This document shows positions 1-64,000 of a DNA stretch of 64,000 bases, piece by piece (the stretch's first letter is position 1; each line of letters begins with the position of its first letter). This DNA is from Planctomycetota bacterium. GTDB taxonomy: Bacteria; Planctomycetota; B15-G4. The position numbers and the translations under genes were made by a program. The notes under the pieces were generated by a model. The model searched no databases. It saw nothing but the letters and a program-made list of their open reading frames with translations, and was not told where the DNA came from. The stretch is from positions 62,001 through 126,000 of the forward strand of contig JAJDEP010000014.1 of the NCBI GenBank assembly GCA_029259715.1, given 5' to 3'.

Positions 1-1080
1 TCGTCGGCGGTGCCCATGCTGGCAGACGAGTTGCGCGCGTCCGGGTGGCGCACGTGGGGCCTGGCCGACGGCGCCTTCGTCACCGAGGCCTTCGGTTTCG
101 ATCGCGGCTTCGATCGGTTCGAGTCGGAGCTCAGGCCGCTGCGACACAAGCTGCCACGCCTGCTCGGCTGGATCGACGAGATGGCCGCCCCCGGGAGCCC
201 GCCCACCTTCCTGTTCATGCACACGTACGAGGCCCACGCCCCCTACGTGCCCGACGTCGAGTACGACCTCTTCACCGACGACGACTACGACGGTCCCCTC
301 GCCGAGCGCATCGCCCTGTTCCGCAAGAGTTTCGCCGGCGAAGACACGAGCTACGACATGGGCGCCCTCGAGGCCTCCTTCTGGGGTAAGGACCGCGGCG
401 CCTTCGACGACGCCGACGTGGCCTACGTGCGCGCTCTCTACGAAGGCGACATCCGCCAGACCGACGCCCACGTCGGCCGCATCCTTGACGCGCTACGCGA
501 CGCCGGACTGCTCGACACGGCGTGGGTCGTGATCACCTCCGACCACGGCGAGGCCTTCCGCGAGCACGGCACCCTCGAGCACCGCCAGCTGTACGAAGAG
601 GAGACGCACGTCCCCTTGCTCGTACGACCGCCCGGCGGCCTGACCCCGGGACGCACGGTGGCGTCGACGGCGCGCTTGCTCGATGTGGCCCCCACGATCC
701 TCCACGCGGTGGGCCTGGTTCGGCCGCCGGTCATGCAGGGTCGCAGCCTGCTGCCCCTCGACGCCCGGTTCGAGCGCCCGGTGCACGCCACCGCCGGCGA
801 GGACAGCAGCTTCCGCGCCTTCATCCACGGCACCCGCAAGGTGATCCGCCGCGGCAACACGCCCCCGACCTTCTTCGACCTGGCCGCCGACCCCGACGAG
901 CGCCACGCCCTGTCGGGCCCCGGGGCCCCCGACTGGGCCACCGACGCCCTCTCAGCCATGCAGGCGCTCGAGGACGAAGCCGTCGCCCTGCGCCGCATCG
1001 TCGGCGAACCGGGAGCCGTGGGCGGCCTGAGCCCCGAGCGGTTGGCCGAGTTGATCCGGCTGGGCTACATCGACGGCTGA
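1..1080 (+). CDS. Sulfatase / alkaline-phosphatase-superfamily protein, 5' partial
   Basis: Frame open to window start; motifs FLFMHTYEAHAPYVP, VVITSDHGEAFREHGTLEH..LYEEETHVPLLVRPPG. Confidence 0.85.
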   Translation, partial: SSAVPMLADELRASGWRTWGLADGAFVTEAFGFDRGFDRFESELRPLRHKLPRLLGWIDEMAAPGSPPTFLFMHTYEAHAPYVPDVEYDLFTDDDYDGPLAERIALFRKSFAGEDTSYDMGALEASFWGKDRGAFDDADVAYVRALYEGDIRQTDAHVGRILDALRDAGLLDTAWVVITSDHGEAFREHGTLEHRQLYEEETHVPLLVRPPGGLTPGRTVASTARLLDVAPTILHAVGLVRPPVMQGRSLLPLDARFERPVHATAGEDSSFRAFIHGTRKVIRRGNTPPTFFDLAADPDERHALSGPGAPDWATDALSAMQALEDEAVALRRIVGEPGAVGGLSPERLAELIRLGYIDG

Positions 1081-1171
1081 CGAGGCTGGGCTCGCCCCAC
1101 CGGGACGGTAGGGTTGAGGACGCCGACCGGCGCGCGACGCGCTCGGCACCGCACCAAGGAGTCCCGCATCG

Positions 1172-1984
1172 ATGTCCCCGGCGCACCCTGACGACGCCCT
1201 CGCCAAGCTGGTGGACGAACTGGCCCGCGGCCGCGCCGGCGCCGACGACCTCGAGCCGCTCGCCTACGCCCACCTCGACCACGACCGCTGCGCGCGTCAG
1301 GGCATGCCCGAGGTGGTCTTCGGCGCCGGCAAGTCGCCCGAGCAGATCGTCGGCATCGTCGCCCGCCTGCTGACGAACGACCAGCCCGTGCTCGTGACGC
1401 GGCTCGAACCCGACATCTGGGAGGCCTGCCGGGACGGCCTCGGCGATGCGGGCACCTACGACGCTCTCTCGCGCACCTGGCTCGGGGGCGCGGCGCGCGC
1501 TCCCGCGGACGACGCGGGGGCGGTGGTCGTGGTGAGCGCCGGCACCTCCGACGTCGCCGTAGCCGAGGAGGCCGCCCGCACGGCCGAGGCCTTCGGGCAG
1601 CGCGTCGTGCGCCTGAACGACGTCGGCGTCGCCGGCATCCACCGTCTCATCGAGCACCTGCCGACCCTGCGCGACGCCCGGGTCATCATCGCCGTGGCGG
1701 GCATGGAGGGCGCGCTGCCGAGCGTGGTCGCCGGACTCGTGGCGTGTCCCGTCATCGCCGTGCCCACGAGCGTCGGCTACGGCGCGAGCTTCGGCGGCGT
1801 CGCGGCCCTGCTCGCCATGCTCAACAGCTGCGCCTCGGGCGTCACCGTGGTCAACATCGACAATGGATTCGGCGCGGCCTGCGCGGCGGTCCGCATCGCT
1901 GCCGTCACATCCGGCGCCAAGGCCGGCGGCCGTGCCGGCGAGTCCCCCCAGGGATCGCCCGGTTCAGCGGACGCCGCGTCATGA
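1172..1984 (+). CDS. larB: Nickel pincer cofactor biosynthesis protein LarB (AIR carboxylase-like)
   Basis: C-terminal PurE-like domain AGMEGALPSVVAGLVACPVIAVPTSVGYGASFGGVAALLAMLNSCASGVTVVNIDNGFGAA; followed by larC and larE. Confidence 0.92.
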   Translation: MSPAHPDDALAKLVDELARGRAGADDLEPLAYAHLDHDRCARQGMPEVVFGAGKSPEQIVGIVARLLTNDQPVLVTRLEPDIWEACRDGLGDAGTYDALSRTWLGGAARAPADDAGAVVVVSAGTSDVAVAEEAARTAEAFGQRVVRLNDVGVAGIHRLIEHLPTLRDARVIIAVAGMEGALPSVVAGLVACPVIAVPTSVGYGASFGGVAALLAMLNSCASGVTVVNIDNGFGAACAAVRIAAVTSGAKAGGRAGESPQGSPGSADAAS

Positions 1985-3213
1985 CGGGCCACCTTCACTT
2001 CGACCTGATCGGGGGCATCGCCGGCGACATGACCGTCGCCGCCCTCGTCGATGCCGGCGTGCCCGAGGACGTGCTGCACGCGGGGCTGGTCGCCTCGGGA
2101 CTGCCCTTCACCGCGCTGCGCGTCGAGCAGGAGTGGCGCGGAGGCCTGGCCGGGCGTTTGTTCCACGTCGATCTCGAGACTGACCCGCCCGCGCGGGACT
2201 GGAAGACCATCCGCGCACTGATCGAGCAGGCGACGTTGAGCGACGGCGCCCGCCGCTGGGCCCTGCGCATCTTCACGTGCCTGGCCGAGGCGGAAGCCAC
2301 CGTGCACGGCTGCCCCGTCGAAGCAGTGCACTTCCACGAGGTCGGCGCGATGGACTCCATCGTCGACGTCGTCGCCACCGCTCTCGCCCTCGACCACCTG
2401 CAGGTCGACAGCTTCAGCTGCGGCCCGGTGCCCCTCTGCCGCGGCACCATCGAGGCCGACCACGGCGTCCTGCCCCTGCCCGCCCCGGCCACGGCCGCGC
2501 TGCTCACCGGCTTCGAACTCGTGACCATCCCCGGCACCCTCGAGACCGTCACGCCCACCGGCGCCGCCATCTTGTCGGCCCTGGTGGACGACCCCGCCGC
2601 TCCCATGCCGCCCCTGCGACTGACCGCCGGCGGCTACGGCCTGGGGCAGGCCGACCTCCCCGGCCGTGCCAACGTGCTGCGGGTCCTCGTCGGCACGCGC
2701 ACCGACAACGCGGACGCCGGCGCCCGACACGGGGACCGCGGCCGGGCCGTGGTCATCGAGGCCGCCATCGACGACATGGACCCGCGCCTGTTCGGCGAAG
2801 TCTCGCGCAACCTCTTCGCGGCCGGCGCCCTCGACGTGACCCTCTCCGCGCTGATGATGAAGAAGCAACGCCCCGGCACGCTGCTCTCCGTCGTGTGTCG
2901 TCCCGAATCGGAGGGCGTGCTCTCGGGCCTGCTGCTGCGCGAGACGACCACCCTCGGGGTGCGCAGCCACGACGTCCGCCGCATCGAGCTCGCCCGACGG
3001 ATCGAGACGGTCGAGACCGAATTCGGGCCCATCGCCGTGAAGTTCGCCTTCCTCGGTGACGAGTGCGTGAACAGCGCGCCCGAATACGACGAGTGCGAAC
3101 GCGCGGCGCGCGAGCGCGGTGTGCCCCTCAAGGACGTCCTCGGGGCCGCGGCCGCCGCAGCCCATGAACGGGCCGGCACCCTCCGTGCGCCCACGCCGGG
3201 AGGCGCCCCGTGA
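1981..3213 (+). CDS. larC: Nickel pincer cofactor biosynthesis protein LarC (single fused ORF)
   Basis: FDLIGGIAGDMTVAALVDAG; HFHEVGAMDSIVDVV; TPTGAAIL; EAAIDDMDPRLFGEV; ATGA overlap with larB. Confidence 0.92.
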   Translation: MTGHLHFDLIGGIAGDMTVAALVDAGVPEDVLHAGLVASGLPFTALRVEQEWRGGLAGRLFHVDLETDPPARDWKTIRALIEQATLSDGARRWALRIFTCLAEAEATVHGCPVEAVHFHEVGAMDSIVDVVATALALDHLQVDSFSCGPVPLCRGTIEADHGVLPLPAPATAALLTGFELVTIPGTLETVTPTGAAILSALVDDPAAPMPPLRLTAGGYGLGQADLPGRANVLRVLVGTRTDNADAGARHGDRGRAVVIEAAIDDMDPRLFGEVSRNLFAAGALDVTLSALMMKKQRPGTLLSVVCRPESEGVLSGLLLRETTTLGVRSHDVRRIELARRIETVETEFGPIAVKFAFLGDECVNSAPEYDECERAARERGVPLKDVLGAAAAAAHERAGTLRAPTPGGAP

Positions 3214-4043
3214 CGACCGTCGACGGAGCCGCCCACGTCCAGGCCCTGCGGCGTCAGGTGGAGACGTACGGACCGGTCGTCGTGGCCTTCTCCGGCGGCG
3301 TCGACTCCACCGTGGTGCTGAAGATCGCGGCGGACGTCCTCGGCGCCGACGTGATCGCCGTCACCGGCCTGTCGCCGTCCGTCGCCCCGCAGGAGGCCGA
3401 GCGGGCGCGGGAACTCGCGGCCGACCTCGGCGTCGAGCTGCTGACGCCCGAGACCCATGAGCTGGCCAATCCCGATTACGTGGCCAACGCGTCCGATCGC
3501 TGCTTCCACTGCAAGACGGAGCTGTACGACGTCTGCCGCCGGGTGGCCGCGGGGCGCGGCGACCGGCTGATCCTCAACGGCACGAACGCCGACGACGTGG
3601 GCGATTGGCGCCCCGGGTTGAAGGCCGCCGCGCAGGCCGGCGTGCGCTCGCCGCTGCTCGAGTGCGGCCTCGACAAGGCCGCCGTCCGGGCCGCCGCCCG
3701 GGCCCTGGGCCTCTCGAATTGGGACAAGCCGGCCCTGGCCTGCCTGGCCTCGCGCCTGCCCTACGGCACCTCGGTGACCCCGGAACGCCTGGCGGCCGTC
3801 GATGCCGTGGAACAGCACCTGCGCGCCCGGGGATTCCGGGATGTCCGCGCCCGACATCTCGGTGACGAGGTACGCTTGGAAGTCGAACCCGACCGGGTCC
3901 GGCAACTCCTCGGCCTCGCTGCGGATCCCGAACTGCTCGCGACTGTCACAGCCGCGGGCTTCCGCACGCTATCGGTGGAGCCCGACGGCTACCGATCGGG
4001 CCGTCTCAACGACGTCCTCGACTCCCCGAACGCCTCCCGATGA
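3210..4043 (+). CDS. larE: ATP-dependent sulfur transferase LarE
   Basis: PP-loop FSGGVDSTVVLKIA; SDRCFHCKTELY; KPALACLASRLPYG; ATGA overlap with larC. Confidence 0.92.
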   Translation: MTTVDGAAHVQALRRQVETYGPVVVAFSGGVDSTVVLKIAADVLGADVIAVTGLSPSVAPQEAERARELAADLGVELLTPETHELANPDYVANASDRCFHCKTELYDVCRRVAAGRGDRLILNGTNADDVGDWRPGLKAAAQAGVRSPLLECGLDKAAVRAAARALGLSNWDKPALACLASRLPYGTSVTPERLAAVDAVEQHLRARGFRDVRARHLGDEVRLEVEPDRVRQLLGLAADPELLATVTAAGFRTLSVEPDGYRSGRLNDVLDSPNASR

Positions 4044-5044
4044 AGGCAAGGCACCTGCTCGCCACTCTGCTGGCGGTCGGCTCGATGCTGGCCGCCCCGG
4101 GCACCCTTTCCGCCCAATTCGGCGAGGCCGATCCGCGCTTCGACCCCGACCCGCGCGACCTGCGCGACCCGCGCGATGTCTCGCAGGACCCGCGGGAGCC
4201 GGTGCTCGACCCTCACGCCGTCCCCGAAGGCGAGCACCTGTTCGACATGCTGCTCGAGCAGAAGGACCAGCATCGCCTGGCCATGGCCATCTCCGACAAC
4301 CCCTGGATCACGCTCGAGTACATCGATGGTGTGTGCGAGCAGCACCTGGCCCTGCGCGAGTCTGGGGGCGCCCCGACGCTCACCGGCACCAGCGCCGTGC
4401 AGGAGGTCGAGGCCAAGGCCAAGACCCTCGCGGCCCTCGCCGACCGGGCCCTGGGCGACTCCCGCTTCCAGCTCTACGTCCAGACGATGCTGGGTTGGGA
4501 CGCGGCCAAGATCCAACGTCATCGGGTGATCCAAGGCCAGATCAAGCGGGCCAACTCGATCCTGCTGGCGGCCGCCTCCCCTGACGACTCGCGCCGGGCC
4601 ATGACGCCCCTGAAGCAGGCACGCGAGGCGGCCGCGCAGATTGGTGACACCTGGAGCGAGGTCCGCGCACTCGTGCTCATGGGGCGCATCCGCGCAGCGC
4701 AGGGCTCGGTGCGGGACACCGAATTCTTCATGAAGGACGCGCTGCGCATCGCGCGCCCGATTCGCGACCTCGACTCGATGTGGGAGGCCCTCTCGACCCT
4801 GTATGAAGCGGCGATCCTGCGCAACGACTTCGAGTCGGCCCGCGAGCGCCTGCGGGAGCAGTACGTCATCTCGCAGAGCAGCCAGGACCCGCAGTCGGCT
4901 GACGAGATCCTCGACCAGCTCATCCAACTCGAGAACCTGATCCGGTCGGGCAACGCCTCGGCCCTGCGCAACCTGCCCCCCGGGTCGGGCAACCGCTCCG
5001 GTGGCAACGGTCGCTCCGGAACCGGGTCCGGCCAGGGCGGTTGA
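4040..5044 (+). CDS. Secreted hypothetical protein
   Basis: Signal peptide-like N-terminus (MKARHLLATLLAVGSMLAAPGTLSAQ), DPRD-rich segment, Gly/Ser-rich C-terminus; ATGA overlap with larE. Confidence 0.6.
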   Translation: MKARHLLATLLAVGSMLAAPGTLSAQFGEADPRFDPDPRDLRDPRDVSQDPREPVLDPHAVPEGEHLFDMLLEQKDQHRLAMAISDNPWITLEYIDGVCEQHLALRESGGAPTLTGTSAVQEVEAKAKTLAALADRALGDSRFQLYVQTMLGWDAAKIQRHRVIQGQIKRANSILLAAASPDDSRRAMTPLKQAREAAAQIGDTWSEVRALVLMGRIRAAQGSVRDTEFFMKDALRIARPIRDLDSMWEALSTLYEAAILRNDFESARERLREQYVISQSSQDPQSADEILDQLIQLENLIRSGNASALRNLPPGSGNRSGGNGRSGTGSGQGG

Positions 5045-5088
5045 GGCTCCGCCGCCGACGCAAACCCGCAGGAGCGATTCCCAAGGAC

Positions 5089-6957
5089 ATGTCGATGCTG
5101 ATCACGCTCCTCGCCGCGTTGCTCATGTTGCTGTCCGCGGCACCGACCTCCGCCCAGGATCGGGGCGCGCATGACGCGGTCCTGCCCAAGGGCTCCATCG
5201 TCCGCCTCTCGATCCCCGACGGCACCGCGTTGTGGTCCACCCCCCTCGGTGCCTCGCTCCAGGCTCTGCTCGACGGCAACGAGGATATCGACGGCCTGCG
5301 CGCCTTCCTGCACGCGGCCACGGGCCTCGAGAGCGACGACATGGCCACCATGCTGCTGGGCGGCACGGTGCACGTCGGCGTCTACCGCGGCCCGAAGAGC
5401 CGGCTCGGGGGCGACGCTGCGGACGGACAACGCCGCGTGCTCGTCGCGACCACCAGCAGCGACGAGAAGGCCCTCGCCCAGGCCCTCGAACGCGGACTCG
5501 ACGCGCTCGACACCCTGGGCGTCGACGTGTCCTACGGCGACTATCGCGGTCTCGAATACGCGCGCCTCGACGACGAGAACGTGCTGGCCCGCCTCGGCGA
5601 TCGCTTGTTCTTCGCCTCCCATGACGAGCTGCTCGCCGACGCCCTCGACCTGGCCCTTGACGCCGCGGTCACCGGCGGCAAGACCCGCGGCCGGCGCAAG
5701 GGCAAGTCGGCCGTCAAGGCGTCGGATGAGACGGTCGACGGAGGCCTCGCGAGCTTCTCGTTCCGCGTGGGATCGCCGCTGAATCGACGCGGCACGGTGA
5801 AGGGCATCGGCGAGATCGCCGGTCGCATGGGCAACCGCCTGAGCTCGCCCCTGCTCTCGGTGCTGCTCGACGACGCCGCCGACGAACTCTCCGCCGGAGG
5901 GCGCATCGTAGGGACTCTCGAGCACGACCGGGCGGGCGACCAGATGATTGTCCAGGCGCGGCTCGTCCCGGCGCCGCCCGACGAGGACGACGAAGCGACC
6001 GACAGCAGCGCCGACGACGGTGCCCGCCGGATCGAAGCGCGCGCGCCCGTCGCCTTCACCGTGCCCGTGGACGACCAGACCCTCGGCGTCCTGCACGTGC
6101 AACGTGACCTCGCCGATTGGTGGCGCCACCGCGAGGAGCGTATGCCGCCCGAGATCCAGACGCGACTGGCGCGCTTCGACAGCACCATGAGCATGCTCTT
6201 CTCAGGCCAGTCCCTCGCCGACGACGTCTTCGGGCAACTCGGCACGTCGTTGGCCGTCGTCTTCGATCGCCAGACCTTCGAGGACGAGGACGCGGCGCCC
6301 GACATCCGCATGCCGGCGGCCTGCCTCGTCTCGACACTGGACGACCCGCAACGCTTCGCCCCCATGCTGCAAGGGGCCTTCCAGACCTTCATCGGGTTGA
6401 TCAACGCCGACCGCGGCCAGGAGGGTGAGGCGCCGTTCCTGATCGAGACCGAACGGGTCGATGGCGGACTGTTCGTCTCGGCGCGCCTCATGGACGGGAT
6501 GTTCGCGGCCGGCCCCATGAACGACGCCACGGACCCGGGCATGGGCATGGACGGCGCCGCGCCCTACTCGGCCAACCTCTCGCCAGCCATGGCGGTCATC
6601 GGCGACCGGCTCCTACTCGGCACCTCCGTGGAGCAGGTGCGCCGGCTCATGAGTGCCCTCGCCACGCAGGGCTCCGCTGCCGCGAGCGAGTCCGAGGTCT
6701 TCGGCGAACTCGGCCTGTCGGTGGACGCGCGGATCCTCGAGCGGGCCCTGCGCGACAACCGCAAGGCGCTCATCGCCCAGAACGTCATCGAGAAGGGCAA
6801 CGACCCGATGCAGGCGGCCGCCGAGATCGACGGGCTGGTCGCCATCGTGCAGCGTCTGCGGTCCGTGGACGTCCAGCTGTTCCACGACGCCGAGGGATTG
6901 CGCGCGCGCCTGGGCCTCGCCCTCGACCCCGCAACCGGGCGGACCGACGCTCGATGA
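5089..6957 (+). CDS. Secreted hypothetical protein
   Basis: Signal peptide MSMLITLLAALLMLLSAAPTSAQ; long ORF coupled to neighbours; ORF opens at 5041 with TTG, ATG at 5089 preferred. Confidence 0.6.
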   Translation: MSMLITLLAALLMLLSAAPTSAQDRGAHDAVLPKGSIVRLSIPDGTALWSTPLGASLQALLDGNEDIDGLRAFLHAATGLESDDMATMLLGGTVHVGVYRGPKSRLGGDAADGQRRVLVATTSSDEKALAQALERGLDALDTLGVDVSYGDYRGLEYARLDDENVLARLGDRLFFASHDELLADALDLALDAAVTGGKTRGRRKGKSAVKASDETVDGGLASFSFRVGSPLNRRGTVKGIGEIAGRMGNRLSSPLLSVLLDDAADELSAGGRIVGTLEHDRAGDQMIVQARLVPAPPDEDDEATDSSADDGARRIEARAPVAFTVPVDDQTLGVLHVQRDLADWWRHREERMPPEIQTRLARFDSTMSMLFSGQSLADDVFGQLGTSLAVVFDRQTFEDEDAAPDIRMPAACLVSTLDDPQRFAPMLQGAFQTFIGLINADRGQEGEAPFLIETERVDGGLFVSARLMDGMFAAGPMNDATDPGMGMDGAAPYSANLSPAMAVIGDRLLLGTSVEQVRRLMSALATQGSAAASESEVFGELGLSVDARILERALRDNRKALIAQNVIEKGNDPMQAAAEIDGLVAIVQRLRSVDVQLFHDAEGLRARLGLALDPATGRTDAR

Positions 6958-8267
6958 CTCCGCCCGCGGCGCTCACCGTCCGCGACGCCGAACAGTCCCT
7001 GGAGCCGTACCGCGCCGGTCACGACGGCCCGTTCGGCGCCCGGCAGGTCGGCCACCTCGTGCGCCGCGCCCTCTTCGGCGCCCCGCCCGAGCGCCTGGCC
7101 GAGTTGCAGCGGATGGAGCCCGCCGAGGCGGTCGAGGCGGTGTTGGCCGCGCCACCGCCCTCGGGCAGCTACGCCGAGACCCTCGACATCCTCGACGCCC
7201 TGGCCTCGGTGGACGACCCGGACGTCGCCCGCTCGGTGTGGTTGACGCGCATGGTGCGCGACCCGCACCCGTTCCGCGAACGCCTCGCGCTCTTCTGGCA
7301 CGGGCACTTCGCCACCTCGGTCGAGAAGGTCGGGCGCATCCGCCTGATGACACGGCAGGTCGACACGCTACAACGGCTGGGGGCCGGGCCATTCGGGGAG
7401 CTGCTCCTCGCCATGTGCCGCGACCCGGCCATGGTCGTCTGGCTGGACGGAAACGCCAATCGCCGCCACCACCCGAATGAGAACTTCGCCCGCGAGCTGT
7501 TCGAGCTGTTCTCCCTCGGCATCGGGCACTACGACGAGACCGACGTCCTCGAGGCGGCGCGCGCCTTCAGCGGCTGGCACGTCCACGGCGACCGCTTCCG
7601 CTTCAATTCCCATGAGCACGACGACGGGACCAAGCGCGTCCTCGGACGCGAAGGCGACCTCGACGGTGACGACGTTGTTTCTGCCGTCATGGAACACCCG
7701 TCTTGCGCCCGGCACATCACGCGCCGCCTCTTCCGCGAGTTCGTCCATCCGGAACCGACGGACGCTCAGATCGACGTCCTCGCCGACCGCTACCGCGCGA
7801 GCGGCTACGACACGCTCGACCTGGTCCGCGTCCTGCTGCGCAGTCGCGCCTTCTATGCGGCGCCGGCCTACCGTGCCCTGGTGAAGTCCCCGGTGGCGCT
7901 CGCCGTGGGGGCCATCCGCTCCCTCGAGCTGCGCACCGATGCGCGCGCCGTCGCCGAGACCCTGGGGGCCCTGGGGCAGTCGTTGTATGCACCGCCGAGC
8001 GTGAAGGGCTGGGACGGTGGGGCTTCCTGGCTGAACGCGGCCACGCTCATCGGCCGCGTCAATCTCGCTGCCGACCTGGCAGGCCGGGCGCCCCAGGGCC
8101 TCACCGTCGACCCGGCCGACGACCTCGACGGCGCGGTCGCGCTGTTGCTCGACGGCCAACTCCCCGACGACGTGTCCCACCGCCTCAAGGCCCACCAGCA
8201 CAAGCACGGCGACACGGCCGGCCTGCTGCAGGCGCTGCTCTGCCTGCCGGAGTATCAGCTGGCATGA
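6954..8267 (+). CDS. DUF1800 domain-containing protein
   Basis: AQVGHLVRRALFG, RLALFWHGHFATS, DGNANRRHHPNENFARELFELFSLGIGHYDE, FSGWHV. Confidence 0.9.
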   Translation: MTPPAALTVRDAEQSLEPYRAGHDGPFGARQVGHLVRRALFGAPPERLAELQRMEPAEAVEAVLAAPPPSGSYAETLDILDALASVDDPDVARSVWLTRMVRDPHPFRERLALFWHGHFATSVEKVGRIRLMTRQVDTLQRLGAGPFGELLLAMCRDPAMVVWLDGNANRRHHPNENFARELFELFSLGIGHYDETDVLEAARAFSGWHVHGDRFRFNSHEHDDGTKRVLGREGDLDGDDVVSAVMEHPSCARHITRRLFREFVHPEPTDAQIDVLADRYRASGYDTLDLVRVLLRSRAFYAAPAYRALVKSPVALAVGAIRSLELRTDARAVAETLGALGQSLYAPPSVKGWDGGASWLNAATLIGRVNLAADLAGRAPQGLTVDPADDLDGAVALLLDGQLPDDVSHRLKAHQHKHGDTAGLLQALLCLPEYQLA

Positions 8268-9472
8268 ACTTCCCTGACCTGACCCGCCGCGATCTGTTGT
8301 GGGGCGCCGCCGCGCTGCCGTTCCTCGCCGCGCTGCCCGCGCCCCTCGCGCGCGTGGCCCTCGCGCCCCGGTCCGGCGCCAAGGGCGACCGCGTCATCGT
8401 CGTCGTCCAGCTGACGGGTGGCAATGACGGGCTCAACACCGTCGTCCCCTACCGTGACGACGACTACCACCGCGCGCGCCCGGTCATCGCCGTTCCCGAA
8501 CCGCAGGTGTTCAAGCTGGACGACGTGACCGGTCTCAACCCCGCCCTCTCGCGCCTCGATGAGATCTGGGAGCGCGGTGAGCTCGGCGTGATCCAGGGCA
8601 TCGGCTACCCCGACCCGGACCGGTCGCACTTCCGCTCGATGGAGATCTGGCACACCGGGCGCGTCGACGACCGCCCGCCCACCTCCGGTTGGCTCGGACG
8701 GACGGCCGACGAGATCAAGGTCAAGGGCGGGTTGCCGGTGGCGCGCCTCGGCGGCCGCGACCTGCCCCTGGCGGTGGCCGGAGCGGCGAGCCAGGTGCCC
8801 GCCCTCGCGGCGACCAAGGACCTGGCCCTGCGGTACGCCGGGCGCGCCCAGGCCGCCGCCCTGCTCGAGGACCTGTGCGCGCCGGCGCTGCGGGCCGGCG
8901 CGGCCCAGTCCGTGGCCGAGGTCTTCCGGGATGCCTTCGACGCCTCGCGCCGACTCGACGCCCTCGGCCGGCAACCCGCCACCGGCGGCTTCCCCGGCAG
9001 CAACGTCGGCAAGGGTCTCGACCTGGCGGCTCGCCTGATCGGAGCGGGAGCCGGCACCCGGGTGCTCTACGTGACCCAGGGCGGCTTCGATACCCACGCG
9101 AACCAGCAACGCGACCACACAGCGCTGCTGCGCGACCTCGGCGCGGCCCTCGCGGCCTTCCAGGAGCAGCTCCGCAAACAGGGGGATGCCGGCCGGGTGG
9201 TGACGTTCGTCTTCTCCGAATTCGGCCGCAGGATCCGGGAGAACGCCTCGGGCGGCACCGATCACGGTGCGGGCGCCCCGGCGCTGATCCTGGGGGAGGC
9301 CGTCACCGGGGGCGTCCACGGCTCTCCGCCGGATCTCTCGGGTCGGGAGTCCGCCGATGTGCCCTTCCGCACCGACTTCCGCCGGGCCTATGCGGCGCTG
9401 CTCGCCTGGATGGGCCTGCGCCCGAAGGACATCCTGGGCGAGCGATTCGACCCGCTCCCGCTCCTCTCCTGA
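8264..9472 (+). CDS. DUF1501 domain-containing protein, Tat-like signal
   Basis: TRRDLLWGAAALPF N-terminus; VVVQLTGGNDGLNTVVPYRDDDYHRARP; FSEFGRRIRENASGGTDHGAGAP. Confidence 0.92.
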   Translation: MNFPDLTRRDLLWGAAALPFLAALPAPLARVALAPRSGAKGDRVIVVVQLTGGNDGLNTVVPYRDDDYHRARPVIAVPEPQVFKLDDVTGLNPALSRLDEIWERGELGVIQGIGYPDPDRSHFRSMEIWHTGRVDDRPPTSGWLGRTADEIKVKGGLPVARLGGRDLPLAVAGAASQVPALAATKDLALRYAGRAQAAALLEDLCAPALRAGAAQSVAEVFRDAFDASRRLDALGRQPATGGFPGSNVGKGLDLAARLIGAGAGTRVLYVTQGGFDTHANQQRDHTALLRDLGAALAAFQEQLRKQGDAGRVVTFVFSEFGRRIRENASGGTDHGAGAPALILGEAVTGGVHGSPPDLSGRESADVPFRTDFRRAYAALLAWMGLRPKDILGERFDPLPLLS

Positions 9473-9639
9473 CGGTCGGACGACCCCGTCCTGGACGCCC
9501 TCCGGGCCGCCCCACAGGCCCCCTCCCGGTGCGCCCGTCGAAGCTTCACTGAGATGCCGGGGTGGAGCGGCGCGCCCTGCGCGCTAGAATCCCGCCTCGT
9601 CGACGGTTGTCGACGTGACGAATCGGGGATCTGGGGTCC

Positions 9640-9990
9640 ATGGCCAAGCGCATCAACTGGTATTACCGCCGCAACAACTGCACGACCTGTGCGAAGTCCG
9701 ACGCCTACATGGACCAGCGCAGCATGACGGCCAAGGAAGTGGTCGACGCTCGCAAGGTCAAGCTGGGCAAGCGAGAGATCGCCGCCATCCTGCGGGGCAC
9801 GAGCAAGGTCTACGCCATGCGGGGCAAGAAGAGCGTCGAGTTCGACCTCAAGCGCGACCCGCCGATGGAGAAGGTGCTCTACGAGAACCTGATCGGCCCG
9901 ACGGGCAGCCTGCGCGCGCCTGCCGTGCGCTCCGGCAAGACGCTGATCGTGGGCTTCAACGAGGACGTCTGGAAGGAAGCCCTCGCGTAA
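9640..9990 (+). CDS. ArsC/Spx-like thioredoxin-fold protein
   Basis: INWYYRRNNCTTCAKSDAYMDQ (CxxC), C-terminal RAPAVRSGKTLIVGFNEDVWKEAL. Confidence 0.7.
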   Translation: MAKRINWYYRRNNCTTCAKSDAYMDQRSMTAKEVVDARKVKLGKREIAAILRGTSKVYAMRGKKSVEFDLKRDPPMEKVLYENLIGPTGSLRAPAVRSGKTLIVGFNEDVWKEALA

Positions 9991-10026
9991 GCCACCCTCC
10001 CGCGCCTGCGCGCCGGGAGTCTCGGA

Positions 10027-10515
10027 CTACTGAGCCGATTCTCCGGTGCGGGCCGCGTCCTTGGCCGGCGCCGCGCCTTCCTGCTGCGAGGGACGCGTGT
10101 CGCGGCCAGGCTCCCGGCTGAGGACGATGCGCCCTACCGACTTCACGTTGACGCACTGGTCGGCGTGGAACGGCACCACGAATCGCACCGGCCCGCCCTC
10201 GTCGTGGGGAATCGGCTGGCCGTCCACCTCGTGGATGATCACCGCGGTGCGTGTGGTCTCGTTCAGCGGCAGGCTCACCGAGTACTCACCGTCCGCCGAC
10301 TCGATGGTCATCCACTCGGCACCGTAGTCGGGCCCGGCGAGATCGACGAGCTTGCGCAGCCGCACGGCCTTGCCTTGCAACCGCGCGTCGACCGTCGAGA
10401 GGTCGGGGATCTGGTAGTGCCGGTTGAGGCCCTCGAGGTCGAGCTTGCTGAAACCGCGCGGGCGCCAGCAATGGCCTTCGATCGTGAACAGGGCGTGGTG
10501 GTTGCGGGCAGGCAT
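10027..10515 (-). CDS. Small stand-alone molybdopterin oxidoreductase-like (sulfite-oxidase fold) domain
   Basis: RLRKLVDLAGPDYGAEWMTIESADGEYSVSLPL...VDGQPIPHDEGGPVRFVVPFHADQCVNVKSVGRI. Confidence 0.6.
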   Translation of the reverse strand: MPARNHHALFTIEGHCWRPRGFSKLDLEGLNRHYQIPDLSTVDARLQGKAVRLRKLVDLAGPDYGAEWMTIESADGEYSVSLPLNETTRTAVIIHEVDGQPIPHDEGGPVRFVVPFHADQCVNVKSVGRIVLSREPGRDTRPSQQEGAAPAKDAARTGESAQ

Positions 10516-10652
10516 CGGGGCTCTCAGGGTGCGCGGACGGCCGGGCATTGTGGCAATTCGTCGAGGCCGGAGGGACCCCGACGGAGCATGACTCTCCAGC
10601 CGCCCCCGACCGGTGCCGATAGATCGGGGAGCAGATCACTCCCATTTTCCTG

Positions 10653-10682
10653 TTGGATAGAGAAGCGATCTACTGCTATTAT
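10653..10682 (+). promoter_or_regulatory. Candidate sigma70-type promoter with extended -10 upstream of the Rrf2/isc operon
   Basis: TTGGAT (10653-10658), 18 nt, TATTAT (10677-10682) preceded by TGC; unusually AT-rich patch about 65 nt upstream of the Rrf2 gene. Confidence 0.5.
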
Positions 10683-10746
10683 CACGAAAACCCTGCCTGA
10701 GCCCTGAAAAGGGCCACTTCCCCCGAGCCCTCGCGCCCCCGTCCCC

Positions 10747-11202
10747 TTGATCCGCTTCTCCAAGATGGCCGACTACGGAGTCCTCCTGCTGGGGCATTTT
10801 GCCCGCCAGCCGGAGGCCCTGATGAGCACCACCGATCTCGCGGAGACGTACCACATGCCGCGCACGGTGGTGGCCAACCTGCTCAAGGAGTTCTGCAAGG
10901 CCGGTCTGCTCGAGTCGCGCCGCGGGCTGCACGGCGGCTACCTCCTCGACCGCGCGCCCGAGGAGATCTCGTTGCTCGACATCCTCAGTGTCGTCGACGG
11001 CCCCGTGCAACTCATCGATTGCGCCGCCGACGATCTCGGCTCGGTGGGCGAGGCCTGCGAGTACGAGGACGTCTGCCTCTCGCGCAGCCCGATGGTCACG
11101 GTCAACCGTCGGATCGTCGAGTTCCTCCAAGGCCTCACCCTGGCCGAGCTGATGGCCGACTCGGCACCCATCCCGTCCCTCCAGTCCAGCACCCCCGAGT
11201 GA
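10747..11202 (+). CDS. Rrf2 family transcriptional regulator (IscR/SufR-like)
   Basis: [18 protein letters not shown]..., [32 protein letters not shown]; three Cys C..C..C; precedes iscS. TTG start; ATG alternative at 10765. Confidence 0.9.
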
Positions 11203-11209
11203 ATCCGAG

Positions 11210-12436
11210 ATGACGCACAACATCTACCTCGACAACAACGCCACGACGCCGATGGACCCGGCCGTGTTCGAGGCGATGCGTCCCTACTTCGTCGAGATGT
11301 ACGGCAATGCCGCCTCGCGCAGCCACAGCTTCGGCTGGGATGCCGAGAAGGCCGTCGAGACCGCCCGCCAGCACATCGCCGACCTGCTCGGCTGCGGGCC
11401 GAAGGAGATCGTGTTCACGAGCGGCGCCACCGAATCCGACAACATCGCCATCAAGGGCGCGGTCGAGATGCTGGCCAAGAAGGGGCGCCACGTCATCACG
11501 GCCGTCACCGAGCACAAGGCCGTGCTCGACACGTGCAAGTACCTCGAGTCCACCGGCCGGGCCGACGTCACCTACCTCGAGGTCGACAAGTTCGGTCGGG
11601 TCTCGGTCGAACAGGTGGCCGCGGCGATGCGTGACGACACCATCCTGGTCACGCTCATGGCCGCCAACAACGAGATCGGCACGATCCACCCGGTGGCCGA
11701 GATCGGCGCGCTGTGCCGCGAGCGCGGCATCTGGTTCCACAGCGATGCCACCCAGGCCATCGGCAAGCTGCCCTTCGACGTCGACGCGCTGAAGGTCGAC
11801 ATCGCCAGCCTCTCGGGCCACAAGATCTACGGTCCCAAGGGCGTGGGCGCCCTGTACGTGCGGCGTCGCAATCCCCGGGTGCGGCTGACCCCGGTGATCC
11901 ACGGCGGCGGGCACGAGCGCGGCATGCGCTCGGGCACGCTCAACGTGCCCGGCATCGTGGGCCTGGGCGAGGCCTGTCGTCTCGCCAAGGAGCGCCTCGC
12001 CATCGATACCGAGCATTGCCGCGGCCTACGCGACCGCTTCGAGCAGAAGATCCTCGGCGCGCTCGACCACGTGGCCTTGAACGGCCATCCCGAGCACCGC
12101 CTGCCCAACACGGCCAACCTCTCGTTCGCCTTCGTCGAGGGCGAGTCGATGATCATGGGGATCCCCGGCGTGGCGGTGTCCTCGGGTTCCGCGTGCACCT
12201 CCGCCAGCCTCGAGCCGTCCTACGTGCTGCGCGCCCTCGGCGTCGGCGACGACATGGCCCACTCCTCGATCCGCTTCTCCATGGGACGCTTCACCACCGA
12301 AGCCGAGGTCGACGAAGCGGCCGTGGAAGTCATCGGAGCCGTGCAGCGACTGCGCGAAATGTCACCGCTCTACGAACTCGCCCTCGAAGGCGTCGACCTC
12401 TCGACCATCGAGTGGGACGCCGCCGAGAAGCACTAG
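11210..12436 (+). CDS. iscS: Cysteine desulfurase IscS
   Basis: [69 protein letters not shown]. Confidence 0.95.
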
Positions 12437-12485
12437 TCCCCTCCTACAGAATCCCCATCCGGCACTCTTCCGGAGACAAGGCAAC

Positions 12486-12917
12486 ATGGCCTACAGCGAC
12501 AAAGTCCTCGACCACTACAACAACCCCCGCAACGTCGGCAAGCTCGACAACGCCGACAAGACGGTGGGCACCGGCATCGTCGGCGCCCCCGAGTGCGGTG
12601 ACGTGATGAAGCTGCAGATCAAGGTCAGCGACGACGGCGTCATCGAAGACGCCAAGTTCAAGACCTTCGGCTGCGGATCCGCCATCGCCTCCTCGAGCCT
12701 GGCCACCGAATGGGTCAAGGGCAAGACGGTCGAACAGGCACTCGAGATCCGCAACACCGACATCGTCGAGGAGCTCTCGCTCCCGCCGGTGAAGATCCAC
12801 TGTTCGGTGCTCGCCGAGGACGCCATCCGCGCCGCCCTCAGCGATTACCGCAGCAAGCAGGGCACCCCCGGCGCGGCGCTGACCGACGCCCCCGCCCCGA
12901 GCGGCTCCGAAGGCTGA
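12486..12917 (+). CDS. iscU: Fe-S cluster assembly scaffold IscU
   Basis: YSDKVLDHYNNPRNVG; GAPECGDVMKLQIKV; FGCGSAIASSSLATEW; VKIHCSVLAEDAI. Confidence 0.96.
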   Translation: MAYSDKVLDHYNNPRNVGKLDNADKTVGTGIVGAPECGDVMKLQIKVSDDGVIEDAKFKTFGCGSAIASSSLATEWVKGKTVEQALEIRNTDIVEELSLPPVKIHCSVLAEDAIRAALSDYRSKQGTPGAALTDAPAPSGSEG

Positions 12918-12938
12918 CGCCCGGCGCGTCGTGATCCG

Positions 12939-13322
12939 ATGAGCAATTCAGCCTCCGCATCCACCGACACGGCCCCCGCCGAGGCCACACCCACGGTGCT
13001 GGTCACCGACCGGGCGGCCCGTGAATTCGAACACATCGTCGAAGAGAAGGGCTTGCCGCGCTGCACGGCCATGCGGCTCTCGGTCAAGGGCGGCGGGTGC
13101 TCAGGCTTCGAGTACCAGATCGATCTCGAGCGCAACGACGCGGACGAATTCGACATCGAGACCTTGCAGCACGGCGTGCGCGTCGTGATCGACATGAAGA
13201 GCGAGTTCTACATGGGCGGCACCACCATCGACTTCAACGAGTCGATCATGGAGCGCGGGTTCTCCTTCAAGAATCCCCACGCCAGCGGGACCTGTGGCTG
13301 TGGGTCGTCGTTCTCCATCTGA
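12939..13322 (+). CDS. iscA: Fe-S cluster assembly protein IscA/ErpA (HesB family)
   Basis: RLSVKGGGCSGFEYQI; C-terminal GTCGCGSSFSI. Confidence 0.9.
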   Translation: MSNSASASTDTAPAEATPTVLVTDRAAREFEHIVEEKGLPRCTAMRLSVKGGGCSGFEYQIDLERNDADEFDIETLQHGVRVVIDMKSEFYMGGTTIDFNESIMERGFSFKNPHASGTCGCGSSFSI

Positions 13323-13325
13323 ATC

Positions 13326-13919
13326 GTGGACGATTCGTCGGGCATGACCGCCTGCCCCCACTGCGGGGGCGAGACGCCGAGTTCGCTCGCGTGCCTGTCG
13401 TGCGAGCGCCCTCTCGTGGAGTCCCCGGAGGGCGACTGCTTCTCCCGGCTGGGACAGCCCCGCGGGATCGCTGACACGAGCGACCTCGAGACGCGCTTCC
13501 TGCGCCTGTCCCGGTTGCTGCACCCCGACTTCCACGGCGCGGCGGACGACGCGACCCGCCAGCTCGTCGTCGCCAACAGCGCCCTGCTGAACGAGGCCTA
13601 CGTCGTCCTGACAAGCCTTTCCCAACGGGCCGAATACCTGCTCGGCCTGATCGACGCCGAGGCCCTCGAACGCAACAAGACCCTCGCACCGGCCTTCCTG
13701 ATGGAGAGCATGGAACTGTCGGAGGCCGTCGAGGAGGCCACCGACAAGAGCGCGCTGGCCGGCTTCGCCAAGGACCTGCAGGCGCGCATCGACGCACGCC
13801 TCGCGCTCGTCGGTGACCCGTCCGCCTGGGACCCGCCGGACCTCGATGCCCTCGCCACCGCCCTGCACGAGATGAAAGTCTTCCGCCGCATCCTGCGCGA
13901 CGTCAGGGCCGTCGCCTGA
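13326..13919 (+). CDS. hscB: Fe-S co-chaperone HscB with N-terminal CxxC..CxxC element
   Basis: J-domain-like [12 protein letters not shown] (HPD); [24 protein letters not shown]-terminal CPHC...CLSC; lies between iscA and hscA. GTG start; ATG alternative at 13344. Confidence 0.88.
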
Positions 13920-13956
13920 GCGCCCCCACCGCCTTCCACCCGAAAAGCGCATCCTC

Positions 13957-15795
13957 ATGAGCAACGAGACAAGAGACGTCGTCATCGGCATCGACCTGGG
14001 GACGACCAATTCCCTGGCGGCCATCGTCGGCAAGGACGGTCCCCGCGTGCTGACCGACTCCCAGGGCGCCGCCCTGATCCCCTCGGTGGTCTCCTTCCTC
14101 GACGGCGGCGAAGTCATCGTCGGCGCGGAAGCCCGGGCCTTGTCCATCAGCAACCCCGAGCGGACGGTGCACTCGGTCAAGCGCCTCATGGGCCGGGGCA
14201 TGGCGGACCTCGCCGGGGAAGTCGACCGGCTGCCCTACACCGTCGTCGAATCGGACAACAGCAAGCTCGTGCGTATCGCCATCGGCGACAAGTCGATCAC
14301 CCCTCAGGAGATCTCGGCCCTGATCCTGGGCCGCGTGCGCGAGCAGGCCGAGGCGGCCCTGGGCTGCACCGTCGAGAAGGCCGTCATCACCGTGCCGGCC
14401 TACTTCGACGACGCTCAGCGCCAGGCGACGCGTGACGCGGCCAAGATCGCCGGCCTCACCGCCTTACGCATCGTCAACGAGCCCACCGCGGCCGCCCTCG
14501 CCTACGGACTCGACACCAGCCGCGAAGGCAACGTGGTCGTCTACGACCTGGGCGGCGGCACCTTCGACGTCTCGGTGCTCAAGATCACGCAGGGCGTCTT
14601 CAAGGTGGTGGCCACCGCTGGCGACACGCACCTGGGCGGCGACGACTTCGATCGCACCATCATGGAGGAGATCTTCGCCCTCATCACCGGCGGCGACAAC
14701 CGCCCGGGGAAGGTGCCCGCCGAGGCGCTGCAGCAGGTGCGGCTCTCCGCCGAAGCCATGAAGAAGGAGCTGAGCAGCGCCGAGAACGCCATGCTCGAGA
14801 TCGACGTGGGCGGCGAACAGCCCCTGCACTACGAGCTCGACCGTGCCCGCTTCGAGGCGATGATCGCGCCCTCCGTCGAACTCACATTGAAGTGCTGCCG
14901 GGCCGCGCTCGCCGATGCGGGCCTGCAAGCCGGCGACGTCGACGAGGTCGTGCTCGTGGGCGGCTCGACGCGCATCCCCATGGTGCGCCGTCGCTGCGCC
15001 GAGCTGTTCGACCGCGAGCCCCACACCGAGCTCGACCCCGACCGGGTGGTGGCCCTCGGCGCCGCCATCCAGGCCGACGTCCTCGCCGGCGGCAACAAGG
15101 ACCTGCTGCTGCTCGACGTGATCCCCCTCGCGTTGGGCATCGAGACGGTGGGCGGTGGCTTCGCCAAGCTGGTCACGCGCAACTCCACCGTCCCGTGCCG
15201 CGCCACCGAGATGTTCTCGACGTCCGTCGACAACCAGACCGGCATCGACGTGAACGTGTTCCAGGGCGAGCGCGAGATGGTGGCCGACTGTCGCCACCTC
15301 GGCAGTTTCAAGCTCTCGGGCGTGCCGCCGATGCCCGCCGGCCTGCCGCGCGTCGAGGTCACCTTCCTGGTGGACGCCGACGGGGTGCTGACGGTCACGG
15401 CCCGCGAGCAGCGCAGCGGCCAGGAGGCCTCCATCGACGTCGTGCCGAGCCACGGCCTCACCCGCGACGAGGTCAGGTCGATGGTCAAGGAGTCCATCGT
15501 CCATGCCCACGAGGACTTCGCGAACCGCGAGCTCGTCGAGCTGCGCAACAAGGCCAACAACCTCGTCTACGGGACGACCCGGGTGCTGGACATGCCCGAG
15601 ATGCCCTTCACCGACGAGCAACGCACCGACCTCAACGCCGACATCCAAAACCTCAAGAAGCTCGTCGGCGGCGACGACATCGAAGCCCTCAAGGCGGCCT
15701 GTGACGCCTTCGGCGAGAAGACCCAGGCGCTGGCCGATAACGTCATCGGCGAGGCCATCAAGGCCGAACTCAGCAAGGGCATGACCCAGGCCTGA
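13957..15795 (+). CDS. hscA: Fe-S assembly chaperone HscA (Hsp70 family)
   Basis: [72 protein letters not shown]. Confidence 0.95.
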
Positions 15796-15827
15796 CCGAG
15801 GGGCCGCCCGCCCCGGGGAGGAGCACC

Positions 15828-16034
15828 ATGGACGAAATCACCTGGACCGACGTGGAAGAGATCGGCTTCCGGCTTGCAGAGTCGCGACCCGACATCGATC
15901 CTCTCACGGTGAGATTCACCGACCTGCATCGGTGGGTCACCGAGCTCGAAGGCTTCACGGGTGACCCCAAGAAGTCCGGCGAGAAGATCCTCGAGGCCAT
16001 CCAGATGGCCTGGCTCGACGAGAAGGACGACTGA
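15828..16034 (+). CDS. iscX: Fe-S assembly protein IscX
   Basis: WTDVEEIGFRLAESRPDIDPLTVRFTDLHRWV...GEKILEAIQMAWLDE. Confidence 0.92.
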   Translation: MDEITWTDVEEIGFRLAESRPDIDPLTVRFTDLHRWVTELEGFTGDPKKSGEKILEAIQMAWLDEKDD

Positions 16035-16047
16035 CGAGGACGCCACC

Positions 16048-16464
16048 GTGCCCGGTTATGAAGTCACGCTCCCCGTCCGTTTCGGGCAGGTCGACTACGC
16101 GGGGATCATGTTCTATCCGCGCTTCTTCGAGAACTTCCACACGGTCTTCGAGGACATGTTCACGTCGATCCTCGGTGTGCCCTACATGTCGATCCTGCGG
16201 GACCGGCGCATCGGATTCCCCACGGTGCACATCGAGACCGACTTCCGCGCACCGTTCCGCTTCGGCGATCCCATGCGCCTCGTGATCGAGGTCGCGCGCC
16301 TCGGTCGCACGTCCATCGACTTCCTCTACCGCGGCTACGTCGGTGACGCGACGCAACCCGCCGTCGAGGCGCGCGCGACGGTGGTCACCCTCGACCTCGA
16401 CAGCTTCGAGACGCTCGAGATCCCCACCGACATCCGCGAGGCGCTCGAAGGCCTGGCCGTCTAG
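16048..16464 (+). CDS. Acyl-CoA thioesterase, 4-hydroxybenzoyl-CoA thioesterase-like hotdog fold
   Basis: VRFGQVDYAGIMFYPRFFENFHTVFEDMF; GTG start at 16048. Confidence 0.82.
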   Translation: MPGYEVTLPVRFGQVDYAGIMFYPRFFENFHTVFEDMFTSILGVPYMSILRDRRIGFPTVHIETDFRAPFRFGDPMRLVIEVARLGRTSIDFLYRGYVGDATQPAVEARATVVTLDLDSFETLEIPTDIREALEGLAV

Positions 16465-16465
16465 C

Positions 16466-18487
16466 ATGCGCACGTTGCTCAGCCTGGTCCTGCTCGCCGG
16501 CGTGACGGCCTGCGCCGCACCCCACGATCCCTCGCTCCCCGTGACGCCCTCGCCGGCGTCGTCTCCATCGTCGGCCGCACCCGAAGCCGTGACGCTGCCC
16601 TCACGTCCGGCTCCGTCCCGCGTCCGCGGCCTCCCCGCCCCACCGGTCGAGTCCCCCATGACCCACTTCCACGTCAGCCTCGACGGCCATCAGGCCCACC
16701 GCGTCGCTGTGCGCATGACTTTCGACGTCGCGGGGCCCGGCCCCATCGAGGTCGCCATGCCCGTGTGGACGCCCGGCAGCTACCTCGTGCGCGAGTACGC
16801 CCGTCACGTCCTCGACCTGTCCGCAGCTGACGCCGACGGCCACGACCTGGGAGCCATCAAGACCGCCAAGAACAGCTGGCGCGTCGACGCGCGCTCGGCC
16901 GGCACCGTCGTCGTCGACTACACGCTCTACGCCAACGAACTCTCGGTGCGCACCAACCACGTCGACAGCGACCATGCGTTCCTGGCGCCCGCGGGGACGT
17001 TCCTGTTCGTGCGGGGACGTGAGGACGACGCCGCAAAGATCACCGTCGACACCCCCGACGGCTGGGAGGTCTTCACCGGCTTGCCCCGCGACGGCGACGG
17101 CTGGACCGCCTCCGACCTCGACATCCTGATGGACAGCCCGCTCGAGATCGGCCCGCACCGCGTGGTCTCCTTCGAGACGCGCGGCGTCCCCCATCGCCTG
17201 GTGGTCGCGGGCGAGCCCCTCGGCGTCGATCTCGAACAACTCGGTGCGGACACCGCGCTCATCACCGCAGAAGTGGCCGCGATCTTCGATCACATGCCCT
17301 TCGACGACTACACCTTCATCCTCTACCTCACCGACGGCGCGGGGGGCGGACTCGAGCACCTCAACTCGAGCGTCAACTACACGTCGCGCTGGCGCCTGAC
17401 CGGCGAGAAGGGCTGGCACAGTCTGCTCTCGCTGTTCGCCCATGAGTACTTCCACTCGTGGAACGTGAAGCGCTTCCGGCCGGAGTCCCTGGGCCCGTTC
17501 GACTACGAGACGGAGAACTACACCACCGACCTCTGGGTGGCCGAGGGCATCACCAGCTACTACGACACGCTGGTCCCCACCCGCATCCGCTTCACCAAGG
17601 GCATCAGCGCCTACCTGGGCGAGATCGCCAAGGGCTTCCGCGACCTCGACGACCGCCCCGGCGCCGCGCGCACGAGCCTGGCCCGCTCGTCGTGGGACAC
17701 CTGGATCAAGCAGTACCGCCCCGACGAGAACAGCTTCAACCACAGCGTCTCGTACTATTCCAAGGGCGCCATGGTCAGCATGATGCTCGACCTGCGCATC
17801 CGCCGGCTCACGGACGGCGAGCGCACTCTCGCCCACGCGCTGCGGCTCGGCTGGGAACGCTACACCGCCGCGGGCGTCGGCTATCCCGACGGCGCGTTGC
17901 GCACCCTCGCCACCGAGACGGCCGGCGCCGACCTGTCGGACTTCTTCGACGACTACGTCGACGGCACCGCGCCCCTCGACCCCCATGACGACCTGGCCTG
18001 GGTCGGCCTGCAGCTCGCCATCACGCCCAGCAAGACCAGCCGCAAGCTCGCCGAGGACGCCGACGGCTTCAAACTCGCACCGTCGCTGGGCCTCTCCACC
18101 GCCGACAGCAACGGGCTGTGCCGCGTCAGCCGCGTCGTCGAGGGCAAGGTCGCCTTCGTCGCCGGGATCAACGTCGACGACCTGATCCTGGCCGTCGACG
18201 AGATGCGCGTGAACGCCTCGAATCTCTCCGACCGCCTCGACCTGGCCCTGCACGACGGCGAGGCCCGCGTGATCACGCTCACCATCTTCCGCGGACAGTC
18301 GTTGCGCACGATCACGCTCACGCCGGCCCTCGAGCCCCTCCAGGACTGGAAGGTCAAGCCGCTCGCGGACACGACGCCAGCTCAGCAGGCTGCCTTCCAG
18401 GAGTGGACCGGGTGGGACCTGCCGGGCACCAAGCCGGCCGAGGACGCACACAGTCCCGAGAACGGCGAGGCGTCGGCCGAGTCGTAG
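16466..18487 (+). CDS. M61 family metallopeptidase with C-terminal PDZ-like domain (lipoprotein-like signal)
   Basis: WTPGSYLVREYARHV; GGGLEHLNSS; LFAHEYFHSWNVKRFRP (HExxH); PDZ-like VVEGKVAFVAGINVDDLILAVDEMRV. Confidence 0.9.
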   Translation: MRTLLSLVLLAGVTACAAPHDPSLPVTPSPASSPSSAAPEAVTLPSRPAPSRVRGLPAPPVESPMTHFHVSLDGHQAHRVAVRMTFDVAGPGPIEVAMPVWTPGSYLVREYARHVLDLSAADADGHDLGAIKTAKNSWRVDARSAGTVVVDYTLYANELSVRTNHVDSDHAFLAPAGTFLFVRGREDDAAKITVDTPDGWEVFTGLPRDGDGWTASDLDILMDSPLEIGPHRVVSFETRGVPHRLVVAGEPLGVDLEQLGADTALITAEVAAIFDHMPFDDYTFILYLTDGAGGGLEHLNSSVNYTSRWRLTGEKGWHSLLSLFAHEYFHSWNVKRFRPESLGPFDYETENYTTDLWVAEGITSYYDTLVPTRIRFTKGISAYLGEIAKGFRDLDDRPGAARTSLARSSWDTWIKQYRPDENSFNHSVSYYSKGAMVSMMLDLRIRRLTDGERTLAHALRLGWERYTAAGVGYPDGALRTLATETAGADLSDFFDDYVDGTAPLDPHDDLAWVGLQLAITPSKTSRKLAEDADGFKLAPSLGLSTADSNGLCRVSRVVEGKVAFVAGINVDDLILAVDEMRVNASNLSDRLDLALHDGEARVITLTIFRGQSLRTITLTPALEPLQDWKVKPLADTTPAQQAAFQEWTGWDLPGTKPAEDAHSPENGEASAES

Positions 18488-18504
18488 TCCGAGGGCCAGG
18501 CGCA

Positions 18505-18527
18505 GCCGGACCGGACCTCGGTCCGGC
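18505..18527. terminator. Hairpin between convergent M61 and gpsA genes, candidate bidirectional terminator
   Basis: GCCGGACC-ggacctc-GGTCCGGC, 8-bp perfect stem; no clear U tract. Confidence 0.5.
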
Positions 18528-18535
18528 CGGGCGGG

Positions 18536-19534
18536 TCAGATCACGACTTCGTCCTTCTGCTGGCGGTTCATCAGGTCCTGCACGGCGGCGAGGGGGGACT
18601 TGCCCTCGAACAGCACCGAGTGGATCTGCGAGCTGATGGGCATCTCGACAGCCACCCCCTGGGCCATCTCCACCACGGCCTGCACCGTCGTGACGCCTTC
18701 CGGCGTACCGGGGATCGACGCGAGCACCTGTTCGAGGGATTCGCCCCGCGCGATGCGGTCGCCCACGAGGCGGTTGCGTCCGTGGCTCGAGACGCAACTC
18801 ACGACAAGGTCGCCGATGCCCGAGAGTCCGTGGAACGTCTCGGCCTTGCCGCCCAGGGCGATGCCCAGCCGCGTCATCTCGGTGAGTCCGCGGGTGAGCA
18901 GGGCCGCCTTGGTGTTGTCGCCGAAGCCGAGTCCGTCGACCAGCCCGCCCGCGATGGCGAGCACGTTCTTGAGCGCGCCGCCCAACTCGACGCCCACGGG
19001 ATCGGGCGAGGTGTACACGCGGAAGCGCTCGGTCCCGAAGAGGTCCTGCACGCGCATCGCCAGCCCGGGATCGGTGGAGGCGGCCACCACGGCCGTGGGC
19101 ATGCGCTGGGCCACCTCTTCGGCGTGGGAGGGGCCGCTCAGCACCGCCAGCGGATGCTCGCCGAGGACGTCGGCGATGATCTCGGTGGCCCGCAGGCGGG
19201 TCGACGCCTCCATGCCCTTCGTCGCGGAGACGAAGGGACGCCCGCGGTCGAACTCCGGACTCAGTTCGGTCAGCACGGCGCGCAGGTAGCGACTGGGTAC
19301 GGCGGAGACGATCACGTCGGCGTGGGCGAACGCGCCCGGCTCGTTGGTCACCGTCACACCGCGGGGGAGCTTGAGCCCGGGCAGGTACTTGGAGTTCTCC
19401 CGCGTCGCCTGCATCTCGCGGGCCAACTCGGCCGATCGGCTCCATTGGATGACCGACGCGCCGCGCTCGGCCAACACCGAAGCCAGGGCCGTGCCCCAGG
19501 CACCGTCGCCCAGGATCGCCACCTTCTCAATCAA
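18536..19534 (-). CDS. gpsA: NAD(P)H-dependent glycerol-3-phosphate dehydrogenase
   Basis: VAILGDGAWGTALASVLAERG; VLSGPSHAEEVA; LGGALKNVLAIAGGLVDGLGFGDNTKAALLTRGLTEM. Confidence 0.95.
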   Translation of the reverse strand: MIEKVAILGDGAWGTALASVLAERGASVIQWSRSAELAREMQATRENSKYLPGLKLPRGVTVTNEPGAFAHADVIVSAVPSRYLRAVLTELSPEFDRGRPFVSATKGMEASTRLRATEIIADVLGEHPLAVLSGPSHAEEVAQRMPTAVVAASTDPGLAMRVQDLFGTERFRVYTSPDPVGVELGGALKNVLAIAGGLVDGLGFGDNTKAALLTRGLTEMTRLGIALGGKAETFHGLSGIGDLVVSCVSSHGRNRLVGDRIARGESLEQVLASIPGTPEGVTTVQAVVEMAQGVAVEMPISSQIHSVLFEGKSPLAAVQDLMNRQQKDEVVI

Positions 19535-20184
19535 TCGTCCGCTCCGGTCGTCGAGGCCGTCGCCTCAGGAAGCCGGTCATCGTAGCGATCTTCCGTTCCG
19601 GCGCGAATGCGCGCGAAGTTGCCCAGGTGCCGGATCGTGACGACCACCGCGACGCCGGCGAGCACCGCGAGGCCGGTGTCCTCGGTGAGGGACATGCCCT
19701 CCCCGGCGACGTGGACGACGAGGCGCGCGACGGGAAAGGCCCAGGCCAGGGCCACGCTCGCCACCGAGACGTAGCCGCTGCGGGCACGCACGCCGAAGTG
19801 GATCGCCGCCGCGATGAGCGCGAGCATCCAATCGAGCGCCAGGAAGCCGCCGATCAGTGTGGCCACACCCTTGCCTCCCCGGAATCCCATGGTGACGGGG
19901 TAGACGTGACCGAGCACTGCCGCCGCCACGAGCACCGTCGCCCCCTCGGGGTCGCCCTGCAGGGCCGGCCCGGTCCAGATCAGCGGCGGCAGCAGTCCCT
20001 TGGCCATGTCGCCGAGCAGGACCGCCCGGCCCCAGCCCTTGCCGAGGGCCCGGCCGACATTCGTGGCGCCGGGATTGCCGCTGCCCACCTGTCGGATGTC
20101 CACACCCTGGATCCGGGCGGCCAGCGACGCAAACGACACGCAGCCGAGGGCGTATGCCAGCAGAGTGGCGAGACCCGGGTCCAT
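19531..20184 (-). CDS. plsY: Glycerol-3-phosphate acyltransferase PlsY
   Basis: DIRQVGSGNPGATNVGRALGKGWG; GFRGGKGVAT; overlaps gpsA start. Confidence 0.93.
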   Translation of the reverse strand: MDPGLATLLAYALGCVSFASLAARIQGVDIRQVGSGNPGATNVGRALGKGWGRAVLLGDMAKGLLPPLIWTGPALQGDPEGATVLVAAAVLGHVYPVTMGFRGGKGVATLIGGFLALDWMLALIAAAIHFGVRARSGYVSVASVALAWAFPVARLVVHVAGEGMSLTEDTGLAVLAGVAVVVTIRHLGNFARIRAGTEDRYDDRLPEATASTTGADD

Positions 20185-20348
20185 GGGAGATTCCCGTCAG
20201 GGGTGCCCGCTCAGGCGGCCCGGTCCTCCCGGCCCTCCCTTTCGGGGCGACGTCGACTATCATGCCGCCCGCCCATCGCCCCGAGGAAGAGGGTCCCGGC
20301 AGCTTCATGCGCCGCCCTCCCCGAGAGTCCTCTCGAGAACCGAGAATC

Positions 20349-21110
20349 ATGCGCGTCTACGCCCTGACCCTGGCTTGCCTGATCGTCCTGACCGGCGCCC
20401 CCTCCCTGATCGCCCAGGACGCCGCGGGCCCGACCGACGGCCTCATCGGCGACACGGCCGCCCGCAAGTTCGACGACCCCGACTTCTCGTTCTCGTTCAC
20501 CACTCCGCTGGGCATGCGCCTGCTGCCCGATCTCGAGCGGTCCGCGCTCATCGGTCAGGCCCTGCCGAACCAACCGCGCACCGACAGCAAGACCCAGCGC
20601 CTCGAGCACAGCTTCCTCTGGCAGGACACCACCGGGCCCTCCGGTGATGGTCGCCAGATCCTGCTGATGCTGATGGACGAGAGTCAGTGGGTCGGCACCG
20701 GCGACTTCCAGCGCTGGCTCGAGGCCGGCGGCGTGACCATCATCGAGCAGGAAGAGGTCAGCCGTCCGGTCGGACCCGGCTTGCTGATTCACATGGAGTT
20801 CGCGAGCCCGGTCGACCTGCGGCCCATGCGCGGACTGTGTCTCTACATCCCCCGCTTGAAGCGATACTGCCTGCTGCGTCTCTTCTGCGATGCCGACGCG
20901 TGGGAGCGCAACGAGCCCGCCTTCCGCCAGACGATCGAATCGATCCGTTTCCGCGAGCCGGTCAGTATTCCGCCGCCCACCGAGATGCTCGGCGACAGCG
21001 GTGACGCCGGCGCCGGCAGCCCCTGGCTGCGCCTCGAGGTGCTCGGCAGCCTGGTCCTGGCCGCCGTGGTGGTCATGGCGATGGCTACCGGGACGCGAGC
21101 CAAAGCATGA
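20349..21110 (+). CDS. Secreted/membrane-anchored hypothetical protein
   Basis: Signal peptide MRVYALTLACLIVLTGAPSLIAQD; C-terminal hydrophobic helix; coupled to the following sulfatase. Confidence 0.55.
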   Translation: MRVYALTLACLIVLTGAPSLIAQDAAGPTDGLIGDTAARKFDDPDFSFSFTTPLGMRLLPDLERSALIGQALPNQPRTDSKTQRLEHSFLWQDTTGPSGDGRQILLMLMDESQWVGTGDFQRWLEAGGVTIIEQEEVSRPVGPGLLIHMEFASPVDLRPMRGLCLYIPRLKRYCLLRLFCDADAWERNEPAFRQTIESIRFREPVSIPPPTEMLGDSGDAGAGSPWLRLEVLGSLVLAAVVVMAMATGTRAKA

Positions 21111-22654
21111 GCCTGCGGTCGACCGCGCTCTGCACGGGCGGTGCCGCGCTCGCTGCGCTCGTCGGTTTCACCGCGTCCGGCTGCGGTCCGGGCGAGCCCA
21201 GCAGCACCGAGGATCTCGTCTATCCCGGCGCGAACCTGATGATCATCTCCATCGACACGCTGCGGGCCGACCGCCTGGGCGCCTACGGCAACACCAGGGG
21301 TCTGACCCCCCATCTCGACGCCCTGGCGGGCGAGAGCATCCTGTTCGAGAACGCCTATGCCAACTCGCCCAAGACCGCCAGCTCGCACATGTCGCTGTTC
21401 ACGTCGATGCTCCCCACCGAGCACGGACTGAGGAACTTCGCCCCCCGCAAGGGCCTCCCGCTGAAGGCCATGGCGTCCAACCGCACGACGCTGGGGCAGG
21501 TCCTCAACCGCAACGACTACTACAACGCGACCATCGCCTCGGGCGGCAACATCAACGGTCAGATGGGCTTCAGCCGCGGCTTCGGCCAGGACACGTTCAT
21601 GTCGGGCCTGCGTGAAGTGCCGGACATCGTCTCGGACGCCAAGACGCTGCTCAATCGGCTGACTCCCCAGGAGGAGTCGGCGGGGCTGCACTGGTTCATG
21701 TTCCTGCACACCTACCAGGTGCATGCGCCCTACGTCCCGCCGCAGGAGTGGATCGACAAGTTCGCCATCGAACCCCAGGGGCGGTCCGGTGAACTGATGC
21801 AGCCGATGCTGAAGATGAGCATCCAGCAGCAGTGGAAGCACATGCACGACGGCCTGTGGGATCACAAGGCCGAGTTCAACGCCGAGGACGGCGAGTATCT
21901 CATGAGCCTGTACGACGCGGAGGTCGCCTACACCGACCACGTGATCGGTCGCTTCATCGAGTGGCTCGACCAGCGCGACATCCTCGACGACACGATCCTC
22001 GTGGTGCTCTCCGACCACGGTGAGGAGTTCTTCGAGCACGGCGAGTTCGAACACGACCAGCTCCACGAGGAACACCTGCGCGTGCCTCTCATGATCCGGC
22101 TGCCGGGCGGGACGCTGGGCGGGAAGAAAGTCTCGGGGCTGACCAGCCTGATCGACGTCATGCCGACCCTGCTCGAGATGCTCGACATCGAGGTGGGATC
22201 GGGCCTGCAGAACCAGATGGCCGGCGAGTCCCTGACCCCGTCCATGCTCTCGGGCCGCACGAACGGGCGGCCGGTCTTCGCCGAGCGCGTGATGTTCGTG
22301 GAGGCCTACCAGGCGGCGCTGCGCAACGAAGCGAGCAACGTCATCTTCCACGAGGCCGAGAAGCGACTCCAAGCCTTTGACCTGAGCACCGACCCGGCCG
22401 AGACCGAAGACATCTCGGGCAACCTCGACTTCCTGCGGAAGGCCGCCGAGGCGCTCAAGAGCGCCCTGACCCGGGTGTTGCTGCGTCGTCACGCCTACGA
22501 CCAGGAGAGCACGGGCGTCAATGTGGACCTGAGTTCGAAGGAACTCGACGAACTCAAGAAGCTCGGCTACATCGGCGACGGCGACGAGGACATCGAGGTG
22601 AAGCTCCCCGAGGGGACGCCCATCGAGAACTTCCCCGACCTGGGCGACGGCTAG
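21107..22654 (+). CDS. Sulfatase family protein (lipoprotein-like N-terminus)
   Basis: NLMIISIDTLRADRLGAYG; HMSLFTSMLPTEHG; LSDHGEEFFEHGEFEHDQLHEEHLRVPLMIRLPGG. Confidence 0.92.
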   Translation: MSLRSTALCTGGAALAALVGFTASGCGPGEPSSTEDLVYPGANLMIISIDTLRADRLGAYGNTRGLTPHLDALAGESILFENAYANSPKTASSHMSLFTSMLPTEHGLRNFAPRKGLPLKAMASNRTTLGQVLNRNDYYNATIASGGNINGQMGFSRGFGQDTFMSGLREVPDIVSDAKTLLNRLTPQEESAGLHWFMFLHTYQVHAPYVPPQEWIDKFAIEPQGRSGELMQPMLKMSIQQQWKHMHDGLWDHKAEFNAEDGEYLMSLYDAEVAYTDHVIGRFIEWLDQRDILDDTILVVLSDHGEEFFEHGEFEHDQLHEEHLRVPLMIRLPGGTLGGKKVSGLTSLIDVMPTLLEMLDIEVGSGLQNQMAGESLTPSMLSGRTNGRPVFAERVMFVEAYQAALRNEASNVIFHEAEKRLQAFDLSTDPAETEDISGNLDFLRKAAEALKSALTRVLLRRHAYDQESTGVNVDLSSKELDELKKLGYIGDGDEDIEVKLPEGTPIENFPDLGDG

Positions 22655-22720
22655 CTACCGAGCGGTCCGGACCCTGCTCCTCGCGCGGCCCTTCCCACCC
22701 GGGGTGGCCAGCCGGGACGA

Positions 22721-23128
22721 TCAGCTGGCTGTGGGCCCGTGGTAGTCGACGAAGTTCACCGCGGACTCGTACAGCCGCACGCGGTGCAGGCGCCCCTCGA
22801 GCGGCGCCTCCAGGCGCTCCCAGATGGCGGCCGCCACCACCTCGGCGGTCGTGATCCGGCCGGCCAGCCAGGGCACGTCGTGCCCGAGGTCCTTGTGGTC
22901 GACGTCCGCGAAGATGTGCTCATGCATGAGCCCGGCCAGGACGTTGAGGTCCATGACCATCCCCGTACGGGGGTCGACCTCGCCCCGGACCACCACCTCC
23001 AACTCGTAGTTGTGACCGTGGAGGTTGTGGCAGGGGCCGTAGAGCCTCTGGTTCTCCTCGGGGGTCAGGTGAGGGCTCTCCAGCTTGTGGGCCGCCGAGA
23101 AGCCGATCTTGTGGATCAACTCGAACAT
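22721..23128 (-). CDS. queD: 6-pyruvoyl tetrahydropterin synthase / QueD family
   Basis: FSAAHKLESPHLTPEENQRLYGPCHNLHGHNYELEVVVRGE; GMVMDLNVL; DHKDLG; VRLYES. Confidence 0.88.
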   Translation of the reverse strand: MFELIHKIGFSAAHKLESPHLTPEENQRLYGPCHNLHGHNYELEVVVRGEVDPRTGMVMDLNVLAGLMHEHIFADVDHKDLGHDVPWLAGRITTAEVVAAAIWERLEAPLEGRLHRVRLYESAVNFVDYHGPTAS

Positions 23129-23282
23129 GGGGACATCCTATCCAAGTGCTGCTGAGGGGGCGATTTACGGAGGTGGTCCGGTCCCCAGGGGGCTATCAGT
23201 CATCTGCTCGCCGGGTCGCCGGGGTCGCCACGGCGACCCATGAGTTGAGCTTGATCGGTTACCCAGCGGGATCCGGGGACTC

Positions 23283-23291
23283 TGTTACAAT
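23283..23291 (+). promoter_or_regulatory. Candidate extended -10 promoter element
   Basis: TGTTACAAT (TGn-TACAAT) in the ~290-bp intergenic region upstream of the 66-aa ORF; no clear -35. Confidence 0.35.
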
Positions 23292-23415
23292 GTTCTCCTT
23301 TTGATCCCGGGCAGAAGAAGGACACCTCACGACCCCCACCAGCATCGGGGACGGGCGGTTCTCCACAAGCAGTTCCTGGGTCATTCGCCATCACTTCACA
23401 CGGAAACCACTGGGC

Positions 23416-23616
23416 ATGACGACGCTCGAACTCTGCGCCAAGCTGGACAGTATCGAGGCGGGCGAGGTGGCCACGCTCTTCTTCAAGGATGGCGAGGTCA
23501 TCAGGGGGGGCATGCTCTACAACTCGGTGCAACAGCGGGGTGTGATCATCGACCCCGCCTCCGAGACGCAGCGCCGCTTCGAAGCCGATGAGGTCGCCAA
23601 GGTCTGGCGCCGCTAG
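23416..23616 (+). CDS. Small (66 aa) hypothetical protein
   Basis: ATG ORF MTTLELCAKLDSIEAGEVATLFFKDGEVIRGGMLYNSVQQRGVIIDPASETQRRFEADEVAKVWRR in an otherwise empty intergenic region with promoter-like sequence upstream. Confidence 0.55.
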   Translation: MTTLELCAKLDSIEAGEVATLFFKDGEVIRGGMLYNSVQQRGVIIDPASETQRRFEADEVAKVWRR

Positions 23617-23701
23617 CCGGCTCCGCCGACGGCCTCACCCCGGCTCCGCTGAGAGCCACTTCCGGTCCTCGCATCGGGCGCCGAACCGGCGTCCGGACTC
23701 G

Positions 23702-24496
23702 TTGAACACCCGACGCGGCAACGTCCACGTCGGGACCGTCGGCTGGTCCTACCCGGATTGGAAGGGCTGCTTCTACCCCAAAGGTACGGCGGCCCGGGAC
23801 TACCTGGCTTTCTATGCCGGTCGGTTCCGGGCCGTCGAGGTCGACTCGACCTTCTATGCCTGGCCGAAGCGGACGAATCTGCAGCAATGGGCCGAAAAGG
23901 TCCCGCCGGGGTTCCGCTTCGCCCTCAAGGCCCCGCAGTCGATCACGCATGAGCGCCTGCTGGCCGGCTGTGCCGAGGACATGCTCCGCTTCCTCGACAG
24001 CGTGCAGCTCCTCGGGGACGCCCTCGGCCCCGTGATCCTGCAGTTGCCGGCGCGCTTCGGGCGCTCCCACCTGAAGGACCTGTTCCGGCTGCTCGAGGCC
24101 CTGCCGCCGAAGCCCGGCATCGCGGTCGAATTCCGGCACCGGTCCTGCTACTCCAGCGAGATGTTCGAGGTCCTGCGCAATCGGGGCGTCGGGCTCGTCA
24201 CCACCGACGCCCACGAAGGATTCCTGCTCTCGGGCCCCGATGTGGTCCTGAGGCTGATGGGCGAGCGCGACACCGCCACCCGCTTCGACCGCGTCGTCGT
24301 CGACAAGGGCCACGACCTCGATGCCTGGGCCGACCGGGTCGGGCAACTGCCCGCCTGGGTCGAACATGCCTACCTGTTCGTGAACAACCTCTACTCGGGT
24401 CATGCTCCCGAAACGGCGGCCGCCCTCGGCGTGCGCCTCGGCGTACTCGATCCGCCGCCTGCGCCGCCGGGCACCCAGGAAAGCCTGTTCCCATGA
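23702..24496 (+). CDS. DUF72 domain-containing protein
   Basis: VHVGTVGWSYPDWKGCFYPKGT; DYLAFYAGRFRAVEVDSTFYAWP; FRFALKAPQSITHE; VNNLYSGHAPETA; start uncertain (TTG). Confidence 0.9.
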   Translation: MNTRRGNVHVGTVGWSYPDWKGCFYPKGTAARDYLAFYAGRFRAVEVDSTFYAWPKRTNLQQWAEKVPPGFRFALKAPQSITHERLLAGCAEDMLRFLDSVQLLGDALGPVILQLPARFGRSHLKDLFRLLEALPPKPGIAVEFRHRSCYSSEMFEVLRNRGVGLVTTDAHEGFLLSGPDVVLRLMGERDTATRFDRVVVDKGHDLDAWADRVGQLPAWVEHAYLFVNNLYSGHAPETAAALGVRLGVLDPPPAPPGTQESLFP

Positions 24497-24575
24497 CACC
24501 TGCTGAATCGACGGCTATGATCCAGGGAGCGCCGCACGGCGTCCGACGACCGTATCCAGGAGCACCGAGAGACCG

Positions 24576-24902
24576 ATGATCAGCCTCACCGACAAGGCCA
24601 TCTCCGAGGTCAAGCGCATCATTTCCGATCAGAAGCTCGAAGAGGGCACGCACCTGCGCGTGGGCGTCTCGGGTGGCGGATGCAGTGGTCTCTCCTACGT
24701 CCTCGGCTTCGATGCCGAGACCAAGGACGGCGACAAGATGCTCGAGTTCGGAGGCCTGGAGGTGGCCCTCTCCGCCGACGCAGAGCCCTACCTCGAGAAC
24801 ACGGTCATCGACTTCAACGACGACGTGACCAAGCGGGGGTTCGTGTTCAACAACCCCAACGCATCCGGGACCTGCGGTTGCGGGAGCTCCTTCTCGGTCT
24901 GA
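24576..24902 (+). CDS. Second HesB/IscA-family Fe-S accessory protein
   Basis: ISLTDKAISEVKRII; RVGVSGGGCSGLSYVLGF; NPNASGTCGCGSSFSV. Confidence 0.9.
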   Translation: MISLTDKAISEVKRIISDQKLEEGTHLRVGVSGGGCSGLSYVLGFDAETKDGDKMLEFGGLEVALSADAEPYLENTVIDFNDDVTKRGFVFNNPNASGTCGCGSSFSV

Positions 24903-24935
24903 CGCGCGGCTTGCGGCCGCCGTCGTGCCCGCGGA

Positions 24936-27278
24936 CTAGGCCGGGGAGCGGGCTTTGGAAGGCGAGCCGGCGCCTCCGCGTCCGGGACCGCCTTGACCGG
25001 GTCCGCCGCGTCCCTGACCACCGCCGCCCGGTCCGCCCTTGTCGCCGCGTCCGCGACCGCCACGCCCGCGCCCATCGCCGCGACCGCGTGAGTCACCGCG
25101 ACCCACCGGGCGCTTGCGTCCACCCAGCTTCTCCTTGAGGCGCAGCAGGACGGGATCGCGATTGGAGAGTCGCAGGCCCTCATCCACAGCGGCCAGGGCT
25201 TCCTTGCGATTCTTCAGCTCGAGCAGGCAGCGGGCCCTGTGACCGTGGACCGAAGCATTGTGCTCCTTCTGAGCACGATCACCGGCGCGACGCCAGAGCG
25301 CCTGGTCGAAGTGATGCAGGGCCTCTTTCCAGCGCTGGAACTCGGCGTCGAAGCGGCCGCGGTCGAGCCAGAAGCGCACGTCGTTCCGCGCCGCGTCCTC
25401 GCCCGCCTTGAAGAAGCTGCCCACCGTGAGGGGCGCCAGAGGACCCGAGCGCAGGCATCGGATCAGCTCCGAGGGTTGGTGGAAGACACCGCTGTCCCCG
25501 ACCGTCCCGCCCGCGAGGTGCTGCAGCAGGCTGGTCACCATCGCGTCGCGGCTGGCGTCGTCGGTCACCAGACGTTTGACGGCGACCTGGGCGACCACGG
25601 GGTGCCGCGTGCGGACGGCCGCGTCGCCGACCGGACGCAGACTGTGTTCGAGGGGCTTGAGGATGCGCGCGCTCAACTCGGCTTCGGGCACATCGAGCAA
25701 GCGAGCCAGGTGCGGCCGCGCCAGGGACATGCCGTATTGGTGCACCATCGCCACGGCCAGGTAGGCCCGTTTCTGGATGTCGGCGTCGGCTCCCTTCGCC
25801 ATCAGCGCGATGCGCTTGCCCACGGCTTCACCGATGGAATCGACGCCTCGGGCGGCCGCCACACGATCCATGAGGATGCCCTGCGCCGACTCCATGGCGC
25901 TCTCCGCCGCGCTCGCATCAAGTCCCTCACCGAGGTGCCCGCGCTCGGCCAATCCCGCGGCGAGCGCCGTGCGCTCCGCCGCATCGGGGGCCTCGAGGGC
26001 AACCTGCAACAGCTCGGCCTGACGGCTGATGCGATGGTCGAGCCCTGAGCGCTCCCACTGGTCTCCATCGGAAGCCAGCAGCAGGCGCGCCTTGCCCTTG
26101 CCGTACGCGGCGAGGTGCTCGAGCAGCGGGGGCAGTCCGGTCAGCTGGTCGGCATCGTCGGCCACGAACACCGCCACCGCGTCGTCATTCTCCTCGGGCA
26201 CATAGCGATCCGGGAGATCCGCGCCGAACTCGCGCCAGAAGACGCGGGGCTTGCCCGCCGCCAGATCCCAGGCCAGGCGCCTGAGCAGCGTGCTCTTGCC
26301 GTTGCCGGCCGGGCCACGCACCAGCGCCACCTTCACCTTGTCCTCGGGACAGGGGTCGAGCAGGAATCGGTTCAGTGCGTCGGCCACCGTTCGCGTCGCG
26401 TCGGCGCCGGCCTTGATCGAGATCCACGACGAGCTGTCGCCGCGATCGAACATGTCGAAGATCTGCTCGTCGGCTGCCGGGACGGACTCTCTCACGGCCT
26501 CGGTCAGCTCCGTGAACCCCGCCGGCGGGTTGCCCGTCGGCGGCTTCGGCACTTCCAACTCCTCGAGCAGCCCGGCGAACTCGGCCAGGGCCTGCGAAGC
26601 GGTCATGCCGGACGGGTGCTCGAGCACGTTCGTGCCGTAGTGCATCGACGCGCGCAGGGCCGTCGCCGGGTCCGTGGTCCCTTCCGGGACGACGGCAAAG
26701 TTCTCGGGCACGTGCCCGCTGAAGACCCGTCCGACGTCCTCGAGCAACTCGATCAGGTCGGGGTCGTCGAGGGCGAAGCCGGTGAACACGACCGTGCGTG
26801 CAAACACGTCGCGCAGGAATCCCTGGTAGCGGCTGTCGGGAGTGGCGAGTTTCTTGCGCGCCTTCCCCGTGAGCACCAGCGTGTCGGGATCGTCGATGCC
26901 GCCGGCGAGGCGCACCACGAAGGGCTCCTTGCGCTCCCACATACCCTTCATGCCCTTGCTGTCGGGACCGAACAGGCGCACGTCCTCGATGTCCGCCGGT
27001 TTGCTGGCCAGCAGCGCGTCGCTCACCGACGTCGTGGCGAGGCCCGGCTGCTTCAGCTTCCACAACTCCGCCAGCCCCGGATCCGGGTCGCTGCGCCAGC
27101 GCTTGTCGTCGGCGAGGGTGGCGGCATCAGCGTCCCCGAGGGCCTGCTTCAGCTGGCGTCGGGAGTTGATCTCCGCCGTGCCGTGGCCGGGGCCGACGAT
27201 CACCGCCAGGGAACGCTTGCGGGTGGCAGTCCTCAGCGTCTTGAAGACACCGGAGTCGATCCAACGGGGCTTGCTCAT
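24936..27278 (-). CDS. SIR2-like domain / STAND P-loop NTPase / TPR-like protein with Arg-Gly-rich C-terminal tail
   Basis: SIR2_2-like block FVVRLAGGIDDPDTLVLT...FLRDVFARTVVFTGFALDDPDLIELL; Walker A VRGPAGNGKSTLLRRLAWDL; Walker B-like VAVFVADDADQL; RTRHPVVAQVAV; C-terminal tail RGDSRGRGDGRGRGGRGRG. Start at MSKPRW preferred. Confidence 0.72.
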   Translation of the reverse strand: MSKPRWIDSGVFKTLRTATRKRSLAVIVGPGHGTAEINSRRQLKQALGDADAATLADDKRWRSDPDPGLAELWKLKQPGLATTSVSDALLASKPADIEDVRLFGPDSKGMKGMWERKEPFVVRLAGGIDDPDTLVLTGKARKKLATPDSRYQGFLRDVFARTVVFTGFALDDPDLIELLEDVGRVFSGHVPENFAVVPEGTTDPATALRASMHYGTNVLEHPSGMTASQALAEFAGLLEELEVPKPPTGNPPAGFTELTEAVRESVPAADEQIFDMFDRGDSSSWISIKAGADATRTVADALNRFLLDPCPEDKVKVALVRGPAGNGKSTLLRRLAWDLAAGKPRVFWREFGADLPDRYVPEENDDAVAVFVADDADQLTGLPPLLEHLAAYGKGKARLLLASDGDQWERSGLDHRISRQAELLQVALEAPDAAERTALAAGLAERGHLGEGLDASAAESAMESAQGILMDRVAAARGVDSIGEAVGKRIALMAKGADADIQKRAYLAVAMVHQYGMSLARPHLARLLDVPEAELSARILKPLEHSLRPVGDAAVRTRHPVVAQVAVKRLVTDDASRDAMVTSLLQHLAGGTVGDSGVFHQPSELIRCLRSGPLAPLTVGSFFKAGEDAARNDVRFWLDRGRFDAEFQRWKEALHHFDQALWRRAGDRAQKEHNASVHGHRARCLLELKNRKEALAAVDEGLRLSNRDPVLLRLKEKLGGRKRPVGRGDSRGRGDGRGRGGRGRGDKGGPGGGGQGRGGPGQGGPGRGGAGSPSKARSPA

Positions 27279-27517
27279 GGAGGCTGATCCGGCCCCGGGG
27301 AAGTGCTCACGCATCGGGAGGGGGCCGAGCGACGCGGGGGCACACCGTAGCGGGCCCCTGCGAGAGGTGTCAATGCGGACGGGTGCGACGACGCGACTGG
27401 AAAAACAATCCACCCGCCCCTATCACATGCGCTGTGGGTACGCACCGGCACAGGACGACCGGGCACCCCGCCGGGCCGCCCGTCCGGCTCCCCCCCGCCA
27501 GCCGAGAACCCGGAACG

Positions 27518-28813
27518 ATGACCATGGCCACCACTGCCAAGAGATCCCGCACCAAAACCACCCGCCGCCCCTCGACCAAGCCGCGGACGGCGGCCCGCCC
27601 CCGCCGCAGCGGTGCCGCGTCTCCGCCCATCGGCAATGCCGTGGTGGGCCAGTCCGGTGGGCCCACCGTCGTGATCAACCAATCCCTCGTCGGGGTCATC
27701 GAGCAGGCCCGCAAGGTGGCGCCGATCCAGCGCATCCTCGGCGCTCGTCATGGGGTGCAGGGCATCCTCGACGACGACTTCGTCGACCTCACGCGCCAGA
27801 GCATGGCGACCCTCGAGAAGGTGGCCCTGACGCCGGCCGCCGCCCTCGGCTCGGTGCGCAAGAAGCCCTCGCGTGACGAGTGCCTCGCCATGTTCGAGAC
27901 CTTCCGCAAACACGACGTGCGCTACTTCTTCTACATCGGCGGCAACGACACCGCCGAGACGGCCAACATCGTGCTCGAGATCGCGCGGGCCGAACGCTGG
28001 CCCCTGCGCGTCGTCCACGTGCCCAAGACCATCGACAACGACCTGCGCGTCACCGATCACTGCCCCGGATTCGGCAGCGCGGCCAAGTTCGTGGCCCAGG
28101 CCTTCATGGGTGACAACCTCGACAACCGATCGCTCCGCGGCATCAAGATCAATGTGGTCATGGGGCGCCACGCCGGCTTCCTGACCGCGGCCTCCGTGCT
28201 CGGGCGGCAGTACGACGACGACGGTCCCCACCTCGTCTACTGCCCGGAGGTGGCCTTCGACGAGAAGCGCTTCATCGCCGACGTGAAGCGCGTGCACAAG
28301 CGCCTGGGCCGGTGCCTTGTCGCGGTGAGCGAGGGTGTCCACGACAAGCGCGGCGTCACCATCGCCGAGAAGATGGCGGCGAAGGCCGAACGCGACGCCC
28401 ACGGGAACGTGCAGCTCTCGGGGTCGGGGGCCCTCGGCGATCACCTCGCCGGACTCGTGCGCAAAGCCATGCCCGGCATGCGCGTGCGCGCCGACACCTT
28501 CGGCTACCTGCAGCGCTCGTTCGCCGGCGTGTGGTCCGAGGTCGACGCCAAGGAGGCCCGCCTCGTGGGCAAGGACGCCGTGCGCTACGCCATGACCGCG
28601 CGCAGCGGCACGGTGGTGCTCAAGCGCAAGCGCGGCAAGCGCTACCTCTGCACGACCTCCCTCGCACCCCTCAACAAGGTGGCCCGCCTGACCAAGTCCA
28701 TGGATCGCCGCTTCATCAATCGCGCCGGCAACGACATCACGCCGGCCTTCCTCGCTTACGCGGCACCCTTGGCGGGCAAGCTCCATCCCGTGGGTCGACT
28801 GCGGGGCATGTGA
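27518..28813 (+). CDS. 6-phosphofructokinase family, probably PPi-dependent
   Basis: GQSGGPTVVINQSLVGV; YIGGNDTAETANIV; PKTIDNDLRVTDHCPGFGSAAKFVA. Confidence 0.9.
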   Translation: MTMATTAKRSRTKTTRRPSTKPRTAARPRRSGAASPPIGNAVVGQSGGPTVVINQSLVGVIEQARKVAPIQRILGARHGVQGILDDDFVDLTRQSMATLEKVALTPAAALGSVRKKPSRDECLAMFETFRKHDVRYFFYIGGNDTAETANIVLEIARAERWPLRVVHVPKTIDNDLRVTDHCPGFGSAAKFVAQAFMGDNLDNRSLRGIKINVVMGRHAGFLTAASVLGRQYDDDGPHLVYCPEVAFDEKRFIADVKRVHKRLGRCLVAVSEGVHDKRGVTIAEKMAAKAERDAHGNVQLSGSGALGDHLAGLVRKAMPGMRVRADTFGYLQRSFAGVWSEVDAKEARLVGKDAVRYAMTARSGTVVLKRKRGKRYLCTTSLAPLNKVARLTKSMDRRFINRAGNDITPAFLAYAAPLAGKLHPVGRLRGM

Positions 28814-28837
28814 GCGCGGCGCCCGCGGGGCTGCTTA

Positions 28838-28898
28838 CAGGGCTCAGGGGCCTGCACGCCGGGCTCAAGGGCCCGCTCACCGGGCTCAGCTCCCTGTA
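28838..28898. repeat. Three imperfect ~21-bp repeats (CRGGGCTCA...) bounded by TACAGGG/CCCTGTA inverted repeat between convergent genes
   Basis: cagggctcaggggcctgcacgc / cgggctcaagggcccgctcac / cgggctcagctccctgtac. Confidence 0.5.
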
Positions 28899-29338
28899 CC
28901 CGACCCCACGAAGCGCAGGTTGAAGGGGTAGCGATAGGACTCGCCTTGGTGGGCCTTGTAGCTGGCCATGATCACCAGCGCCAAGGCCATCAGCTTGAAG
29001 GCGATCAGCAGCGGGAAACCGATCAGCACGAGCATCAACGGGTAACAGCAGAAGTAGAGGATCGTCATGGTGATCTGGAAGTTGATGCTCTCGGCGCCCT
29101 GATCCCGCGCGAAGGGCGACTCGTCGCGGTTCACGAGCCACACGGCGAGCGGCCCGACGATCTCAATCAGGAAAGCGCCGGGGATCATGACGCCCAGCAG
29201 CGCGCTCGCGTGGCACAGCATGCCGAGCTTGCGCTCGCGATCTGAGAGCACGGGCATTGCTTCGGAATTCATCGGTGCATCGACGTTCATGGGCCCCTCC
29301 GGACCCCCTTGTTCGGATTCGGCACGTCCTTCTTTCAC
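28886..29338 (-). CDS. DUF4870 (Tic20-like) membrane protein
   Basis: RKLGMLCHASALLGVMIPGAFLIEIVGPLAVWLVNRDESPFARDQGAESINFQITMTILYF; GTG start preceded by AGGAGG. Confidence 0.85.
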   Translation of the reverse strand: MKEGRAESEQGGPEGPMNVDAPMNSEAMPVLSDRERKLGMLCHASALLGVMIPGAFLIEIVGPLAVWLVNRDESPFARDQGAESINFQITMTILYFCCYPLMLVLIGFPLLIAFKLMALALVIMASYKAHQGESYRYPFNLRFVGSGTGS

Positions 29339-29461
29339 AGCGATCCTCCTGCTTTCACGGCGACTCTCCTGAGACCCTCATGACCGGTGACGGAAGTGAC
29401 GGCCGGCGTTGCGGACGGGAAGCGACGACCCGATCCGCCGCCGGGCCGCGGCGCGCGGACG

Positions 29462-30529
29462 TCAGGGGCCAAGCACGGCGGCGACCTCCGGCGCGGCCAG
29501 CAGGACCTGCAGGATGCGCTCGGCCTGGCGCGCGCACCCCGCGTCGGTGAAGTGGACCGAGTCGGCAAAGTGCTCGGCATCGCCGGGGATGCCGAGCTCG
29601 CCTGCGACGAGCAGCCCACCCTGCTCGGCGGCCACGCGCCGGATCACGTCGTTGTAGGCCTCGATGCCCGTCAGGATCCCGTCCACCGACATGTAGGGCA
29701 TGTAGAAGAGCGAGCTCTCGCAGGCCTCGGCGCGGGTCTCGTCGTCCTGCTCCCGGCGGGCCTTGTGGGAGAACGTGACGAGGACCACGACCGGCGCCAC
29801 GGCGCGACACTCCGACACCAGAGCGCCGAGGTTCTGCGCGAAGCGTTCCGCGTGACGCGTGGGGTCGGGGTCGAGGGTCTCGCCTCCTGTCGTCTTCGCA
29901 CTCGGCGACCCGCGCAGCCAGTTCTTCTCGATGAGATTCCAGGCCAGCGAGTGTTGCGCCAGCCAACTCGGCTCATGGGCTCGGGGCGCAGCGAGGCCGG
30001 CGGCCACGGCCAACTCCCGCGTCCCGGAGCTCAGGTCGTTGGTCGCGTGGTAGATGACGATCACGTCCGGCGCCAATGGCGCCACCCGATGGGCCAGGTT
30101 GAGGCGGGACTGCGCCACCGCATACCCGCCCACGCCGGCATTCACGTGGTCGACGTCCGGGAAAGCAGCGGCCAGGCCGGCGCTCACCAGGTGCGGCCAG
30201 GTGGTCTCGTTGCGGCTCGCTTCGGCGCAAAAGGTGGTCGATCCCCCGAGGAACGCGATGCGGCGGCGCCCCTCCGGCTTGGGGCGGTCGAGCGGCGGCC
30301 CTCGGAACCCGTCGGCGTTCACCTCGATGCGGTGGGCGCGTCCATCCACGAGACCCGGCTCGGGCACCCTCAGGCCGCTCTCGGGGTGCTCGACGAAGCG
30401 ATGGAAGCTCTCGCCGGCCACGCCATAGCGCATCCACTGGCGGGCACGGATCACGCCCTCCGCCGAGGCCGCGAGCAGCAGGCCCACCAGCAGGACCAGG
30501 AGCAGGCGGCTGCGGCGTTGACGGGCCAT
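29462..30529 (-). CDS. SGNH/GDSL hydrolase family protein, membrane-anchored
   Basis: N-terminal TM; RIAFLGGSTTFCAEASRNETTWPHLV; VNAGVGGYAVAQSRLNL; DSVHFTDAG. Confidence 0.8.
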   Translation of the reverse strand: MARQRRSRLLLVLLVGLLLAASAEGVIRARQWMRYGVAGESFHRFVEHPESGLRVPEPGLVDGRAHRIEVNADGFRGPPLDRPKPEGRRRIAFLGGSTTFCAEASRNETTWPHLVSAGLAAAFPDVDHVNAGVGGYAVAQSRLNLAHRVAPLAPDVIVIYHATNDLSSGTRELAVAAGLAAPRAHEPSWLAQHSLAWNLIEKNWLRGSPSAKTTGGETLDPDPTRHAERFAQNLGALVSECRAVAPVVVLVTFSHKARREQDDETRAEACESSLFYMPYMSVDGILTGIEAYNDVIRRVAAEQGGLLVAGELGIPGDAEHFADSVHFTDAGCARQAERILQVLLAAPEVAAVLGP

Positions 30530-30714
30530 GTCGGGCCTCCGGACGGCGCGGGGAGGCCCCATGCCGGCCTCTGAGGCCGGACCAGGCTCCCGATGGCCTC
30601 AGAACTTAACCCGAAGGCCCGCCTGCGGCCTCAGGATCCCCACCCACGATGCCGATGAGAGCCTGTCAACTTCCCCCGGGGCTTCCCCCGGGCCTGCCGA
30701 CTCGGGACCACCCC

Positions 30715-31980
30715 ATGAAGATGCTCAGCCTTGCCGCTCTGGCCCTCGCGACTCCGCTCCTGGCCTCCGCCACCGCTGCCGGAGAATTCCCGCGCAACGC
30801 CATGATCGTGTCCAGCGACGACAGCCCCTCCCCATCCACGGGGTCGGTGCGGCTGCTCGACTCCGCCGGCGCTCCCCTCGAGTTGATCATCAACCTGGCC
30901 AACCCGGTCGACGCCATGGTCGGCCCGGACGGGCGCATGTACGTCGTCTCGTCCGGCGACGATCGCGTGCGGGTCGTTGCGCAGAACGAATTCGGCGGCA
31001 GCATCGAGGCGATCCTCGGCGCGGGCTCCGACCTGACAGCCCTCGGCTTCGGCCCCCAGGGCTCGCTCTTCGTGACCAGCCGCGGCGACGACCTCGTCTA
31101 CCAGTTCGCGCTCGACGGCTTGCTCCTCAGCACCATCGGCACCGGCTCGCCCCTGATCGACCCCGCCGACCTCACCTTCGGTCCTGACGGCAACATGTTC
31201 GTAGCCAGCGAGCCCGCCGGACGCGTCCACGAGTTCAGCCCCCACGGCGACTACCTGGGCGAGATCGGCAGCCTCGCCCAGTCGGAAGCCAGCGGCGTCG
31301 CCTTCGGCCCCACCGGCGAGGTGTACGTGTCGTCCGGCGCCGACGATCGCGTCTTCGTGTACGACGCACAGGGCGCCGAGGTCGCGCAGATCGGCGTGGG
31401 CTCGGGCCTGTCTCAGCCGGCCGGTCTGACCTTCGGTCCCGACGGCATGCTCCACGTGGTCTCGCGCGGCGATGACAAGGTCTACGTCTTCGATGCCTCC
31501 GGCGTGCTGCAGCGGACCGTGGCCCCGTTGGCGGTGCTCGACATGAACCCGTCCATCGACTTCGTGCCCCACCGCCTGCCGCTCTCGGGCCGCAGCAAGA
31601 TCTACTTCGACGACCAGGAGACCGAGCGCTCCAAGGTGTTCGGCACCGTCTCCGTGCAGCCCGGCAGCAACCGCATCATGCTGCACATGCCCGAGGCCAA
31701 CGAGTTGAAGGACGCCTTCGGCGACGAGATCGTCGTGTTCTACGGCTTCGAGGCCTACTCGAACGACCCCAAGGTGGGCCGCAAGCGTGAGTACCACGGC
31801 CAGTGCATCGCCTCGGACGCGGTCCAGGACGGCGTCGGGTCGGTGGCCATGGAATTGCGCGGCAAAATCTCCAAGAGCGACGGATTCTTCAGCATCAGCA
31901 GCGCGCGCTGCATGCTCGTGCGCAGCGACGACGGAGCGTCGACGTTCGGCAAGATGCGCTTGAAGAAGCCGATCAACTGA
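30715..31980 (+). CDS. Secreted NHL-repeat / beta-propeller protein
   Basis: Signal peptide; repeated blades DxxxxxVxFGPDGxxxVxSxGDDxVxxF. Confidence 0.82.
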   Translation: MKMLSLAALALATPLLASATAAGEFPRNAMIVSSDDSPSPSTGSVRLLDSAGAPLELIINLANPVDAMVGPDGRMYVVSSGDDRVRVVAQNEFGGSIEAILGAGSDLTALGFGPQGSLFVTSRGDDLVYQFALDGLLLSTIGTGSPLIDPADLTFGPDGNMFVASEPAGRVHEFSPHGDYLGEIGSLAQSEASGVAFGPTGEVYVSSGADDRVFVYDAQGAEVAQIGVGSGLSQPAGLTFGPDGMLHVVSRGDDKVYVFDASGVLQRTVAPLAVLDMNPSIDFVPHRLPLSGRSKIYFDDQETERSKVFGTVSVQPGSNRIMLHMPEANELKDAFGDEIVVFYGFEAYSNDPKVGRKREYHGQCIASDAVQDGVGSVAMELRGKISKSDGFFSISSARCMLVRSDDGASTFGKMRLKKPIN

Positions 31981-32002
31981 CGCGCCGGCCGCGACGCGGG
32001 GG

Positions 32003-32797
32003 TCAGCGGCCCTCGTACTCGGGCTTGCGCTTCTCGCGGAAGGCCGCGAGGGCTTCGAGGCGATCCCGCGACGGCAGCACGTGCTCGAGATAGAGCGCGC
32101 GCTCCCGCTCCAGGCGGGCGTCGAGCCCAGCGTCGTCTCCGCCGGCTCCCATCTGATCGATGGCGAGCTTGGCCGCCCGCACCGCGAGCGGACCGTTGGC
32201 GGCGATCGATCGGGCGAGGGTCTCGGCGCACGCGCGCAGCTCCCCGGGCTCGGCCACCGCATTGACGAGACCGATGCGTTCGGCCTGGTCGGCATCGAGC
32301 CGGCTCGCCGCGAGGATCAGCTCCTTGGCGCGGGCCACGCCCACGACCGCCGGCAGGCGCTGGGTGCCTCCCGCCCCGGGGATGATGGCGAGCGACGTCT
32401 CGGTGAGGCCCATCTTGCTGCCCTTGACGGCCACGCGCAGGTCGCAGGCCAGAGCCAGCTCGAGGCCGCCGCCGTAGGCGACACCGTTCATCACCGCTAT
32501 CGACGGCTGGGGCAGCGTGGCCAGGCGGCGGAAGGTCTCGCCGATGCGGTGCACGAAGGCCACCGTCTGCTCCTCGGTGAAGTCGCGCCGTTCCTTGAGA
32601 TCGGCGCCCGCGCAGAAGGCCTTGTCGCCGCTGCCCGTGACGAGCACCACCCGGACCGAGTCGTCGGCGGCGATGGAGTCGACGATCTCACCGAGCCGGG
32701 CGAGCGTGTCATAGGACAACGCATTCATCACCTCGGGCCGGTCGATCGTGATCCAGCCGAGACCGTCCTGCTGCTGAAATAGAACCAGGTCGGACAC
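32003..32797 (-). CDS. Enoyl-CoA hydratase/isomerase family protein
   Basis: WITIDRPEVMNALSYDTL; FCAGADLKER; AYGGGLELALACDLRVA; GLTETSLAIIPGAGGTQRLP. Confidence 0.93.
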   Translation of the reverse strand: MSDLVLFQQQDGLGWITIDRPEVMNALSYDTLARLGEIVDSIAADDSVRVVLVTGSGDKAFCAGADLKERRDFTEEQTVAFVHRIGETFRRLATLPQPSIAVMNGVAYGGGLELALACDLRVAVKGSKMGLTETSLAIIPGAGGTQRLPAVVGVARAKELILAASRLDADQAERIGLVNAVAEPGELRACAETLARSIAANGPLAVRAAKLAIDQMGAGGDDAGLDARLERERALYLEHVLPSRDRLEALAAFREKRKPEYEGR

Positions 32798-32879
32798 CCA
32801 TTCACCTCCGGTCAGGCCCCGCGCACAGCTCGCCGCTCTGCGCAACCGGCCCGGGGCTGCGCTACCATCCCGGACCGGA

Positions 32880-34244
32880 TTGTCCCTGGCAAGAACCCCA
32901 CCGGTGCCCCTCATCCGACTCTCTCCCCTCGCCGCCGGCCTGATCGCGACCTCGGCCTGGGCCGCCGTGGCGTTCCTCGGGGACGCCCGCGCCCACCCGG
33001 TCGCCTTCGTCGCTGCCTACGCCGTCGCCTTCGCCGCCTATGCCGCGATGGTCGCCGCCGTCCTGCGCGGGCGGGGGCCCGGACTGCTGGCCGTGGTGGC
33101 GTTCGCGTTGCTGTTCCGCGCGCTGGCCCTGCCCGTGCAACCCTCGGACGACATGAACCGCTACCTCTGGGAAGGGCGCGTGCAGCTCGCCGGGCATGAT
33201 CCCTACAGGCAGCCTCCCGACGACCCGGCCCTCTCCACCCTGGCCGCCGACGATCCGTGGCACGGGGGCGTGAACCATCCCGCCTGGACCGCCATCTACC
33301 CGCCGCTGACCATGGTGTGGCACCGCGGTGTGGCCGCCGTCGCGTACACGCCTCTGGCCATGAAGCTCTCGTTCCTGCTGGCCGAGGCGGTGGCGGCGGT
33401 GTTGGTGATCGCGTTGCTGCGCCGCCGCGGACTCGCCGCGAACCGGGTGCTGATCTTCCTGTGGAATCCCCTGGCGGTCGCGACCGTCGCCATGGAGGGG
33501 CACCACGAGTCGTTGGCCGCGGTCGGCCTGCTCGGCGCCCTGCTCCTGGCCGAGCGTACGACGCGCCCGGGGGCCGCAGGCGCGCGCGCGGGTCTGATGG
33601 CCGGCGGTGCGCTCGCCGCCGCCGTGCTCGCCAAGGGCTTCGCCGCCGCCTGCGCGCCGGCCCTACTGAAGCGTCGGCCGCTCGCCCTGGTCACCGGCGC
33701 GGTCGTCGTGGGCGGTGCGCTGCTGTGGCCGTTCGCCGGGACGGGCACCGGCCTCGCCACCTCCCTCGGCGCCTTCGGTGGCGAGCTGCACCACAACGAC
33801 GCCCTCCACGGACTGGCCGCGGCCTTTCTCGGACCCACGGCCAGCCGTCTGACCATGGCGGCCGTCTGGCTGGCCCTGGCGCTGTGGGTCGTCCGCCGCG
33901 GTCCCGACGACCCGTTGCACCGCGCGGCGATCCTCCTGGGAGGCCTGCTGCTGGTCCTGCCGACCATCCACCCCTGGTACCTCTTCGGGCTGCTGCCCTT
34001 GCTGAGCCTGTTCCCCTGGTGGGGCTGGATCGCCGTCAGCGGGACCATGGCGCTGACCTGGCTGCCCGAGCTCGAGATCGCCGCCACGGGTGAGTGGGCC
34101 GCTTGGCCCTGGCTGCGCGTGCCCATCTACGCCCCGCTCTTCCTCTGGCTGGCGGTGACCGCGATCCGCCGCTTCGACCGGCCGCGTCTGGCGGTGCAGG
34201 AACCCCGCGTGAGCGAGCCCTACATGCAGGGATCCCGGTCGTGA
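32880..34244 (+). CDS. Multi-pass membrane glycosyltransferase-like protein (GT87/DUF2029-like)
   Basis: Many TM helices; QPSDDMNRYLWEGRVQLAGHDPYRQPPDDPAL; HPAWTAIYPPLTM; TIHPWYLFGLLPL. Confidence 0.75.
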   Translation: MSLARTPPVPLIRLSPLAAGLIATSAWAAVAFLGDARAHPVAFVAAYAVAFAAYAAMVAAVLRGRGPGLLAVVAFALLFRALALPVQPSDDMNRYLWEGRVQLAGHDPYRQPPDDPALSTLAADDPWHGGVNHPAWTAIYPPLTMVWHRGVAAVAYTPLAMKLSFLLAEAVAAVLVIALLRRRGLAANRVLIFLWNPLAVATVAMEGHHESLAAVGLLGALLLAERTTRPGAAGARAGLMAGGALAAAVLAKGFAAACAPALLKRRPLALVTGAVVVGGALLWPFAGTGTGLATSLGAFGGELHHNDALHGLAAAFLGPTASRLTMAAVWLALALWVVRRGPDDPLHRAAILLGGLLLVLPTIHPWYLFGLLPLLSLFPWWGWIAVSGTMALTWLPELEIAATGEWAAWPWLRVPIYAPLFLWLAVTAIRRFDRPRLAVQEPRVSEPYMQGSRS

Positions 34245-35806
34245 GCCTCGTCGTGGCCACGCTCTACTGGACGGCCGTGGGCGGGCTGCTCATCTACGGC
34301 GTGAACTGTTACGTGCTCGCTCTGAGCTTCGGACGTCACCGGCACGCGCAAGGCCGGCGCGCGCTGGAGATCGAAGCCCAGGGCGTCGAGGAACCGGGCA
34401 TCGCGTCCCCATTGTCCGCGACGCCGGAGGCATGGGCGAACGCCTGCCTGCCCCGCGTCACCATCCAGCTCCCGCTCTACAACGAACGCTTCGTGGCGGA
34501 GCGACTCCTCGCCGCCGTCGCCACGCTGCGCCATCCCCGCGACCGCCTGCAGATCCAGGTCCTCGACGACTCCACCGACGACACGAGCGAGATCGTGTCG
34601 CGCTGGATCGCCGCCCACGGCGCGGGGCTCGACATCGAACACCGCCGCCGCGTCGACCGCACGGGCTTCAAGGCCGGCGCCCTGCGCGATGCCATGGCGA
34701 CGGCGACCGGCAGCTGCATCGCCATCTTCGACGCGGACTTCGTCCCGCCGGTCGACTTCCTCGAGCGCACGCTGCCGTTCCTGCTGCGCCCCGGCGTCGG
34801 GCTGGTGCAGGCCCGCTGGGGTCACCTCAACCGCGAGGTCTCGACCCTCACCCGGGCCCAGGCCCTCGCCATCGACGGGCACTTCGGCATCGAGCAACCC
34901 GCACGCTGCTGGAAGCGCTGGCTGCTCAACTTCAACGGCACCGCCGGGATCTGGCGCCGCGACGCCATCGACGCTGCCGGCGGCTGGCAGGCCGACACCC
35001 TCACCGAGGACCTCGACCTCTCCTACCGCGCGCAGCTCGCCGGCTGGCGCATCGAGTACCTGCCCTGGCTCGAGGTGCCGGCCGAGTTGCCCGTCACCCT
35101 CGCGGCCTTCAAGAGCCAGCAGCGGCGCTGGGCCAAGGGGTCGATCCAGACGGCGCGCAAGCTCCTGCCCCGGGTGCTGCGGGCCGACCTGCCGGTGCTC
35201 ACGAAGCTGCAGGCGGTGCTGCACCTGACGCACTACCTGGTGCACCCGCTCATGCTGGCGGTGGCGCTGCTCGCCGTCCCCATGCTCACGCTCTGGAAGG
35301 GCACCCTCGGACCTGGAGCCTTCGCTCTGGTCGCGGCAGCCCTGGTCATCGGCACCTGCGGGCCGTCGACGCTCTACATCACCAGCCAGCGGGCGCTGCG
35401 CGCGGACTGGCTCACCCGCTTGCGGTCGCTGCCCATGCTCATGCTCATCGGCACGGGCATCGCCGTCTCGAACACCCGCGCCGTGATCGAGGCCTTCCTC
35501 GGCATCGACAGCCCCTTCGTGCGCACGCCCAAGGACGCCGTCACCGACGCACAGCCCCTGCGCCGCGCGGGCGCCTACCGCCTGCCCCTCGACCTGCTGC
35601 CTCTCTTCGAGGCGGCCATGGCCGGCTGGTCGGCCTGGGGACTGGTGCTCTACCTCTCCGCCGAAAAGTACCTGATCGGTCCCTTTCTGCTGCTCTACGC
35701 CTGCGGATTCGGCTACGTCGCGTGGGTCTCCGCGACTGAGACGCTGCGGCGCCTGCTCAAGCGCCGCACATCCGGACGTGGCGTCGCCCACGCCGGTGCA
35801 TCGTAG
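34241..35806 (+). CDS. Family 2 glycosyltransferase (cellulose-synthase/CslA-like)
   Basis: VTIQLPLYNERFVAERLL; QVLDDSTDDT; IFDADFVPP; TEDLDLSYRAQLAGW; QQRRWAKGSIQ. Confidence 0.92.
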   Translation: MSLVVATLYWTAVGGLLIYGVNCYVLALSFGRHRHAQGRRALEIEAQGVEEPGIASPLSATPEAWANACLPRVTIQLPLYNERFVAERLLAAVATLRHPRDRLQIQVLDDSTDDTSEIVSRWIAAHGAGLDIEHRRRVDRTGFKAGALRDAMATATGSCIAIFDADFVPPVDFLERTLPFLLRPGVGLVQARWGHLNREVSTLTRAQALAIDGHFGIEQPARCWKRWLLNFNGTAGIWRRDAIDAAGGWQADTLTEDLDLSYRAQLAGWRIEYLPWLEVPAELPVTLAAFKSQQRRWAKGSIQTARKLLPRVLRADLPVLTKLQAVLHLTHYLVHPLMLAVALLAVPMLTLWKGTLGPGAFALVAAALVIGTCGPSTLYITSQRALRADWLTRLRSLPMLMLIGTGIAVSNTRAVIEAFLGIDSPFVRTPKDAVTDAQPLRRAGAYRLPLDLLPLFEAAMAGWSAWGLVLYLSAEKYLIGPFLLLYACGFGYVAWVSATETLRRLLKRRTSGRGVAHAGAS

Positions 35807-35846
35807 GCCGTACGCACTCCCCCTCACCCGCACCGAGTCGCCCGCG

Positions 35847-36842
35847 ATGAAGACCCTCACCACCATCTCCCTGGCCCTCGTGCTCTTCGCCGGGGCCGTG
35901 TGCGGTCAGCAGCCGCCGCTCTCGGACACCCCTGCTCCACGGCCCAAGACCGACCCGCCGCTGCTCGGCACGATCGGCTACCAACCGAAGGGCATCGACG
36001 ACCCCCGGCGCGCCGAGGACGCGGCAAGGCTGGCCGCCGCTCTCAAGAAGGTCGCCTGGGCAAAGCAGCAAGCCGACGAGCGCGAAGCCCAGCAGGGCCT
36101 CGTCCGGCTCGGCATCTACGCCCCCTACGACAAGCTGCTGCGCGCCCACGTCGAGCAGGGCCGCGTCGACTACGCGCGTCTCGCCGAAGACGAGATGAAC
36201 TTGCAGTCGTTTCTCGAGACCCTCGGCAAGGTCGTGCCGGCGAGCCTGAAGACCCCCGCCGAGCAGAAGGCCTTCTGGATCAACGCCTACAACGCGTTCA
36301 CGCTCCAGCTCATCCTCGACCACCTCCCAGGCATCGAGAGCATCAAGGACATCGCCAGCGGCGAGCGTTGGAAGGCCGTGCGCTGGGAGGTCGACGGCAA
36401 GCGCTACAGCCTCGACCAGATCGAGCACGAGATCCTGCGCCCCCTGGGCGACGCGCGCATCCACTTCGCCCTCGTGTGCGCGGCCCAGTCCTGCCCGGAT
36501 TTGCTGAGCGAGGCCTACCTGCCCGCCACCCTGGACGAGCAGCTCGACCGGGCCGGCCGCGCGTTCCTGGCGAGCACGGCCAAAGGCCTGAGCTTCGGCA
36601 CCGTGGACGGCACCCTGTGGGGCCGTAACCACGTCGTGCGCCTGTCGGCCATCTTCGACTGGTTCGAGGAGGACTTCGGCAGCAACGAGCGCGAGGTGAT
36701 CGACTTCGTGCTGAAGTTCGCGCCCCCGCCCGCCGCCGACTTCATCCGCGCCCACCGCGACGACCTCGACGTGCGCCACCTCGATTACGACTGGTCGCTC
36801 AACGGCCGCTCGGTGAGCGGCGGCCAGGCCGGCGGACGTTAG
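35847..36842 (+). CDS. DUF547 domain-containing secreted protein
   Basis: Signal peptide; EQKAFWINAYNAFTLQLILDHLP; DARIHFALVCAAQSCPDLLSEAY. Confidence 0.9.
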   Translation: MKTLTTISLALVLFAGAVCGQQPPLSDTPAPRPKTDPPLLGTIGYQPKGIDDPRRAEDAARLAAALKKVAWAKQQADEREAQQGLVRLGIYAPYDKLLRAHVEQGRVDYARLAEDEMNLQSFLETLGKVVPASLKTPAEQKAFWINAYNAFTLQLILDHLPGIESIKDIASGERWKAVRWEVDGKRYSLDQIEHEILRPLGDARIHFALVCAAQSCPDLLSEAYLPATLDEQLDRAGRAFLASTAKGLSFGTVDGTLWGRNHVVRLSAIFDWFEEDFGSNEREVIDFVLKFAPPPAADFIRAHRDDLDVRHLDYDWSLNGRSVSGGQAGGR

Positions 36843-37597
36843 GCCGGCGGCTCCGCCCCGGTCCGACGTGCCGGCCCGCCGGTGAGGCGCAGGCGCAGGA
36901 TGGTCGTGATGATCTTCCACCCGGCCAGGATGGTGCCCTTCACCGTCCCGGCGATCTTGCTTTGGCCCACGCGACGGCGGTAGTCGACCGGCACCTCGGT
37001 CACGCCCAGCCCGTGCTGCAGGGCGCGCACCTGCATCTCGACGGTCCAGCCGTAGTCGCGGTCGCGCATGCCGAGGCGCTCGTAGGCCTCGCGCCGGATC
37101 GCGCGGAACGGCCCCAGGTCGCTGTAGCGGTGGCCGAAGAACGCGCGGATCATCCCGGTGGCGAGCCAGTTGCCGAAGCGCTGCTGGGGCAGCATGGAGC
37201 CCGCCTCGCGTTGCCCCCGCACCCGCGAGCCGATGACCATGTCCGCCTGGCCCGAGACGATCGGCGCAATCACGTCGATCAACTGACCTGGATAGTCGCT
37301 GTAGTCGGCATCGAGGAAGACGATCACCTCGCAGGGCAGCAGCGCTGCGACGCCGGCGAGGCAGGCGGAGCCGTATCCGCGGCGTGCGGCGGCCACCACG
37401 CGGGCGCCCCCCGCCCGCGCCCGGTCCGCCGTGGCGTCGGTCGACCCGTTGTCCGCCACCACCACCTCATGCACCCCTCGGGCGGGCAGGTCGGCCAGGA
37501 CCCGTCCGATGGACGCCTCTTCATTCAGGGCGGGAATGACCACCGACACTCGCAATGGCCGCGGCTCCATGCGTCCCCCTTCATGCATTGAAATCAT
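36839..37597 (-). CDS. Family 2 glycosyltransferase (DPM1-like)
   Basis: VSVVIPALNEEASIGRVLADLP; VVADNGSTDAT; VIFLDADYSDYPGQL. Confidence 0.93.
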   Translation of the reverse strand: MISMHEGGRMEPRPLRVSVVIPALNEEASIGRVLADLPARGVHEVVVADNGSTDATADRARAGGARVVAAARRGYGSACLAGVAALLPCEVIVFLDADYSDYPGQLIDVIAPIVSGQADMVIGSRVRGQREAGSMLPQQRFGNWLATGMIRAFFGHRYSDLGPFRAIRREAYERLGMRDRDYGWTVEMQVRALQHGLGVTEVPVDYRRRVGQSKIAGTVKGTILAGWKIITTILRLRLTGGPARRTGAEPPA

Positions 37598-37709
37598 ACG
37601 GTGCGGTCGTCATCCTCGTGCGCTTCGGCGGTCGGGACGCGGGAAAACGAGACCGCCGCCTCGGACGGAACACACGTCCGCGACCACCCCCCGCTCCAGG
37701 AGGCACGCT

Positions 37710-38339
37710 TTGGAAGTCTTCTCCGACGTTGGCATGTGGCTGCGCTGGATCCACTTCGTCGCCGGCATCACTTGGATCGGCCTGCTGTGGTATTTCAACT
37801 TCATCAACGGCCCGTTCACCGGATCGCTCGAAGCGGACGTGCGCTCGAAGGTCATCCCGCAGCTCATGCCGCGGGCTCTGTGGTGGTTCCGTTGGGGCGC
37901 CGCCTTCACCTGGTTGAGCGGCACCGTCTACGCCTACGGCTTCATCGCCCCCCAGAATCCGGGCGGCACGATGAACTGGATCACCGAGAACATGCGGGGC
38001 CAGTGGCTCACCATGGGCTTCGTGTACGGCACGATCATGGCCTTCAACGTGTGGTTCGTGATCTGGCCGCGCCAGCAGAAGATCATCCGCGCGATCCAGT
38101 CGGGCAACGCGCCCGATCCGGCCTGGGGCAAGACGGCCACCAACGCCTCGCGCATCAACACCTACCTGTCGGTGCCGCTGCTCTTCGCCATGGGCGCGGG
38201 CAAGCACATGGGCGAGTTCGCCGAGGACCTGCCCACCGACTTCCTGGTGCCGGCCGCGCTGGTCACCGTGGTGGGCATGGCCTTCGCCTGGCTGTGCATC
38301 CACAAGATCGGCCCGGTCGCCGGCAAGGACTTCAAGTAG
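37710..38339 (+). CDS. Urate hydroxylase PuuD-like (DUF989) membrane domain protein without cytochrome c domain
   Basis: MWLRWIHFVAGITWIGLLWYFNFINGPF; LMPRALWWFRWGAAFTWLSG; RINTYLSVPLLFAMGAGKH; TTG start preceded by AGGAGG. Confidence 0.8.
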   Translation: MEVFSDVGMWLRWIHFVAGITWIGLLWYFNFINGPFTGSLEADVRSKVIPQLMPRALWWFRWGAAFTWLSGTVYAYGFIAPQNPGGTMNWITENMRGQWLTMGFVYGTIMAFNVWFVIWPRQQKIIRAIQSGNAPDPAWGKTATNASRINTYLSVPLLFAMGAGKHMGEFAEDLPTDFLVPAALVTVVGMAFAWLCIHKIGPVAGKDFK

Positions 38340-38371
38340 GACCGAGCCCCGCTCGCAAGACCGGCTCGCAC

Positions 38372-38410
38372 CAACGGGCGGCGCATCTCTGAGGGATGCG
38401 TCGCCCGTTG
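38372..38410. terminator. Strong 16-bp hairpin downstream of the PuuD-like gene
   Basis: CAACGGGCGgCGCATC-tctgagg-GATGCGtCGCCCGTTG (one G.U wobble); no obvious U tract. Confidence 0.6.
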
Positions 38411-38512
38411 CGTTGCACACGGCTGCAGCGTTGAACATCGCGGGGCCTTCAACGCCGCCGCTACCTTCACCGCGGCAGGATCGGTGCGCGCCACCGCCGT
38501 GGCCGCCGTCGA

Positions 38513-39355
38513 TCAGAGTTCGAGGGTCACGTCGACGGCAGCGGCGGCCTGCCTAGCCGTTACTTCGATCTCGAAGCGCTTCTCGCCCAGCGCCTCGTGC
38601 CATACGCCCACCGTGTAGTTCCCCGGCGGAACGTCCCGCAGGGTGTAGCTGCCGTCCGCGGCGGTCACGGCGAAGCAGGGGTGATCGAGGACGCCGATCC
38701 AGCCCTTCATCCAGGCGTGCACGTCACACTTGACCTCGATCATGACCTCGGCCCGCTTGAACTTGGTGGTGCGCGGATTCGCGTTCGCCGGCATCCCCCA
38801 GTTCGACGGCTTGTTGTTGTCGGGCTTGATGTGGACGTTGTGCATGGTCTCGTCGCTCGTCTTCACCGTGAGCTGCTGGCCCGTGCGCATGCCGAAGATG
38901 CGCGGCGTGTAGAGGCAGCCCACCTGATCCATGACCTTCTCGCCCTGCGGCTCGGGGTATTCCCACCGCTCCAGCCCGGTCTCGATCCAGACGAAGGCGT
39001 TGGCCAACCCGTTGCCCTCGCCCACCAGGACGCGGTCGTCGAGGTAGGTGCCGTCCTCGCCGGCACCGTGGCAGAAGGCGTCACCGGTCATCTTGATCAC
39101 CTCGCGCGGCGGCTGCAGGCCGTTGGCACGCACGTGCCCGGCGATGGTGCCCGCCGTCGACGGGTCGAAGGGCAGGATGGCGGGCTCCGACGTCTCGCCC
39201 CCGCCGGCTCCGGATCCGCCTCCGGAGGACGAAGAGCCGCCGCCGGGTGTGGCCGCATCCTCAGAATCGCCGCACCCCACGAGGAAGACGGCGAGCAACA
39301 GACTCGTTCCCGCCCACGCCCACCGCCGCTCTATACTCGTGCCCATGTCCTTCAT
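38513..39355 (-). CDS. Cupredoxin-like lipoprotein with C-terminal carboxypeptidase-regulatory-like domain
   Basis: LLLAVFLVGCGDS lipobox-like; ETMHNVH...VKCDVHAWMKGWIGV (Cu-ligand-like H..C..H..M); AADGSYTLRDVPPGNYTVGVWHEALGEK; AGGAGG upstream of ATG at 39355. Confidence 0.75.
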   Translation of the reverse strand: MKDMGTSIERRWAWAGTSLLLAVFLVGCGDSEDAATPGGGSSSSGGGSGAGGGETSEPAILPFDPSTAGTIAGHVRANGLQPPREVIKMTGDAFCHGAGEDGTYLDDRVLVGEGNGLANAFVWIETGLERWEYPEPQGEKVMDQVGCLYTPRIFGMRTGQQLTVKTSDETMHNVHIKPDNNKPSNWGMPANANPRTTKFKRAEVMIEVKCDVHAWMKGWIGVLDHPCFAVTAADGSYTLRDVPPGNYTVGVWHEALGEKRFEIEVTARQAAAAVDVTLEL

Positions 39356-39947
39356 CCGAACCATCCCTCCTGAAGAAGCCGACGGCCCGCTCCGCGCCCT
39401 CTATGACGCCGCGGAGAAGCGCGCCGGCAAGGTCTTCGGCATCCTGCGCATCCAGAGCCAGAACCCCGCCGTGCTGCGGGCCTCGATGCAGCTTTACCAA
39501 AGCGTGATGTTGGGTCCATCCCCCCTCGCCCGTTCCGAGCGCGAGGCCATGGCGGTGGTGGTCAGCCGGGCCAACGACTGCTTCTACTGAGTGAAGGCCC
39601 ACGAGGCCGACCTCCGTGCCGAGGTCGAAAAAGAACTGCTCGAAGACGGGATCGCCGCCTTGCCGGCCGCCCAGCAAGCCGCCGACCTGGCCACGGACCT
39701 CGCGGCCCAGGGCAGCGAGGCCGCGCTCCACCCGCGCCTGCGGGCGCTGCTGCAGTTCGCCGAGCGCCTGACCCTGGCCCCGGGCGACTTCCGCGAAGAG
39801 CATCTGGCCCCGCTGCGCGACGTGGGCCTCGACGACCGGGCCCTCCACGACGCGGCCCAGGTGGTCAGCTACTTCTGCTACATCAACCGCATCGCCGACG
39901 GCCTCGGCGTCGACCTCGAACCCGAGATGGGCTCACCGCCCGACTGA
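39345..39947 (+). CDS. AhpD/carboxymuconolactone-decarboxylase-like peroxidase-related protein, candidate selenoprotein (in-frame TGA at 39588-39590 read as Sec)
   Basis: Two ORFs in the same frame separated only by TGA: ...SEREAMAVVVSRANDCFY-[TGA]-VKAHEADLRAEV...; family core motif CxxC-x3-H expected exactly here, TGA replaces second Cys. Confidence 0.82.
39608..39627 (+). promoter_or_regulatory. Candidate bacterial SECIS element
   Basis: CGACCTC-cgtgcc-GAGGTCG, perfect 7-bp stem, 6-nt loop with G at loop position 2; loop starts 24 nt after the UGA. Confidence 0.65.
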
Positions 39948-40571
39948 CGGCCCCGGCGGACCGGAGTGGACGCGATGGCCGAACGGCGCCGCCCCGATGA
40001 CGGCCGCCTCGGCGTCCGCCAACTCGACGAAGCGCGCCTCGACGAGGTCGTCCGGGAAGGCCTGCCGGGCGAGGTCGACGAACATCTCGCCGTGCCGGGC
40101 CTCGGCCTGTTCGAGCGCCCGGTAGAGCGGGTGCAGCGTGGCGAGCGCGTCGCAGGCGATCAGGCAGGTGAAGCGTTCGTGCGAGCGCAGTTCGATCAGG
40201 GTCGAGACCATCAGCGCGTCGAGGTAGGGGTCGCCCCCGCGTCGCGTATCGGCGGCGGCCCTGTGCAGCCCCTCGGCGTAGGGACTGGGCGCGTCGGGAC
40301 GCAGGGCCTCGCCGCGCTCGGTCAACTCACGCACCACGCGGTGCAGGTGCTCGGTCTCCTCGCGCACCAGGCCGGCCAGCGCCAGCGCCAGCCCGGGCCG
40401 GTGCACGTTGCGGCGCAGCAGCGTCATGGCCGACGCGGCCGCCTTCAGCTCGCAGTGGGCGTGATCGCTGAGCAGTTCCCCGATGTTCATGGCCGCGGCC
40501 GGCGCCCACGTGTCCGGGGTGTCCGCGTGCAGACGGAACACGCCGGTGGCGCCGTCCGTTGTCCCGTCCAT
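39933..40571 (-). CDS. miaE: tRNA-(ms2io6A)-hydroxylase MiaE-like
   Basis: LLSDHAHCELKAAASAMTLLRRN; LVREETEHLHRVVRELTERG; DALMVSTLIELRSHERF; ALEQAEARHGEMFVDLA. Confidence 0.85.
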   Translation of the reverse strand: MDGTTDGATGVFRLHADTPDTWAPAAAMNIGELLSDHAHCELKAAASAMTLLRRNVHRPGLALALAGLVREETEHLHRVVRELTERGEALRPDAPSPYAEGLHRAAADTRRGGDPYLDALMVSTLIELRSHERFTCLIACDALATLHPLYRALEQAEARHGEMFVDLARQAFPDDLVEARFVELADAEAAVIGAAPFGHRVHSGPPGPSVGR

Positions 40572-40585
40572 GACGCCCGGCGCCA

Positions 40586-41062
40586 TCAGCGGCCCTCGCA
40601 CGACGGGCCACCGTCCGCGGGGCGCTCGCCGGACGGCCGCATTTCAGCCGGGCTCCCGCCCGCGGCGTCCCCGTTCACCGACTCGCTGCTCGCCGTCTCC
40701 CCGCTCGCCGCGCCTCCGCTGGAGGGTCGCGCGGCGTCGGCCGGCACCTCCACGAGCACCCGGCCGCCCTGCTCCCGCGCCGCAAAGAGCGGGATCGACG
40801 CGCCCGGCGCCATCTCGCACTCACCCGTGGCCAGGTCGAAGCGCCACAGGTGCCATGAGCAGGTGATGCCGCCCGGGTCGAGCAGGCCATCCGAGAGGTC
40901 GGCCTGCTGATGCGGGCACAGCGCGCCGAAGGCCGACAGCCGCCCCCCCTGGCGGGCGACCGCGACGGCCACGCCCGCGATCAGTCGGCTCAGCACCTCT
41001 CCCTCGCCGAGGTCCGCCGCAGCGCAGAAATCGTGCAGAGTTCCGGGGGCGGGGGGCGGCAT
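40586..41062 (-). CDS. Rieske [2Fe-2S] ferredoxin-like protein
   Basis: ALCPHQQADLSDGLLDPGGITCSWHLWRFDLATGEC (CxH...CxxH). Confidence 0.88.
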   Translation of the reverse strand: MPPPAPGTLHDFCAAADLGEGEVLSRLIAGVAVAVARQGGRLSAFGALCPHQQADLSDGLLDPGGITCSWHLWRFDLATGECEMAPGASIPLFAAREQGGRVLVEVPADAARPSSGGAASGETASSESVNGDAAGGSPAEMRPSGERPADGGPSCEGR

Positions 41063-41125
41063 GGCGGGGGCACGGGTCCGGTTTGGCGAGGCGTCGGATC
41101 GACGTGGGGCTGCTAAGATCATGGC

Positions 41126-41728
41126 ATGAATGACGACCTCGCGCCCGGGGCCACCCCCGACCCCCACTCCGCCACCCTCAGCCGCTCCGCTGCCTTCGCC
41201 GGCACGCGCCGCGTCTTCCTCTTCGGCGACATCAACGCCGCGGTGGCCGAGCGGGTGGTGAACCAGCTGCTCGAGTTCACCGAGCGTGACCCGGGCGAGC
41301 CCATCGACCTGCTGATCAACTCGGTGGGCGGCGACGTCGAGGCGGCCTGCGCCATCGTCAACGCCATGCACGGCATCCCCAGCCGGGTGAACACCGTCTG
41401 CATGGGCTTCGCCCAGAGCGCCGCCTGCATCATCCTCATGGCCGGCACCGGCGTGCGCACCGCCTTCGAGAACTCGGTGCTGCTGATCCACCGCATGGTC
41501 TGGGACGAGACCCACACCGACCACGACGGCGAGGAGCAGTACCTGCCGCCGCCCGACGAGAAATACGTCGAGTTGTGTCGCCGCCTGGAGAATGCCTACC
41601 TGGGACGCTTCCTCGATCACGACGCCCTGTGGGCCGAGAAGTCCATCCCCACGGCCCTCGACATGTCGACGGACGACGCGCTGCGGCTCGGCGTCATCGA
41701 CGGGGTGATCTTCCTCAACCAGGCCTGA
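41126..41728 (+). CDS. ClpP-like serine protease
   Basis: RRVFLFGDINAAVAERVVNQLLEF; LINSVGGDVEAACAIVNAM; CMGFAQSAACIILMAG; SVLLIHRMVW. Confidence 0.9.
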   Translation: MNDDLAPGATPDPHSATLSRSAAFAGTRRVFLFGDINAAVAERVVNQLLEFTERDPGEPIDLLINSVGGDVEAACAIVNAMHGIPSRVNTVCMGFAQSAACIILMAGTGVRTAFENSVLLIHRMVWDETHTDHDGEEQYLPPPDEKYVELCRRLENAYLGRFLDHDALWAEKSIPTALDMSTDDALRLGVIDGVIFLNQA

Positions 41729-41868
41729 CGGGCACACGGGCAGGCCACGGGCGGGGTCACAGGGAGGCTCAGCCGACCCGCAAATCGGGCGATCGGGCTA
41801 CAGCCTGACCGGCCGACTTCCGACACATCGTGTAGACTCCTCCGTTCCCCTTCCCCCCAGCGCAAGCC

Positions 41869-43083
41869 ATGCTCCGCAAGGCCATCAAGCAGTTCCAACT
41901 CGGCGTCAAGAACCCCATCCAGGGCGCCCGCATCCTCGCCTCCGAGGCCAAGATGCGCGCCGGCATCCGCACGCTGCGCAGCGTCGAGATGGCGGTCACC
42001 TGGATCTGCAACCTCGACTGCGACTTCTGCTACGCCGAAGACCTGATGAAGGCGCAGAAGAAGCCGCCCCACATGCCGGTGGAGGAGGTGCGCCGGATCA
42101 TGCAGGAGGCCCACGACCTCGGCATGATCCACGTCAACATCACCGGCGGCGAGCCGATGGTGCGCAAGGACATCTACGACGTCGTCGACGCCGTGCCCAA
42201 GGACGTGGTCGTCTCCCTCGTGACCAACAGCACCCTGCTGACCGAGGAGAAGGTCGACAAGCTCAAGGACGCCGGGCTCTCCACGATCCAGATGAGCTAC
42301 GGCAGCTACTACCACGACAGCTTCAAGCGCGACCTCGCCCGTTACTGCGTGAGCAAGGGCATCTCGGTCACGCTCTCGGTGGTGAACATCGCGTCCGAGC
42401 GCGCGAACATCGAAGCCGCCTTCGCCATGGCCGAGGAGGACGACTTCTCGGTGCTGTTCAACTACCCGATGATCTACAAGAACGTCGGGCTCGACAGCGA
42501 GTTCTACTGGAAGATGCGCTACCACCCGCGCTGCCGCGAGGACAACATGTTCTGGAGCGGCAAGGATCGCTGCCCGGCCGGCACGCACAAGGTCTACGTC
42601 ACCAACGACGGCGACGTCATGACCTGCGACCGCATCCACGCCATCTACGGCAACGTGAACGACGAGCCGCTGGCCGACATCCACAAGCGCATGTACGACA
42701 AGTTCATCCAGCACAAGTCGTTCTGCCTGCTCGAGACCTGCGACAAGCAGTGGCTCAAGAACAACGAGAAGGCGGGCCGCAACTACTCCACCGACCTGCT
42801 CGGCACCCGCAGCGATCCCTTCAACGTGTTCGAGGGGACGCCGCTCATGGAGGGCTCCGTGGAGGGCTCGACCATGGCCAAGGAGATCCACGCCGCCCGG
42901 CTGGCCTCGGCGAAGCCCGACCTGGGCGAGCCGCAGACCAGCGGCAACGGTGCTGCCAACGGCAACGGTGCCGCGAATGGCAGCGCTCCCAACGGCAAGG
43001 GGTCGACCAACGGCAGCGAGGCCGCGACGCCGGACGCCCAGGCTTCCGACACGCCCTCGCCGAGCGAGACGCCCTCGGCCTAG
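41869..43083 (+). CDS. Radical SAM protein with low-complexity C-terminal tail
   Basis: TWICNLDCDFCYAEDLM (CxxxCxxC); HVNITGGEPMVRKD; C-terminal CPAG...TCDR...SFCLLETC SPASM-like cysteines; GNGAANGNGAANGS tail. Confidence 0.9.
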   Translation: MLRKAIKQFQLGVKNPIQGARILASEAKMRAGIRTLRSVEMAVTWICNLDCDFCYAEDLMKAQKKPPHMPVEEVRRIMQEAHDLGMIHVNITGGEPMVRKDIYDVVDAVPKDVVVSLVTNSTLLTEEKVDKLKDAGLSTIQMSYGSYYHDSFKRDLARYCVSKGISVTLSVVNIASERANIEAAFAMAEEDDFSVLFNYPMIYKNVGLDSEFYWKMRYHPRCREDNMFWSGKDRCPAGTHKVYVTNDGDVMTCDRIHAIYGNVNDEPLADIHKRMYDKFIQHKSFCLLETCDKQWLKNNEKAGRNYSTDLLGTRSDPFNVFEGTPLMEGSVEGSTMAKEIHAARLASAKPDLGEPQTSGNGAANGNGAANGSAPNGKGSTNGSEAATPDAQASDTPSPSETPSA

Positions 43084-43089
43084 TCGCCG

Positions 43090-43848
43090 TCAGGCGGGTC
43101 GATCCCCAAGGGCTTCGACGGCGTCGAGCACCTCTTCCGCCGGGCCCCGCAGGACCAGATCCACGCTGCCGGACGCCGGCGTCTCGTCGGGATTGACCTC
43201 GACGGTGAAAGCGCCGTGATCGCGGGCCACGTCCACGAGGGAGGCGGCCGGGTGCACCACTGCCGATGTGCCCGCGACGATGAACAGTTCGCACTCCGCC
43301 GCGGCCAGCGACCGCTCCAGCGCGTCCGGCGGGATGGCCTCGCCGAACCACACCACGCCGGGCCGCAGCAGCCCGCCGCAGTAGGGACACGGCGGTGGTA
43401 CGGCCTCCAGCGGCGCGGTGTCGTCCCACCAACTGCCGGGCGAGGCGTCGCAGTTCTCCCAGCAGCGCACCTCCCAGATCGAACCGTGGAAGCGCACGAC
43501 ATTCTCGGTGTCCGCGCGCTCGTGCAGGCCGTCGACGTTCTGGGTCACGAGGGTGAAGTCGTCGAGCGAGCGGCTCCACGACGCGATCACCTCGTGGGCG
43601 CGATTGGGAGCGCACATGGCGAGCTGCTGGCGGCGCCAGTCGTACCAGGCCCACACGCCGGCCGGGTCGCGGGCGAAGGCGTCGGGCGTGGCCATGTCCG
43701 TTGCGCGCTTGCCCTTCCACAGGCCGCCCATGCCGCGGAAGCTCGGCACCCCGCTGGCCACCGACACGCCGGCGCCGGTGAGCACGGTGGTGCGCGGGTG
43801 TGCGGCCAGGCGTTCGGCCAGCACCGCCACGCTGCCTGCATCGCTCAC
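43090..43848 (-). CDS. NAD-dependent deacylase, Sir2 family
   Basis: VLTGAGVSVASGVPSFRG; LVTQNVDGLHERA; FHGSIWEVRC; CPYCGGLLRPGVVWFGE; VVAGTSAVVHPAA. Confidence 0.93.
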   Translation of the reverse strand: MSDAGSVAVLAERLAAHPRTTVLTGAGVSVASGVPSFRGMGGLWKGKRATDMATPDAFARDPAGVWAWYDWRRQQLAMCAPNRAHEVIASWSRSLDDFTLVTQNVDGLHERADTENVVRFHGSIWEVRCWENCDASPGSWWDDTAPLEAVPPPCPYCGGLLRPGVVWFGEAIPPDALERSLAAAECELFIVAGTSAVVHPAASLVDVARDHGAFTVEVNPDETPASGSVDLVLRGPAEEVLDAVEALGDRPA

Positions 43849-45383
43849 CGCAGGAAGCTCATCATCGGATCGATGCGCAGGTGCCATGCGAGCATGGGAC
43901 CGCCGAACACCCTGAGGACCACCTCGCTGCCCGCGGGCGGCGGTCCGTAGGACGCGATGGGCAACACGCGCAGGGCCTGGCGCCCCGGCTCGAGCAGGAT
44001 GCGCTCTTCGTCCACCGGCTTCCCGGCGATGGTGCGCACCATGGTGTAGACCTGGCGCTGCTTGGTCGGGTTCATGACCACGAGCACCTGGGAAAAGAGG
44101 CCGTCCGCCGGCCCCTTGGCGACGAAGACCCGGTGCGACCGCTCCAACGCGTCCCAGGGCACGTCGGGACGCCCCACCACTTCCAGGCGCGGGTCGACGG
44201 TCACCCCGCGCCACGCCGCGATGCGCAACGCGCGCACCGGCAGACCCCCGAAGGCCGTCCACAGCGGCAGCGTGGACTCCTCTCCGGGCTGCAATTGCAC
44301 GTCTTGACGGGCCAGCTCCTGTCCACGGCCGTCGAGGGCGATGAGCCGCACCGGCTCAAGCTGATCGGAGCCGTTGGCCAGGCGCAGGTGCGGCCACAGG
44401 CCGAAGCCCGTCGGGGGCACGAAGGGGATCAGGCGCTCGGCGAGCGGGCCGCCCTCCGCCAGGTGCTGCACACTCCACTCGGGCCACGCGCCCTCGCGGC
44501 GATCGCGGCCGTCGGTCCGCGGTGAGAGCAGGGACGTGTAGACGCCCCCCACCCCGCGACCGAACAAGTCCGACACCACCAGGTACTCGTCGACGGTGTG
44601 GGCGTAGGTGAAGACGTCCACCGCGGCCAGGCGGCGGGGCAGGCCGCCCTTGGCCCGCGCGACGGGCATGGTCACCGCGAACAGTTCGTGGCCGCGGGCG
44701 AAGGCCACCACGGCGTCGTCGTCCGCAGCGCTCGCGTAGAGGGTCAGGATGATGCGCTCGAAGCCGAGCGCGCGGGCCTCGTCGTATTCGTCGAGGTCGT
44801 AGATCTGCGGGATGAAGCGCTGCGCCAGGTCGGGATAGCCCGTCGCCAGCGCCGCCCAGCCCGCCTGGGCCCGGCCCTTCACGTCGACGACCACGTCGAG
44901 GCCTGCGTGCCCGCGCAACCAATCAGCGAGGGCGGGCAGGTCGATGTGGGTCAGCCCGCGGTTCGAGCGGGCCGCCCGGAATTCGGCCCGCGACAGGATC
45001 CGCGGCCTCTCGCTCAGCAGCGTCTCGGGCGCGATGTCCCAGTCGTGGAAGAGCACAAGGTGCCCGTCGCTCGTCCAGGAGAGGTCGAGCTCGACCAGCG
45101 AGTGCCCCCGGGCGAGGCTCTCGTCGAGGGCCTCGAGACTGTTGCTGCCGGCGACCCCGGCGACCTCGCCGCCGGCGTGGGCCACGTAGCGCGGTGGACG
45201 CTCGGGCGCGGCCGGCGCCCGGACTGCCGGGGCCGCTTCGTCGTCCGGTGCGGTGGACGTGGCCGTGGTGGCCGTGGCCGCAGCTGTGGCAGGGGCTGTG
45301 AGAGACAGCGAGGCGACCACGGCCCACAGCAGTCCCCCGGCGGCGGTGATGATCGGCAAGAAGGGGTATCGGATACTCTGCAT
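43845..45383 (-). CDS. Glycerophosphodiester phosphodiesterase family protein with C-terminal accessory domain(s)
   Basis: YVAHAGGEVAGVAGSNSLEALDESLARGHSLVELDLSWTSDGHLVLFHDWD; signal peptide; ATGA/GTGA-type coupling to sir2 gene. Confidence 0.85.
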   Translation of the reverse strand: MQSIRYPFLPIITAAGGLLWAVVASLSLTAPATAAATATTATSTAPDDEAAPAVRAPAAPERPPRYVAHAGGEVAGVAGSNSLEALDESLARGHSLVELDLSWTSDGHLVLFHDWDIAPETLLSERPRILSRAEFRAARSNRGLTHIDLPALADWLRGHAGLDVVVDVKGRAQAGWAALATGYPDLAQRFIPQIYDLDEYDEARALGFERIILTLYASAADDDAVVAFARGHELFAVTMPVARAKGGLPRRLAAVDVFTYAHTVDEYLVVSDLFGRGVGGVYTSLLSPRTDGRDRREGAWPEWSVQHLAEGGPLAERLIPFVPPTGFGLWPHLRLANGSDQLEPVRLIALDGRGQELARQDVQLQPGEESTLPLWTAFGGLPVRALRIAAWRGVTVDPRLEVVGRPDVPWDALERSHRVFVAKGPADGLFSQVLVVMNPTKQRQVYTMVRTIAGKPVDEERILLEPGRQALRVLPIASYGPPPAGSEVVLRVFGGPMLAWHLRIDPMMSFLR

Positions 45384-45439
45384 CGTGGGCGGGCACGGCT
45401 CCTGGTGGCCCCCGGACGATCCATGATCCAGCAGGGCCG

Positions 45440-48070
45440 ATGAGCTTGCAATCCGCACCGCCGCCGCCGCCGAGCGCCGCCCCCGCAGGAGCTGCCCCCG
45501 CCAGCGCCTCAGGCTCTTCCGAGAGTCTCGTAGGGCGCCTGGTGGGAGCCGCCCTCTTCGTGGCGCTGCTTGCCGCCCAGGAACGCCGCATCCTCGGTGA
45601 GTTGGAGCCCCCGGCCCTGCCGCCAATGCTCAATAGCTTCGCCCTGCCCCTGCTCCTGGCAGGCCTGACCCTGTTCCTCCGGGAGCGCACGGCGTGGGTG
45701 TTGCTGGGCCTGCTCGGTGTGCTGCTGTCGGCGATGTTCACCTTCGACATGGGTGCGCTGCGCTACTTCCGCCAGCCGGTGGGACTGGAGATGGCGGCGG
45801 CCCTGCCGCAGATGGTCGACGCCTCGGAGAGCGCCAGCACCCTCGCCTCGCCCCTCGAGTGGGCCTACACCGGCATCTTCGCCATGCTCGGGCTGATCGG
45901 ATGGCTCGCGGCCCGGCGACGCGGAGCCGGCCGCCCCGGACTTCGGCGCCTCGTCGCCCTGGCCTGCCTCGTCACCGCCGCCATCCCCCTCGGGCCGACG
46001 CTGCAGATCCAACGCCAGCCCCGCTCCATCTTCGATCTCGAGAACCCCGGCACCCGCTTCGCCCGCGAGCACGGCCTGGGCCCCTACCACCTCTGGGACG
46101 CCGTCGACTCGCTGCGCCGCCGCTTCTCCCGAGCGAGCCCCGACCCCGAGCGCATGGACCTCATCGGCGCCGTGTTCGCCCACAAGAAGTCGCTCAACGA
46201 CATCACCAGCCCCTTCGCCGGACTCGCCCGCGGGCGCAATGTGATCCTCGTGCAGCTCGAAGCCGTGCAACAGTTCGCCCTCGACCACGTCGGTCCCGAG
46301 GGGCCGACCATGCCCTTCCTGCGCAGCCTCTCCGCGCAGCACCTGGGCTTCGCCGACTGCATGGACTCGACGCGCATCGGACGCACCTCCGACGGCGAGT
46401 TCGTGGTGCTCACCGGCCTGCTGCCCCACCCCCGGGCCGCCGTGGCGCTGACCTACCCCGACAACGACTGGATCGCCCTGCCCAAGCTCCTGGCCGACGA
46501 CGGCTACGCGACCCTCTCGTTGCACGCCTTCCGCCCCGACTTCTGGAATCGCGTGGTGACCCACCCCGCGTACGGCATCGAATCGATGCGCTTCCAGCAG
46601 ACCTTCAAGCCCGGGCGCAACCTCGCCTGGGGCCTCTCCGACGAGGAGTTCTTCCCCCAGGCCGCGGTCAAGCTAGCCGGCGTCGAGCGACCCTTCATGG
46701 CGCTGCTGATCTCGCTCAGCTCGCACCACCCGTTCAACGTCGTGCCCAAGGAGCTGCTCGGGCGCGAAACCGGCATGCCCGCCAGCTCCATGGTCGAGGG
46801 CTACCTGCGCCTGTGCCACTACACCGACCAGGCGCTGGAAGGCTTCTTCGCTGCGCTGTCGGAGCAGGGGCTGCTGCAGGACAGCGTCATCGTCATCTAC
46901 GGCGACCACGACGCCGGCCTCGACGCCGACTCGCGCGCCGCGGTGGCCGAGATCCTCGGCCGCGACCTCGATCACCCCCGCGAGGACAAAGTGCCCCTGG
47001 TCATCGCCCTGCCCGGGGAGGAGGCCTTCCTCGCCGAGCATCGCGACGCCGTGGTCGACACGGTCGGCGGACTGCACGACATCACGCCCACCGTCCTGCA
47101 CCTGCTCGGCCGTGAGATCCCCGAGGGCCTGTTCGGCACGCACCTGTTCGTGCCCACCGAGCGACGGGACGTGCTGCCCCTGCATCGCGGTGGGTTCGTG
47201 GCCGAGGGTCGCGTCCACTCGCCCCTCGACTCGCGCAGCGGCTCCTCCCCCGAGGACATCGCGCAGATCGACGAGTGGGCCCGGGCGAGCTGGGCGGCCG
47301 AACAGCTGGCGGCCACCATCATCGAGTACGACGCCCAGCGCACGGCCCGCGCGAGCCGGCCCGGCCAGAATGCCGACGCCCTGCTGGCCCAGGCCCAACG
47401 CGGCGGGCGCCCCGAGTCCATCGACCCGTGGACCGTTCAGCGCGAAGACCTGAGCGACATCCCCGCCGGCCCCTGGGGACAGCGCTCGGTGTCGATCGGC
47501 ATCCCCTCGTCGCGTATGGGGTTCGCCCTCGAGCTGCAGCTGCGCAACGACGGCGCCGGGCCCGCGCGCTACCGCGTCGAGAGCCGCGGACGTGCCGGCA
47601 ACGCCCTCGCCGTGCAGACCGGCGTCGCCCAACCGGGCGTGACCGACATCGTGGTCGTCCCCGTGGACCCGCCCGGCGCCGACGAGCTCGCGGCCTACGC
47701 CGTCATCGACCACGAGCCCGGCCTGCGCCCGCGGGGCTCGCTCAAGCACGCCTTCGGCCCGGACGTCCGCCCGGTGGAGACGCAGCTGAGCCGGCGCACG
47801 GTGGTCAGCGGCCCCGGCGCGCAGATCGATAAAGTCCACGTGTTGGTGGTGAACCCGACCGGCCGCCCGGCCCGCACCACGGTGCGCTTGATCGTCGGCG
47901 GCGCGACGGTGCGCCAGCGCCCGGTGAATCTGCCCCCCGCCGCCTTCGGCGCCGTGATGCTGCCGTTGCCCGAGAACGCCCAGGCCACCGACATCGAGAT
48001 CGTGGTGGAGGGCGACCCGGTCGCCGTCACCTGGGTGCGCTACGACCGCGACGCGGTTCCGTTCCGCTGA
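45440..48070 (+). CDS. LTA-synthase-like sulfatase-superfamily membrane protein (phosphoglycerol transferase-like)
   Basis: N-terminal TM helices; NVILVQLEAVQQFALD; RIGRTSDGEFVVLTGLLP; YATLSLHAFRPDFWNR; HHPFN; VIYGDHDAGL. Confidence 0.88.
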   Translation: MSLQSAPPPPPSAAPAGAAPASASGSSESLVGRLVGAALFVALLAAQERRILGELEPPALPPMLNSFALPLLLAGLTLFLRERTAWVLLGLLGVLLSAMFTFDMGALRYFRQPVGLEMAAALPQMVDASESASTLASPLEWAYTGIFAMLGLIGWLAARRRGAGRPGLRRLVALACLVTAAIPLGPTLQIQRQPRSIFDLENPGTRFAREHGLGPYHLWDAVDSLRRRFSRASPDPERMDLIGAVFAHKKSLNDITSPFAGLARGRNVILVQLEAVQQFALDHVGPEGPTMPFLRSLSAQHLGFADCMDSTRIGRTSDGEFVVLTGLLPHPRAAVALTYPDNDWIALPKLLADDGYATLSLHAFRPDFWNRVVTHPAYGIESMRFQQTFKPGRNLAWGLSDEEFFPQAAVKLAGVERPFMALLISLSSHHPFNVVPKELLGRETGMPASSMVEGYLRLCHYTDQALEGFFAALSEQGLLQDSVIVIYGDHDAGLDADSRAAVAEILGRDLDHPREDKVPLVIALPGEEAFLAEHRDAVVDTVGGLHDITPTVLHLLGREIPEGLFGTHLFVPTERRDVLPLHRGGFVAEGRVHSPLDSRSGSSPEDIAQIDEWARASWAAEQLAATIIEYDAQRTARASRPGQNADALLAQAQRGGRPESIDPWTVQREDLSDIPAGPWGQRSVSIGIPSSRMGFALELQLRNDGAGPARYRVESRGRAGNALAVQTGVAQPGVTDIVVVPVDPPGADELAAYAVIDHEPGLRPRGSLKHAFGPDVRPVETQLSRRTVVSGPGAQIDKVHVLVVNPTGRPARTTVRLIVGGATVRQRPVNLPPAAFGAVMLPLPENAQATDIEIVVEGDPVAVTWVRYDRDAVPFR

Positions 48071-48077
48071 TCGCCCG

Positions 48078-49589
48078 TCAGGGTGAGCCGCGGGCCGCGG
48101 CCTGCATGGACGTCAGGTGGGCGTTCCAGACGAGGTGCTGCACCACCACCGGCGCGCCGCTGACCTCGGCGCGGGCGTGTTCGGCGTCGCGGAACCCCAC
48201 CGAGAACACGCGCACCGAGCCCGCCGGCATGACCGCCGTCTGCTCCAGGGCTACCTCACCGTCGACGTCGAAGCGGAAGCGCGGGCGCAGGGTCGTCGCC
48301 CCGGGATTGGCCAGGATCAGGAGCTGCCCCACGAGTCCGGTGGCGTCGCCTGCGAAGGACACCGTGTCCTGCGTGTGGGCCGCGAGCTCCCAGGTCACGG
48401 GCGTCGACGCGGGCGAGGACAGCGTCACGTCGATCTCGACAGCAGAGTCCGCGCGCGCCTCCAACACGGTGACCTTCTGACCGGACGTGATCAGGTCCTG
48501 GGCCCGGAGCCGCAGCACCTCGCCCGGGGCCAGCACGAACGCGCGTCCGCCCCGGGGCTCGGCATCGCGGTCGCGGACGTTCAGCTGCACCGGCTGGGGC
48601 TGCCGGCTGCGGTTGACCAGGTCCAGGTCCATGGGCATGTCAGCCCCCGGCAGGTACGTCAGCCGCACGCCGTCGAGCGGTCGCTCACCGGTGGCCGTTC
48701 GCACCCAGCGCGGCCAGCCCCCCGCCGGCGTGCGCCGTGCGTCATCCGCGGGCGTGAGCCAATCGGTGTACACGCCCACCACACCGCCGGCCGCCAGGGC
48801 TTCCACCGTGGGCCAGGTGTTGATGGTGTGCGCGTAGACGGCGATGCCGGCCTCCGACAGGCGCCGCGGCAACGTGCCCTCCGCCCGCCGCCAGGGCATG
48901 GTCACGGCCCAGGGCCGGCGCTCACGGGCGAAGGCCAGCACCTGTTCGTCGTCCATGGGCGTGACGTAGAGGGTCAGCATGATGCGGTCGTAACCCAGGG
49001 CCGCCACCGGCGCCCACTCGTCGACGTGCATGATCTGCGGGATGAAGCGGGCGCGCAGGTCGCCCAGCTCGCGGGCGATCACCTCCAGGACCGCGACGTT
49101 GCTGTGCTTCGCATCCGTGACCACGTCGAAGCCCGCATGCTCGCGCATGAAGGCGCCCAGCTCGTCCAGGGTCGGCGGCAGGAGCGGGCGCGCCGTCCGG
49201 TCCCGCAGAAATTCGTCGAAGGTCGGGACCGCGGCCGGCGCCGCATCGGCCGGCGTGCCCGTCGGGGCGACCGACCGGGCGACCCAGTTCGCGCCCCAGT
49301 CGTGCTGCAACACGATGCGGCCGTCGCGGGTCCAGTGGAAGTCGAGCTCGATCAGGCGGTGGCCGGCCTGGACCGACGCGCGGATCGCGTCGAGGCTGTT
49401 GGAGTAGGTGTGGTGGCCCAGGCCCCCGCCCGCGTGGGCGATGAGCGGCGGCGGTCTCTCCACGGGCTCGGTTGCATTCGGCGGGAGCGCGCCGCCACAC
49501 CCGCAGGCCGTCGCCGCCGCGAGCGCGAGCGCGTGGAGCAACCCACCGCTGAGACCGAGCCACGACCGCCGGCCCGCCCCGGCCCTCAC
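48078..49589 (-). CDS. Second glycerophosphodiester phosphodiesterase family protein, lipoprotein-like
   Basis: LIAHAGGGLGHHTYSNSLDAIRASVQAGHRLIELDFHWTRDGRIVLQHDWG; ATAC-GC signal. Confidence 0.85.
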   Translation of the reverse strand: MRAGAGRRSWLGLSGGLLHALALAAATACGCGGALPPNATEPVERPPPLIAHAGGGLGHHTYSNSLDAIRASVQAGHRLIELDFHWTRDGRIVLQHDWGANWVARSVAPTGTPADAAPAAVPTFDEFLRDRTARPLLPPTLDELGAFMREHAGFDVVTDAKHSNVAVLEVIARELGDLRARFIPQIMHVDEWAPVAALGYDRIMLTLYVTPMDDEQVLAFARERRPWAVTMPWRRAEGTLPRRLSEAGIAVYAHTINTWPTVEALAAGGVVGVYTDWLTPADDARRTPAGGWPRWVRTATGERPLDGVRLTYLPGADMPMDLDLVNRSRQPQPVQLNVRDRDAEPRGGRAFVLAPGEVLRLRAQDLITSGQKVTVLEARADSAVEIDVTLSSPASTPVTWELAAHTQDTVSFAGDATGLVGQLLILANPGATTLRPRFRFDVDGEVALEQTAVMPAGSVRVFSVGFRDAEHARAEVSGAPVVVQHLVWNAHLTSMQAAARGSP

Positions 49590-50182
49590 GCTTCGCCATC
49601 TCCGGGTTCAACGTCTTCGGGTTCATCATCCTCGGGCTCCCCGTCCTCGGGCTCCCCGAAACCGGACGTCGGGATGTCGGGAGCCAGAGCCGAGAGCAGC
49701 AGCATCTCGAGCCCGCCGAGATACTCGAGCAGCGCGAACTGCGGGGCCCGGGGATCGGTCCACTCGATGCCGCCCGCGTCCATGTTCTCCACGATGCCGA
49801 GGTCGGTGGCCAGGATCATGCGCGCATCGTTGACGAAGCGCATCCACACGTCGAGCTGGCGACGCGGGATGCGCACCTCTGAGCCTTCGTCGGTGCACCG
49901 GGCCGCCCCGAGGGCGTGGCGCACCTCGTCGAGCATCTCGCGGCGCTGGTCGAGCAAGGCGTCGCCCAAGAGCTGACGGTTCTCGCGCTCCTCTGCTTCG
50001 TCGGTGTAGCAGGCCGGGAACAGGCGATCGATGACCGCGCCGTTGAGGTCGGGATCCGTGAGCACCGACTCGAGCCGGTCGGGCAGGTCGCTGACGATCT
50101 GGGCCTCGATGCGTCCGAGCACGAGCTGCCAGCAGGGGTCGCCGGTGGCCGCGTCGGTGCCGTCGGGACGCAGGCGCGTCAA
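49586..50182 (-). CDS. DUF2017-like protein
   Basis: Immediately downstream of and overlapping clpS; FVNDARMILATDLGIVENMD...FALLEYLGGLEMLLLSAL; EPEDG-type C-terminal repeats; TTG start inferred. Confidence 0.65.
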   Translation of the reverse strand: MTRLRPDGTDAATGDPCWQLVLGRIEAQIVSDLPDRLESVLTDPDLNGAVIDRLFPACYTDEAEERENRQLLGDALLDQRREMLDEVRHALGAARCTDEGSEVRIPRRQLDVWMRFVNDARMILATDLGIVENMDAGGIEWTDPRAPQFALLEYLGGLEMLLLSALAPDIPTSGFGEPEDGEPEDDEPEDVEPGDGEA

Positions 50183-50496
50183 ATGTCGGCCCGTTCGAGC
50201 GTGGCCTGCAGTCCGTAGGCGTGCAGCTGCACGACCCACAGCTCGCTCTTCTCGCGCGGCGCCGTCGCCACCAGGGAACGGCCCTCCTCGTGCACCTCGA
50301 GCATGTGCTCGGTGGCCTTCTCCACGGAGAAGCCGAACAGCTTCTGGAACACGTACACCACGTAGCCCATGAGGTTCACCGGGTCGTCCCAGACGACGAC
50401 GTTCCAGCCCCCCGAGAGACGCGTGTCGACGCTGGTGTCTTCCTCGACCTCGGTGCCGGTGCGGTCGTCGTCGGGCATGTGGTCGCGTACGGTCAT
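50179..50496 (-). CDS. clpS: ATP-dependent Clp protease adaptor ClpS
   Basis: WNVVVWDDPVNLMGYVVYVFQKLFGFSVEKATEHMLEVHEEGRSLVATAPREKSELWVVQLHAYGLQATLE. Confidence 0.94.
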   Translation of the reverse strand: MTVRDHMPDDDRTGTEVEEDTSVDTRLSGGWNVVVWDDPVNLMGYVVYVFQKLFGFSVEKATEHMLEVHEEGRSLVATAPREKSELWVVQLHAYGLQATLERADI

Positions 50497-50570
50497 GGGC
50501 GGGGCGACTCGGGGGGTCCTTGCACCTCAGCATAGCCCCTATAATCGCGCGCTCCTCCGAGGAAGACGCC

Positions 50571-53093
50571 ATGTCCCGTTCCCCGTGTGCTCCGGCACCG
50601 TCCCTCGCCGCGCTGGCCCTCGCGATACTCGCCGCGGCGTGTTCGGCTCCCTCGATGGTCGCGCCTGACGCCGCCGCCCAGCCCATCCCACCCGTGCAGC
50701 CACGCGAGAGAAGCGTCGACATCGAGCACTACGCCATCAGCGTCGACCTCGACCACCTCGCGGGACACGTCGACGGCTCGGTGACGGTCGCGTTCCGGGC
50801 CCTCCCCGACCGCCCCGCCGACACGCTGCTCCTCGACGCCGTCGAGCTCGACGTCTCGGCCGTCTGGGACGACGACGGCGACAAGCTGGCCCACACCCTC
50901 GTGGACGACCTGCTCACCATCGACCTCGGACGCAGCATCCCTCCGGGCGAGAGGGGCGAAGTCACCGTCGAGTACGACGGCTTCCCCCGGCGCGGGCTGT
51001 ACTTCGTGGGCCCCACCGCCCAGGACGGCGACCGCCCGTGGCACATCTGGAGCCAGGGCCAGGCCGAGGACACGCGGCACTGGATCCCGGTGTGGGACAT
51101 CCCCAACGAGCTGGCCACCCACGAGCTGGAGGTCACCGTCGACGCTGAGTTCGTGACCATGGCCGCGGGCGAGCGCACGAGCTCCGTCGAGACCCGCGAC
51201 GGCCGTCGCACCGATCGCTGGCGCATGCAGACGCCGCACGTCAGCTACCTGATCACCCTGGTCGCGGGTGGCTACGCCGTGGGCATGTCCGAGAACGACG
51301 CCCTCGACGGGCGCATCGAGCTGCCCGTGCTGGCGGAGCCCGAGCACCTCGAGCTGGCCCTGCAGAACTTCGCCGAGCAGGACGACCAGCTGGCCTACAT
51401 GGGCGACCTGCTGGGCATCCCCTACCCCTACTCCAAGTACGCGAACAGCTGCGTGCGCGAATTCACCGCCGGCGGGATGGAGAACATCTCGGCCACCACG
51501 CTCTACTACCGCACCATCCACCAACCGGACGACGAGCCCCAGACCGACTCGGTGGGGTTGCTGGCCCACGAGGCCGGGCACCAGTGGTTCGGCGACCTGC
51601 TCACCTGCGCGAGCTGGACCGACCTGTGGCTCAACGAGGGGTTCGCCGACTGGATCGAGGGCCGCTACCTGGGCGCCACCCGCGGCCCCGACCGCGCCGC
51701 CTGGCAGCGGCTGCAGTCCATCCGCGGCTACCTCTTCTCCGAACTCTCGCGCAGCAAGCCCATCGTCTGGGACGGCTGGGACCATCCCGACGACACCTTC
51801 TCCGGCCACGCCTATGCCGGCGGCGCCTCGCGCGTGAACCTGCTCGAGGCGGTGCTGGGTGAGGAGACGCTGGTGCGCGGCGTCACGCGTTACGTCCAGC
51901 AGCACCGCGGCACGGCCGTCGACACCGAGGACCTGCGCGCGGCGCTGCACGCCGAATCGGGCCGCGACCTCGAGCTGTTCTTCGAGCAATGGCTCTACGG
52001 CCCCGGCGTGCCGCGCTTCCGCGTGAGCGCCCAGGGCCCCACCGACACCGCCCAGGTCACCTGGACAATCGAACAGACCCAGGTCGACGAGGGCTGGGCC
52101 GCCGCCTACCACGCGCCCGTCGACGTGGTCTGGTCGCGCAACGGCGTCGAGCAACGCCGGCGCGTCGCCATCGTCGAGCGCATCGAGACCCTCACCCTGC
52201 CGGGCCCCGTGGACTGGCTGCGCTTCGACGCCGACACCCGCGTGCCCATGCTGCTCGCCATGCACCAGGACGAGGCCGCCTGGCGCGCCCAGCTGCGCGA
52301 CGCCACCGACGGCGTGACGCGCATGCTCGCCGCCGAGTGGTTCTCGGGCGGTCGCTTCACGCGCCCGGACCGCCCCGACGCGTGGGCCGCCGACGACGAG
52401 AGCGTGGCCGCGCTCATCGCCGCCGTCGACCACGACCCCTTCGTCCCGGTGCGCCTGGCCGCCCTCGCCGCTCTCGACGGCCTGAGCGATGCCCTCCTGG
52501 TGCCCGTGCTGGAGCGCTCCATCCTCGACGGCGACGCGCGCGTGCGGGCCGCGGCCGCCACCGCCCTCGGCGAGCACGGCGGCGACGCCGTGCTGCCCCT
52601 GCTCTTCGATGCCTCCGAGGACGGCAACGCGACGGTGGCCGCCGCCGCCTTCGGCGCGCTGGTCAAGCGCGAGTTGCCGGGCGCCTTCCGCCTGCTCAGC
52701 CGCCGCCTCGCGGAGACCCCGGACGTCGAGTGGCGCCTGAAGCGCAGCCTGCTCGACCAGCTCGTCGACACCGAGGACGAGCGCCTGCTGCCCCTGTTCG
52801 TGGGCGTCGCCCGCAGCGATCCCGAGTCCCGCGTGCGCGCACGGGCGCTGCAGCACCTCGCCCACTACGACGGTGCCCACAGTGAGGTCATCTATCGAAT
52901 GCTGTGCGAGTCGTTGCACGACGCCAGCCGTCACGTGCGCAGCGCCGCCGTGCGCGGCCTGTTGACGCGCGGCGACACCCGCGCGCTCCCCCACTTGCGG
53001 GCCCGGCAGCAGATCGAGATCGACCTCGGTGTGCTGGGCGCCCTGCGCGGCGCCGTGACGCGATTGCAGCGCCAGGGCGCAGGCGACGCCTGA
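50571..53093 (+). CDS. M1 family metallopeptidase with C-terminal HEAT-like repeats
   Basis: FTAGGMENISATT; LLAHEAGHQWFGDLLTCASWTDLWLNEGFADWIEG (HExxH-x18-E); lipoprotein-like signal. Confidence 0.93.
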   Translation: MSRSPCAPAPSLAALALAILAAACSAPSMVAPDAAAQPIPPVQPRERSVDIEHYAISVDLDHLAGHVDGSVTVAFRALPDRPADTLLLDAVELDVSAVWDDDGDKLAHTLVDDLLTIDLGRSIPPGERGEVTVEYDGFPRRGLYFVGPTAQDGDRPWHIWSQGQAEDTRHWIPVWDIPNELATHELEVTVDAEFVTMAAGERTSSVETRDGRRTDRWRMQTPHVSYLITLVAGGYAVGMSENDALDGRIELPVLAEPEHLELALQNFAEQDDQLAYMGDLLGIPYPYSKYANSCVREFTAGGMENISATTLYYRTIHQPDDEPQTDSVGLLAHEAGHQWFGDLLTCASWTDLWLNEGFADWIEGRYLGATRGPDRAAWQRLQSIRGYLFSELSRSKPIVWDGWDHPDDTFSGHAYAGGASRVNLLEAVLGEETLVRGVTRYVQQHRGTAVDTEDLRAALHAESGRDLELFFEQWLYGPGVPRFRVSAQGPTDTAQVTWTIEQTQVDEGWAAAYHAPVDVVWSRNGVEQRRRVAIVERIETLTLPGPVDWLRFDADTRVPMLLAMHQDEAAWRAQLRDATDGVTRMLAAEWFSGGRFTRPDRPDAWAADDESVAALIAAVDHDPFVPVRLAALAALDGLSDALLVPVLERSILDGDARVRAAAATALGEHGGDAVLPLLFDASEDGNATVAAAAFGALVKRELPGAFRLLSRRLAETPDVEWRLKRSLLDQLVDTEDERLLPLFVGVARSDPESRVRARALQHLAHYDGAHSEVIYRMLCESLHDASRHVRSAAVRGLLTRGDTRALPHLRARQQIEIDLGVLGALRGAVTRLQRQGAGDA

Positions 53094-53190
53094 TCCGGCC
53101 CTCCGAGCAGGATTCGTACAACGCTGTATCCTGGGGTTTCGAGGGAGGCCAGGGGAGGCCATCCGGGCCACGAGCATCCCGGAGTCACGA

Positions 53191-54000
53191 GTGAAGTCGC
53201 CGCTCGATCGCATCTTTCCCGATCGCCGTTCCGTCCTGCTGGACGGCGCGATGGCCACCGCCCTGTTCGAGCGCGGCTGGCCCCGGCACCTGTCCACGGT
53301 GCTCGCCAACCTCGAGGCGGGCGAGTGGGTCGTCGCGGTGCACAGCGCGCACGTCGAGTCCGGCGCGCGCATCCTGCAGACCAACACCTTCGGCGTGCTG
53401 CTCGGCGAACAGTCCTCCCAGGTCGACGCGGCCAGGGCCGCCGTCTCCCACGCCCGCGAGGCGGCCGCCGGCAAGGTGGCGGTGGCGGGCGCGCTGGCCG
53501 GCTACGACCTGCACTTCGGCGGGAACCGACTCGATGAGATCGTCGCCGTGCTCGCGGGTGAAGGCGTGGACATGCTGGTGTTCGAGACGTGCAACACCCT
53601 CGCCGACGCCCGCGCCGCCCGGGACGTGGCCGCCCACCTGGCGCCCTCCCTCCCGGTGATCATCTGCGCCACCACGACGGACGGCGGCCACGACGACCAG
53701 AAGCGCGTGCGCGAGATCATGGCCCTGCTGGCCGCCGAGCCGGACGACCACGTGGTGGCCGGGCTCAACTGCTGCCGCGGGCCCTACGACGCCCTGCGCA
53801 TGGCCATGTCCCTGCCCGAGATGCCGCGCTGGATCAAGCCGTCCATCGGCGTGGGCGACGACCAGGTCAACGACCACGTCATGGCCGCCTTCGCCCGGGC
53901 CGCCCGCATCCACGGGGCGCGGTACATCGGCGGCTGCTGCGGCACCTCGCCCGACACACTGGCCACCATGGCGGCCGCGCTCAACTGCCTCGACGGCTAG
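53191..54000 (+). CDS. Homocysteine S-methyltransferase family protein
   Basis: VLLDGAMATALFERG; ILQTNTFG; GLNCCRGPYDAL; YIGGCCGTSPDTLATM; GTG start. Confidence 0.88.
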   Translation: MKSPLDRIFPDRRSVLLDGAMATALFERGWPRHLSTVLANLEAGEWVVAVHSAHVESGARILQTNTFGVLLGEQSSQVDAARAAVSHAREAAAGKVAVAGALAGYDLHFGGNRLDEIVAVLAGEGVDMLVFETCNTLADARAARDVAAHLAPSLPVIICATTTDGGHDDQKRVREIMALLAAEPDDHVVAGLNCCRGPYDALRMAMSLPEMPRWIKPSIGVGDDQVNDHVMAAFARAARIHGARYIGGCCGTSPDTLATMAAALNCLDG

Positions 54001-54071
54001 CGCCGGCGCCCGCCCGGCGTGCGCCAGCGACCCGGCCTCCGCGGGCAGCCCGGCGTTCGCAGCGACCCAGG

Positions 54072-55244
54072 TCAGCGCCCGAGTTCGTAGCGCCGCAGGC
54101 GGTAGCGGAGCTTGCCGCGTTCGATGCCGAGACGCCGGGCCGCCTCGGCGATGTTGCTGTCGGCCGCCTCGAGGGTCTGACGGATGGCCTCGCGTTCGAC
54201 CTGGTCGAGCGCCACGCCGTCGCTGGGGATGTTGAGCACGAAGGCGTCGGGCGCCTCGCGGCCCTCGGGCTCGGGCAGCATCAGGTGCTCGTCGCCCACG
54301 GGTTGTCCCCGCGCCAGCAGGCACGCCAGCTCGCACACGAGCTCGAGCTGGCGCAGGTTGCCCGGCCAGTCGTGGCTGCACAGACGGGCCAGGCACTCGG
54401 GCGTCAGCGTGTCGAGCCCGCACGCCGACATCAGGCGTCCGAGGTCGTCGCGGCGCTCGCGCAAGGGGACGGTCACCACCGGCGAGCCGCCCAGGGCGTA
54501 GTAGAGGTCGGTGCGGAAGGCCCCCTCGGCCACCCGGTCGCGGAAGCGCGCCGTGGCCGTGGCCGCCACCCGGTGCCCCTCGCGCACCCGATCGAGGATG
54601 CGGCCCTGCTCGGTGGGCGACAGCTCGTCGACGTCCTCCACCACGACCACCGGATCGGACCAGGGCACCTCGCGCAGACGGCGGCGCAACACCCGACCGC
54701 GCAGCGTGCCGGTCTCCCCCGCCACCACCACGCAGCGCGGGGTCTGCAACTCGCGGTCGAGACGGATGCGCATCTCGCGCACCGCCGGCAACTCGCCCAC
54801 CAGCGCCGCCTCGGCCAGGACGTCCGCGCCGGCCCGGTCGACCTCGCGGCGACCGGCCTGGCGCAGGAGTTCGCGCCGTTCGAGCAAGCGCTCCCGGGCC
54901 GCTGCGAAGCCGGCGCGGTCGCCGGGCGCCACCACCATCAGGCCCATGCGGTGCCGCAGGGTCTCGGGCCATTGGTCCGGCTCGTCCACCACGAGCACGG
55001 ACAGGTCGGGCTCGCGGGTGAGCGAGGAGCGGGCCAGCTCCACCGCCTCCTGCGTGCCCCCCAAGGCGCCGAGCACGAGCAGGTCGGGCGCCGGGCCCAC
55101 CCACGGCGGCGCGTCGCCGTCGGCCTTGCGTTCGCCCGGGCCCGGGCCCAGTCGACGCGCCGTCGTGCGGCCGTCCGCGAGCAGGTCCTCGAGCTGTCGG
55201 CAGCGGGGATCCGCCGTCGACACCAGCAGGATGCGGGGCTTCAT
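54072..55244 (-). CDS. NtrC-like regulator with degenerate AAA+ domain and Fis-type HTH
   Basis: CVVVAGETGTLRGRVLRRRL (degenerate Walker A), VVVVEDVDELSPTEQGRIL, VPLRERRDDLGRLM, HDWPGNLRQLELV, Fis HTH IRQTLEAADSNIAEAARRLGIERGKLRYRLRRY. Confidence 0.85.
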   Translation of the reverse strand: MKPRILLVSTADPRCRQLEDLLADGRTTARRLGPGPGERKADGDAPPWVGPAPDLLVLGALGGTQEAVELARSSLTREPDLSVLVVDEPDQWPETLRHRMGLMVVAPGDRAGFAAARERLLERRELLRQAGRREVDRAGADVLAEAALVGELPAVREMRIRLDRELQTPRCVVVAGETGTLRGRVLRRRLREVPWSDPVVVVEDVDELSPTEQGRILDRVREGHRVAATATARFRDRVAEGAFRTDLYYALGGSPVVTVPLRERRDDLGRLMSACGLDTLTPECLARLCSHDWPGNLRQLELVCELACLLARGQPVGDEHLMLPEPEGREAPDAFVLNIPSDGVALDQVEREAIRQTLEAADSNIAEAARRLGIERGKLRYRLRRYELGR

Positions 55245-56107
55245 CGGAGCGAACGCTGCTCGGCGGCCCCGAGGACCCGTCCGCAGATCCGGGCCAGGTC
55301 GCGGTCCTTGCGCCGCGACGCGATCATCACCACGTTGCGCAGCGTCCGCAGCAGCATCTCGCCGTCGGTCGCATCGAGTCGGTCGAGGCGCGTGTCCGGC
55401 AGTCCGCCCCGGGCCAGGTACGCGCGACAGTGCTCCTCGGAGACCGCCCGCCCCTGGTGGAAGGGGTCGATGAGGACCGAGCCGTTCTCCCGTATGAAGC
55501 GCAGCAGGAAGTGTCCCGGCATGTTCACGCCCACCGCCCGCAACCCCGCGCGACGGGCGACGAGGATCCACGCGATGCACAGGGGCAACGGCAAACCTCG
55601 GCGCTGGAGCGTCACCCCGTGGAGCAGCGCGTCGAGGGGCCGCGCCTGCGCCGGGTCGCCACCCTTCAGCCCGTTCTGCTTGACCATCACCTCGAGCATG
55701 GCGGCCAGGGGGTCGGTGTTGCGGTTGGGCTCGGCGTTGACCTGGTCGGCCATGGCGTCGAGGGCCGCCACGACCTCGTCCGGGCCCGCCGAGTCGGGGT
55801 CGACCAGGCGCCCGATGAGAATCGAGCCCTGCTCGAGCTCGGGTTCGCGCTTGAGGTAGGCGATCAGGTTGTCGGACAGCCGCGTCCGCTCGATCTCCAC
55901 CAGCACCTCGCCGAAGATGGCGGTGCCGTCGTCGGCGGACTGCCGCGCCACCCGCTCGCGCAGCAACGGCTCGGCCATCTCGGGGTGCGCCAGGAGGGCC
56001 GCGCGACACCCGGTGACCACCGACTCGCTCGCGTCGGTGAGCAGCGAGATCATCGCCTCCACCTGGGACTCGCTGGTGAGCGGCCCGCGCTCGTCGTCGG
56101 TCTTCAT
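55241..56107 (-). CDS. SirB1-like transglutaminase-fold protein
   Basis: GLPLPLCIAWILVARRAGLRAVGVNMPGHFLLRF..GSVLIDPFHQGRAVSEEHC. Confidence 0.85.
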   Translation of the reverse strand: MKTDDERGPLTSESQVEAMISLLTDASESVVTGCRAALLAHPEMAEPLLRERVARQSADDGTAIFGEVLVEIERTRLSDNLIAYLKREPELEQGSILIGRLVDPDSAGPDEVVAALDAMADQVNAEPNRNTDPLAAMLEVMVKQNGLKGGDPAQARPLDALLHGVTLQRRGLPLPLCIAWILVARRAGLRAVGVNMPGHFLLRFIRENGSVLIDPFHQGRAVSEEHCRAYLARGGLPDTRLDRLDATDGEMLLRTLRNVVMIASRRKDRDLARICGRVLGAAEQRSLR

Positions 56108-56985
56108 CGCGGCGGCTCCGCAACGGCCTGGGGCGCCGGCACCGTGGCGGTCGGGAGGAAGCGGTCGAGGGCCTCCAGCGCCGCGTCGAGGGCCGGCGTG
56201 GTGCCGACGAAGGGATGGCGCGCACCGAGGACGTGGTCACCGCCCTCGATGAGCAGCAGCTGCGCCTGCGGGATCCACTCCGCCAGGCGCCGACCTTCCT
56301 CCGGCGTCACCGCCACGTCGGCCTCGCCCTGCACCACCAGCACGGGCTGGTGCAGTGATCTGGCCGCCGCCTCCACATTGGCGTTGACCAGATCGTCGAA
56401 CCACGCCCGGCCGAGCGGCAGCTCCTGGCCGGTGCGCGTGTTGACGATGATCAGCTCGCCGTTCTGCTCGAGCCGCGACTTGGCGCCGGGGCCGAAGCGA
56501 TCGAAGCTGCCGACGCCGTTGAGCGTCGCTACCCGCTCGATGCGCCGGTCGCCGGCCGCGGCCAGCAGCGCCACACCGCCGCCCATGGAGTGGCCCACCA
56601 CCGAGATGCCGTCGCTCGACAGCGCGACGTCCGCCGCAAGGCGACCGTCGGACAGCGCATCGAGGACGAGGGTCAGGTCGGCCCGCGCGAGCGTCGCCGT
56701 CTGCTCGCGGAACAGGTCGAGCCGGGTGAACTCCCCGGGCACATCGCCGATGCCGTTGTGGCTGAAGTCGAAGCGCAGGGCCGCGCGACCGCTCGCGGCC
56801 AACCGGTCGCACAGGAAGGGGAACAGCCCCCAGTCCTTGAAGCCCTTGAACCCGTGACAGACCACCGTCACCGGCAGGGGTGTGTGCCCCGCGGTGGGCG
56901 CGTGCAGCGCGACGGCGACGGGCAGACCCGGTCCACCGTCCGCCGGAGCGGTCATCAAGGTGGAGCTGTGCCGCGTGACGTCCAT
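56104..56985 (-). CDS. Alpha/beta hydrolase
   Basis: VTVVCHGFKGFKDWG; LRFDFSHNGIGD; VVGHSMGGGVALLAAAGD; PVLVVQGEADVAVTPEEGRRLAEWIP. Confidence 0.9.
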   Translation of the reverse strand: MDVTRHSSTLMTAPADGGPGLPVAVALHAPTAGHTPLPVTVVCHGFKGFKDWGLFPFLCDRLAASGRAALRFDFSHNGIGDVPGEFTRLDLFREQTATLARADLTLVLDALSDGRLAADVALSSDGISVVGHSMGGGVALLAAAGDRRIERVATLNGVGSFDRFGPGAKSRLEQNGELIIVNTRTGQELPLGRAWFDDLVNANVEAAARSLHQPVLVVQGEADVAVTPEEGRRLAEWIPQAQLLLIEGGDHVLGARHPFVGTTPALDAALEALDRFLPTATVPAPQAVAEPPR

Positions 56986-57023
56986 CCGGTGTATCCCTGG
57001 GAATCTCCCCCGCCGGAGTCCGG

Positions 57024-57785
57024 TCAGGAACCCGACGGCTTGCGGAGCACGACGAGACGACGGGTCTCGCCGGGCACCACGGGGCGCCCATCATAGTCGC
57101 CGACGATGCGCTCGATGACGAGGTGCGCATCCTCGGCCAACTCTTCCAGCTCGTCCTCGGTGAACAGGCGCACCGATTCCGTCCACGCCCGCGACTCGCA
57201 GTCGCTGCGCATGATGCGGATGGACTTCTCCACGCGTTTTCCACCATCCACGAGCGCCCTCTCCACCTCGATGGTCAGCTCGTCCACGATCTCGACGCTC
57301 TGCGGGCGGAGCTGGTAGCGGACGGTGTCGCGATCCATCAGGTCGAGCAGGGCGGCCCCGCCGGGCTCGAGCACCCGGGCGATCTCGTCCAGGGTGGCGC
57401 GGTGTTCCTGCTCCTCCTCGAAGTACCCGAACGACGAGAACAGACAGGTCACGGCGCGGAACGACCAGTCGCGGAAGGGCAGCCGGCGCATGTCGCCGAG
57501 CGTCGTGGTCAGGCCCAGCTCGTGGCTGCGACGCGTGAGGTCCTGCGAGAGGTCGAAGCACATCACGCGACAGCCGTGGGCCTTGAAGGCCCGGGCGTGC
57601 CGGCCTGCGCCCGACGCGAGGTCGAGCAGCAAGCCCGACGTCGGGTTGTGCCGCAGCAGGCTCAGCGCCGACTTGGCTTCCCGCGCGGCGCTCGACTCGT
57701 CGCGGTGGCTGTAGACTTCGAGGTACTCGGCGCGGAAGGCCTCGACGAACCACGGCGTCTGCATGCTCGGCGACATGGTGCCCAT
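57024..57785 (-). CDS. Class I SAM-dependent methyltransferase
   Basis: GLLLDLASGAGRHARAFKAHGCRVMCFDLSQDL; LPFRDWSFRAVTCLFSSFGYF. Confidence 0.9.
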   Translation of the reverse strand: MGTMSPSMQTPWFVEAFRAEYLEVYSHRDESSAAREAKSALSLLRHNPTSGLLLDLASGAGRHARAFKAHGCRVMCFDLSQDLTRRSHELGLTTTLGDMRRLPFRDWSFRAVTCLFSSFGYFEEEQEHRATLDEIARVLEPGGAALLDLMDRDTVRYQLRPQSVEIVDELTIEVERALVDGGKRVEKSIRIMRSDCESRAWTESVRLFTEDELEELAEDAHLVIERIVGDYDGRPVVPGETRRLVVLRKPSGS

Positions 57786-57851
57786 CCTAACCGGTCGGGG
57801 CAGAGAGCACCGGCTCGGACATCGGCACCGGTCGGTCGGTCGGTCGGACGG

Positions 57852-58739
57852 TCAGCGCTCGCGTTGCGCCGCGTCGCGCCAGTGGCGCTCCAGCTCCTCG
57901 AGCGAGGCGGATTCGAGCGCATCGCCCAGGGCCGTCTCGATGGCACCGAACCGACGCCGGAACTTCTGGATCGTCCGGCGCAGGACAAGCTCGGGATCGA
58001 GGCCCTGCTTGCGAGCCACGTTCACCGCCGAGAAGAGCACGTCCCCCAGCTCCTCGGCCACCGCGTCGGCGTCGTCGCCCGCGCAGGCCTCGGCCAGCTC
58101 GTCCACCTCCTCCCGGAGCTTCTCGAGGGCCCCGCCGACGTCGGGCCAGTCGAAGCCCGCGCCGGCCGCCTTCTGGCCCACCCGCAAGGCTGCGAGCAGG
58201 GCCGGCAACGAGGTCGGCACGCCGTCGAGTCGGGAGGTCCGTTCGGGGCCCGGCGGGCGGGCGTCGCCGCCGGCGCTGCCGTCGCGCTCAGCCCGCTTCG
58301 ACGCGTCCCACGAGGCGAGCGCCGCGTCGGCGTCCGCCGCATCGCCGTCCCCGAACACATGCGGGTGACGCCGGACGAGCTTCGTCGCGATGCCTGCACA
58401 CACGGCGGCGAGATCGAAACGCCGCTCCTGCTCGGCGATGCGCGCCATCAGCAGCACGTTCATGAGGGTGTCGCCGAGTTCCTCGGCCACGTGGGCATCA
58501 TCGCCCGCCGCGACGGCCTCGCTCGCCTCGCAGGCTTCCTCCACGAGGTTGGCGCTCATGCTCTCGAGGGTCTGCTTGCGGTCCCACGGACAACCGTCCT
58601 CGTCGCGCAGGCGCCAGAGGATGCCCACGAGCTCGGCCAGCCGCGTCCGGGCCTCGGTCTCGTCGCGGGAACGCTCGGAGCCCATGCGGCGCGCCAGCTC
58701 CGCGTGGTCGACTCGGGCCCAGTCCTCGGCGTGACTCAT
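57852..58739 (-). CDS. mazG: Nucleoside triphosphate pyrophosphohydrolase MazG
   Basis: LVGILWRLRDEDGCPWDRKQTLESMSANLVEEACEASEAVAAGDDAHVAEELGDTLMNVLLMARIAEQ; second MazG repeat GFDWPDVGGALEKLREEVDELAEA. Confidence 0.95.
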   Translation of the reverse strand: MSHAEDWARVDHAELARRMGSERSRDETEARTRLAELVGILWRLRDEDGCPWDRKQTLESMSANLVEEACEASEAVAAGDDAHVAEELGDTLMNVLLMARIAEQERRFDLAAVCAGIATKLVRRHPHVFGDGDAADADAALASWDASKRAERDGSAGGDARPPGPERTSRLDGVPTSLPALLAALRVGQKAAGAGFDWPDVGGALEKLREEVDELAEACAGDDADAVAEELGDVLFSAVNVARKQGLDPELVLRRTIQKFRRRFGAIETALGDALESASLEELERHWRDAAQRER

Positions 58740-59926
58740 GACGTCCTCCCTCCGGACCGAGCCCGCCCCACCAGGCGGGCCAGGCGCTTGCCGAGCTTGC
58801 GGCGCCGGGTGCGGCGTTCGTAGGGCCGCACGGCGGACCGCAGGGCACGCACCCAACTCTCACCGCCCCGTCCGAACGCCTCCGCCCCTTGGATGATGTT
58901 GGTCATGCCGACGTACTCGTTGTCCGACCGGACCTTTACGGCGCGCAGCTCGGCGTCGCTCGGATCGTGTCGCAGCGCCGGGGGCGGGGGCAGGCCGTGG
59001 AGTCGGAAGGCCAGCGTCGTGCGCATGCACTTGGCACACCGTCCGCAGTTCTCCGCCTCGTCATCCCCGTCGAAGCAGACCCGCATCCAGCGCAGGCTCT
59101 GCGGCCACTGCGTCAGGTGCAGCGCCTTCTCCCACCGGATCCACTCGGCCCCGTCGTGGACGATGCTCATCGCCCCGGTCGAGAGCAGCGGATCGAGCAC
59201 CCAGTTCGAGATGGTCGGGGCCACGGGGCGGCGATAGGCCGCACCGCTCGCGAAGAGGCCCGTCGAGAAGCGGCCCGAGAGCAGCTGCTGCGAAGCGATG
59301 GCCGCGGCGCCCCAGGCATACAGGGCCCGGCGGTTGCGCGCGTAGAACTGCCGGTGGTTCAGGCTGACGGTGATCAGCTCCATGCCCAGGTCGTCGAGCA
59401 GCCTCTGGTTGCGCAGGCGGGCGGCCCGGAAGCGCGACCGGTCGCTCAGGCCCTGCTCGAGGCCGTCGATGAAGATCCCTGCGACGAGGTCGTCGCGCTC
59501 TCCGTCGCCCGCATCCCGCCGATGGCGCCACGCGGTATGGCAACTGTCGAGTCCCCCGCTGAAGGTCATGCACGTCGGCCCGCGGGCCGAGTCCGTCTCG
59601 ACGACCTCGTCCGCCTCGATGTCCACCGGGCGGTAGACGTCCGGCATCCACTCGTGCCAGAGAGCCATGTACGCGTCGATGCCCGCCAAGAGCCGCGGCG
59701 AGATGCGCCCGTGCACCTGCAGCGGCTGCCCCTGGTGCATGGCGTGAAACAGCGCCTCGATGAGCAAGCCATCGTGGGAAGCACTCAAGGACGACGCGTG
59801 GGCTTCGGGGACCCCGAAACGCATGGTCGCGGCCGGCACCCCGGCGCCACCCTCGAGCCGGGCCTCGACGACGACCTCTCCCTGCTCGTGACGGTGAGGC
59901 AGCGGCGTCAGGTGCAGGCCATCCAT
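58736..59926 (-). CDS. PP-loop ATPase-like protein of unknown function with CxxC..C zinc-like motif
   Basis: TCMTFSGGLDSCHTAWRHR (SGGxDS); ENCGRCAKCMRTTLAFRL; ATGA overlap with mazG. Confidence 0.7.
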   Translation of the reverse strand: MDGLHLTPLPHRHEQGEVVVEARLEGGAGVPAATMRFGVPEAHASSLSASHDGLLIEALFHAMHQGQPLQVHGRISPRLLAGIDAYMALWHEWMPDVYRPVDIEADEVVETDSARGPTCMTFSGGLDSCHTAWRHRRDAGDGERDDLVAGIFIDGLEQGLSDRSRFRAARLRNQRLLDDLGMELITVSLNHRQFYARNRRALYAWGAAAIASQQLLSGRFSTGLFASGAAYRRPVAPTISNWVLDPLLSTGAMSIVHDGAEWIRWEKALHLTQWPQSLRWMRVCFDGDDEAENCGRCAKCMRTTLAFRLHGLPPPPALRHDPSDAELRAVKVRSDNEYVGMTNIIQGAEAFGRGGESWVRALRSAVRPYERRTRRRKLGKRLARLVGRARSGGRTS

Positions 59927-59982
59927 GCAGGGCACGATACGCTCTCCACCGTGGTGGTCGACAAGCACCGCGACCCGCCGGT

Positions 59983-60675
59983 CTAGTCGCCCCGGCGCAT
60001 GGGCCCCAGCGAGCGCTGCAACTCGGTGGCCAGCCGAGCCACGACCTCAGCTCGCGTCGGGAGCGCCACGGAGCCCCGCTCGCGCTCCATCGACGTCATC
60101 ACGGAGGCCTGGAAGCCACACGGTTGGATGGCCTCGAAGTGGGACAGGTCGGTGGTGTGATTGAGCGCCAGCCCGTGCCAGGTCACCCAGCGTGAGGCGG
60201 CCACGCCGATCGAGCAGTACTTGCGGGCGCCGTCGGCCGTCCACACGCCGGTGGCCCCTTCGCGTCGCGTGCCCTCCCGGTCGAACGCGGCGAGGGTGTC
60301 GATCACCGCCTGCTCGAGGGCGCGCAGCCAGGCGTGCAGGTCGTGGGCCTTCTCCGCCAGCCTCACGATGGGGTAGACCACGATCTGCCCCGGCCCGTGA
60401 TAGGTGGCCTCGCCGCCCCGCTCGACCGCGATGACTTCGAAGCGCGCGTCGAGGACCGGCGCAGCCGATCCCCCCGCCCCGTCGTCAGCGCCTCCGGCGT
60501 CCTCGCCGGCGGCGCCCGAAGGCGTACCTCGCCCCGTGGTGACGACCGGATCGTGCTCGCAGACCAGCAGGGTGTCGCCGCACTCACCGGCGTAGCGCTT
60601 GGCCACGATCTCCTTCTGCAGGTCCCAGGCTTCGCGGTAGGCGATCCGCCCGAGGTCACGCACATCGAACGACAT
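59983..60675 (-). CDS. lipB: Lipoyl(octanoyl) transferase LipB
   Basis: AYREAWDLQKEIV; LLVCEHDPVVTTGRG; RGGEATYHGPGQIVVYPIV; WHGLALNHTTDLSHFEAIQPCGF. Confidence 0.93.
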   Translation of the reverse strand: MSFDVRDLGRIAYREAWDLQKEIVAKRYAGECGDTLLVCEHDPVVTTGRGTPSGAAGEDAGGADDGAGGSAAPVLDARFEVIAVERGGEATYHGPGQIVVYPIVRLAEKAHDLHAWLRALEQAVIDTLAAFDREGTRREGATGVWTADGARKYCSIGVAASRWVTWHGLALNHTTDLSHFEAIQPCGFQASVMTSMERERGSVALPTRAEVVARLATELQRSLGPMRRGD

Positions 60676-60703
60676 GGACACCCCGTCTCCCTCTCCCGTC
60701 ACC

Positions 60704-60820
60704 CGCCCACTCAGCGCCACGCCCACGCCCCGTCCGCCCCCTCGCCCACTCAGCGGCGGGCCAAGGGCCCGTCCGCCCACCCGCCCACTCAGCGGCGGGC
60801 CAAGGGCCCGTCCGCTGCAG
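60704..60820. repeat. 39-bp tandem repeat, about 3 copies (first degenerate), each later copy containing CGGGCC-AAG-GGCCCG stem-loop
   Basis: Copies start 60704, 60743, 60782: CGCCCACTCAGCGGCGGGCCAAGGGCCCGTCCGC.. Confidence 0.8.
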
Positions 60821-60837
60821 TCGGCGCGAAGGTCCCT

Positions 60838-62250
60838 CTACTTGGGACTGAAGATGTGGATCGCATGGCCGGACACCACATGGGCCGCCTCCATTAGCGT
60901 CTCGCTCAGCGTCGGGTGCGGATGCACCGTCAGCCCGATGTCCTCGACGGTGGCTCCCATCTCGATGGCGAGCGCCGCCTCGGAGATCAGGTCGGACGCC
61001 TCGTGGGAGCAGATGTGGACGCCGAGCAGCGTGTCGTCGTCGGCATCGGCCACGAACTTCACCAGGCCGTCGGGGTGGTTGGTCGAGAGCGCGCGCCCGT
61101 TGGCGGCCATGGGGAAGCTGCCCGTCTTGACCTTGTGGCCGGCGGCCTCGGCCTCGCTCTCGGTCATGCCCACGGAGGCGATCTCGGGGTCGGTGAAGAT
61201 GGCGGACGGCATGGCCTTCACGTCGAGCACGACGTTCAACCCGGCGATGACCTCCGCCGCGACCATGCCCTCCTTCGACGCCTTGTGCGCCAGGTAGGGC
61301 GCGCCGATGACGTCACCGATGGCCGAGACCTTCGGGTTGCTGGAGACCAGGCGCTCGTCGACCTTGATGTGGCCGCGGTCATCGAGCTCGACCCCCACCG
61401 TCTCCAGGCCCAGGCCCTCGGTGTTGGGGATGAAGCCGATGGCGACCAGGATCTTGTCCGCGGGCACGGCCTTGTCGCCCTTGGGCGTCGTGATCACCAC
61501 CTCCATCTGGCCCTGCTTGTGCTCGACGTGGGCCACCTTCGAGTTGAGGTACACGTCGATCTTGCGCTTCTTCATGCCGCGCTGGACGACCTTGGTCAGC
61601 TCGGGGTCGGTGCCGGCCAGCAGCGTGTCGGCCAACTCGACGATGGTCACCTTGCTGCCGAGCTTGGCCATGTAGGTGCCGATCTCGCAGCCCACGATGC
61701 CGCCGCCCACGCACAGGAAGTTCTTCGGCGGCTCGGTGAAGTCGAGCGCCTCCTTGCTGGTGACGACCCGCTCCCCGTCGAAGTCGAGAGCGGGCAGGGG
61801 CCGCGGCCGGGCGCCGGTGGCCACCAGGGTGTGCTGCGTCTTGATGAACGTCTCGCCCTCGGCGTTCGCCACCATGATGTGGCCCTCGCCGACGAAGGTG
61901 GCGTTGCCGCTCATGTATTCGATGCCGTTGCGCTTGAACAGCTCGGCGATGCCGCCCGTCAGACGCGAGACGATGCCGTCCTTCCAGGTCTTCATCTTGC
62001 CCATGTCGAGGGCGACGCCGCTGACCGAGATGCCCATGTCGTCGGCCTTGCCCATGGACTCGAGCAGCGAGCTGGCGTGGATCATCGCCTTGGACGGGAT
62101 GCAGCCCCAGTTGAGGCACACCCCGCCGATGGCCTCGCGCTCGATGGCGATGACCTTCTTTCCGAGCTGGGCGAGGCGGATGGCGGCGACGTAGCCGCCC
62201 GGGCCGGTGCCGATCACGACGACGTCGGCGGTCTTGGTGGTCGGGCTCAC
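60838..62250 (-). CDS. lpdA: Dihydrolipoyl dehydrogenase
   Basis: VVVIGTGPGGYVAAIRLAQLGKKV; GGVCLNWGCIPSKAMI; HPHPTLSETLMEAA. GTG start chosen because upstream ATG (62307) overlaps the E1-alpha gene by 44 nt. Confidence 0.95.
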   Translation of the reverse strand: MSPTTKTADVVVIGTGPGGYVAAIRLAQLGKKVIAIEREAIGGVCLNWGCIPSKAMIHASSLLESMGKADDMGISVSGVALDMGKMKTWKDGIVSRLTGGIAELFKRNGIEYMSGNATFVGEGHIMVANAEGETFIKTQHTLVATGARPRPLPALDFDGERVVTSKEALDFTEPPKNFLCVGGGIVGCEIGTYMAKLGSKVTIVELADTLLAGTDPELTKVVQRGMKKRKIDVYLNSKVAHVEHKQGQMEVVITTPKGDKAVPADKILVAIGFIPNTEGLGLETVGVELDDRGHIKVDERLVSSNPKVSAIGDVIGAPYLAHKASKEGMVAAEVIAGLNVVLDVKAMPSAIFTDPEIASVGMTESEAEAAGHKVKTGSFPMAANGRALSTNHPDGLVKFVADADDDTLLGVHICSHEASDLISEAALAIEMGATVEDIGLTVHPHPTLSETLMEAAHVVSGHAIHIFSPK

Positions 62251-62263
62251 GATTCTGTCGGGC

Positions 62264-63358
62264 TCACAGGGGGAAGGCTCCTTCGTTTTCACGATCGGAG
62301 TGTTCATGGGCCAACAGGTCGTCGCGCTGCTCCTTGAGCAGATGCGGCACCTGGGCGTAGACGTCGGTGAAGAGCGTGTCGATCTCGGGCGGCGGGGCCT
62401 TCTCGGCGACCACGATGGCCGCGTCGACGGAGGCCTTCACCTCGTCCTGGATGTCGCAGTCGAGGGCCTCGGTGACCAGCCCTTCGAGCTCGAGGAAGTT
62501 GCGGAAGCGCGCGATGGGGTCGCGGGCGCGCCACTCGGCCACCACCGCCTCGTCGCGGTAGCGGGTCGGGTCGTCGGACGAGCTGTGCCCCTCGAGGCGG
62601 AAGGTCACGGCCTCGATCAGCGTCGGGCCGTCACCGTTGCGCGCGCGCTCGGCGGCCTCCTTGGTGGCGGCGTAGACGGCCAGGACGTCGTTGCCGTCCA
62701 CCTGCACGCCCGGCAGCCCGTAGGCCGGCGCCTTGCCGGCGATGCCGTCGCTGGCGGTCTGCTTCTCGAAGGGCACGGAGATGGCCCACTGGTTGTTCTG
62801 GCAGAAGAAGACGCAGGGCACCTTGTGCACCGCCGCGAAGGTGAGCGCGCAGTGGAAGTCGGTGCTCGACGTGGCGCCGTCGCCCATGTAGCCGATCACC
62901 GCGTTGCCGTCGCCCTTGATCTTGCTGGCCCACGCGGCCCCCATGGCCTGGGAGATCTGCGTGCCGATGACCGACGAGAGCGTGACGAAGTTGTGCTCGC
63001 GCGAGCTGAAGTGACACGGCATCTGGCGCCCGTGGGTCGGATCAAGGGAGCAGCCCACGAGCTGCCCCATGACCTTCTCGAGCGGGTAGCCGCGCATGAG
63101 CAGCACGGCGCCTTCGCGCAGCGCCGGGAAGACCCAGTCGTCGGCCGTCATGGCCGCGCCGCTGCCCACCGTGGCCGCCTCCTGCCCCTTGCACGTGCCG
63201 TAGAAGCCGATGCGTCCCTGGCGTTGGAGCGCCAGCATGCGCGTGTCCATCGTCCGCACGGTGAGCATGGATCGGTACAGCTCGACCATGCGCTCCGAGG
63301 ACAGATCGGGCAGCCCCGCGCTGTCGACATCTCCCGAGGGCGACAGGATCTGCAACAC
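62264..63358 (-). CDS. 2-oxoacid dehydrogenase E1 component, alpha subunit
   Basis: RQGRIGFYGTCKGQEAATVGSG; GYMGDGATSSTDFHCALTFAAVHKVPCVFFCQNNQWAIS (TPP motif); RLEGHSSSDDPTRYR. Confidence 0.93.
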   Translation of the reverse strand: MLQILSPSGDVDSAGLPDLSSERMVELYRSMLTVRTMDTRMLALQRQGRIGFYGTCKGQEAATVGSGAAMTADDWVFPALREGAVLLMRGYPLEKVMGQLVGCSLDPTHGRQMPCHFSSREHNFVTLSSVIGTQISQAMGAAWASKIKGDGNAVIGYMGDGATSSTDFHCALTFAAVHKVPCVFFCQNNQWAISVPFEKQTASDGIAGKAPAYGLPGVQVDGNDVLAVYAATKEAAERARNGDGPTLIEAVTFRLEGHSSSDDPTRYRDEAVVAEWRARDPIARFRNFLELEGLVTEALDCDIQDEVKASVDAAIVVAEKAPPPEIDTLFTDVYAQVPHLLKEQRDDLLAHEHSDRENEGAFPL

Positions 63359-63359
63359 G

Positions 63360-64000
<641 letters not shown>

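What the first reader, a model, noticed from the sequence alone, without database searches (positions are those of the whole stretch)
39345..39947. Probable selenoprotein: AhpD/CMD-like protein with in-frame UGA giving a CxxU redox motif
Seen directly: the ORF starting at 39345 ends at TGA 39588-39590 and the same frame stays open for another 118 codons. Reading through gives ...LARSEREAMAVVVSRANDCFY[U]VKAHEADLRAEVEKELL.... In AhpD/peroxidase-related carboxymuconolactone-decarboxylase-like proteins the catalytic motif is C-x-x-C-x3-H, and the TGA sits exactly where the second Cys belongs (C-F-Y-U-V-K-A-H). Both halves are family-like and together give a ~200-aa protein of normal size. AhpD-like CxxU proteins are an established class of bacterial selenoprotein. 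Gene callers will split or truncate this gene.
Basis: partly seen in the sequence, partly recalled or inferred. Interest (0 to 1): 0.9.

Follow-up and report, generated by a model that had tools for sequence, protein, structure and literature searches.

The report
AhpD-like redox selenoprotein, CxxU active site
A gene that ordinary gene finders would cut in two at a TGA codon is one complete selenocysteine-containing, peroxidase-type redox protein, and it belongs to a selenoprotein family that has been known since 2005.

Summary
Read through TGA 39588-39590, the frame gives one 200-aa protein. It scores 130.1 bits against TIGR01926 "peroxidase-related enzyme" (cut-off 81.8) and folds as one AhpD-like domain (mean pLDDT 97.4; best PDB match 2oyo). 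The TGA stands at the second residue of the C-x-x-C-x3-H site. The genome has selA, selB, selD and tRNA-Sec with anticodon UCA. Of 69 homologue rows, 63 have TGA at exactly this column and four have Cys. Genomes with a TGA homologue carry selA in 45 of 48 cases, the others in 25 of 50. A hairpin of bacterial SECIS type follows the TGA, with covariation and codon choice beyond what the protein needs. The genome has a second, diverged CxxU paralogue, and its SelD also has an in-frame TGA. The family is not new: "AhpD-like protein, TIGR01926, CxxU" is a listed selenoprotein family (PMC13188914; first described in PMC1088965). Sec insertion and the peroxidase role are inferred, not shown.

The parts
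39345..39947 (+). AhpD-like peroxidase-related selenoprotein gene, 200 aa with Sec82 (TIGR01926 / Pfam CMD)
39588..39590 (+). In-frame TGA read as selenocysteine 82, at the place of the second Cys of C-x-x-C-x3-H
   Evidence: Same column is TGA in 63 of 69 homologue rows, Cys in 4
39579..39581 (+). Codon of Cys79, the partner (resolving) cysteine of CxxU
   Evidence: Invariant in the 38-sequence alignment
39600..39602 (+). Codon of His86, proton-relay histidine
   Evidence: Invariant in alignment; equivalent of His55 in PA0269 and His137 in M. tuberculosis AhpD by spacing
39543..39545 (+). Codon of Glu67, proton-relay glutamate (12 residues before Cys79)
   Evidence: 90% or more conserved; same spacing as Glu36/Cys48 of PA0269
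39608..39627 (+). Predicted bacterial SECIS hairpin: stem CGACCUC / GAGGUCG with apical loop CGUGCC, 17 nt after the TGA
   Evidence: synonymous-codon constraint

Best explanation
The gene encodes a selenoprotein of the AhpD-like / peroxidase-related (TIGR01926) family. Shown by sequence: one continuous reading frame across the TGA, the AhpD fold (predicted), the five proton-relay positions E67-C79-Y81-U82-H86, and the complete Sec machinery in the genome. Inferred from established bacterial Sec biology: SelB carrying Sec-tRNA(UCA) binds the hairpin just after the UGA and inserts Sec at position 82. Inferred from AhpD enzymology: the Sec82 selenolate, activated by E67 and H86, attacks the peroxide (or accepts electrons and hands them on). 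Cys79 then resolves it as a selenenyl-sulphide bond, which a cellular thiol reductant reopens. The natural substrate and the partner reductant are not known.
For: TIGR01926 match at 130.1 bits, cut-off 81.8, residues 9-193 across the TGA. In the same genome: selB over cut-off, selA over cut-off, selD over cut-off, tRNA-Sec at 70.9 bits, anticodon TCA. TGA at the exact column in 63 of 69 rows. Co-occurrence with selA 45/48 against 25/50, Fisher p = 1.2e-6. Hairpin with 93.5% of cells paired, 12 double-changed cells, 0 of 500 shuffles as high, slid versions 31-53% paired. The Leu codon at +8 is CTC in 32 of 32 (46% elsewhere in these genes) and the Arg codon at +9 avoids CGC in 32 of 34. Fold mean pLDDT 97.4. 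PDB neighbours are CxxC AhpD-like proteins. Gene order is largely shared in four genomes of the same family.
Against: No direct proof of Sec insertion. The hairpin energy is only modestly below shuffles in this sequence (z = -1.96; mean over 63 genes -0.77). No Rfam family matched it. The covariation test used 24 sequences chosen after inspecting which hairpin register they carry; several relatives have a different register. Three genomes with a TGA homologue lack a full selA (G004, G061, G072); all three are draft genomes. The sel genes lie on a different contig from the window.
Confidence: 0.97

Rival explanations
1. The TGA is a sequencing or assembly error for TGC/TGT, and the protein is an ordinary CxxC AhpD-like protein.
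For: Cys homologues exist at this column (TGC or TGT in 4 of 69 rows).
Against: 63 of 69 homologue rows from dozens of independent genomes carry the same TGA, the genome has full Sec machinery, and the downstream codons show RNA-level constraint.
Confidence: 0.005
2. The TGA is a real stop: a pseudogene, or two genes, an N-terminal half ending at 39590 and a C-terminal half starting at GTG 39591.
For: The mechanical ORF list shows two ORFs.
Against: Both halves stay under coding constraint, fold as one domain, keep the other catalytic residues across the break, and the break is at the same codon across the phylum.
Confidence: 0.005
3. UGA is read as another amino acid (for example Cys or Trp) in this lineage, and Sec is not involved.
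For: UGA falls where Cys is found in homologues.
Against: ARAGORN finds a Sec-type tRNA with anticodon UCA alongside SelA, SelB and SelD. UGA also ends this gene (39945-39947) and an IscA-like gene at 13322, so it is a stop elsewhere. Genomes with TGA at this column are those with selA.
Confidence: 0.015

Closest known systems
AhpD-like selenoprotein family (TIGR01926, CxxU), listed in PMC13188914 and first described from the Sargasso Sea (PMC1088965)
   Same: Same NCBI family model, same CxxU motif, and a downstream stem-loop of SECIS type.
   Different: Nothing essential; a new member in an unnamed, mostly draft-genome lineage. Another diverged Sec paralogue stands in the same genome.
TIGR01926-like Cys proteins of known structure: 2oyo (Deinococcus geothermalis), 6k40 (D. 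radiodurans AhpD), 3c1l (Mesorhizobium loti mlr4105), 2pfx, 2prr
   Same: Same fold (TM-score 0.76-0.82 by query length, 26-32% identity); the four printed alignments have the same site C-x-x-C-x3-H.
   Different: Cys instead of Sec at the second position.
M. tuberculosis AhpD (1gu9/1knc) and P. aeruginosa PA0269 (2o4d)
   Same: Proton-relay spacing E-x11-C-x-[H/Y]-C-x3-H, matched here by E67-C79-Y81-U82-H86 (PMC3141380).
   Different: Distant in sequence; Cys enzymes. M. tuberculosis AhpD matches only over 48 profile positions.
NF041238 AhpD_rel_CFYUT (seleno)protein
   Same: Related CxxU AhpD selenoprotein with a CFYU motif.
   Different: This protein scores 56.1 bits against a cut-off of 175, so it is not a member.

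Membership tests
TIGR01926 peroxidase-related enzyme (AhpD-like) | Score above the curated cut-off (81.8 bits) | tested here: met
   130.1 bits, profile 8-177 of 178
TIGR01926 peroxidase-related enzyme (AhpD-like) | C-x-x-[C/U]-x3-H with upstream Glu (proton relay) | tested here: met
   E67, C79, Y81, U82, H86; C79, Y81, position 82 and H86 invariant over 38 sequences, spacing as in PMC3141380
TIGR01926 peroxidase-related enzyme (AhpD-like) | All-helical AhpD-like fold | tested here: met
   Model pLDDT 97.4; 2oyo, 6k40, 3c1l best matches
TIGR01926 peroxidase-related enzyme (AhpD-like) | Peroxidase or thiol-oxidoreductase activity | not testable with these tools
   Needs an enzyme assay
Bacterial selenoprotein | Genome encodes SelA, SelB, SelD and tRNA-Sec | tested here: met
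Bacterial selenoprotein | In-frame UGA at a column where homologues have UGA or Cys | tested here: met
   63 TGA, 4 Cys, 1 Leu, 1 Gly of 69
Bacterial selenoprotein | SECIS stem-loop shortly 3' of the UGA with G early in the apical loop | tested here: met
   Hairpin 39608-39627, loop CGUGCC; covariation and codon constraint. No Rfam model matched
Bacterial selenoprotein | Sec present in the protein | not testable with these tools
   Needs mass spectrometry or 75Se labelling
NF041238 AhpD_rel_CFYUT | Score above cut-off (175 bits) | tested here: not met
   56.1 bits
TIGR00777 AhpD proper | Score above cut-off (191.95 bits) | tested here: not met
   21.6 bits

The most novel reading that the evidence does not exclude
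In this phylum the AhpD-like TIGR01926 protein is by default a selenoprotein, duplicated into at least two Sec-keeping groups. Its SECIS hairpin sits in different registers in different members, so the RNA signal appears to have moved within a conserved coding sequence while the Sec residue stayed fixed.
Probability: 0.5. Interest if true: 0.35.

Novelty: new member of a known kind. Interest (0 to 1): 0.22.

Why it matters
It corrects a gene that standard calling would split, adds at least three selenoprotein genes (two AhpD-like and SelD) to this genome's list, and gives a deep set of homologues in which SECIS evolution inside a coding sequence can be followed. It does not change what is known about Sec coding.

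Tried and rejected
Rfam search of the stretch after the TGA found no SECIS or other credible RNA family; the same for the paralogue. Single-sequence folding energies alone are weak evidence, so codon constraint and covariation were used instead. A scan of the 64-kb window for other in-frame TGAs with coding-like frames on both sides gave no second good candidate with a CxxU or UxxC pair. The zinc-ribbon-like one at 13320 is simply the true stop of an IscA-like gene before an HscB-like gene. The genome-contig scan gave only one distant locus. One attempt at a lineage marker (Pfam PSCyt1) was uninformative, so the phylum is not named.

Full report
Observation. The sequence at 39345-39947 is as described. 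An ATG-started frame meets TGA at 39588-39590 and stays open for 118 further codons to TGA 39945-39947. Read through, it gives a 200-residue protein with C79-F-Y-U82-V-K-A-H86.

One protein, not two. A single NCBI family model, TIGR01926 (peroxidase-related enzyme), covers residues 9-193 in one register with 130.1 bits, cut-off 81.8; Pfam gives CMD at 41-95. AlphaFold2 on an alignment of 38 sequences (Sec entered as Cys) gives mean pLDDT 97.4 over the whole chain, with the CxxU site at the start of helix 80-100. The best solved neighbours are the AhpD-like proteins 2oyo, 6k40, 3c1l, 2pfx and 2prr. Substitutions against the closest relative pile up at third codon positions on both sides of the TGA.

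Sec machinery. In the window's own genome (G000, 92% complete), all four genes are present over their curated cut-offs: selB at C15:103187-105058, selA at C15:587643-588974, selD at C15:586672-587598 and tRNA-Sec at C15:583211-583303 (anticodon TCA by ARAGORN). The selD gene itself has an in-frame TGA, in LTNYANCAG[U]AAK, which from my knowledge of SelD is the catalytic Sec/Cys position.

Homologues. A protein search of 98 genomes (the window's own and relatives, most of them of the same phylum) found matches in 65; the strong matches nearly all have one TGA inside. Reading the codon at the aligned column in 69 rows gives TGA 63, TGC 3, TGT 1, TTG 1, GGG 1. The few Cys homologues have the ordinary CxxC site. 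Genomes with a TGA homologue have selA over the cut-off in 45 of 48 cases; the other genomes have it in 25 of 50 (Fisher p = 1.2e-6, not corrected for relatedness). The three exceptions (G004, G061, G072) are draft genomes 84-90% complete.

SECIS. After the TGA most close orthologues can form a hairpin from DNA offset 20 to 39, here 39608-39627, stem CGACCUC/GAGGUCG with loop CGUGCC; others have the loop GGUC. In 24 sequences that carry this register, 93.5% of cells pair, against 31-53% for slid versions, and 12 cells change on both sides, with 0 of 500 shuffles as high. This set was chosen after inspection, so the numbers lean towards the structure. A test less dependent on that choice is codon use over 35 sequences: the Leu codon 8 after the TGA is CTC in 32 of 32 (46% elsewhere in these genes), and the Arg codon 9 after it avoids the commonest codon CGC in 32 of 34 (binomial p about 2e-11 and 1.5e-8, not corrected for relatedness). 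The RNA, not only the protein, is therefore under selection there. Some relatives use a different register, with stem ACGGGGA/UCUCCGU and loop GGA. The second paralogue group, including the copy in this genome at C5:33518-34066, has stem CCGGCGC and loop GGUCU at codons +7/+8. From memory, that is the loop and position of the E. coli fdhF SECIS; this comparison was not run here.

Mechanism. In PA0269 and M. tuberculosis AhpD the proton relay is Glu-x11-Cys-x-(Tyr/His)-Cys-x3-His (PMC3141380). The window protein has E67, C79, Y81, U82 and H86 at the same spacing; C79, Y81, position 82 and H86 are invariant and E67 nearly so in 38 sequences. Sec therefore replaces the second catalytic cysteine (Cys133 of M. 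tuberculosis AhpD). Inference: Sec82 attacks the peroxide or disulphide and Cys79 resolves it. Substrate and reductant are unknown; the neighbours (a Urate_ox_N membrane protein, a carboxypeptidase-regulatory-domain protein, MiaE, a Clp protease, a radical SAM protein) keep much of this order in four family members but do not name a partner.

Known or new. The 2026 review PMC13188914 lists "AhpD-like protein, TIGR01926, CxxU" as an established selenoprotein family. It was found in the Sargasso Sea data in 2005 (PMC1088965: 27 sequences, CXXU), and AhpD-like 1 and 2 were counted again in 2008 (PMC2398784).

Noticed in passing
G000:C5:33518-34066 (-), loci L002 and L019: A second AhpD-like gene in the same genome, about 36-41% identical, also with in-frame TGA (C-H-Y-U-I-D-H-H) and a hairpin CCGGCGC-GGUCU-GCGCCGG after it.
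   Followed up: yes
G000:C15:586672-587598 (-), locus L023: selD is itself apparently a selenoprotein gene: TGA in LTNYANCAG[U]AAK.
   Followed up: yes
Loci L030, L031, L032, L054, L063: In these relatives the stem-loop after the TGA is in another register (stem ACGGGGA or ACGGAGA / UCUCCGU, loop GGA), as if the SECIS had shifted within the same conserved codons.
   Followed up: partly
L082 (G081:C155:92378-94533): Two tandem AhpD-like genes, one with TGA and the other with Leu (TTG) at the same column; L086 (G057) has Gly there. These copies may have lost the redox pair.
   Followed up: no
12486-15795: Isc operon order IscU, IscA, HscB, HscA, judged by reading the ORFs; the TGA at 13320-13322 between the CGCG and CPHC motifs is the true stop of IscA, not a Sec codon.
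   Followed up: partly
35778-43083: Gene order around the selenoprotein (DUF547, GT2, Urate_ox_N protein, carboxypeptidase-regulatory-domain protein, AhpD-U, MiaE, Rieske-like, Clp protease, radical SAM/SPASM) is largely kept in four genomes of the same family.
   Followed up: partly
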